DNA from: Paracoccaceae bacterium
GTDB taxonomy: Bacteria; Pseudomonadota; Alphaproteobacteria; Rhodobacterales; Rhodobacteraceae
DNA: 37,491 nt
Reading direction: 5' to 3'
NCBI GenBank assembly: GCA_029938175.1
Contig: JAPYON010000012.1
Location: 1-37,491 of the forward strand
Part shown: positions 1 through 37,491 of the stretch, piece by piece
How positions within the stretch are numbered: position 1 is the first letter of the stretch
Layout of the letters: every line of letters begins with the position of its first letter
The notes under the pieces: model-generated
What the model was told of the DNA's origin: nothing
What the model saw: the letters and a program-made list of their open reading frames with translations, nothing else
Databases searched by the model: none
Program-made: the position numbers and the translations under genes

Positions 1-18
1 AATCAAAGTGAAGCCTGC

Positions 19-531
19 ATGAAAATTGCCGTCGTTACATCCACCGTCACCGGACAAATTGATGCACTGCTGTCTGAGGCTGCTGGCAAACTGGAAGCCG
101 AGGGCCTGCGTTTGTCCGGTGCAGTCAAAGTCACCGAACACTCCGAGGCGGGCGATCATCACTGCGATATGGACCTGCGAATTCTGCCCTCCGGCCCCGA
201 AATTCGCATCACCCAGTCACTGGGCGAAGGGGCCAGCGGTTGCAGGCTCGATCCGGCAGGAATAGTTGCTGCCGTTGCTGCGGTCGAAAAAAACGATTTG
301 GCTGCAATCGACATGTTTGTTCTTAATAAATTCGGCCCACAGGAAACCGAAGGTCGCGGGTTCTGCGACGCCATAGCGGGCGCCTTAGAACATGATATTC
401 CGGTTCTAGTAGGCGTCGGTAAGAACTGCCAGACGGCGTTCGATACTTTCGTAGGCGGAATGGCCGAGCACTTGCCACCAGAATCCGACGCAATCTACGA
501 TTGGTGCAAAGCTGCGCTGCTGAAATCGTAA
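19..531 (+). CDS. DUF2478 family protein
   Basis: This 170-residue protein resembles DUF2478, a family of unknown function that in proteobacteria often lies near molybdate uptake or molybdoenzyme genes. The N-terminus (KIAVVTSTVTGQIDALL) looks like the first strand of an NTPase-like alpha/beta fold, but I see no intact Walker A motif. Family-type features are a cysteine near residue 49 in a His-rich patch (DHHCDMDLR), the central SLGEGASGCRLDPAG segment, and an FGPQETEGRGF segment that ends the middle strand. No molybdenum genes are visible here, so the association cannot be tested. The gene converges on pyrE with a 19-base gap. The family call is from recognition of conserved segments; the function is unknown. 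Confidence 0.7.
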   Translation: MKIAVVTSTVTGQIDALLSEAAGKLEAEGLRLSGAVKVTEHSEAGDHHCDMDLRILPSGPEIRITQSLGEGASGCRLDPAGIVAAVAAVEKNDLAAIDMFVLNKFGPQETEGRGFCDAIAGALEHDIPVLVGVGKNCQTAFDTFVGGMAEHLPPESDAIYDWCKAALLKS

Positions 532-550
532 GGAGCGGTTTTGGAGGGGC

Positions 551-1240
551 CTATTTGGAAACCTCACCAATCCCGCCATGTGCCAGTGACCAACCCAGCG
601 GGTCGGCGAAGAACTTCTCGACCTCGTCCAGCGTTTTCACATCAAAGTAATTCCCCGCCTTGGCTTCGGACAAAACGTCATGCCACGTAGCCAGATAGTG
701 CAACGTAATCCCGTGCTCCGCCAAGTTCTCGCGGGTATTAGGGAAGATATCATAAAAGAAAATCAGCGCCGTATGATTGCAAACCCCGCCCGCATCCCGA
801 ATGGCCTGCACGAACTTGATCTTCGACCCGCCATCCGTGGTCATATCCTCGGCCAGCAGCACACGCTGACCCTCTTTCAGCACGCCCTCGACCTGCGAAC
901 CTTTACCATACCCCTTAGGCTGCTTGCGCACATACTGCATCGGCAGCCCCATCCGGTCTGCCATCCAGGCGCCGTAAGGAATACCGCCGGTTTCGCCGCC
1001 AGCCACGCTGTCAAATGCTTCGAGCCCAACGTTTCGTTGCACGGTAGCCACCAGAAAATCCACCATTGCGCCACGCGCGCTCGGATACGAGATAATCTCG
1101 CGGCAATCGATATAACTTGGTGAAATCAGACCCGAGGCCAGCTTATACGGATTTTCCACCTCAAAATTAACAGCCTTGATTTCCAGCAGCATCCGTGCTG
1201 TCAAACGGGCCATTTCCTTGGGGTCGATAAAAGCGGTCAT
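551..1240 (-). CDS. pyrE: Orotate phosphoribosyltransferase
   Basis: PyrE converts orotate and PRPP to orotidine 5'-phosphate, the penultimate step of UMP synthesis. The product is 229 residues. The PRPP-binding loop is visible as [14 protein letters not shown], and the [10 protein letters not shown] and [15 protein letters not shown] segments are typical of the family. An upstream ATG would add four residues. I chose the ATG at 1240 because it overlaps the pyrC stop in an ATGA arrangement, which indicates translational coupling. The gene is the second member of a minus-strand pyrC-pyrE operon, so the two enzymes for the consecutive pyrimidine steps around dihydroorotate and orotate are coupled, apart from the dehydrogenase between them. 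Confidence 0.95.
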
Positions 1241-2277
1241 GATGTTGTCCAATGCAATGGGAAGCCGGGGTCAAAGACAGTCACGTCGCCGACCTCGGTG
1301 TGGATTTTTTCAGGGAAACCGACTGGGTCGGCCTGTTTGATTAACGTAATCTTACTGCTGTTGGTTGGCAGACCGTAGAAGGCGGGGCCGTTGAGGGATG
1401 CAAACCTCTCTAACTTATCCAGCGCATTGGCGTTTTCAAACACATGTGCCAGACAGGACATAGTATTTGTCGACGAAAACACCCCGGCACAGCCACAAGC
1501 ACTCTCCTTAGTCGGGTCTGAATGCGGCGCACTATCAGTGCCGAGGAAGAACCGCGCATCCCCCGAAGTTGCCGCCTCGACCAAAGCTACGCGATGCTCC
1601 TCACGCTTGGCGATGGGCAGGCAATAATAATGCGGCTTGATCCCGCCAACCAGCAGGTCGTTGCGGTTGATAATCAAGTGATGCGTGGTGATCGTAGCTC
1701 CCAGCCGTTCATCTTGCGACAACACATAGGCCACGCCGTCCGCAGTAGTGATATGCTCCATCACGACTTTCAAATCCGGCACTCGACGCCGCAGAGGGTC
1801 CAGCACGCGATCAATGAACACCGCCTCGCGATCAAAAATATCGACACTCGGATCAGTCACCTCGCCGTGCACACACAGCGGAAGGCCAATCTCGGCCATG
1901 CGCTCCAACACGCCCTGCACCTTGTCGAAGTTCGCGACACCCGAGTCCGAATTCGTCGTCGCCCCTGCCGGATAAAGCTTCACCGCCGTAATCAGCCCAG
2001 ACGCATGCGCGGCCGCTACATCATCCGCGTCTGTGGTTTCGGTCAGATACAAGGTCATAAGCGGCGTGAAGTCCGCCCCCGAAGGCATCGCCGCCAAAAT
2101 CCGCCCACGATACTCCGCCGCCTGTGCGCCCGCCACCACAGGAGGCACAAGGTTAGGCATGATAATAGCCCGCCCGAAATCCCGCACAGTCTCTGGCAAC
2201 ACCCCTTTCAGCATGGCACCATCACGCAAATGGAGGTGCCAGTCATCAGGGCTGGTGATGGTCAGGGTTTGCGTCAT
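1237..2277 (-). CDS. pyrC: Dihydroorotase, class II
   Basis: PyrC cyclises carbamoyl-aspartate to dihydroorotate in pyrimidine synthesis. The 346-residue length matches the short E. coli-type (class II) dihydroorotases. The zinc site is complete: H14 and H16 in DWHLHLRDG, the lysine expected to be carboxylated at about 100 ([11 protein letters not shown]), H137 (CVHGEV), H175 (MEHITT) and D248 (GTDSAPH). The frame is open for 37 more codons upstream, but the ATG at 2277 is preceded by a GGAG ribosome site about six bases away and gives the family's usual N-terminus ([12 protein letters not shown]). It is the first gene of the minus-strand pyrC-pyrE operon. An insertion-sequence remnant lies upstream. 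Confidence 0.95.
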
Positions 2278-2439
2278 TATTGGCTCCGGTAGGGGTGTTT
2301 TCAGGCCCCGTATACCAGAAAGTGCGCGATAGGCTAGAGCGTTAAGGAACCCAAGCCGCCTTGATCGTTTCATTCCGTGCTTCACCAATAAATCTGGCCG
2401 CCACTCATTTCACGAACGGCAATCAAACCAATTATTGTA

Positions 2440-2605
2440 AGGTGCGGTTACTCGAGAGACATCCTATTTGTTGATTATAGCTTTTCTCTAAGTGCTTCGT
2501 AAGGGGTTTTGCCAGCATGTACGCCATGCGGCCTGTGGAAGTTGTAGAAGCGTTCCCATTCGTCAAGTTTAGCTTCGAGGTTAACGTCGCCCTCTTGCGC
2601 ATCCC
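2440..2605 (-). mobile_element. 3' end of an IS481-like insertion sequence (transposase C-terminus)
   Basis: On the minus strand the frame ending with TAA at 2475-2477 reads LEAKLDEWERFYNFHRPHG followed by VHAGKTPYEALREKL. This is the characteristic C-terminus of IS481-family integrase-core transposases. Only about 40 residues remain and there is no start, DDE catalytic region or helix-turn-helix. Just beyond the stop, ATGTCTCTCGAGTAACCGC (minus strand) may be part of the terminal inverted repeat, but I see no second copy. The fragment lies between pyrC and the FMN riboswitch and records an old insertion and deletion. The boundaries are approximate. Confidence 0.8.
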
Positions 2606-2650
2606 CTGCCAATCCCCCACATTCCCTTTTACCGGAATCATCCGGTAATA

Positions 2651-2770
2651 ATTCTCAGGGCGGGGTGTAATTCCCCACCGGCGGTTATAGCCCGCGAGCG
2701 CCTCTCACGAGGGTCAGCAGATACTGGTGAAATTCCAGAGCCGACGGTTAAAGTCCGGATGGAAGAGAAT
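2651..2770 (+). promoter_or_regulatory. FMN riboswitch (RFN element)
   Basis: The stretch contains the conserved RFN blocks in order: CAGGGCGGGGTG, ATTCCCCACCGGCGG, the variable arm, TCAGCAGATACTGGTGAAATT, CCAGAGCCGACGG and AGTCCGGATGGAAGAGAA. The closing stem P1 is visible as ATTCTC (2651-2656) pairing with GAGAAT (2765-2770). It lies 69 bases upstream of ribH and is expected to reduce lumazine synthase expression when FMN is abundant. Confidence 0.96.
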
Positions 2771-2792
2771 AGGGTTCAGGCGTATGCTTGTG

Positions 2793-2833
2793 CTCCTTTT
2801 TCAATGCTCTGGGTTGGTGTCTGATATAAGGAG
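2793..2833 (+). promoter_or_regulatory. Putative anti-Shine-Dalgarno expression platform of the FMN riboswitch
   Basis: CTCCTT at 2793-2798 is exactly complementary to the ribosome site AAGGAG at 2828-2833 that serves ribH. There is no G/C-rich stem followed by a T-run between the aptamer and the start codon, so translational control is more likely than termination. This is inferred from base pairing only. Confidence 0.5.
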
Positions 2834-2839
2834 AAAACC

Positions 2840-3274
2840 ATGACACTCACCCCGAAAATCGCCTTCATCAAGGCGAGCTGGCATGCCGATATTGTAGATC
2901 AGGCTTATACTGGTTTTACGGATCAGCTAACGGCAGATAACGCAGGCTACGAGGTTTCGGTCTTCACCGTCCCTGGTGCGTTCGAAATGCCGCTGTTGGC
3001 CAAACGTCTGGCCAAGAAGGGTTATGACGCAGTAGTGGTGGCCGCGCTTGTGGTTGACGGCGGCATTTATCGCCATGATTTTGTCGCCGCAGCTGTGGTT
3101 AATGGCCTTATGGCGGCGCAATTGGAAACTGACGTGCCTATGTTCTCGGTCTCGCTAACCCCGCACCATTTCCATGCCAACGCCGAGCACGTCGAATTCT
3201 ACACAGCACATTTCGTCAAAAAAGGTGCCGAGGCCGCCAAGGCTGTGCAGCAGGTGTTAAGCCTCGATCTGTAG
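2840..3274 (+). CDS. ribH: 6,7-dimethyl-8-ribityllumazine synthase, RibH2 type
   Basis: Lumazine synthase condenses 5-amino-6-ribitylaminouracil with 3,4-dihydroxy-2-butanone 4-phosphate, the step before riboflavin. The 144-residue protein resembles the Brucella-type RibH2 isoform: KIAFIKASWHADIVDQAY at the N-terminus, TVPGAFEMPL, VVDGGIYRHDFVA, the LETDVPMFSVSLTPHHFH segment and a C-terminal HFVKKGAEAA. RibH2 enzymes form decamers rather than icosahedral capsids and are often under an FMN riboswitch, as here. The ATG at 2840 follows AAGGAG at good spacing. No other rib gene is nearby, so this is a stand-alone, FMN-controlled copy. Whether the genome also has a RibH1 cannot be seen. Confidence 0.93.
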   Translation: MTLTPKIAFIKASWHADIVDQAYTGFTDQLTADNAGYEVSVFTVPGAFEMPLLAKRLAKKGYDAVVVAALVVDGGIYRHDFVAAAVVNGLMAAQLETDVPMFSVSLTPHHFHANAEHVEFYTAHFVKKGAEAAKAVQQVLSLDL

Positions 3275-3310
3275 GATCTGTAGCCCCCACGCACCAAAGC
3301 GCGTTTACCC

Positions 3311-3348
3311 CCCCCTCGCAGACTTCAAACTATGTTTAGGCGAGGGGG
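3311..3348 (+). other. Perfect 9-bp hairpin between ribH and the nitronate monooxygenase remnant
   Basis: CCCCCTCGC (3311-3319) and GCGAGGGGG (3340-3348) form a perfect stem around a 20-base loop. The right arm contains the purine-rich ribosome site of the remnant gene that starts at 3354. The hairpin could end the ribH transcript, although no T-run follows, or hide that ribosome site. Confidence 0.5.
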
Positions 3349-3353
3349 AACTT

Positions 3354-3565
3354 ATGTGGAAAAACCAGCGGTTATGTGAACTTCTCGAAATCGAGCATCC
3401 GATTATTCAGGCCCCATACGCAAAGCCTCAGCCAAAATGGACAACGAGTATGCCATCGCTCTTTGCTCAGGTCAGGCGGTGGGCCTGATCCGCGCCGCCA
3501 GCACGACCGAGGTTTTTAACGATTTGGTAACGCAAACTAACGAAGCGTTAACTTTGCTAACTTAA
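3354..3565 (+). pseudogene. Nitronate monooxygenase (2-nitropropane dioxygenase-like) remnant
   Basis: Both ends of a nitronate monooxygenase-like gene survive without its middle. From the ATG at 3354 the frame gives MWKNQRLCELLEIEHPIIQAP, the usual N-terminus of this FMN-dependent TIM-barrel family, and then loses similarity. Another frame, ending with TAA at 3563-3565, gives KMDNEYAIALCSGQAVGLIR and then AASTTEVFNDLVTQTNEALTLLT, which resembles the family's C-terminus. About 250 codons, including the FMN-binding core, are deleted, and the two parts are out of frame. The gene cannot make an enzyme. It sits between ribH and the convergent glutathione transferase gene. Confidence 0.75.
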
Positions 3566-3581
3566 CTTTCCAACCACAATT

Positions 3582-4292
3582 TCAGGAATTGTCTGTCTGT
3601 CCAAACAGAATCTTCTGGGCTTCTTTGTTTTGCCCAGCCTCCATCCGGTTATGTTTGGAAACCGCGCGACCAGCCTTAACCGCAGGGCGGGCATACATAC
3701 GATCCAGCCATGCTTCCATATGCGGGAACTGCTTGATGTCTTGCTGCTGACCTTCCCACAAGCACGCCCACGGCCAAATCGCCATGTCCGCGATGGAATA
3801 TTCGCCTGCCACATAATCGCGACCCTCAAGGCGGCGGTTCAGCACGCCATACAGCCGTCCAGTTTCATTGCGATAACGGTCCTTGGCATAGGGCAATACA
3901 TGCGGAGGATTCATTACAGGTGCATACTTCAGGAAATGGTGTGCCTGTCCTGCCATCGGCCCCAGTCCACCCATCTGCCACATTAACCATTGATTAACCT
4001 CGATACGATTGCGCTCGGACGAGCCACCGAACTTGCCGGTCTTGCGGGCAAGGTACTGCAAAATTGCGCCGCTTTCGAAAATGGAAATCGGTTCACCATC
4101 CGGCCCATCGGGGTCGATAATTACAGGCATCCGGTTGTTTGGCGAAATCTTCAGGAAATCCGGTTCGAATTGATCGCCAGCCGCGATATTCACCAAATTC
4201 AGGTTATTCGGCAGCCCCATTTCCGCAAGTGCAATGGTGATCTTCCAACCATTCGGCGTCGGCCAGTAATATAGTTCAATAGGTTTAGTCAT
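3582..4292 (-). CDS. Glutathione S-transferase family protein (YghU/YfcG-like)
   Basis: The 236-residue protein has a thioredoxin-like N-terminal domain (residues 5-90: IELYYWPTPNGWKITIALAE, NNRMPVIIDPD and the glutathione-contacting FESGAILQYLARK) and an all-alpha C-terminal domain with WLMWQMGGLGPMAGQAHHF and the N-capping ADMAIWPW motif. The TPNGWK segment and the GPMAGQ sequence are typical of the Nu-class/YfcG-YghU group, which act as disulfide-bond oxidoreductases or glutathionyl reductases in the cytoplasm. The ATG at 4292 follows a GGAG ribosome site. It is transcribed divergently from metZ with the SAM-II element between them. The substrate cannot be predicted. Confidence 0.88.
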   Translation of the reverse strand: MTKPIELYYWPTPNGWKITIALAEMGLPNNLNLVNIAAGDQFEPDFLKISPNNRMPVIIDPDGPDGEPISIFESGAILQYLARKTGKFGGSSERNRIEVNQWLMWQMGGLGPMAGQAHHFLKYAPVMNPPHVLPYAKDRYRNETGRLYGVLNRRLEGRDYVAGEYSIADMAIWPWACLWEGQQQDIKQFPHMEAWLDRMYARPAVKAGRAVSKHNRMEAGQNKEAQKILFGQTDNS

Positions 4293-4408
4293 AGTCTGCT
4301 CCAGCTTGTGTTCAACAGGAACATCAGTGCTTTGCCCCCCAAGCGCAAGACCTTCACACCATCATGTAACTGATTGACGAATGCACACCCTGAGCGTATG
4401 AAGCCAGT

Positions 4409-4462
4409 AGTGGCGCTTTGTAGGACTGGATTGCGGGCCACTTTAAATATTCTGCTAAAGAG
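4409..4462 (+). promoter_or_regulatory. SAM-II riboswitch upstream of metZ
   Basis: The stem P1 is AGTGGC (4409-4414) with GCCACT (4437-4442). The loop begins CTTTG (4415-4419), which can pair with TAAAG (4456-4460) in the 3' GCTAAAG block to form the pseudoknot. The ATTGCGGGCCACTTTAAA segment follows the SAM-II consensus (GCUUGCAGCCACGUUAAA type). SAM-II elements are known from alphaproteobacteria in front of metA, metZ and metX, which fits the gene 64 bases downstream. A weak GCCCC/GGGGC hairpin follows at about 4480-4508 and may take part in the switch. Confidence 0.85.
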
Positions 4463-4526
4463 GTCGAGGCCCGCAAAGCCCCGATCAGGGAACTATGTAA
4501 AGGGGCCGCAAATTCCGGATATTGAT

Positions 4527-5708
4527 ATGAAAAACACATGGAAAACACGCACTAAGCTTGTGCATGAAGGCACGCGACGCAGTCAGTACGGCGAGGTCTC
4601 GGAAGCGATTTTTATGACGCAGGGGTATGTTTATCCCAACGCCGAAGCTGCCAAAGCGCGTTTTGTTGAATGCGGCGACGACGAATACATCTATTCGCGT
4701 TATACAAACCCCACTGTGTCTATGTTTGAGGACCGCATTGCCGCCCTTGAAGGTGCCGAAGATGCGTTTGCCACTGCTACAGGTATGGCCGCCGTTAACG
4801 GCGCGTTGTTTTGCCAGCTAAAGGCAGGAGACCATGTAGTTTCGGCCAAGGCGCTGTTCGGCTCGTGCCTGTTCATCCTTGAAGAATTGCTACCAAGTTT
4901 CGGTGTCGAAGTAACCTTTGTCGAGGGCACAGATCTGGAAGCCTGGCGCGCCGCAATGCGCCCGAACACCAAGCTGGCGTTTGTCGAGGCTATCTCGAAC
5001 CCGACACTGCAAACAGCTGATATTTCTGGCATCTCCGAAGTCATCCATGCGGGCGGGGCGAAGCTGATCGTAGACAATGTTTTCGCCACACCGATTTTTC
5101 AGCGCACGCTGGAACTGGGCGCGGATATTGTCGTTTACTCTGCCACCAAGCACATCGACGGACAGGGCCGATGTCTTGGCGGTGTTGTGCTGGGCACCAA
5201 AGAATTCATTCGCGGTGAACTGGAAACCTACCTGAAGCACACCGGCGGCGCGCTTAGTCCGTTTAACGCGTGGGTGATGCTGAAAGGTCTTGAGACGCTT
5301 GATCTGCGGTGTAATGCGCAAGCTGATACAGCTTTGAAGATCGCGAAGGCGGTCGAGGGACATCCCAAGCTATTGAACACTATCTATCCTGGGCTGGAAA
5401 GCCATCCACAGTTCGCGCTGGCCTCAAGACAAATGACCGCAGGCGGAACGGTGGTTTCCATCGACATCAAAGGCGGGCAGGAGGCTACGTTCAAATTTCT
5501 TAACGCTCTGGAAATCATTTTGCTGTCGAACAATCTGGGTGATGCTAAAAGTCTGGTCACGCATCCGGCAACGACGACACATCAACGATTATCACCTGAA
5601 ATGCTTGCAGACTTGGGGATTACGGACGGTTTAGTACGAATTTCTGTCGGGCTTGAGGATGCGGATGATCTGTTGACTGATATACTTCAGGCCTTGGATG
5701 TGGCCTAA
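4527..5708 (+). CDS. metZ: O-succinylhomoserine sulfhydrylase
   Basis: MetZ makes homocysteine directly from O-succinylhomoserine (or the acetyl ester) and sulfide, using PLP. The product is 393 residues, the usual length of the Cys/Met-metabolism PLP family. The cofactor lysine is K208 in VVYSATKHIDGQGRCLGG. The substrate and PLP-phosphate contacts YSRYTNPTVSMFE and ATGMAAVNGAL are present, and the C-terminal SLVTHPATTTHQRL motif is complete. The frame is open for 51 codons upstream, but that part overlaps the SAM-II element. The ATG at 4527 gives the family's normal N-terminus (TRTKLVHEGTRRS), although its ribosome site is weak (CCGGAT). SAM control through the upstream riboswitch supports MetZ over cystathionine gamma-synthase. 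Confidence 0.93.
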   Translation: MKNTWKTRTKLVHEGTRRSQYGEVSEAIFMTQGYVYPNAEAAKARFVECGDDEYIYSRYTNPTVSMFEDRIAALEGAEDAFATATGMAAVNGALFCQLKAGDHVVSAKALFGSCLFILEELLPSFGVEVTFVEGTDLEAWRAAMRPNTKLAFVEAISNPTLQTADISGISEVIHAGGAKLIVDNVFATPIFQRTLELGADIVVYSATKHIDGQGRCLGGVVLGTKEFIRGELETYLKHTGGALSPFNAWVMLKGLETLDLRCNAQADTALKIAKAVEGHPKLLNTIYPGLESHPQFALASRQMTAGGTVVSIDIKGGQEATFKFLNALEIILLSNNLGDAKSLVTHPATTTHQRLSPEMLADLGITDGLVRISVGLEDADDLLTDILQALDVA

Positions 5709-5725
5709 TTACACCTAAAGATTAA

Positions 5726-5740
5726 TTAAATGTGAATTAA
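5726..5740 (+). promoter_or_regulatory. CtrA-type box TTAA-N7-TTAA upstream of folE
   Basis: TTAA at 5726-5729 and TTAA at 5737-5740 are separated by exactly seven bases (ATGTGAA), the consensus spacing for the cell-cycle response regulator CtrA of alphaproteobacteria. A further TTAA adjoins at 5722-5725. The intergenic region is A/T-rich, so a chance match is possible. Confidence 0.45.
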
Positions 5741-5758
5741 TCATCCTTGGTAAGCTTA

Positions 5759-5799
5759 TTGTTAACACTTTTTTGAAAAGGTAAAAAATGTGTTAACAA
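5759..5799 (+). repeat. Inverted repeat TTGTTAACAC...GTGTTAACAA
   Basis: TTGTTAACAC (5759-5768) and GTGTTAACAA (5790-5799) are perfect 10-base complements. They are followed on the inner sides by T-rich and A-rich runs that extend the stem with one bulged base. The structure lies between metZ and folE. It could be the metZ terminator, or an operator in the folE leader, since each arm carries a palindromic GTTAAC. Confidence 0.5.
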
Positions 5800-5872
5800 T
5801 GGGGATGGTCAAGCAAACGGCTTGTATTTGGCGTAATGCCCCCCAAGTCTGCTTTGATAGGAGAAATGCAAC

Positions 5873-6508
5873 GTGAACGTATATGACCCGGAAATTCTTG
5901 CGAAGGACGATGACCTGATTGTCGAACGTCCTACCCGTGCGCAAGCCGAAGAGGCCGTGCGCACATTACTGCGTTGGGCAGGCGACGACCCCAACCGCGA
6001 AGGCCTGATGGATACTCCGCGCCGAGTGACCGAGGCATATGGAGAGTGGTTCCGCGGTTATAGCGCAGACCCCGTCGATATGCTGCAACGGACCTTTGGC
6101 GAGGTTGAGGGCTATGACGAAATGGTCGTTCTGCGGGACATCCGTTACGAGTCCTATTGCGAACATCACATGGCCCCGATCATCGGGGTCGCCCACATCG
6201 GGTATATTCCGACCGACCGTGTGGTTGGGATTTCTAAACTTGCCCGCGTCGTAGACGCCTTCGCAAAACGTTTGCAGGTTCAGGAAAAGATGACAGCGCA
6301 AATCGCGCAGGCATTGTTCGATGTTCTTGAGCCCCACGGCGTTGCTGTCATGATCGAGGGCGAGCATCACTGCATGTCCACCCGCGGCGTTCATAAGCCG
6401 GGCGTCAGCATGGTGACATCCAAGATGTTGGGCAGTTTCCGCGACGACCTCGAACTGCGCAAAGAATTCCTTAGCGTTATCGGTAATCCCGTAAACCGGG
6501 GCAGTTAA
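5873..6508 (+). CDS. folE: GTP cyclohydrolase I
   Basis: FolE converts GTP to 7,8-dihydroneopterin triphosphate, the first step of folate synthesis. The 211-residue protein has a complete zinc site: C96 and H99 in SYCEHHMAP and C167 in [16 protein letters not shown]. The STRGVHK and [21 protein letters not shown] segments identify the type IA enzyme. The start is GTG at 5873, preceded by TAGGAGAAATGCAAC with a good ribosome site. The ATG inside that stretch runs into a stop after five codons and cannot be used. The next pathway gene here, folB, is 12 kb away. The leader holds a CtrA-type box and an inverted repeat. Confidence 0.96.
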
Positions 6509-6560
6509 GCCAGTTATACAAGGCTGGCGAGGTAATGCGTCAGCCTTTTTCTGGCCCATT

Positions 6561-6595
6561 TGCATGTAGTATACATATATTGCATTATGCATGTA
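6561..6595 (+). promoter_or_regulatory. Possible MarR operator region with repeated TGCATGTA
   Basis: TGCATGTA occurs at 6561-6568 and again at 6588-6595, 27 bases apart, around an A/T-rich core with the imperfect palindrome ATGTA-GTA-TACAT (6564-6576). The second copy runs into the ATG of the MarR gene. MarR regulators usually bind palindromes overlapping their own promoter, so autoregulation is a reasonable inference. Confidence 0.35.
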
Positions 6596-7044
6596 TGAAG
6601 TTGATACCCGAAAAACATTTGCAGCACTGGATAAACCGCCTTGGTTTTGTGCTGCGGCGCGATTTGCAAATTCGTTTTCGCCAGCATGGCATTCGTCTTG
6701 GTGCCGAGGAATGGTCCGTTCTGTTGCTACTTTGGCAAAAGGATAATCGCACAACGGGTGACCTGGCAGACCTTACAGTTAAAGACCAGACAACTATGAC
6801 CCGTTTGCTGGACGGTTTGGTGCGTAAGAATTTGTTAACCCGCGTCCCTGACCCCGACGACCGTCGCCGTGCCAGGATTTCTCTAAGCCCGCAGGGCACG
6901 GACATGCAGTCGCAACTGGTTCCAATCGCGCTGGGTTTGATCCAGCAAAGCCAGAAGGGGATTTCGACGGATGACCTGCACACCACACGTCGAGTATTGC
7001 AACAGATGACCCAGAACATGCTTGAGCCGGAGGTAGAAGAATGA
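6595..7044 (+). CDS. MarR family transcriptional regulator
   Basis: This 149-residue protein is a winged-helix MarR regulator. The recognition region lies at about 45-90 (LRLLLWQKDN-like region, GDLADLTVKDQTTMTRLLDGLVRKNLL) and is followed by the wing DPDDRRRARISLSPQG, the family signature. The flanking helices form the dimer interface. I chose the ATG at 6595 because it gives a standard N-terminus; the open frame upstream runs through the repeated TGCATGTA elements. Its TGA overlaps the ATG of the next gene (ATGA at 7041), so the regulator and the redoxin gene form one transcription unit. No conserved redox cysteine is evident, so the ligand cannot be guessed. Confidence 0.88.
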   Translation: MKLIPEKHLQHWINRLGFVLRRDLQIRFRQHGIRLGAEEWSVLLLLWQKDNRTTGDLADLTVKDQTTMTRLLDGLVRKNLLTRVPDPDDRRRARISLSPQGTDMQSQLVPIALGLIQQSQKGISTDDLHTTRRVLQQMTQNMLEPEVEE

Positions 7045-7756
7045 CCGATTATAATTATGACAAGTTTTCTGCATTGCATTATGCGCTCGATAATTTCGGT
7101 GGACCTCAACCGGGGCAAAAAACACCCGACTTCGCGGAGCAAACAACTGATGGATCTTTGCACAACCAGTTGGATTTCGAAGGCGAATTTCTAGTGCTCG
7201 AAATTGGCAGCATCACCTGCCCGTTGTTCCAAAGCCGGCGCGGGGTGATGAAGGCGTTATCGGAAACTTACCTGAACGCAAGTTTCGCGATCCTCTACGT
7301 GCGCGAGGCTCATCCTGGTGACAGCCGCCCGCAACATAAAATACGGCGGGCAAGCTGGCCAACGCCCGCGCGCTGCAATCCGGGGATAACGAGGGCCGCC
7401 ATATCCTGATCGACCAATTTGATAGCACGGCGCACAAGGCCTATGGCAGTTTCCCCAATGCCGTTTTCATAATTAATCAAAACGGCTGCATTCTGTATTA
7501 TTCCGACTGGAACAACCCAACCGCTACAGGCAAGGCGCTGAAAGCATTAAAAAGCGGTAAACCAGCATCGGGTATGGGAATTTTTCTGCCCGTAAAGCCT
7601 CCCATCACCCTGAAAACGTTGCGAGAAGCAAGAAAAGGTGCTGGGTTTGATTTTGCACGTAGTTTACCCGCTTTGGTATGTAAAAAACTGGTGAAGAGAA
7701 ATTTAAGAGTGTTAACGGCGCGGGCCCCTGCGATCGCGCCAGATGCCAAATGTTAA
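7041..7756 (+). pseudogene. Iodothyronine deiodinase-like redoxin, frameshifted
   Basis: The first frame encodes a thioredoxin-fold start with LVLEIGSITCPLFQSRRGVM at residues 49-68, then ILYVREAHPGDSRPQHK. The GSxTCPxF motif corresponds to the deiodinase motif, with cysteine in place of selenocysteine. Around 7345 the homology switches to another frame (KLANARALQSGDNEGRHILI, then FDSTAHKAYGSFPNAVFIIN and GCILYYSDWNNPTATGKAL) that runs to TAA at 7754-7756. The switch is explained by loss of one base, most simply in the AAAA run near 7340. Restored, the protein would be about 238 residues. It overlaps the MarR stop by four bases and was probably its target. A sequencing error cannot be excluded. 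Confidence 0.75.
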
Positions 7757-7806
7757 TGCGGGCTTCTGACTTGACAGTTTGATGTGCAACGGCCAAGCCT
7801 TGCCAC

Positions 7807-9255
7807 ATGATTGATCTACGACCAGTTGGATATATCGTCGGCCTTTTAGTGGCGGTGTTGGGGGGAACCATGTTGGTGCCCTTTGCCGTTGATTTCTTTT
7901 ACGGAAATCCCGACACGGGCAACTTTGCTCTGTCTGCCATGATAACAATCGTTGCAGGCAGCCTAATGGCGCTGGCAACGGCAAATGCGTCTTTGCGGAC
8001 GTTAAATATTCAGCAAACATTCCTGTTAACAACGCTAAGCTGGTTGGTATTGCCCGTCTTTGGCGCGCTGCCGTTCTGGTTGGGCGAACCCGGTGCCAGC
8101 TATACGGATGCTTTTTTCGAGGCGATGTCCGGCCTGACCACCACCGGTTCTACGGTTTTCACGCAACTTGAAACCTTACCCGAAGGAACATTGCTGTGGC
8201 GCGGATTGATGCAATGGTTCGGCGGGGTGGGTATCATCGTTGTGGCCATGGCCTTCATGCCGACCTTGAAAGTTGGCGGCATGCAGATTTTCCGATCCGA
8301 GGGCTTTGATACTATCGGTAAAGTCCTGCCGCGCGCTGCCGAGATAGCCACCTCTATCTCGATTATTTACCTTATGATAACCGCTGCCTGCGCGGTGTCC
8401 TATGCAGCTGTAGGCATGGATTTCTTCGACGCTATTGTGCATTCGTTAACCACTGTTGCGACGGGCGGTTTCGCGAATTACGACGACTCTTTCGCCGGAT
8501 TCAGCGATGCAACGGAATACGTGGCCACAGTGTTCATGGTCTTGGCCAGCTTGCCGTTCATCCGGTATGTGCAAATGCTTAACGGCAGCGGCAAACCACT
8601 GTTTAAGGATTCACAAGTCTGGGCATTCTTTGGTTTTTGGGCCTTTCTGGTCCTTAGCATGGCTGCCTATAGGTATTTCAACGCGCCGATCGCGGCCGAG
8701 CAAACGTTCCGGCAATCGCTGTTCAATGTCACCTCGATCCTTACGGGCACAGGTTATGCCAGCACCGATTACAACCTGTGGGGCGGCTTTCCGGTGACGA
8801 TGTTTTTCTTAATGGGGCTAGTCGGAGGCTGCGCTGGGTCAACCTGTTGTTCTATCAAAATATTCCGGTTTCAGTTGCTCGTTGCGGCGGTGCGTAGCCA
8901 GATACAGAAAATCCATACCCCAAGCGGTGTCTTCACCCCGCGTTATCAGGGGCGGCGTGTGGGCGAAGACGTCATGAGCTCGGTCACCGCGTTTTTCGTT
9001 GCTTTCATGCTATCGCTGGCGCTATTGGCGATCGCCCTTGGATTGTTGGGTCTGGATGCGATGACAGCCATATCCGGTGCGGCCACTGCGTTGGCAAACA
9101 TCGGCCCTGGTTTGGGCGACCAGATCGGGCCATCGGGTAATTTCGAAAGCTTGCCTGACGCCGCCAAATGGGTTCTTAGCGCTGCAATGTTGATTGGGCG
9201 CTTAGAGCTGCTGGCCGTTTACGTTCTGTTTACCACCGCGTTCTGGAGAAGCTGA
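7807..9255 (+). CDS. trkH: TrkH family potassium uptake protein
   Basis: TrkH is the membrane channel subunit of Trk potassium uptake, which works with the cytoplasmic NAD/ATP-binding TrkA. The 482-residue protein is strongly hydrophobic and shows all four pore loops: LTTTGST (about 110-116), TVATGGF (216-222), LTGTGY (312-317) and ALANIGPG (428-435). Their central glycines form the selectivity filter. The MGLVGGCAGSTCCSIKIFR segment after the third pore is also typical. No trkA is nearby, as is common. The decarboxylase gene starts one base after its stop, so the two are co-transcribed. Confidence 0.94.
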   Translation: MIDLRPVGYIVGLLVAVLGGTMLVPFAVDFFYGNPDTGNFALSAMITIVAGSLMALATANASLRTLNIQQTFLLTTLSWLVLPVFGALPFWLGEPGASYTDAFFEAMSGLTTTGSTVFTQLETLPEGTLLWRGLMQWFGGVGIIVVAMAFMPTLKVGGMQIFRSEGFDTIGKVLPRAAEIATSISIIYLMITAACAVSYAAVGMDFFDAIVHSLTTVATGGFANYDDSFAGFSDATEYVATVFMVLASLPFIRYVQMLNGSGKPLFKDSQVWAFFGFWAFLVLSMAAYRYFNAPIAAEQTFRQSLFNVTSILTGTGYASTDYNLWGGFPVTMFFLMGLVGGCAGSTCCSIKIFRFQLLVAAVRSQIQKIHTPSGVFTPRYQGRRVGEDVMSSVTAFFVAFMLSLALLAIALGLLGLDAMTAISGAATALANIGPGLGDQIGPSGNFESLPDAAKWVLSAAMLIGRLELLAVYVLFTTAFWRS

Positions 9256-9256
9256 T

Positions 9257-10675
9257 ATGACTGGAGATTCCCTTGATCCCGAAGACTGGGATAGTTTTCG
9301 CGCGACCGCCCATGACATGCTGGAGGCTGCACTGGACAAGATGCAATCTGCCACCGAGGGTCGAGTTTGGACCCCGCTGCCCGATGGTATTAAGCAATCG
9401 TTAACGTCAGATTTGCCGCGCGAGGGCATAGGTATTGAACGGACACAACAGGCTGTTCAAGCCCTGATGCCATATGGCGTTGGCAACACGCATCCGCGTT
9501 TCTTTGGCTGGGTGCATGGTGCGGGCAGCCCGAATGGTTTGGTGGCAGACATTGCCGCTGCGGCGATGAATGCCAATCTTGGCGGGCGGGATCACGGGGC
9601 GATTTATGTTGAACGGCAGGTTGTCCAGTGGGTGCGGTCGTTGTTCGAATTTCCCGATACAGCCAGCGGTTTAGTAGTCTCGGGAACCTCGATGGCGACG
9701 GTGGTGGCGTTGAAGGTTGCGCGCGATGTAAAACTGGCATTTGCAAATCAACGCGTCGGGTCAAGCGGTGTGGAACTGGTCGGTTATACCTCGGTGCAGA
9801 CGCATAATTGTGTGGCGCGAGCCTTCGATTTGTTGGGCTTGGGCACGGATGCGCTGCGTCTGATCGCGGTGGACGAAAACTTCGAAATGGACGTCGCGGC
9901 GTTAAAATCCGCAATTGCAGCGGATAAAGTCGCAGGAAAAGTCCCGTTCTGCATTGTCGGGACGGCTGGAAGCGTGAATGTCGGGGCGATTGATGATCTG
10001 GATGCCATCGCCGACATCGCGGCAGCCGAGGATATCTGGTTCCACGTTGACGGTGCGTTCGGGGCCAGTTGCATGTTGTCTGAAGAATTGCGCCCACGTC
10101 TTATCGGGATCACACGCGCGGATTCATTGGCGTTTGATTTTCATAAGTGGTGGCACGTAAATTACGCGGTCGGCTTTGTGCTGATCCGACATGATGCGGA
10201 TCATTTGCGTAGTTTTACCATGCAGGCGGAATACCTAGCCGGGCAAAAACGCGGGCTGGCGGCTGGTGGGCCGTGGCCAACCGACTATGGACCGGAATTA
10301 TCGCGTGGGTTTCGGGCGCTGAAAGTCTGGACGCAGTTGATGGAACATGGCGCCGATAAGCTGGGAGCATCAATCAAGCAGAACTGTGAATTGGCGCAAT
10401 ATCTGGCGGAGATGGTCAAGGCCGAGCGGCAGTTGATATTATGCGCGCCCGTATCACTGAACATCGTGTGTTTCGCCTATGACGCGACGCGGGTTGGTAT
10501 TAACGATGAAATCGTGATGGAGCTGCAAACACGCGGGATTGCTGCACCCTCGACGACGACGATCAAAGGCCAGACGGTAATCCGGCTTTGTATCGCCAAT
10601 CACCGCACGACGCGGGCCGATATTGATTTGACGTTGACGGAAATTCTACGAATTGGATGTGAACTGTCCAATTGA
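9257..10675 (+). CDS. Pyridoxal-dependent group II decarboxylase (aromatic amino acid/glutamate decarboxylase-like)
   Basis: The 472-residue protein is a fold-type I PLP enzyme of the group II decarboxylase family. The PLP lysine is K297 in FDFHKWWHVNYAVGF and the PLP-ring aspartate is D265 in WFHVDGAFGA. The HPRFFGWVHGAGSPNG and VVSGTSMATVVALKVARD segments are family features. The usual DPHKW is FDFHKWW here, which places it in a divergent subgroup, so the substrate cannot be named. The start lies one base after the trkH stop. Coupling of a decarboxylase, which consumes a proton, to potassium uptake would fit pH or osmotic homeostasis, but that is inference from position only. Confidence 0.87.
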   Translation: MTGDSLDPEDWDSFRATAHDMLEAALDKMQSATEGRVWTPLPDGIKQSLTSDLPREGIGIERTQQAVQALMPYGVGNTHPRFFGWVHGAGSPNGLVADIAAAAMNANLGGRDHGAIYVERQVVQWVRSLFEFPDTASGLVVSGTSMATVVALKVARDVKLAFANQRVGSSGVELVGYTSVQTHNCVARAFDLLGLGTDALRLIAVDENFEMDVAALKSAIAADKVAGKVPFCIVGTAGSVNVGAIDDLDAIADIAAAEDIWFHVDGAFGASCMLSEELRPRLIGITRADSLAFDFHKWWHVNYAVGFVLIRHDADHLRSFTMQAEYLAGQKRGLAAGGPWPTDYGPELSRGFRALKVWTQLMEHGADKLGASIKQNCELAQYLAEMVKAERQLILCAPVSLNIVCFAYDATRVGINDEIVMELQTRGIAAPSTTTIKGQTVIRLCIANHRTTRADIDLTLTEILRIGCELSN

Positions 10676-10736
10676 CCCTTAGGTCCACATTCCGTATTGA
10701 GACATCAATCGTTTAGCCAAAGCACCCGAGGCCGTT

Positions 10737-11663
10737 ATGAACACCGAATTCGCAGGTAAGCCCAGTTCCTTTCAAGAGATCATTCTGCGCCTACAGTCTT
10801 ATTGGGCGGCGCACGGCTGCGCGATTTTGCAACCTTATGACATGGAAGTCGGGGCGGGAACGTTCCATCCGGCGACCACGTTGCGGTCACTTGGACCAAA
10901 ACCATGGGCGGCGGCTTATGTGCAGCCCTCAAGGCGACCAACGGATGGGCGGTACGGCGAGAACCCGAACCGTCTTCAGCATTATTATCAATATCAGGTC
11001 ATCATAAAACCCAGCCCACCTGATTTGCAGGAGCTGTATCTTGGCAGTCTGCAAGCTATCGGCATCGATATGGAGATGCACGACATCCGTTTCGTCGAAG
11101 ACGACTGGGAATCCCCGACGCTGGGCGCTTGGGGTCTTGGCTGGGAAGTTTGGTGCGACGGCATGGAAGTCAGCCAGTTCACTTATTTACAGCAGGTCGG
11201 CGGGCAGGATTGCAATCCGGTATCCGGCGAGTTGACGTATGGGTTGGAGCGTCTGGCGATGTATGTTCTGGGTGTCGATCATGTTATGGACATGCCGTTC
11301 AATGACCCGCAATCGCCAACCGCAATGACCTACGGCGATATCTTTTTGCAAACCGAGCAGGAATATTCTCGCTGGAACTTTGATGTGGTGGACACTGATA
11401 CTCTACTGAAGCATTTCGAGGATGCCGAGGCCGAATGTGGCCGTATTCTTGACGCGCCAGCCACTGACCCCAAAACGGGCCGTGAAATTGTTATGGTGCA
11501 TCCGGCCTATGATCAGGCCATCAAGGCCAGCCATGTGTTCAACCTTCTGGACGCTCGTGGTGTGATTTCGGTGACCGAGCGTCAAGCCTATATTGGACGC
11601 GTGCGCGCGTTAACTAAAGCATGTGCGGATGCATTCGTTCTGACCGAGGCGGGTGGCGCATGA
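10737..11663 (+). CDS. glyQ: Glycine--tRNA ligase alpha subunit
   Basis: GlyQ is the catalytic subunit of the bacterial alpha2beta2 glycyl-tRNA synthetase. The 308-residue product begins [20 protein letters not shown] and contains the conserved [51 protein letters not shown] and [22 protein letters not shown] blocks. It is the first gene of the glyQ-DUF6446-glyS cluster, and its stop overlaps the next start (ATGA at 11660). Confidence 0.97.
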
Positions 11664-12100
11664 ACGGCAAGATTTTAATAAGCGGGTTCGCAGCTTTTGT
11701 CGCGATTTTTGCTGCGGGCCTCTACTACGCCCTTGTTTACGCGTATTATGAAAAGGTTAACGATGTTCCGGAGATCATGGTGCAGGACCGCACCATCGCT
11801 GTTACGAATTACGAGGGCATTGACGCAACAAGTTCCGGCTTGAAACTGCGTGGGTGCTTCGGTGTGACCCCAGCGGATTTCGAGGGCTTGGCCCAAGGCC
11901 TCAACGCGATCCCGCTTTCCGCACCCAAGTGGTTTGAGTGCTTTGATGTCAAGGCGATTCAGACTGACCTCGATGCGGGGCGGGCGGTTGCTTATCTGGC
12001 GGCTGAAAACGAAAAAGACGGGATTGACCGTGTGATCGCGGTTTATCCTGACGGGCGCGCGTATCAGTGGCGTCAATTGAACGAAAAGTATCAGGAATAA
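11660..12100 (+). CDS. DUF6446 family small membrane-anchored protein
   Basis: The 146-residue protein has a short N-terminal hydrophobic segment (about residues 5-27, [21 protein letters not shown] in part) that should anchor it in the inner membrane. A soluble domain with two cysteines ([12 protein letters not shown] and [10 protein letters not shown]) follows, facing the periplasm by charge. It matches the DUF6446 proteins that occur between glyQ and glyS in Rhodobacteraceae. I chose the ATG at 11660, which overlaps the glyQ stop by four bases. glyS starts two bases after its stop, so it is embedded in the synthetase operon. Its function is unknown. A periplasmic protein between two cytoplasmic synthetase subunits is an unusual arrangement. 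Confidence 0.8.
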
Positions 12101-12102
12101 TT

Positions 12103-14217
12103 ATGGCCGATCTTCTGCTTGAAATCTTCTCCGAGGAAATCCCTGCACGGATGCAAAAACGAGCTGCGGAGGATCTGAAAAAGTTTATCACCGACGGAAT
12201 CGTCGAGGCGGGGATTACGTATGAATCTACGGCAGCTTTCGTTACGCCACGTCGATTGTGCCTAAGTGTGGTTGGTGTGCTGGAGGAATCCCCGACATTG
12301 CATGAAGAGCGCAAAGGGCCACGTGTGGATGCGCCTGAAAAGGCAATCGAGGGGTTTTTGCGCGGCGTTGGTCTGACGCTGGATGATTTGAGCATTCAGG
12401 ACAGCAAAAAAGGCCAGTTCTATGTCGCCGTCATCGAGAAACCCGGACGTCTGGCTAGCGATGTTGTTGCCGAGGTAGTCGAAGCGACTATTCGTAAGTT
12501 CCTATGGCCCAAATCCATGCGTTGGGGCAACGGTACGCTGCGGTGGGTGCGGCCGATTCATTCGATTTTGAGTATTTTAAGCAAAGAAGAAGGCGCGGAT
12601 ATTGTGCCGTTGAATATCGACGGGATTGTCTCGGGGAATACCACAGAGGGGCATCGGTTTATGGGATCGGGGCGATTTGCTGTGACCTCGTTTGTGGATT
12701 ATGAGGCTAAGTTGAAGGCGGCGGGCGTGATTTTGCAGGCGTCGGAACGTGCAGAAACGATTTGGTCGGATGCGACCAGTCTGGCTTTTGCACAAGGTCT
12801 GGAAGTGGTCGAGGATGCGGTCCTGTTGGCCGAAGTTTCTGGCCTTGTGGAATGGCCAGTAGTGTTGCTTGGTGATATTGCCGAGGACTTCTTGGATCTT
12901 CCGCCGGAGGTGTTGCAAACGTCGATGCGCGAGCACCAGAAGTTTTTCAGTGTGCGTAATACGAAAACGGGACGGATCGAGAAGTTTATTACTGTGGCCA
13001 ACCGCGAGACGGTGGATGGTGGTGCGACTATTTTGGCGGGCAACCAAAAGGTACTGTTTGCGCGACTTTCGGATGCGAAGTTCTTTTGGGAAAACGACCT
13101 GAGAGTGTCGCTTGAGTATATGGCCGCCAAGCTGTCGAATGTAACGTTCCACAACAAGCTGGGCACGCAAGCAGAGCGGATTGAGCGGATTGCGGCGCTT
13201 GCCCGCGAGATTGCGCCGATTGTTGGCGCGGATGCGGATTTGGCAGAGGCTGCGGCGAAAATTGCCAAGGCGGATTTGTCGTCTGAAATGGTTTACGAGT
13301 TCCCCGAGCTGCAAGGCTTGATGGGGCGGTATTATGCGCAGGCTGCGGGATTGCCGCAGGAAGTCGCGAACGCTTGTCAGGCGCATTACTCGCCGCTTGG
13401 GCCGTCTGATGATGTGCCGAGCGAGCCGGTTTCGGTGGCGGTGGCATTGGCGGATAAGTTGGATACGCTGACGGGTTTCTGGGCGATTGACGAGAAGCCT
13501 ACAGGGTCTAAGGATCCGTTTGCGCTGCGACGGGCTGCGCTTGGGGTTATTCGGTTGGTGCTGGAGAACGATTTGCGTGTTGGATTGATTGACATTGTAG
13601 AGTCGCAGTTTCATTTTTTTCGAAAAGATATTCCCGGAAGCGTTGGATATGTAAGCCGAGGTTGGCGTGGGAAAAAACTATCGGATAACACTATCAAACT
13701 AATGGCCTTCTTCCATGACCGTCTAAAAGTCCACCTGAAATCCGAAGGCGTCACCCACGATGTTATCGACGCTTGTCTTGCGATGTCGAATAACGACGAC
13801 CTGACCTTGCTGGTTAACCGCGCCAATGCGTTGCAAGAATTTGTGAAGTCAGACGACGGTGTGAACCTTTTGCAAGGCTATAAACGCGCCAACAATATTT
13901 TGGCGGCGGAAGAGAAAAGGGATGGGGTTTCTTATGAGGGCGATCCCGAGGTGAAATTCGCCGAAGAGGCCGAGGAGAAATTCTTGTTTGCGGCCCTCGA
14001 TTCCGCCGAGCCTGCGATTGCCGCCGCGCTAGAGGTCAAGGATTTCTCTGCGGCGATGGCAGCTATGGCAGCGTTGCGGGCGCCTATTGATGCGTTTTTT
14101 GACAGCACTCAGGTGAATTCCGACAACCAGATTGTGCGCCGTAACCGCCTGTGTTTATTGAACCGCATTCGCATTGTCATGCATCGGGTAGCGATTTTCA
14201 GCGCGCTGAACGGCTAA
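12103..14217 (+). CDS. glyS: Glycine--tRNA ligase beta subunit
   Basis: GlyS is the tRNA-binding subunit of glycyl-tRNA synthetase. The 704-residue product has the family N-terminus LLLEIFSEEIPARMQ, the TPRRL motif, KSMRWGNGTLRWVRPIHSI, the degenerate HD-type region, and QVNSDNQIVRRNRLCLLNRI near the C-terminus. An in-frame ATG twelve codons upstream exists inside the previous gene. The ATG at 12103, two bases after the DUF6446 stop, gives the correct N-terminus. A 345-codon open frame on the opposite strand is a shadow of its codon use. Confidence 0.97.
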   Translation: MADLLLEIFSEEIPARMQKRAAEDLKKFITDGIVEAGITYESTAAFVTPRRLCLSVVGVLEESPTLHEERKGPRVDAPEKAIEGFLRGVGLTLDDLSIQDSKKGQFYVAVIEKPGRLASDVVAEVVEATIRKFLWPKSMRWGNGTLRWVRPIHSILSILSKEEGADIVPLNIDGIVSGNTTEGHRFMGSGRFAVTSFVDYEAKLKAAGVILQASERAETIWSDATSLAFAQGLEVVEDAVLLAEVSGLVEWPVVLLGDIAEDFLDLPPEVLQTSMREHQKFFSVRNTKTGRIEKFITVANRETVDGGATILAGNQKVLFARLSDAKFFWENDLRVSLEYMAAKLSNVTFHNKLGTQAERIERIAALAREIAPIVGADADLAEAAAKIAKADLSSEMVYEFPELQGLMGRYYAQAAGLPQEVANACQAHYSPLGPSDDVPSEPVSVAVALADKLDTLTGFWAIDEKPTGSKDPFALRRAALGVIRLVLENDLRVGLIDIVESQFHFFRKDIPGSVGYVSRGWRGKKLSDNTIKLMAFFHDRLKVHLKSEGVTHDVIDACLAMSNNDDLTLLVNRANALQEFVKSDDGVNLLQGYKRANNILAAEEKRDGVSYEGDPEVKFAEEAEEKFLFAALDSAEPAIAAALEVKDFSAAMAAMAALRAPIDAFFDSTQVNSDNQIVRRNRLCLLNRIRIVMHRVAIFSALNG

Positions 14218-14284
14218 CGCGGCAATTCTATTGCCAAACGAAAACGCATAGCTATGCTGCACTGCAAGATATGCAGGAGCAGTC

Positions 14285-16864
14285 ATGGTTATTCGTCTAA
14301 ACGCCGACAGTGAAATCGCCGCCAGTACTTTTGGTGCGCGGGCGGCAAGGCTGGCTGCAATGGCGAAGCTCGGCTTGCCGGTTCCTGATGCAGTCTTGTT
14401 GTCGAAAACTACGGTTCAAGCGATCGCGCAACGGGGGGATATTCCCACCTTGCCTGATGATCTGCTTCATGGTGGCCTGCTGTCGGTTCGTTCGAGTCCC
14501 GAGAACCTCGATTGGGGTGGCCCCACGGCAATTCTGAACATTGGTGTTAATGACGCGTTCGTTGAAAACAGCGGTTCCGTCGGGTTTCGCGGGGCGGTCG
14601 GTCTGTATCGCCGGTTTATCCAGCGGTATGCGACCAGCGTTGAACACCTCGACCCAGAGGATTTCGAGAACCTCTATTACGGGCAGCTAAAAAAGACCGG
14701 TGTTGATCGTGTTGACGGCTTGTCCGATCAGGAGATGGTCGAGATGTTGGAAAATTTCAAAGCTCTGTTCGAGGCCGAGGTTGGGACGTCCTTTCCGGAA
14801 GATCCGGTGGAACAGTTGAACGGGGTGTTGCAATCAGTTGCCAAGGCATGGAATGCGCCAACCGCAAAAATACTGCGGCTGGCCAAGGGCGCGCCTGAAG
14901 ATGCGGGATTGGCCATTGTTGTGCAGCGCATGGCGTTGGGTCTTGGCCCCGACAGTGGTGCTGGGGTTGTGCAAATGGTCGACAGCAACACTGGTCGTGC
15001 GCGGCTGCGGGGGCGGTATTTGCCACAAGCGCAGGGGCTTGATGCGATGATGGGTGCGCGTGCTCCGACGATGATAACAACCGAGGAGCAAGCAGAAGCG
15101 GGGCTGGAAGCACCCTCGCTTGAACAAATGTTACCAGATGTAATCGAGCGGCTGGTGGATATTGGCAAGGTCGCAGCGATGGGCGTAGGTGACGCGTTCC
15201 GGTTTGAATTCACCGTTCAAAATGGCGAGGTATTTGTGCTGGACGCAATGCCTGCAAATCGCACGGCCCGTGCATCATTACGGATTGCGGTGGATCTGGC
15301 TGAACAGGGCGCGATCACTCGAAACGAGGCGTTGTTACGGATCGAACCGCGTAATCTGGTGGAACATCTGCACACGCAAATTGACCCCACCGCAACGCCA
15401 GATGTGTTTGGTACAGGCTTGCGTGCCAGCCCAGGTGCTGCGACCGGCAAGATTGTTTTTTCGCCCGAGGCGGCGATGGTTTCCGAATCGCAAGAGGACC
15501 CCTGTATTCTGGTGCGAGTGGAAACCAGCCCAGAGGATATTCGCGGCATGCACTCGGCCAAGGGAGTGTTGACCGTTCGCGGCGGTATGACCAGCCACGC
15601 GGCCGTGATAGCTCGCGGGCTTGGGTTGCCCTGCGTAGTCGGGGCCGGCGATTTGAAACTGGATTTGGCCAATCAAACCATAACTACGCTGGACGGTCGG
15701 GTGTTTCGGGTGGGCGATGTGATCACTGTTGACGGAACCAACGGGCAGGCGATGGTCGGTGCACCGAAAATGATATTGCCGGAGCTGGGTGTGGCGTTTC
15801 TGACAATTATGGAATGGGCCGACAAGGCACGTACGATCGGTGTGCGGGCGAATGCGGACACCCCTTCCGATGCGCGGGTGGCACGGGATTTTAAGGTGGA
15901 CGGCATAGGCCTTTGCCGAACCGAGCATATGTTTTTTGAGGAGGACCGCATCACCGTTATGCGCGAAATGATTCTTGCCAACACCGAAGTTGAGCGTCGA
16001 GAAGCCTTGGATCGTTTGCTACCCATGCAGCGCAGTGACTTTATCGAACTTTTCGAGATTATGCGCGGTCTGCCTGTGACGATCCGGTTGCTGGACCCTC
16101 CATTGCATGAATTTCTACCCCACTCGCACGACGAAATGCTGGATTTGGCACAAGCGATGGACATGCCGGTCAGCAAAGTCATCGCCCGCGCTGACGGCTT
16201 GAAAGAGTTCAATCCTATGCTGGGTAAACGCGGCGTGCGTCTTGGCGTGACCATGCCGGAGATCTACGAAATGCAGGCCCGTGCAATTTTTGAGGCGGCG
16301 GTTGAGGTTAGTCAGTCTTCAGGCGAAGAAGTCGTTCCCGAGGTGATGATCCCCCTGGTTTCCGCAAATCGCGAGGTAGAGTTGGTAAAGAACAGCGTAG
16401 ATCGTATCGCGGCCGATGTGCGCCTTGAAACAGGACACGCATTGAAATTCAAGTTAGGCGTGATGGTCGAGACGCCACGTGCGGCCTTACGGGCCGGAGA
16501 TTTGGCCGAAAACAGTGCGTTCTTAAGTTTTGGAACTAACGATTTGACCCAGATGACTTATGGCCTGTCACGCGACGATGCAGGGCGGTTCATGCGTGAT
16601 TATATCAATCTGGACGTTTATCACGAAGACCCGTTCCATACGCTGGATCTTGAGGGGGTGGGCGAGTTGCTTTTGATGGCGGCAAATCGCGGGCGTGAAC
16701 GTAACAACGATCTGGTTTTGGGTTTGTGTGGAGAGCACGGTGGTGATCCCGCCTCGGTCCGGTTCTGCAAGGTCGCAGGCTTTGATTACGTGTCGTGTTC
16801 GCCGTTTCGTGTCCCAATCGCGCGACTTGCAGCGGCGCAGGCCAGTATTCTGACCGACGAATAG
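14285..16864 (+). CDS. Pyruvate phosphate dikinase-like protein with a degenerate ATP-grasp half
   Basis: The 859-residue protein has the three-domain order of pyruvate phosphate dikinase. The phosphohistidine domain is intact (H438 in RGGMTSHAAVIARGLG). So is the C-terminal PEP/pyruvate barrel: GLCRTEHMFFE, TIRLLDPPLHEFLP, FGTNDLTQMTYGLSRDDA, and Cys at about 815 in LCGEHGGDP. The ATP-grasp half (about 1-350) differs. SVRS is kept at 67-70, but the usual GARxSMPGMMDT becomes SPENLDWGGPTA, QGED becomes QGLD (250-253), and the LQTRxGKRT element becomes LDAMPANRT (319-327). Several nucleotide-contacting residues known from Clostridium PPDK therefore appear missing. The gene follows glyS by 67 bases with a CAGGAG ribosome site. 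It may be a divergent dikinase or a phosphotransfer protein not driven by ATP. Confidence 0.82.
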   Translation: MVIRLNADSEIAASTFGARAARLAAMAKLGLPVPDAVLLSKTTVQAIAQRGDIPTLPDDLLHGGLLSVRSSPENLDWGGPTAILNIGVNDAFVENSGSVGFRGAVGLYRRFIQRYATSVEHLDPEDFENLYYGQLKKTGVDRVDGLSDQEMVEMLENFKALFEAEVGTSFPEDPVEQLNGVLQSVAKAWNAPTAKILRLAKGAPEDAGLAIVVQRMALGLGPDSGAGVVQMVDSNTGRARLRGRYLPQAQGLDAMMGARAPTMITTEEQAEAGLEAPSLEQMLPDVIERLVDIGKVAAMGVGDAFRFEFTVQNGEVFVLDAMPANRTARASLRIAVDLAEQGAITRNEALLRIEPRNLVEHLHTQIDPTATPDVFGTGLRASPGAATGKIVFSPEAAMVSESQEDPCILVRVETSPEDIRGMHSAKGVLTVRGGMTSHAAVIARGLGLPCVVGAGDLKLDLANQTITTLDGRVFRVGDVITVDGTNGQAMVGAPKMILPELGVAFLTIMEWADKARTIGVRANADTPSDARVARDFKVDGIGLCRTEHMFFEEDRITVMREMILANTEVERREALDRLLPMQRSDFIELFEIMRGLPVTIRLLDPPLHEFLPHSHDEMLDLAQAMDMPVSKVIARADGLKEFNPMLGKRGVRLGVTMPEIYEMQARAIFEAAVEVSQSSGEEVVPEVMIPLVSANREVELVKNSVDRIAADVRLETGHALKFKLGVMVETPRAALRAGDLAENSAFLSFGTNDLTQMTYGLSRDDAGRFMRDYINLDVYHEDPFHTLDLEGVGELLLMAANRGRERNNDLVLGLCGEHGGDPASVRFCKVAGFDYVSCSPFRVPIARLAAAQASILTDE

Positions 16865-16966
16865 AATCGTTTTGTAGGGAACCGTACTAAATCGCCAGAT
16901 TTTTCCGAAATTCACGTCTTACGAGAAATGGCCTTACTGACCACTATCTACGCGATATTGCACCGT

Positions 16967-16986
16967 GTCCCCAATAAAAAAGGGAC
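16967..16986 (+). terminator. Weak hairpin in the 290-base gap after the PPDK-like gene
   Basis: GTCCC (16967-16971) and GGGAC (16982-16986) form a short stem followed by TTTCGCTT. It is a weak candidate terminator for the PPDK-like gene. Apart from this and the direct repeats at 17070-17099, I see no gene, RNA or strong promoter in 16865-17154. Confidence 0.3.
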
Positions 16987-17069
16987 TTTCGCTTGTAATT
17001 GCAATCTATGGCCCCATGTTACGGTGCGACCTGCTTGCAGAAGTCTGAAAAATCTGGACTCGTGACGGA

Positions 17070-17099
17070 TTCTGACTATGTATCAGTTTCTGACAATGT
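17070..17099 (+). repeat. Tandem-spaced direct repeats TTCTGACwATGT upstream of sleB
   Basis: TTCTGACTATGT (17070-17081) and TTCTGACAATGT (17088-17099) match at 11 of 12 positions with an 18-base period, about 56 bases before the hydrolase start. The spacing is just under two helical turns, as expected for a regulator binding as a tandem dimer. The first copy also carries GATTC, a CcrM (GANTC) methylation site. Confidence 0.4.
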
Positions 17100-17154
17100 G
17101 ATGGGGTTAAGAATTTTAGCTACTGTTCGGGTGGATTGAGACGCGAGGTGACCG

Positions 17155-18003
17155 ATGACCAGAGTAACGAGTGCGCGATTGACGCGCGGTGCAAACCGCG
17201 TGGTTGTTGGGGCTGCGTCTGCAGTTGTAGGAATACTCGTTGCGTTTGGCGTTGCAAGTGCTGAGCTGCCTGATGCTGAATACTCGGTCGATCCGAACCA
17301 GCAGGTCCTCGATCAGATTAGAAACATGATGATGCAAGAAAACGCGACGCTGACTGCGCTGGGTGCTGACCGTCTGGCGGAACTTAGCGGTCTTCGTGTC
17401 GTTCGGCCGGTTGCGCCTGATACGCGAATGAGCTCATTCTCGATATTTGGGTCAAGTGTCGGGGCTGGATCGGAAGAGGATAAGCAATCCAGCGAAATGG
17501 CAAGCGCCGCGCAAAGCGGAACACTATCGGTTGATCTTGGCGCACATGTTGCCGCTGGTTTTACCACCGAAGTGTTGGATTCTATGTCTTCTGCCTCGGG
17601 CGACCTCAGCTGGCAATGCCTGACTGAAGCTCTTTATTTCGAAGCGCGCAGCGAGACGCTGGAGGGCCAGTTTGCCGTTGGCGAAGTTATTCTGAACCGT
17701 GTTGATTCATCCCGTTTCCCGAATTCTGTTTGCGGCGTGATTACGCAGGGCGCTCATAGGCTGAACGCTTGCCAGTTTTCGTATAATTGCGACGGCAAAG
17801 CCGAGTATTTTGCCGAGGCTAAGGCCTATGCCCGGTCAGGTAAACTGGCCAAGATGTTGATTGATGGTCGGGCGCGTGTGCTGACGGCTGGCGCAACATA
17901 TTACCATGCAAGCTCGGTCAGTCCCAGTTGGGCGCGCAGCTTTACGCAAACAGTGCAGATCGGGCGGCATATATTTTACAGTGCTGAAAAAGCTACGAAT
18001 TAG
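17155..18003 (+). CDS. SleB-type cell wall hydrolase
   Basis: The 282-residue protein has an N-terminal hydrophobic segment (about 16-36, VVVGAASAVVGILVAFGVAS) that reads as a signal peptide or anchor, a low-complexity linker, and a C-terminal Hydrolase_2 (SleB/CwlJ) domain from about 155. The domain shows LTEALYFEARSETLEGQFAVG, with the catalytic-type glutamates, then GEVILNRVDSSRFPNSVCGV, NACQFSYNCDG and TAGATYYHASSVSPSW. It should cleave peptidoglycan in the periplasm. The ATG follows a GAGGTG ribosome site. The downstream neighbour is convergent and broken. Confidence 0.9.
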   Translation: MTRVTSARLTRGANRVVVGAASAVVGILVAFGVASAELPDAEYSVDPNQQVLDQIRNMMMQENATLTALGADRLAELSGLRVVRPVAPDTRMSSFSIFGSSVGAGSEEDKQSSEMASAAQSGTLSVDLGAHVAAGFTTEVLDSMSSASGDLSWQCLTEALYFEARSETLEGQFAVGEVILNRVDSSRFPNSVCGVITQGAHRLNACQFSYNCDGKAEYFAEAKAYARSGKLAKMLIDGRARVLTAGATYYHASSVSPSWARSFTQTVQIGRHIFYSAEKATN

Positions 18004-18005
18004 TT

Positions 18006-18637
18006 CTACCCTGCGAAATTATGGCTAGCGCAGATGTATCTGCATGTCGTGTCATCCTGTACGAAACCGGATGAAGTCTCCATCCGTGTAAATTGCCAGT
18101 TTAACATGTTCTTCCTGTGCTGTGCAGACGCCAGCCAACTTTGCACAAACTCGTGTGCCAACGAGCCGTAGCTGTGTTGCGGCACGGCTGTTCCGGAATT
18201 CGCGTAAGTGAATTTATATTTTCCGCGTGTAACCGTTAAAATTTTTTTGTCACCCAGAACAAACAGGAAGTTTTGCCCGATATTTTTGCCGGCTGTGCGC
18301 ATCGTGACATTTGAGCCATGCATCCGCTCGTTCAAATTGCGATAGCCTTGCACGTTCGAATTATGCGTCAGGATTCGGGCGCCGGCCATGTAATTGCTGT
18401 GGACCGCGGCAGCTTTCATAAGTCTGGTGTCTGCGAAAAAGAGGTAATACCGCGTTTGCACCGCTCTATATTCGTATAATATCGGACAGAGGTGCTGAAA
18501 TTCGCCAGATCAGGGTTGGATGCGTTAATTGCCTGCTGGGCCTTTGCGGGTAATTACCCTTCACAGGATGCAAAGGCCGCGCCGGCGAGGAATAGTGCGG
18601 AAATAGTAAGCAGTAATCGCAGCGTATGTCTAATCAG
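18006..18637 (-). pseudogene. CAP-domain (SCP/PR1-like) secreted protein, broken
   Basis: On the minus strand, reading from about 18637, a signal-peptide-like start (LIRHTLRLLLTISALFLAGA) lacks an ATG. It hits an in-frame TAA at 18554-18556, then continues in the same frame with QQAINASNPDLANFSTSVRY and NIERCKRG. Near 18436-18441 (a run of five A on the plus strand) the homology moves to another frame. That frame reads ADTRLMKAAAVHSNYMAGAR, ILTHNS, AGKNIGQNF, AHEFVQSWLASAQHRKNML and stops at 18006. These are the helices and the HSxxM / SxxHRxN features of CAP domains. At least two lesions, and probably the loss of its start, make it a pseudogene. The gap to folB (18638-18862) holds only a promoter candidate. 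Confidence 0.75.
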
Positions 18638-18806
18638 GCATCCTTCAGATTTAGGGGGAATCGAGGCACTGGTTACCGGGTTTCTGCTTCGGATTGAACG
18701 TTTCAGATATTGCCACATAGCGGGTCAACGGGCAACGGTGGACGGGTCGGGTGATGAATTCTGCTGATTTCGCCGTGCACGCACCAAAATGCGCCGGTGC
18801 TTGCTC

Positions 18807-18835
18807 TTGTCACCAAACATCGAAAACCCTATCAC
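18807..18835 (+). promoter_or_regulatory. Candidate sigma-70 promoter of folB-folP-glmM
   Basis: TTGTCA (18807-18812) and TATCAC (18830-18835) are separated by 17 bases and lie 28 bases before the folB ATG. This is a prediction from consensus only. Confidence 0.35.
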
Positions 18836-18862
18836 GTATGCAAAAAGCGAAGGGGTTTGCTT

Positions 18863-19810
18863 ATGGATGAAATATCGATTGCGTTTGATCTGCCACATGT
18901 GCGGGCGGCTGCAACGGGCGGAGCGGACCCGCTCGACCGAATTTCCGTACGCGACTACCTGCGCGAGGCCGAAATCGGTGCATTCCAGGCTGAGCGGGGT
19001 GTAACGCAGCGGATCAGGTTCAATGTAGTCCTCGAAGTTGCTCGGACCTCGGCGGCGCAGAGCGATGATGTCGACAAAGTGATTTCCTACGACACCATCG
19101 TTGAAGCGATAGAACTACAGCTTTCGACCGAACGTATTAACCTTTTGGAAACCCTTGCCGAACGCATAGCCGAGCGGTGTCTGGAAGACCGCCGCGTGAT
19201 GCGGGCATTTGTGCGGATCGAAAAGCTGGATCGTATTCCAGGGACTCTGGGGATCGAGATTGTTCGGGCGCAGACGGGGGATGGCTCGCAACAGGTCCGT
19301 CCGGTAGAGGCAGTGGAGACGGTGGACGAGACTCCGCATCCGTTGGTCGTTTACCTGTCGAATGAAGTTCTGCACGGTCCGAATTTGCCCACATGGCTGG
19401 ATGTAATTGCTGGGCACGAAACGCCAGCGGTCATCTGTGTTGAGAAAACCGTCGAGGTTTCCGCGCATGCTCGGCACCCTATGGCGAACCGGCGGATTGG
19501 TCTGCTGGCGATTGAGCAGAACGCTTGGGTTCTGGCGGGCATGGATAAACGCTGTGTGGTCGTTGACAGCCGAACCGAAATGGATTGGGCAATGAAGCAC
19601 GGTCAGCTTTCGGTGTGGACTCCCTCGAAAATTGTGCTGGATTCGGTCGAGCAACCGGAAGCCGACGCCGAAACGCCCGAAGCCCTGGCAATGTGGTTTG
19701 CGGAGCAGTTCGCCGCCTCGAAGCTGGTGATTGTTGCGGGTCGCGAAAAATTGCAAAGCGCCGGGTTGGAGATTTCTGTTCTGAAGGCCAACGCACCGGA
19801 AATCACCTGA
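18863..19810 (+). CDS. folB: Dihydroneopterin aldolase with an extra C-terminal domain
   Basis: Residues 25-137 are a FolB domain that converts dihydroneopterin to 6-hydroxymethyl-dihydropterin. The catalytic glutamate lies in GAFQAERGVTQ (E44), SDDVDKVISYDTI and INLLETLAERIAERCL follow, and the catalytic lysine is K121 in RIEKLDRIPG. The protein is 315 residues, more than twice a normal FolB. The extra part (about 158-310) resembles an amino-acid-kinase domain in pattern: VVYLSNEVLHGPNLPTWLDV, RRIGLLAIEQNAWVLAG and LSVWTPSKIVLD, then EALAMWFAEQFAASKLVIV. The glycine-rich nucleotide loops of that fold are not conserved. The ATG at 18863 has a GAAGGGG ribosome site. Its TGA overlaps the folP ATG by one base. 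Confidence 0.85.
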   Translation: MDEISIAFDLPHVRAAATGGADPLDRISVRDYLREAEIGAFQAERGVTQRIRFNVVLEVARTSAAQSDDVDKVISYDTIVEAIELQLSTERINLLETLAERIAERCLEDRRVMRAFVRIEKLDRIPGTLGIEIVRAQTGDGSQQVRPVEAVETVDETPHPLVVYLSNEVLHGPNLPTWLDVIAGHETPAVICVEKTVEVSAHARHPMANRRIGLLAIEQNAWVLAGMDKRCVVVDSRTEMDWAMKHGQLSVWTPSKIVLDSVEQPEADAETPEALAMWFAEQFAASKLVIVAGREKLQSAGLEISVLKANAPEIT

Positions 19811-20817
19811 TGGCAGTGGATTACTATCGCCCGATGGTACAGCACGGCGCAACACAGCCGGATGGGGCCGTGCCTTTGCTTGGCGGTTCAATGTGGTTTG
19901 TGCATGCCGAAAAGCTGACGCGGAGCGATACTTCGCGGGTCGTGGACGCGGTGGAAATACCTTCTGATATATTACAAAACTTGACCGCTGCTCGAGCACC
20001 GTTCTGTGGTTTGGATATGTCCAAGCCAAGCATCATGGGTATTTTGAACGCAACTCCCGACAGCTTTTCGGACGGCGGGGTGCATCACGCAATCGACGAT
20101 GCGGTTCGGGGCGCGAAGGCGATGATCGCGGCGGGGGCGGATATTGTTGATATCGGCGGAGAATCCACGCGTCCCGGTGCAGGTTTTGTCGAGATTGAGG
20201 ACGAGGTCCGACGGACCGCTCCGGTAATTATGGCCCTATGCGATGCGGGAGTCGATACGCCAATTTCGATTGATACGCGCAAGGCCAAGGTCGCGCAGGC
20301 GGCGCTGGATGCAGGCGCGCAGCTTTTTAACGATGTGACCGCGCTGACGTTTGACCCTGACAGTCTGGAGACGGCCGCAAGTGCGGGGGCAGGTGTTTGC
20401 ATCATGCATGCATCTGGCGACCCGAAAACCATGCAGGATAACCCGGAATACGATAACGTGCTGCTGGACGTTTATGACTATCTTGAAGCGCGGATCGAGG
20501 CTTGCGAGGCGGCGGAAATCCCGCGTTCCAAAATCATGATCGACGTTGGCATCGGCTTTGGGAAAACCCATGGCCACAATCTGGAACTGCTGCGAGGGAT
20601 TTCACTATTCCACGGACTAGGCTGCCCAATTTTGATTGGCGTTTCGCGCAAACGGATTATCGGAACCATCGGAAATGCGCCGGATGTTGCTGATCGCGCG
20701 GCGGGTTCTATCGCGCTTGGGTTGGATGCGCTAAACCAAGGGGTGCAGATGCTTCGGGTTCATGATATTGCTGAAACGAAGCAGGCAGTTGCGCTTTGGT
20801 CGGCGCTAAAAGAATAA
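19810..20817 (+). CDS. folP: Dihydropteroate synthase
   Basis: FolP joins 6-hydroxymethyl-dihydropterin diphosphate to p-aminobenzoate and is the sulfonamide target. The 335-residue protein has an N-terminal extension of about 75 residues before the TIM barrel. The barrel starts at [16 protein letters not shown] and continues with [52 protein letters not shown] and GVSRKRII. The usual DPGIGFGK is DVGIGFGK here, a proline-to-valine change in a conserved loop. I chose the ATG at 19810 because it is coupled to the folB stop (TGATG). The longer open frame upstream runs antisense-free through folB and is not credible. Confidence 0.94.
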
Positions 20818-20833
20818 AAAAATCGAGGCATCT

Positions 20834-22177
20834 ATGACACGCAAATATTTTGGCACTGACGGCATTCGCGGCGAGGCCAACACCTATCCGATGACGGCTG
20901 AGCTGGCGTTAAAGCTGGGCATTGCAGCGGGTCGGTATTTTCGCAAGTCTGCGGATAAGCCACGCGTCGTGATTGGCAAAGATACGCGGCGTTCGGGCTA
21001 TATGTTGGAAAATGCGCTTTCGGCTGGGTTCAACTCGGTTGGTATGGATGTGCTGCGCCTTGGCCCTGTTCCGACACCGGCGGTGGGGATGCTGACGCGT
21101 TCTATGCGGGCGGATCTTGGGGTGATGATCTCGGCCTCGCATAATTCTTACAAGGACAACGGCATCAAGTTCTTCGGACCTGACGGCTTTAAGCTGTCAG
21201 ACGAGGCAGAGATGGCGATTGAAGAAATTCTGGAAGTTGGCGGGCTTAAGCTGGCTGCGCCGGAAAATATTGGTCGGGCGATGCAGATTGATGATGCAGG
21301 TGGGCGGTATCTAGAATACGCCAAAACCACCATCCCGCGTCGGATAAAGCTGGACGGATTAAAAATCGTCGTCGATTGTGCGAATGGAGCGGCCTACAAG
21401 GTTGCGCCCGAGGTTCTATTTGAACTTGGAGCCGAGGTGATTGCGATCGGCGTGAAACCGGACGGATTTAATATCAATTTCGAGTGCGGCTCGACCCATA
21501 CAGAAATGGCTGCGGCGCGCGTGGTCTCCGAGGGTGCCAATATGGGCATCTGTCTGGACGGAGACGCGGATCGTGTGATGATTATCGACGAAAAGGGCCA
21601 TGTATCGGACGGCGACCAGATTATGGGCTTGATCGCGCAGACATGGGCGGCCTCGGGCAAGTTGACGGGGGGCACGCTGGTTTCCACCGTCATGTCAAAT
21701 CTGGGACTTGAGCGGTATATGGAATCGCTGGGGCTGAAGCTGTTGCGAACTGCCGTTGGCGACCGTTATGTGGTCGAGGCCATGCGGGCAGGCGGCTTCA
21801 ATCTGGGTGGCGAGCAATCCGGACATATCGTTATGTCCGATTATAGCACTACTGGCGACGGGTTGATCTCGGCATTGCAGTTTCTTGCGGCGATGGTGGA
21901 GACGGGCAAACCGGCTAGTGAATTGGCGAAGGTTTTTGAACCAGTTCCGCAGCTGTTGCAAAACGTGCGTTACAAAAATGGTGCCGACCCGTTGGGCGAG
22001 ACCTCGGTTCAGGCGGCGATTAGAGACGGTGAGAACCATCTGGCGGCCAACGGACGTTTGCTTATCCGTAAGTCTGGCACCGAACCACTGGTGCGTGTGA
22101 TGGGCGAGTGCGAGGACGAGGTGTTGCTGAAGGCTGTTGTTGACGGTATTTGTGCCGAGGTCGAGAAGTTCGCTTAA
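20834..22177 (+). CDS. glmM: Phosphoglucosamine mutase
   Basis: GlmM interconverts glucosamine-6-phosphate and glucosamine-1-phosphate on the way to UDP-GlcNAc for peptidoglycan and lipopolysaccharide. The 447-residue length is standard. The phosphoserine loop is [17 protein letters not shown], the metal loop is [11 protein letters not shown], the sugar-binding loop is [10 protein letters not shown] and the phosphate-binding loop is [14 protein letters not shown]. It ends the folB-folP-glmM operon, 16 bases after folP, and overlaps the stop of the convergent transporter gene by four bases. Confidence 0.97.
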
Positions 22178-23055
22178 GCCCGTTTGACGCGGTCCCGCGA
22201 AATTAACAATCCGATCAGGATGATGGAGTATGCAGACACCGTGTGCCACGTTAACGGTTCGTCAAGGATGAAGAACCCGACGAATCCGGCCCACACAGGT
22301 ATCAAAAACCCAACCACAGACATAAAGACGGGCCCGCGGCGTTTAATTACAACGTAGCGGATGTTTTGGCCGATACCGCTTGGTAATATGCCAAGAACCA
22401 CCAGTGCTATTAAGGGAAACATTGGCGCCCCAAGCGCGGTTTCAAAGGCCGAGTATCCGAAGGGCAGCAGAAATACCGCGCCCGAAATCATGGTGCCCGC
22501 TGTGGCGCGGAGTGACGGTATAGATGGCATTACTTTGATAATGATTCCACCACTGGCATAGCCAACGGCGACCAGTATGCATGCCAGCTGGGCGAGGCTT
22601 TGGCCTGCGGTACCGATCTGGTTAATAGCAGCGGGGCCAGACAGCCAGGCCAAACCGGCGAAACCGATGGCAAAGCCGATCCATTTTCGGCGTGAAACAG
22701 GCTCGCGAAGAATAATGCGGGTGGCCAGCAGGATGAACAATGGCACGGACGAAATGAAGATAGAGGCTACGCTGCTGGGGATCGAAAGCTGTGCCCATGA
22801 TAGCAGCGTCACAGGGGCGGCTAGGCCGAAGATGCCTAGCAAAGACAACCATCGCCATTCCAGTATCGTGTTGGGAACGCCTTGACCAGAAATAATAGCC
22901 ACGCCTGTCACTACGATTGCAGCAAGGGCAGTACGCCCGAACGATGTCTCGACAGGTGAGAACCCCTCAAGGGCCATGGACGTCAACCCGAATGCGGACC
23001 CCCAAGCGATGACCAGAAACGCGACGAGGAAGTATGGTAGAAAATCGATATTCAC
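22174..23055 (-). CDS. DMT superfamily (EamA) transporter
   Basis: The 293-residue protein has about ten predicted membrane helices in two EamA repeats: the first opens with [20 protein letters not shown], the second with [20 protein letters not shown]. EamA carriers export small metabolites such as amino acids; the substrate cannot be predicted. The start is GTG at 23055, overlapping the stop of the upstream transporter gene (GTGA), so the two are translated together. The pair may work as a heterodimer or be a duplication; the sequences are clearly diverged. Confidence 0.9.
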
Positions 23056-23963
23056 GGTTGCGACCTCCAGATTTTGTCTTGGCTGACTCCCAGGCCGACC
23101 AAGATAAGCCCAAGCGCCCAGACGAATTGGCCGGGCAGGGTCTCGTTCAGAACTACCATGCCAATGACAACGGCCCAGACGGGAACTTGGTAGTTCACAA
23201 GGCTAAGGAAGGGTGGCCCTGCCGCCTTGATGACGTAAACCAGAACCACGGTTGCCAAAGCTGTCGGGAAGAACCCTAGATACAGCAAACCAAGCAGGGC
23301 AGCTTGGTTTGGTGCATTTGGCACACCCTCGACAATCAGCGCGACGGGGATCAACATGGCAGCGGCCAATATCAATGCCGCCGAACTAAACGCCATTTGC
23401 GGGCCGTTTGGGGCAAGTCGTGTGATGATCGATCCGACGGCATAACAGCAACTGGCGATCACGCAGATGATGCGGGCGATGTTTGCGATGTCACTGCCGC
23501 CCGATTGCAGAATTTGGGCAGGACCGATAAGGACGATAACGCCGATGAATCCCACACCAAATCCAAGGGTTTTCTGGCGGCTAAGGCGTTCACCGGGAAT
23601 GAAGAAATGCGAGAGTGGCAACACCAGCAACGGCACAACGGCCATGGTGATGCCTGCGTATCCCGAGGACACATGGATTTGCGCCCAGCTTAACAGCGAA
23701 AACGGAATGGCGTTGGTGAAAATTGCCATGCCAAACGCGTGCCGCCAGATTTTCCGGCCAGTTGTGTCGCTGGTCGAAGGCAAGCCGTGCCCCATGAAAA
23801 AGCTGATACCCGTCAGAGTAACGGCGGCGATACCGACGCGAATTGCGGCGATGGTTATCGGGCCGAAACCTGTTAATGCTTTGGACACCGCCAGAAACGA
23901 CGAGCCCCAGATAAGGCCCAGCAGAAGCAACAGAATCCAATTAATGGCGGCCTGATTTCGCAT
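23052..23963 (-). CDS. DMT superfamily (EamA) transporter
   Basis: This 303-residue member of the same family has ten predicted helices, with the first repeat beginning ILLLLLGLIWGSSFLAVSKA and the second at about 160. The ATG at 23963 follows AAGGAAATACT. It is the first intact gene of a minus-strand unit whose upstream neighbour, ten bases away, is a decayed MocR regulator. MocR-EamA pairs are common in proteobacteria and suggest control by an amino acid or amine, but the regulator is not functional here. Confidence 0.9.
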   Translation of the reverse strand: MRNQAAINWILLLLLGLIWGSSFLAVSKALTGFGPITIAAIRVGIAAVTLTGISFFMGHGLPSTSDTTGRKIWRHAFGMAIFTNAIPFSLLSWAQIHVSSGYAGITMAVVPLLVLPLSHFFIPGERLSRQKTLGFGVGFIGVIVLIGPAQILQSGGSDIANIARIICVIASCCYAVGSIITRLAPNGPQMAFSSAALILAAAMLIPVALIVEGVPNAPNQAALLGLLYLGFFPTALATVVLVYVIKAAGPPFLSLVNYQVPVWAVVIGMVVLNETLPGQFVWALGLILVGLGVSQDKIWRSQP

Positions 23964-23973
23964 AGTATTTCCT

Positions 23974-24905
23974 TTACGTAAGCATCTCGCTTTCAGGGTT
24001 GTCCAGTAAGTAGTCCAACCGTTTTAGGGCATCTACAAAAATCGCCGAGCTATGTTTTCCGCCAAGTATTAGGCGCACCGCGTTGGGGCACTGGCTTCGT
24101 CGGGAAGGAAAATGTCGGCAGGCGCAACCTGTATCCCAAGCTTTTCCGATGTAAACGAAAACGACGAGCCATACCAGCCTTCTGTTAATTCCAGCCAGAT
24201 AAAATCTGCCGCCTCGTTCCAATTGATATTCCAGCGGCCAAGTTGGTTAACAGCCAGACGCACACGTTCGCGGCGATAGTCGCGGATATGGCCCAGTAGG
24301 GCGCCCGCATGGCCGGACTGTATCAACAGGCAGGTAAGCTGCGAAATGATAGGCGAGAAAGAATGCGTCATGGCTTGCACAACATTCCGCCCAACGGGGA
24401 CCTTGTCAGGTGGATACAACAGAAACCCGCTGCGCAAACCCACCGCGAGATAATCGGACAGGCTGGATACATGACAGACCCGTTCGGGGCAAAAATTCAT
24501 GAAGCTGGGCGGGCGCTCTGCGAAGATCAACGATATGCGGCTCTACGTGGGTCTCGCCAAAAACCGTTCCGCGCGTGGGTTTGGGGTCACGAATGTAAGT
24601 TCCACGCCCAACTTGTGCCTCTATCAGGCCTTCCTCGATGCCCAGTTTATAGGCACGCGCCACAGTCCTCGGGGTGATTTTTAGCTGCCATGCCATGTCG
24701 CGCAGAGCGCATATTTATCTGCTTGTGCGCGCGTTCCCGCACTTTTACAACTTCTTGTGGCAGCAGCATTGGCCCTCGCACGGCTGGAGGATCGACTTGA
24801 CTATGGGCATCGCCCCGATAATCTGGGGAACCACCTTGGCAAAGGCATCGGATTTGATCGTCTTCGACCAGGTTCGGATCATCGTCCTTCCGGCCCAGTT
24901 TACCA
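23974..24905 (-). pseudogene. MocR-type (GntR HTH plus aminotransferase-like) regulator, decayed
   Basis: Minus-strand fragments in several frames rebuild parts of a MocR regulator. Around 24696 a GntR winged helix is clear: MAWQLKITPRTVARAYKLG, IEEGLIEAQVGRGTYIRDP. After a large deletion the aminotransferase domain resumes near 24480 with VSSLSDYLAVGLRSGFLLYP, then THSFSPIISQLTCLLIQSGH and RDYRRERVRLAVNQLGRW. A further frame change near 24100 gives NAVRLILGGKHSSAIFVDAL and a stop at 23974. The PLP lysine of SLSKxL reads SLSD, and most of the cofactor-binding region is missing. The N-terminal 60 or so codons (up to about 24905) are only faintly recognisable. Nothing else is visible in 24906-25009. 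Confidence 0.75.
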
Positions 24906-25009
24906 CCTCTAACCATCGCCCGTGCCGTGTTTCCGAATGCGATACGGATTTTCCTATCGGAAACATTAACAACCCCCTGCGGCACAAAACCGACATTTTA
25001 TGACTTGCA

Positions 25010-25093
25010 CGACGCCCCCCGAATCCCGTAACAGGTCCGTGGGCAGGTCGTCGGAATAAGGACGAGCGATGGCGGGCTCAAAAATATCGTCCT
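25010..25093 (+). ncRNA. Structured serC leader (serC RNA motif candidate)
   Basis: Two stems lie just upstream of serC: CGACG (25010-25014) with CGTCG (25049-25053), and AGGACGA (25059-25065) with TCGTCCT (25087-25093), a perfect seven-base stem. GAGC...GGCTC inside the second loop offers an alternative pairing. The position and two-hairpin form fit the serC RNA motif described in front of serC in alphaproteobacteria. The ribosome site AGGAG (25099-25103) follows directly. Confidence 0.6.
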
Positions 25094-25109
25094 GATGTAG
25101 GAGCCATCC

Positions 25110-26276
25110 ATGAGCTTCCCTTTACCGCCGCAGGTCTTGCCTGCGCGCCCCGAATTCTCATCTGGTCCATGCCCCAAACGCCCCGGTTGGTCTGCTGAAG
25201 CAGTCGCAGCAAAGGCGTTTCTTGGTCGTTCGCACCGCGCGGCGGAACCCAAGGCACAGATTAAATCCGTAATCGACCGCATGGCGGCGTTGCTGAAAAC
25301 CCCTGAAGGTTATCGTGTTGGCATTGTGCCCGCTTCCGATACTGGTGCCGTTGAAATGGCGCTGTGGTCGTTGCTTGGGGCGAGGCCTGTGGATGTGCTG
25401 GTCTGGGAAAGTTTCGGCGCCGGCTGGGCTGGTGATATTCGCAATCAACTTAATCTGGACGATGTGAATGAGTTAATGGCGGAATATGGTGCGTTACCGG
25501 ATTTAGCAGCCGTTCGCACTGACGCCGACGTTGTGTTTACGTGGAACGGCACCACTTCCGGTGCACGCGTTCCGAACGCTGACTGGATTTCTGACGACCG
25601 AGAGGGGCTGACGATTTGCGATGCAACGTCGGCGGCTTTTGCGCAGGACCTCGAATGGGCCAAGCTGGATGTGACAACCTTTAGCTGGCAAAAAGCCATG
25701 GGCGGCGAGGGTGCGCACGGCGTTATCGTGCTTTCACCGCGCGCGGTTGAGCGGCTTGAGAATTTCACGCCGGATCGCCCGCTGCCCAAGATTTTCCGCC
25801 TTACCAAAGGAGGCAAACTGATCGAAGGTATCTTTACCGGTGCGACGATCAACACGCCTTCGATGCTGGCCGTGGCCGATGCCGACGATGCGCTGGAATG
25901 GATGGAGGGGCTTGGCGGTTTGAAAGCCACCCGCGCCCGTGCCGATGCGAATTTCGCGGCGTTGCAAGGTTGGGTGGATCAAACCGATTGGGTTGAGAAC
26001 CTTGTAGCAGAACCTGCCGCGCGGTCTAACACATCGGTTTGCCTCAAGATCGTTGATCCGGTTGTGGCAGCGCTTGATGATGCGGGCCAGCGTGCCTTCA
26101 CCAAAGCTATGGTGAAGTTTCTGGAAGCAAACAAAGCGGCTTACGACATCAACGGATACCGCGATGCCCCTGCGGGGTTGCGTATCTGGTGTGGTGCCAC
26201 GGTTGACACCGCCGATGTAACAGCAATGAGCCCTTGGCTGGACTGGGCTTTCGAGGCCGCCAAAGCTGATCTCTAA
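25110..26276 (+). CDS. serC: Phosphoserine aminotransferase
   Basis: SerC transaminates 3-phosphohydroxypyruvate to phosphoserine. The 388-residue protein is a class V PLP aminotransferase of the form found in alphaproteobacteria and methanogens: [13 protein letters not shown] at the N-terminus, [11 protein letters not shown], the PLP lysine K195 in [17 protein letters not shown], and [14 protein letters not shown]. It starts six bases after an AGGAG site below a structured leader, and serA follows after 22 bases. The serC-serA pair encodes the first two steps of serine synthesis in reverse pathway order. Confidence 0.95.
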
Positions 26277-26298
26277 TTTTCAATTAAGGAGCAATCAT

Positions 26299-27891
26299 AT
26301 GCCCAAAGTTTTAATATCCGACAAACTGTCGACCGCCGCTGTTCAGATTTTCAAAGACAATGGCCTCGAGGTGGATTTCATGCCTGACCTAGGCAATGAC
26401 CCTGCCAAACTGGCCGAAATCATTGGTGATTACGATGGTCTGGCCATCCGTTCTGCCACTCAAGCAACTGCCGAGCTTATTGCCAAAGCCAAAAACCTGA
26501 AAGTGATTGGCCGCGCTGGTATCGGGGTGGATAACGTTGATATTCAGGCCGCCAGTGCCAAAGGGATAGTTGTTATGAACACGCCGTTTGGCAACTCGAT
26601 CACCACAGCAGAACATGCGATTGCGATGATGTTTGCTGTAGCGCGGCAAATTCCGACCGCCGACGCCTCGACGCAGGCTGGAAAGTGGGAGAAATCGCGC
26701 TTTATGGGGTCCGAGATTACGGGAAAAACACTTGGTTTGATCGGTTCAGGCAATATCGGTTCGGTAGTCAGCAGCCGTGCGATCGGCCTGAAAATGAAGG
26801 TTATCGCATATGATCCGTTCCTATCGCACGAACGCGCCAAAACGCTAGGTGTGACCAAAGTTGAAGAAATCGAAGACCTGTTGGGTCGTGCCGATTTCAT
26901 TACGTTGCATCTGCCTAAAACCGACAAATCCGCCAATCTTCTGTCGGCGGACCGTATAGCACAGATCAAAAAGGGCGCGTATCTGATCAACTGTGCACGC
27001 GGTGGACTGGTTGACGAAAATGCAGTTGCTGAGGCGTTGAAATCCGGCCAACTAGCGGGTGCGGCGTTCGATGTTTACGCAGATGAGCCCGCAACAGAAA
27101 ACGTGCTATTCGGCCTGCCCAACGTCGTTTGCACTCCGCATCTGGGCGCTGCCACCAGCGAAGCGCAGGAAAATGTAGCGCTTCATGTGGCTGAGCAGAT
27201 GTCCGATTACCTGATGAATGGAGCGATTTCCAACGCTATCAACGCCCCAAGCGTGACCGTCGAGGAAGCACCAATCCTGAAACCGTGGATCGAATTGTCC
27301 GAGATGCTCGGCGGATTTGCAGGGCAGGTGACAGAAAACCCGATCACCGAGATCGAAATCGAGTTCGTCGGCAAAGTGGGTGAGTTGAACATGCAACCTC
27401 TTATCTCTGCCCTGACGGCCAGCCTTTTGATTCCGCTGGTCGGCGAGGGCGGTGTGAACATGGTTTCTGCCCCTATTGTTGCTCGCGAACGTGGTATAAA
27501 AATCACCGAAATCCGTAAAGACGCACAAGGCGCGTTCGGGTCATACATGCGCCTGACCGTGATCACGGAAAAGCAAGTGCGTTCGGTTGCGGGCACTATC
27601 TACTCCGACGGCCGCCCGCGGTTCATCCAGATCAAGGGTATTAACCTCGAGGCAGAGCCGCAATCTTACATGCTGTATACCACCAACTCGGATATTCCGG
27701 GGTACATCGGCGCCTTGGGTACAGCGCTGGGTGCACTGGGTGTGAACATCGCGACTTTTGCGCTAGGGCGGGAAACCAAAGACGGAGAGGCGATTGCACT
27801 GTTGGGTGTGGATGCAAATATTGACGAAAATACGTTGGCGACAATTTCTCGATTGCCGCAGGTCAAACAAGCCAAAGCATTGGCATTTTAG
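26299..27891 (+). CDS. serA: D-3-phosphoglycerate dehydrogenase
   Basis: SerA oxidises 3-phosphoglycerate to 3-phosphohydroxypyruvate, the first step of serine synthesis. The 530-residue length indicates the long form with an intervening (ASB) domain and a C-terminal ACT domain that usually mediates serine feedback. The NAD-binding motif is GLIGSGNIGSVV. The catalytic triad is R234 (NCARGGLVDE), E263 (DEPATEN) and H281 (CTPHLGAAT). The ACT region begins about residue 455 (YMLYTTNSDIPGYIGALGTA). The ribosome site AAGGAGCAATCAT is good. Confidence 0.97.
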   Translation: MPKVLISDKLSTAAVQIFKDNGLEVDFMPDLGNDPAKLAEIIGDYDGLAIRSATQATAELIAKAKNLKVIGRAGIGVDNVDIQAASAKGIVVMNTPFGNSITTAEHAIAMMFAVARQIPTADASTQAGKWEKSRFMGSEITGKTLGLIGSGNIGSVVSSRAIGLKMKVIAYDPFLSHERAKTLGVTKVEEIEDLLGRADFITLHLPKTDKSANLLSADRIAQIKKGAYLINCARGGLVDENAVAEALKSGQLAGAAFDVYADEPATENVLFGLPNVVCTPHLGAATSEAQENVALHVAEQMSDYLMNGAISNAINAPSVTVEEAPILKPWIELSEMLGGFAGQVTENPITEIEIEFVGKVGELNMQPLISALTASLLIPLVGEGGVNMVSAPIVARERGIKITEIRKDAQGAFGSYMRLTVITEKQVRSVAGTIYSDGRPRFIQIKGINLEAEPQSYMLYTTNSDIPGYIGALGTALGALGVNIATFALGRETKDGEAIALLGVDANIDENTLATISRLPQVKQAKALAF

Positions 27892-27898
27892 GCTCACA

Positions 27899-27912
27899 GT
27901 GACATCAGTCAC
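27899..27912 (+). terminator. Small hairpin after serA
   Basis: GTGAC (27899-27903) and GTCAC (27908-27912) form a perfect five-base stem with a four-base loop, eight bases after the serA stop. No T-run follows, so it is a weak terminator candidate between serA and the convergent PAS_5 remnant. Confidence 0.3.
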
Positions 27913-27954
27913 GCCCTCGCCGGGTATTTGTCGGGGTGCTCTAATCCATCAACT

Positions 27955-28581
27955 TCAAATGCTTAGGCGCCTACCTAATGTGTTTTTGCCGTTTGGGCTT
28001 GCCGCCGGATATTGCATGAACGTCGAAGATGCATCCATGCTGAATCCAGCTTTCAGCTCGGCAAATCCCAGGCTTTGTGGGGATTTTTCCGTCGAAGACG
28101 TATCAATGGCCTCTATGTCGACAGACTGTACTTTGAAACGCACCGGCGCAGTGAACCCGTGCTGTCGGTGTCGTTACGCAGCCGATAATCCGGCTGACTT
28201 CTCCGAAGTCATTGCGAAGCGGCAGTAATATCATCTCGGCCTGCGCCTCGTTTCCCATCTTGTCTATGGAACCCAAGCCCAGTCGCGGGATGTTTGGGCG
28301 GTTCATCACGTCGGCCAGAACTGCCTCGAACCGTCGCCGCGTATTCTTGTCGAAATCGTAATGGGGTATTGCCCACAAACCTCCATTCCCATCATCTCAC
28401 ACAGTGTCAGACCTGCAAACCGTACTCTGACGTCGATGGGGTTAAGGCGGTCAAGAACGAAAATGCTGTCCAGAACGTCTGGAGTTTGTATTGGATCGAT
28501 CGTCGAACGTAACGGCAAGTCGCCATTTATCCGCAGGTCTTCCCAATGGCATCGGAGGGTCTGGATTATCGTCACCGACAT
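27955..28581 (-). pseudogene. PAS_5 domain protein, frameshifted twice
   Basis: From the ATG at 28581 the frame reads MSVTIIQTLRCHWEDLRING, then FVLDRLNPIDVRVRFAGLTL and CEMMGMEVCG, the N-terminal half of the PAS_5 proteins common in Rhodobacteraceae. Near 28370, in a GGG run on the minus strand, the homology shifts to another frame (AIPHYDFDKNTRRRFEAVLA, then MILLPLRNDFGEVSRIIGC). Near 28190 it returns to the first frame (RFKVQSVDIEAIDTSSTEKS) and ends at 27955. One apparent one-base deletion is offset by one insertion about 180 bases later. If repaired, the protein would be about 208 residues. PAS_5 proteins have no established role. Confidence 0.7.
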
Positions 28582-28697
28582 ACTCTTTCTATTGAATCGG
28601 GCCTGCCAGCACCGAAGTCCCTCCCTCGCCGCTTCATACTAGTTACTGTCATTCTTAACGTATAATATTTTAGCGGTATTGTAATAATTATGATAGC

Positions 28698-28769
28698 ATT
28701 GGTTAACGGATATTGGTTAATAGAAAGTTAATAGGTTAACTAAATCTTGACACTATGGGGAAAGGTTAA
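28698..28769 (+). promoter_or_regulatory. Cluster of TTAA boxes with a CtrA-type site upstream of yicC
   Basis: Five TTAA tetramers fall in 67 bases (28703, 28717, 28728, 28736, 28766). Those at 28717 and 28728 form TTAA-N7-TTAA, the CtrA consensus. ATTGGTTAA is repeated at 28698 and 28712 with a 14-base period. A TATAAT element lies at 28661-28666. The cluster fills the region between the PAS_5 remnant and yicC and suggests regulation by CtrA or another TTAA-binding protein. Confidence 0.5.
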
Positions 28770-28772
28770 CGA

Positions 28773-29660
28773 ATGACACTGCAATCCATGACAGGCTTCG
28801 CGACGGTGTCGGGTCAGCGGGATACGATTGGCTGGGTTTGGGAAATCCGCTCGGTTAATGGTCGGGGTCTTGACGTTCGCATTCGCCTTGCGGACGCCGC
28901 CGAAGCGTTGGAACCTGCCATTCGTGCCGCCATTCCCAAACGTCTGACGCGCGGGAATGTTTCGGTTAACCTTAAACTATCGCGGATGGCGGACGATGGC
29001 ACGCCTTCCCTAAATCGTGAGAACCTCGCGGCGGTTGTCGCAGCGGCGGCACAAGCGCAGGGATTGGCCGAAGCCACCGGGTTAGAACTGCAACCGGTTT
29101 CAGTCGGAGAGTTGTTGACGCAAAAGTGGGTATGGGAGGCGGGAGCAGCCAGTGACTCGGCTTGGATCGATCAGGCCAAAGCTCAGATTGACACGTTGAT
29201 CGGCAGCTTTGCTGCAGCCCGTGAAACCGAGGGCGCCGCGATCGTTGCCGTGCTCTCGGCGCAGGTCGATACGGCGGAAAACCTGTCGCGTACGGCGCGT
29301 AAAAGTGCGGATGAGCGGAATGCCCGCGCTGGCGGCGTCCTGCGCGAAAAGGTTAAGGCCTTGCTGGAAATCACCGACGTTGCCGACGAAAACCGACTGG
29401 CGCAGGAGCTTGCAATTCTGGCAGTAAAGGCCGACGTGACAGAGGAACTAGACCGCCTCGACGCGCATATTTCCGCTGCTCGAGATCTTCTGGCTGCCGT
29501 AGGCCCCGTCGGACGCAAGTTCGATTTTCTGATGCAGGAGTTCAACCGCGAGGCTAATACGCTGTGTTCCAAGTCCTCATTGAGCGAATTGACTGCAATC
29601 GGACTTGAACTCAAGGTCGTGATAGATCAAATGCGGGAACAAGTTCAAAATCTGGAGTAA
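28773..29660 (+). CDS. YicC family endoribonuclease
   Basis: The 295-residue protein starts with the hallmark LQSMTGFATVSGQ and has the N-terminal YicC_N domain (WEIRSVNGRGLDVRIRL). It ends with the conserved C-terminal DUF1732 block FDFLMQEFNREANTLCSKSS, then LELKVVIDQMREQVQNLE. E. coli YicC is an endoribonuclease implicated in small-RNA turnover. The gene begins after GGGGAAAGG and is followed by gmk after three bases, the usual yicC-gmk order. Its leader carries a TTAA-box cluster. Confidence 0.93.
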   Translation: MTLQSMTGFATVSGQRDTIGWVWEIRSVNGRGLDVRIRLADAAEALEPAIRAAIPKRLTRGNVSVNLKLSRMADDGTPSLNRENLAAVVAAAAQAQGLAEATGLELQPVSVGELLTQKWVWEAGAASDSAWIDQAKAQIDTLIGSFAAARETEGAAIVAVLSAQVDTAENLSRTARKSADERNARAGGVLREKVKALLEITDVADENRLAQELAILAVKADVTEELDRLDAHISAARDLLAAVGPVGRKFDFLMQEFNREANTLCSKSSLSELTAIGLELKVVIDQMREQVQNLE

Positions 29661-29663
29661 CCA

Positions 29664-30305
29664 ATGACCAACCGCCGTGGCCTGCTTATCATCCTTTCTT
29701 CGCCCTCGGGCGCGGGAAAATCTACCCTGTCGCGGCGTGTGCTTGAAGATGATCCGGATGTGATTTTCTCGGTTTCGGCCACCACGCGCGCGCCCCGTAA
29801 AGGCGAAGTTGACGGGCGGGAGTATTACTTCAAGTCTCGCGAAGAATTCGAGGCTCTGGTAGCCAATGACGGCATGCTTGAACATGCCGAGGTGTTCGGG
29901 AATTTCTACGGATCGCCATCGGCGCCAGTCGAGGCAGCGATTGAGGCGGGTAAAGACGTGCTGTTTGACGTTGATTGGCAAGGCGGCGAGCAAATCGGCA
30001 ATTCTACGCTAAAGGATGCAGTGGTTTCGATTTTCATTCTGCCGCCGTCTATTGTTGCGCTGGAATCGCGTTTGATGTCGCGCGGGCAGGACAGTGCTGA
30101 CGTCGTTGCAAGCCGAATGGCGCAGTCTCGATCTGAGATAAGCCATTGGGCGGAATATGATTACGTTTTGGTTAACGACGACCTTGAGCGCGCTGAATCC
30201 GACTTACGTGCTATCCTAACCGCCGAGCGCCTGCGCCTCGATCGCAATCCAGCTTTGGTGCCCTTCGTGGAATCCCTTAACGATGAATTCGAGGGACGGA
30301 AATGA
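29664..30305 (+). CDS. gmk: Guanylate kinase
   Basis: Gmk phosphorylates GMP to GDP. The 213-residue product has the P-loop PSGAGKST at 14-21, the GMP-binding segments [19 protein letters not shown] and [26 protein letters not shown], and the lid region [14 protein letters not shown]. It lies three bases after yicC, and its stop overlaps the next start (ATGA at 30302), so all three genes form one operon. Confidence 0.96.
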
Positions 30306-30835
30306 GCCATATTTATCAACTTGACGGCATCGCCCCGATTTTCCCCGAGGACGATGACTATTGGGTTGCCCCAACGGCGGTGCTGGTTGGGGACATTCTG
30401 ATGGAAAGCGGCAGCTCTATTTGGTTCGGGGCAGTGGCCCGTGGCGATAACGAGCGGATCACTATCGGGCGGGGCAGCAATGTTCAGGAAAATTCGGTTA
30501 TGCACACCGACATGGGTTATCCGTTAACGATTGGTAAAGACTGCACTATTGGTCATCGCGCCATGTTACATGGCTGCACGGTTGGCGACAACAGTTTGAT
30601 CGGCATGGGTGCCACGGTTCTGAACGGAGCGATCATCGGCAAGAATTGCCTAATCGGGGCAGGGGCATTGATCACCGAAGGAAAAGTTATTCCAGACGGC
30701 CGCCTAGTGATGGGCGCACCGGGCAAAGTCGTGCGGGAACTGGACGCCATGATGCTGGAAATGCTGCAACGTTCTGCAATCGGGTATCAGGAAAACATGC
30801 GTCGGTTCCGCGATGGCATGAAGCCTATAAAGTAA
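30302..30835 (+). CDS. Gamma-carbonic anhydrase family protein
   Basis: The 177-residue protein is a left-handed beta-helix trimer subunit of the gamma carbonic anhydrase/YrdA group. Hexapeptide repeats run through residues 25-130. The three zinc histidines are present as H68 (NSVMHTD), H85 and H90 ([10 protein letters not shown]), and [17 protein letters not shown] contains the conserved arginine/aspartate region. Many such proteins bind zinc but show little carbonic anhydrase activity, so the reaction is uncertain. It overlaps the gmk stop by four bases. The downstream region is a broken convergent gene. Confidence 0.92.
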
Positions 30836-30845
30836 TAGTTAACCT

Positions 30846-31390
30846 TTATTCGTCACTGGTCTTGGTTAATGCAACATCGTGGGGCTTTGACAGTTCACGA
30901 GCCAACTGTAACTGGATTTGGGCCGGAGTCGGATCATGTGAAGCATCCCACGCTTGGTTAACTGCAATCCGCGCTCCTTCAGCAATGAATCAAAATCCAT
31001 CAGATGTTGCGGATACAGTCACAACTCCACCAATGGGCAACGCGGTTTCAGCGCATAGCAAGACCAGATACAACAGCTTCATAGTATCGCGTGGTAAATC
31101 CAGCCCGTTCAATTGCCAATCAAGCTGTAATCGCGGTGTTTCGATCATGCTTTTGCAATCACTCCCGCTGCCGTTCCGCCAATCATGCCTTCCGCGAATT
31201 TCCCAAAACAGATGCGGAAAAATTGCAACTTGCCGTTCGCGCTAGCCACGCTATCGGCGATTAGTCCGACTTCTGGTATGGTTTCCGTCAGCTCGGCCAA
31301 AAATTCCACGCCATTGCCAATTGCACCTACCGGACTTATTAAATCATGGCAAATGCGCGAATACACCAACGCCTGTAAATTCGCGCTCAA
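30846..31390 (-). pseudogene. chpT: Histidine phosphotransferase ChpT, broken
   Basis: The minus-strand frame from the TTG at 31390 gives LQALVYSRICHDLISPVGAI, with the phospho-accepting histidine, then GLIADSVASANGKLQFFRIC, the signature of ChpT-type phosphotransferases (DUF2328). It stops at 31145. After a one-base shift in the AAAA run near 31152 another frame continues with RLQLDWQLNGLDLP, DTMKLLYLVLLCAETALPIG and GVVTVSATSDGF. It meets an in-frame TGA at 30990-30992 and goes on in the same frame (FIAEGARIAVNQAWDASHD) to TAA at 30846. No ribosome site precedes the TTG and an in-frame TGA lies just upstream, so the start may also be lost. ChpT passes phosphate from CckA to CtrA. Confidence 0.8.
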
Positions 31391-31411
31391 GATGTATCAC
31401 CGGAGGGTAAC

Positions 31412-31585
31412 ATGATCCAGTTTCTGGAACCGGGTAATCTGGTTCGACATCCCAGCAAACCCGATTGGGGGTTGGGGAAAGTGCAGTCAGTTATAGCAGA
31501 CCGTATAACGGTCAATTTTGAACATGCGGGCAAAGTTGTAATCATCGGGTCGCGGGTCCTTCTTGAGCGGGTATACGAAAGATAA
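31412..31585 (+). CDS. Small DUF3553 domain protein
   Basis: This 57-residue protein reads MIQFLEPGNLVRHPSKPDWG, then LGKVQSVIADRITVNFEHAG and ends LLERVYER. It matches DUF3553, a small SH3-like/CarD-like beta domain also found at the end of some UvrD-type helicases. The start has a strong CGGAGGG ribosome site. It diverges from chpT with only 21 bases between the starts, so its promoter must lie inside the chpT 5' end. It is intact although its neighbour is broken. Its role is unknown; nucleic-acid or RNA polymerase binding is plausible from the fold. Confidence 0.85.
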   Translation: MIQFLEPGNLVRHPSKPDWGLGKVQSVIADRITVNFEHAGKVVIIGSRVLLERVYER

Positions 31586-31654
31586 GCCCAATTAGTTGAG
31601 GTAAAGTGACCATAAAATGCAACTTAAGGGAGCTTCATCGATCTTGCGAAACGG

Positions 31655-31683
31655 TTGCACCTATGCTGCGAACCGCATAAGTA
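31655..31683 (+). promoter_or_regulatory. Candidate sigma-70 promoter of olsB-olsA
   Basis: TTGCAC (31655-31660) and TAAGTA (31678-31683) are separated by 17 bases and lie 28 bases before the olsB start. The match is moderate. Confidence 0.3.
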
Positions 31684-31711
31684 GGCAGCACCCTGCCGGA
31701 GACCCGAATAC

Positions 31712-32488
31712 ATGAAAGCCGACACAGACCGTTTCGAAGTACGACTTGCGGAATCTGACGAGGATGTCGCCGCCGCACAGCGCTTGCGCTACAAGGTATT
31801 TGTCGAGGAAATGGGAGCGCATACCACGCCCGAAGAACATGCAAACCGGCAGGAACGCGATGAATACGACCCGTTTTGCGAACATCTTCTGTTGATCGGC
31901 AAACAGGCCGGTGGCGATCCGCTCGACAAGGTTTGCGGTGTATACCGTCTGATGCGCGGCAGTGTTGCAAAGGCCGGAATTGGCTTTTACGGGGCGTCAG
32001 AATACGACCTCTCCAAGCTGCAAAACATGGACTGTGAGACTCTGGAACTAGGGCGGTCGTGCATATCCGAACAGCATCGCGGTGGGCTTGGCCTGCACAT
32101 GCTGTGGGACGGCTTGGGGGAATACGTCGGCAAGCACGACATCGGTGTTTTGTTTGGTGTTGCCAGCTTTCATTCTGCCGACCCAACCCCGATAGCCGAG
32201 GCACTGTCCTATCTGCACCACAACCATCTCGCCCCCCCGAAATTGCGTGTTAAGGTGCTGCCGGACAGCTCGACTACTATGAACTTGATGCCTGCTGACC
32301 AGATCGACAAACGTCGTGCATTGCAAGTTGTGCCCTCGCTGATCAAAGCTTATTTGCGTTTGGGTGGGCATGTCGGTGAAGGGGCGTTTATTGACAGAGA
32401 TTTTAATACTGTAGATGTTTGCCTGATAATGGATACTGACCAAATGACTGAAAAATACCGTGCGTTCTACGGGCGTAAAAGGGGTTAA
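31712..32488 (+). CDS. olsB: L-ornithine N-alpha-acyltransferase
   Basis: OlsB transfers a 3-hydroxyacyl chain from acyl carrier protein to ornithine, the first step of ornithine-lipid synthesis. The 258-residue GNAT-fold protein shows FEVRLAESDEDVAAAQRLRY, KVFVEEMGA, the EYDPFCEHLLLI strand, VCGVYRLM, ETLELGRSCISEQHRGG with the acyl-carrier/CoA loop, and LFGVASFHSADP. These are typical of the OlsB/hemolysin-like acyltransferases. olsA follows after three bases, which confirms the assignment. The ribosome site is CCGGAG. Confidence 0.92.
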   Translation: MKADTDRFEVRLAESDEDVAAAQRLRYKVFVEEMGAHTTPEEHANRQERDEYDPFCEHLLLIGKQAGGDPLDKVCGVYRLMRGSVAKAGIGFYGASEYDLSKLQNMDCETLELGRSCISEQHRGGLGLHMLWDGLGEYVGKHDIGVLFGVASFHSADPTPIAEALSYLHHNHLAPPKLRVKVLPDSSTTMNLMPADQIDKRRALQVVPSLIKAYLRLGGHVGEGAFIDRDFNTVDVCLIMDTDQMTEKYRAFYGRKRG

Positions 32489-32491
32489 CTG

Positions 32492-33322
32492 ATGGATAGT
32501 AGCAACGCTGAAATTCTGCGCCCGAAGGCGATGCACTGGCCGCTGGTCGTGCTGCGTGGTCTGACGCTGGCAATCGGCAGTTTTATCCTTGTGTCACTAT
32601 ATCTGCTGTTCCATTATGTAGAGGTTCTATTGCCCCGCCTGCACGCAACTTCACTGATCGCCAGCCTTTGGGGACGTTTGGGATTGCTCGTGACAGGTAT
32701 CAAACTAGAGATCGTCGGCAAACATATGAAACACGGGGGGGCGATTGTTGCTAACCATGCCACGTGGATCGACATTTTCACATTTCACGCCGCCTCGCAT
32801 ATCTCGTTCGTTTCAAAGTCCGAGGTGCGCAAGTGGCCCGTGATTGGTTTTATGGCGCGCGTGACAGGAACCCTGTTTATTGAGCGCCGGCGTGGCATGG
32901 CCAAGCACCACCATACGGCCCTGCTAGAACGGCTGGATCGTGGTGATCAATTGTTGTTCTTTCCCGAGGGGACCAGCAACGATGGCCGACAGATACTGGA
33001 ATTCAAATCAACGCTTTTCAGTGTTTTTCACGCGCCAGAACTGATTGACCATGTCTGGGTGCAGCCAGCCACCGCTACATATTTCCCCTCCAACGGCCGC
33101 CCCGTTGATTTCTACAGCTGGTTCGGCGACATAGGATTTGGCGAGCATATTCTGGCCATGCTTGCATATTCACGGGGGGGGCGCGTTCGGGTCACGCTGC
33201 ACGATCCGGTGAAGGCCAGCGATTACACCACCCGCAAAGATCTGGCGCGATATTGTGATAAAGTCGTGCGCGAATGCTTTGCACAGGATCTTGGTGTCGA
33301 GGTTAGCGAAGTTTCGCTATGA
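32492..33322 (+). CDS. olsA: Lyso-ornithine lipid O-acyltransferase
   Basis: OlsA adds the second acyl chain to lyso-ornithine lipid. The 276-residue protein has an N-terminal membrane segment (about 18-42) and a PlsC acyltransferase domain. The catalytic NHATWID motif has H89 and D94, FVSKSEVRKWPVIGF and GTLFIERRR follow, and the substrate motif is FFPEGTS near 157. PlsC homologues can also make phosphatidic acid, but direct linkage to olsB favours OlsA. Its end overlaps the convergent ThiE-like gene by 20 bases. Confidence 0.9.
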   Translation: MDSSNAEILRPKAMHWPLVVLRGLTLAIGSFILVSLYLLFHYVEVLLPRLHATSLIASLWGRLGLLVTGIKLEIVGKHMKHGGAIVANHATWIDIFTFHAASHISFVSKSEVRKWPVIGFMARVTGTLFIERRRGMAKHHHTALLERLDRGDQLLFFPEGTSNDGRQILEFKSTLFSVFHAPELIDHVWVQPATATYFPSNGRPVDFYSWFGDIGFGEHILAMLAYSRGGRVRVTLHDPVKASDYTTRKDLARYCDKVVRECFAQDLGVEVSEVSL

Positions 33323-33926
33323 CGTCCTGAAGTGCGGGAACTGGACCGCCTTCGGCGCTCCAGATTTCCTCACCAACAGTCAGGAAGTCGATGTGATCCT
33401 TCACGAAAGCAACGGCCTGCGCCGAGGCGTTACCCTCGGCCACGACTGGAACCTCGATCATTTCGGACCACCACTGGAACAGTTCCGCATCGGCAACAGA
33501 GCCGTCGCCCAATGCACTTTTTCCTATTGGACCAAAGGAAACGTAATCGGTTCCGAGCTCCGCTGCAGTCATTCCTGCGTGTTTTGAGCTTCCACAATAC
33601 GCCCCGACAATAGCATCGTTACCCAGCTCATCCCGCGCCTCGCGCACATGGCGCGAGCTGCTGGTGAGGTGAACCCCGTCCAGCCCGTGGATCTTAACCA
33701 TTCGGTAATGATCGTCGATCACGATGGCCACATCACGCGCATGGCAAATTTCGCGTAGAGTGTCCGCCGCTTGCGAAAGGGCACGTTCGTCTGTCGTGCT
33801 TAAGGAAATTCGTAGGCAAACGACCGGCACAGCGTCCAGAACCTTGGCCAGTTGCGGGGTAAAGTCCGCAAGGTTGAAACTTTGCGGTGTCGTCAGATAA
33901 ATCTGGGCGGAATCGGTTTCAGACAT
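33303..33926 (-). CDS. ThiE/TenI-like protein with an eroded active site
   Basis: The 207-residue protein is predicted to be a TIM barrel of the thiamine phosphate synthase/TenI superfamily: VPVVCLRISLS, VAIVIDDHYRM, GLDGVHLTSSSRHVREARDE, DAIVGAYCGSSKHAGMTAAE, LGTDYVSFGPIGKS and VVAEGNASA. Several residues that define active ThiE seem absent. QxRxK is replaced by CLRISL, the GQxD after DGVH by TSSSR, and the GPxFxTxTK loop by GPIGKSALGD. It may be a TenI-like or otherwise repurposed paralogue. I prefer the ATG at 33926; a TTG three codons upstream is an alternative. Neighbouring genes give no thiamine context. Confidence 0.75.
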   Translation of the reverse strand: MSETDSAQIYLTTPQSFNLADFTPQLAKVLDAVPVVCLRISLSTTDERALSQAADTLREICHARDVAIVIDDHYRMVKIHGLDGVHLTSSSRHVREARDELGNDAIVGAYCGSSKHAGMTAAELGTDYVSFGPIGKSALGDGSVADAELFQWWSEMIEVPVVAEGNASAQAVAFVKDHIDFLTVGEEIWSAEGGPVPALQDVIAKLR

Positions 33927-34005
33927 GTCAGGCAACCTTATAAATGTTCGCAGCCCTATTAACGCGATCCTTTAGCGGGGTCCATACTAGCTTTTAGGTA
34001 GGGTT

Positions 34006-34043
34006 GCGCTTCTTTCTGAGCATTTATGAAAGAAAGAAACGCG
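34006..34043 (+). terminator. Inverted repeat between eno and the ThiE-like gene
   Basis: GCGCTTCTTTCT (34006-34017) pairs with AGAAAGAAACGCG (34031-34043) with one mismatch, followed on the plus strand by TTTTTATTT. It resembles a Rho-independent terminator for plus-strand transcription, yet the adjacent genes both lie on the minus strand. On that strand the stem has no T-run behind it, so its role for eno is unclear. Confidence 0.4.
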
Positions 34044-34050
34044 TTTTTAT

Positions 34051-35343
<1,293 letters not shown>

Positions 35344-35396
35344 TCAAATTACGGGGCCACGGGCTGTGTATACCTCGGCACCCCAAGAGGGAAGAG

Positions 35397-36263
35397 CTAC
35401 GCGAGCTTTCTTGCGCGATGTTCGCGATAAATCGTAAAAAGGCCAGATGAAATGACAATAGCAGTGCCAATAAGCCCGATTGCGTCCATTTTTTCGCTAA
35501 AAAGTACCAGCCCGATGATCATCGCAAAAACGATACGGGAATAGCGCAAGGGTGTTATAGCGCTGACATCGCCCATTCGCATGGCTGCCGTAATCGAACC
35601 GTAACCAATAGATACCATCACCACGATACCCGACAGCAGCGCGATTTGCGTTACATCAGGCACTTTTGCATCACCTGAAAACAGCAATAGGCCTGCTCCG
35701 GTCGGAATCATAACAATAAACCCCAATGTTGATAGTACCGGAGTTGAAATCAGACGAGGGGCAGACCGTGTTGCCAGATCTCGGACCGACAGGCCAAAGA
35801 CCGCAATAAGCGCAAAAACCGAGTTTGGATCGAACTCGTCCAGACCGGGACGGATAATCAGTAACACGCCGATAAATCCCACGATAATCGCGCTCCATCT
35901 TGGCCAACCGACGGTTTCACCTAAAAATAGCGCGGCGCCCATCGTAATAACCAGTGGTACAGCTTGTGTAATTGCGGCCGTGGTTGAGAACGGGATCAGG
36001 GCAAGGGCTGTAAACATTCCTATCGTACCTACGATTTCACCCAGCGACCGCAATATTATGGAACGATCGAGCATCGCTTTGGTAAAAAATCGGTCCCCAC
36101 GTCGGGCGGATACCCCACCGAATATCGTTGTGCCACCCAATCCCATAAAAATCATGATTTCACCGATAGGCAAGGCTGTGCTCGTCACTTTTATCAGCGC
36201 ATCCGCAATCGCAAACATAAACATTGCGATGGTCATCAAGACCATGCCTCGTAAATTTTCCAT
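35397..36263 (-). CDS. DMT superfamily (EamA) transporter
   Basis: The 288-residue protein has about ten hydrophobic helices, beginning with MVLMTIAMFMFAIADALIKV. Two EamA repeats are present, the first with the typical TTAAITQAVPLVITMGAALFLGE end and the second with TAAMRMGDVSAITPLRYSRIV. The substrate is unknown. It starts 13 bases after the Fur/Mur stop, so it is probably in the same transcript. This is the third EamA gene in the window and is not closely similar to the other two. Confidence 0.88.
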   Translation of the reverse strand: MENLRGMVLMTIAMFMFAIADALIKVTSTALPIGEIMIFMGLGGTTIFGGVSARRGDRFFTKAMLDRSIILRSLGEIVGTIGMFTALALIPFSTTAAITQAVPLVITMGAALFLGETVGWPRWSAIIVGFIGVLLIIRPGLDEFDPNSVFALIAVFGLSVRDLATRSAPRLISTPVLSTLGFIVMIPTGAGLLLFSGDAKVPDVTQIALLSGIVVMVSIGYGSITAAMRMGDVSAITPLRYSRIVFAMIIGLVLFSEKMDAIGLIGTAIVISSGLFTIYREHRARKLA

Positions 36264-36276
36264 GGGTGACTTTCAG

Positions 36277-36687
36277 CTATTTCTTCGGAACGCCGTAGAG
36301 TTCCAGTTTATGTCCGCGTAACTTATATCCGAGCTTGTTCGCGATTTTCTCTTGCAGTGCTTCGATGTCCGGGTCGACGAACTCGATCACCTTACCGGTA
36401 TTAATGTCGATCAAGTGGTCGTGATGCTCGCGCTCGGCGTCTTCATAGCGGGATCGCCCGTCGCCAAATTCAAGGCGGTCCAGAATGCCGGCTTCGCCAA
36501 ACAACTTAACCGAGCGATAGACCGTCGCCAGAGAAATCCCAGGGTCAACCTTGCTAGAACGCGCGTATAATTCCTCGACGTCGGGGTGGTCCTTGGAGTC
36601 CTGCAAAACCTGCGCGACCACACGGCGTTGTTCGGTCATCCGCAGTCCGGCGGATTCGCAACGTTCGATAATAGTTAGGTTCTTCAT
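36277..36687 (-). CDS. Fur family regulator, Mur-like
   Basis: The 136-residue protein has a winged helix (LRMTEQRRVVAQVLQ, then ISLATVYRSVKLFGEAGILD) and the metal-binding dimerisation half, with the HHDHLI motif and a C-terminal GHKLELYGVP. The CxxC after HHDHLI that holds structural zinc in classical Fur is absent (HHDHLIDINTGKVIEF). This is the pattern of alphaproteobacterial Fur orthologues that respond to manganese (Mur). It may therefore control manganese uptake rather than iron; Irr is unlikely because its heme motif and HHH stretch are missing. The ATG follows a GAGGA ribosome site. A 15-base palindrome lies 25 bases upstream. Confidence 0.85.
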   Translation of the reverse strand: MKNLTIIERCESAGLRMTEQRRVVAQVLQDSKDHPDVEELYARSSKVDPGISLATVYRSVKLFGEAGILDRLEFGDGRSRYEDAEREHHDHLIDINTGKVIEFVDPDIEALQEKIANKLGYKLRGHKLELYGVPKK

Positions 36688-36711
36688 GAAATCCTCGTGT
36701 ATGGGTTAGGA

Positions 36712-36726
36712 GTATTCTTACAATAC
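36712..36726 (-). promoter_or_regulatory. Palindrome GTATT-N5-AATAC upstream of the Fur/Mur gene
   Basis: GTATT and AATAC are perfect complements around a five-base centre, 25-39 bases before the regulator start, where the promoter should lie. It is a candidate autoregulatory operator. It does not match the classical Fur box closely. Confidence 0.35.
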
Positions 36727-36758
36727 GGGTTGACGATGGGGAACCAAAAACTAGCGCA

Positions 36759-37491
36759 TCAGGCGATCAAAGCGGCAAAACGATCCAGACTTATGTTTGC
36801 ACCACAAGCCAGCAATCCTACGCGCTTCCCTTCGCATTTTTCACGGAGCGGTCCAAGAGCCCCAGCCAAAGACGCTGCACAAGCCGGTTCGGGGACTAGC
36901 TTCATGGATGCGTTCATCGCGCGCATTGCGTCGCGAATCGCATCATCGCTGACCCTGACTATGTCGTCCACATATGTACGTGTCAGTGCGAAAGACAGTG
37001 GCAATGCCGTTGGCGAGCCTAGCGAATCCGCAATCGTATCGACCTTCGTAATCGACTGAGGCGAACCGGCCTTGAAACTTTGATACATCGAATCCGCGCC
37101 GAAGGGCTCAACGCCGTAAACTTCGACATCAGGGTTAAGAAATTTGATTGCAGCACTCATACCGCTGATAAGACCGCCGCCACCGACCGGCAGTATTACA
37201 ACCTCGACATCTGGATTCGCCTCAAACAGTTCTTTGCCGCAAGTGGCCGCACCCAGCGACATGTTCAGGCCCTCAAACGGATGGATCATAGCGCGTCCCT
37301 CCGCAGCTTTGATCATGTGCATGGTATCAAAGGCTTCGTGAATGTCCTCACACAAGACCAACTCGGCACCCAGATTGCGACAGCCTTCGATCCTGACAGG
37401 GTCTGCAATTTTTGGAATCGCGATCTTGACGCTAACACCGATTGTCCGTGCCGCCCATGCAACGGCAAGTGCATGATTGCCACCACTGGCG
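36759..37491 (-). CDS. Threonine/serine dehydratase-like PLP enzyme (partial, 5' end outside)
   Basis: About 243 residues of a fold-type II PLP enzyme are visible, cut by the window end. The visible part begins with ASGGNHALAVAWAARTIGVS, the PLP-ring and substrate loop that follows the Schiff-base lysine. It continues with LPVGGGGLISGMSAAIK, the phosphate-binding glycine loop, then VYGVEPFGADSMYQSF, EPACAASLAGAL and CGANISLDRF. The lysine itself lies upstream of the window. There is no C-terminal ACT domain, so it is a short, probably catabolic or broad-specificity, threonine/serine dehydratase. It reads toward, and ends 72 bases before, the Fur/Mur gene on the same strand. Confidence 0.85.
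   Translation of the reverse strand, partial: ASGGNHALAVAWAARTIGVSVKIAIPKIADPVRIEGCRNLGAELVLCEDIHEAFDTMHMIKAAEGRAMIHPFEGLNMSLGAATCGKELFEANPDVEVVILPVGGGGLISGMSAAIKFLNPDVEVYGVEPFGADSMYQSFKAGSPQSITKVDTIADSLGSPTALPLSFALTRTYVDDIVRVSDDAIRDAMRAMNASMKLVPEPACAASLAGALGPLREKCEGKRVGLLACGANISLDRFAALIA

Follow-up and report, generated by a model that had tools for sequence, protein, structure and literature searches.

The chpT locus

The locus lies in the window, by which we mean the whole 37,491-nucleotide stretch of DNA analysed, on contig C197 of a draft assembly (genome G000; 2.13 Mb in 216 contigs, estimated 98.4% complete). The window contains a chpT relic between two open, conserved neighbours, and a second broken gene and a CtrA-type site lie in the same region:

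30846..31390, minus strand: chpT relic (HPTransfase family), from the start-aligned TTG at 31390-31388 to a premature TAA; called from PF10090 (64.4 bits), reading frames and alignment with relatives
31148..31390, minus strand: first chpT piece, holding the SRICHDLISP phosphohistidine region; 61-70% identity to 10 ChpT copies of the genus
31145..31157, minus strand: site of the frame change from the first piece to the second; frame reading and alignment with relatives
30849..31145, minus strand: second chpT piece, in a different frame; 31-46% identity to the same 10 copies
30990..30992, minus strand: in-frame TGA within the second piece; PF10090 match and frame reading
30846..30848, minus strand: further in-frame TAA, before the C-terminal end of relatives (about 30828); alignment with relatives
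30302..30835, plus strand: gamma-carbonic-anhydrase-like (gamma-CA) gene, open, shared with relatives; named from an earlier annotation note and by eye
31412..31585, plus strand: DUF3553 gene, open, conserved neighbour; PF12073
27944..28605, minus strand: another broken gene, of the PAS_5 family and weakly similar to MopJ, divergent from yicC; orthologue matches change frame and stops lie inside
28717..28731, no strand: TTAA-N7-TTAA site 56 bases ahead of yicC, in the stretch that separates yicC from the PAS_5 relic; motif count and comparison with relatives

PF10090 gave a single match in the assembly, at the chpT place, scoring well above the cut-off of 22.9 bits and with the TGA inside it. 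On the minus strand, one frame (31390-31145) reads LQALVYSRICHDLISPVGAIGNGVEF...GVIAKA and then stops. The remainder, IETPRLQLDW...CAETALPIGG...SATSDGF, is in another frame and is followed by the TGA and then by FIAEGARI.... The change of frame maps to GCAAAAGCATG or its immediate surroundings (about 31145-31157), and the run of A there has just four bases. After ...KTSDE, the TAA precedes RLTITL, which aligns to the C-terminal end of relatives. This copy is therefore not one open reading frame: it carries three frame-breaking lesions (frameshift, TGA and TAA) in about 545 bases, as called from the draft assembly sequence, and retains the phosphohistidine motif in its first piece.

The sequence-only reading of this DNA had already called chpT broken, with the phosphohistidine region and downstream ChpT blocks kept. 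The comparison with relatives strengthens that call, as both pieces align with their ChpT, the TGA is present in the assembly and the TAA is a third lesion that the reading lacked. The frameshift that it placed in an A run is likewise there. Its remark that the start has no ribosome site carries little weight: the codon aligned to the ATG of five relatives (G002, G003, G004, G008 and G012) is TTG, itself a permitted start, and a similar GGTG-type upstream stretch is found in several relatives with open genes.

We compared the locus across a genus set of G000 and 12 other genomes (G001-G012). As the sequence-only reading had suggested checking, relatives keep an intact copy here: chpT is open in 10 of the 12, with a gamma-CA match adjoining in all 10. 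An eleventh copy, in G006, starts open and runs off the contig end, and G001 gave no match for this locus. Chance resemblance is excluded, because relatives have the same gamma-CA, chpT and DUF3553 neighbourhood and their ChpT aligns to both pieces. Several disabling lesions are thus found here together with open orthologues in relatives, the combination that marks a pseudogene. The intact ChpT of G003 aligns with the solved chains 4qpj, 4fmt and 4fpp, two of which are named only 'phosphotransferase'. This copy, the one that was scored, falls below the NCBIfam ChpT equivalog cut-offs (114 of 240 and 108 of 225 bits), in models whose names point to Brucella/Rhizobiales and to Caulobacter. More widely, PF10090 matched 86 of 101 genomes, G000 included (84 above cut-off), some of the weaker matches being histidine-kinase-like. 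One family relative that is 98% complete (G026) gave neither a ChpT nor a CtrA match, which may be a further loss or reflect misplacement of the genome.

The loss of chpT looks recent from these alignments. The identities of the two relic pieces to the 10 genus copies compare with 68-79% (first part) and 33-55% (second part) for the intact chpT of G011 against the other nine. Measured against G003, G000 and G011 score alike for yicC (73 and 73), gmk (88 and 87) and a GNAT gene (80 and 81); the chpT pieces score 69 and 46 in G000 and 74 and 54 in G011, and the control genes gamma-CA (79 and 87) and DUF3553 (81 and 85) are also lower in G000. Third codon positions of the first piece differ from relatives far more than second positions do, a bias that is less marked in the second piece. 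Relaxed selection on chpT is not proven, because this codon-position bias persists, the drop in identity is modest, and gamma-CA and DUF3553 drop about as much.

cckA, ctrA and related genes

The kinase of the same pathway is also missing. We searched G000 and the 12 other genus genomes with a CckA core query (E 1e-35) and found no match in G000, against matches of at least 52% identity in 9 of the 12. G002 (68% complete) gave a 39% match only, and G004 (71% complete) and G009 (88%) gave none. In G003, cckA encodes a protein with PAS, HisKA, HATPase and receiver domains and lies between sulfotransferase-like and rsmB-like genes, near recA-like and guaB-like genes (names by eye). Contig C10 of G000 has the same gene order (recA-like gene, truncated sulfotransferase-like piece, CckA N-terminal remnant, next genes), but the cckA slot measures 158 bases against 2.05 kb in G003, a deletion of about 1.9 kb. 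The remnant consists of 31 residues that match the CckA N terminus, a membrane segment (E 2e-10 in a 660-base search), and the slot holds none of the PAS, kinase, ATPase or receiver parts. The CckA hybrid kinase of a working relay is thus reduced to an N-terminal stub. The sulfotransferase-like and CckA pieces overlap by 8 bases, as a single deletion would leave. The loss is a deletion inside an assembled contig, with no assembly gap, although a misjoin on C10 may have produced the same arrangement. The sulfotransferase-like gene beside the scar (L250, about 1370-1650 of C10) is itself frameshifted, its 3' half gone at the deletion.

Among the 8 receiver and 10 HATPase matches in G000, several of them named by eye, we recognized no CtrA, CckA or hybrid kinase. 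L147 and L144, where a kinase and a receiver lie near each other, were considered as broken hybrid kinases and rejected: by eye, they read as separate NtrB/NtrC-like and DctB/DctD-like genes. The sequence-only reading had proposed that loss of chpT uncouples CtrA from CckA; because CckA is gone as well, no living CckA has been cut off from CtrA.

A CtrA query at E 1e-40 found no match in G000 and matched 11 of the 12 other genus genomes, G002 being missed. The eight receivers of G000 read as DctD- and NtrC-like (both by eye) and NtrX-like proteins, PhoB, RegA/PrrA, two further OmpR-type proteins and one single-domain protein; none of those scored reaches the CtrA cut-off. The ctrA slot, however, falls between contigs C184 and C87. 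In G003 the stretch missing there holds ligA, ctrA and mnmA, and the DNA of that G003 stretch was not found in G000. The NAD-ligase family (ligA) has no match in G000 and is found in 11 of 14 control genomes. NAD-ligase is essential, and its absence marks the slot as an assembly gap. With ligA and mnmA missing from the same gap, we rejected the receiver list as a demonstration that ctrA is absent, and its absence from the genome is unproven. In G012 a DUF1153 gene, which we take to be SciP, adjoins ctrA. The distance from ctrA to cckA is about 29-32 kb in G003, G007, G010 and G012.

Two further findings bear on motility and CtrA. The G003 orthologue of the second relic in the window is a PAS_5 protein with a weak MopJ match (46 bits against a cut-off of 200). 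G003, G012 and G004 carry the complete orthologue and G007 and G009 one of nearly full length; the match extends only part of the way in G002 and G008, and the G011 stretch examined gave no match. In Caulobacter, MopJ is reported to promote CtrA re-accumulation (PMC4432633). Proteins of G003 (13 of 84 tried) and of G012 (13 of 80) matched the window over about 27.9-36.7 kb, the part in which broken genes could be recognized, and only chpT and the PAS_5 gene were split over frames. A search for flhA, the one flagellar family examined, found no match in G000, in an assembly of 216 contigs known to miss genes such as ligA. It matched 10 of the 12 other genus genomes, all but G002 and G007. G007 (99% complete) nevertheless keeps ctrA, cckA and an open chpT, so loss of the flagellum need not force loss of the relay, or not at once. 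DivK is reported to be absent in Rhodobacterales (PMC9430884), so its absence here means nothing.

TTAA-N7-TTAA sites

The Caulobacter CtrA consensus is quoted as TTAA-N7-TTAAC (PMC4046655). We counted TTAA-N7-TTAA, which is its own complement, so that both strands count the same sites. The CtrA-type sites that the sequence-only reading saw in the window are numerically real, with four sites (3983, 5726, 9390 and 28717) against 0.34 expected. Genome-wide, G000 has 149 sites and its reversed control 34, a ratio that none of the other 12 genus genomes reaches. The relay-bearing relatives G003 and G008 have 141 against 49 and 167 against 97, whereas the count is just 13-29 in G005, G007, G009, G010 and G011, in which ctrA is present, and in G012 it equals that of the control (95 against 95). 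The excess is therefore common to part of the genus only. It is also specific to the spacing: in a test over 295 kb, N7 gave 22 sites, whereas 19 other spacings averaged 3.9. Of the 256 tetramers, TTAA ranked first for recurrence at an 11-base period in samples of G000, G003 and G012. In sampled stretches of G000, TTAA-N17-TTAA was over-represented as well (12 against a mean near 4 at other spacings). A family relative outside the genus, G046, was an outlier with 106 sites against 5 for the control. A 50-kb E. coli stretch contained no N7 site, and scanning E. coli genomes with the window DNA found nothing.

One site is shared. A perfect site lies 54-56 bases before yicC in G000, G002, G003, G008 and G012 and 43 bases before it in G009; G004, G007 and G011 have none there. 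Placement of the sites in general, judged on a gene map made by simple longest-ORF tiling, is a different matter. Two of the four window sites are inside genes, as are 12 of 16 in 237 kb of G000 (window included) and 17 of 21 in 312 kb of G003. The intergenic share in G000 is 4 of 16 for N7 and 8 of 26 for eight other spacings; for other spacings in G003 it is 9 of 23. Promoter control is not what most sampled sites show. Because the sites are mostly intragenic, and intergenic no more often than other spacings, they are weak evidence for a working CtrA, and the site count loses its force as proof of a live one.

Retention of orthologous sites in G000 was 2 of 5, 2 of 2, 2 of 3 and 2 of 2, too small a sample to read. 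Between G003 and G012, N7 pairs were retained in 12 of 15 cases against 8 of 31 for other spacings (both directions added, and so not independent). CenR, considered as the reader of the motif, was set aside, as its published motif is TGA-N8-TGA (PMC9275681). An enriched motif that is mostly intragenic might mean that many CtrA sites lie within genes, or that the motif has a role across the chromosome.

Probable decay of the CckA-ChpT-CtrA relay

The CckA-ChpT-CtrA relay is reported to be essential in Caulobacter (PMC2877005). In Rhodobacterales, by contrast, mutants of all three relay genes are described as viable, and the core target consists of flagellar genes (PMC12363192). The relay of Dinoroseobacter, Phaeobacter and Ruegeria KLH11 involves the same gene families as here; in G000, however, cckA is deleted, chpT is broken and ctrA was not located. 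We consider it likely that chpT is a genuine and probably young pseudogene, part of the decay of a motility and CtrA signalling module in one small-genome Rhodobacterales lineage. Decay of a single functional module would account for what is seen of the flagellum, CckA, ChpT and a MopJ-like regulator. In this order the core output of the relay is the flagellum. It may have been lost, perhaps first, and CckA and ChpT would then no longer have been selected for and would have decayed. Loss of the flagellum is thus perhaps the cause of the relay's decay. ChpT would do nothing now, with no working CckA left to feed it.

The lesions in chpT are probably real, because cckA is cut by a deletion elsewhere, the PAS_5 gene is broken and flhA was not found. 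A draft assembly in 216 contigs could carry sequencing or assembly errors in an otherwise intact chpT, but such errors would have to account for three separate lesions in so short a gene; moreover, the kinase of the same pathway was lost by a large deletion and not by a small indel, and the checked neighbours are open except for the PAS_5 gene. We regard such an error as improbable. Still harder to credit is a takeover of ChpT's place between CckA and CtrA by the second phosphotransferase for which the sequence-only reading allowed: the PF10090 search found no second ChpT/DUF2328 place in the assembly, and the deletion of CckA excludes a replacement with CckA as donor.

Two fates of CtrA are compatible with chpT being a young pseudogene in a decaying module. 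The entire relay may be gone, ctrA included, which we hold to be nearly an even chance: the CtrA query found nothing and both cckA and chpT are lost, but ctrA's slot falls in a gap of the assembly, and the site counts show no decay. Alternatively, and less probably, ctrA survives in the gap and acts on TTAA-N7-TTAA without CckA or ChpT, either unphosphorylated or with another phosphate donor. The gap is silent on ctrA, as it lacks ligA and mnmA too; the genus-highest site ratio and the spacing specificity would suit a surviving CtrA, and a published model for R. capsulatus assigns a role to the unphosphorylated protein (PMC6363796). On the other hand, sampled sites are intragenic no less often than other spacings, a recent loss could leave sites persisting, site retention in G000 comes from too small a sample, and several ctrA-bearing relatives have few sites, while G012 shows no excess. 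In its fullest form, which we think unlikely, CtrA would have outlived its phosphorelay, with ctrA in the unassembled ligA-mnmA stretch and about 150 sites in use, many of them intragenic, in an unphosphorylated or differently driven form and perhaps in a chromosome-wide rather than a promoter role.

Decay of a motility and CtrA signalling module has partial parallels. In flagellum-less Caulobacteraceae, regulators including mopJ were lost convergently alongside the flagellum, much as is proposed here; the losses listed in the main text of that study comprise mopJ, cpdR, rcdA and others, not ctrA, cckA or chpT, whereas cckA and chpT decay in G000 (PMC12700997). Rickettsiales and Rhodospirillales have incomplete relays in which members are missing, as here (PMC2877005, PMC8116508). 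ChpT is reported as mostly undetected in them and, according to the authors, may have been missed by the search; in G000, relics of chpT and cckA are still in place. Literature searches of an open-licence library listed no report of a cckA deletion or a chpT pseudogene in Rhodobacterales. They did list a paper on streamlined two-component systems of Wolbachia (PMC4426382).

The locus offers a view of the textbook alphaproteobacterial relay in the middle of being dismantled, with its relics still standing, in an order whose relay works mainly for flagella. It provides a natural test of whether Rhodobacterales that lack a flagellum have a role for the CckA-ChpT arm that would justify its retention, and of whether CtrA can serve without that arm.
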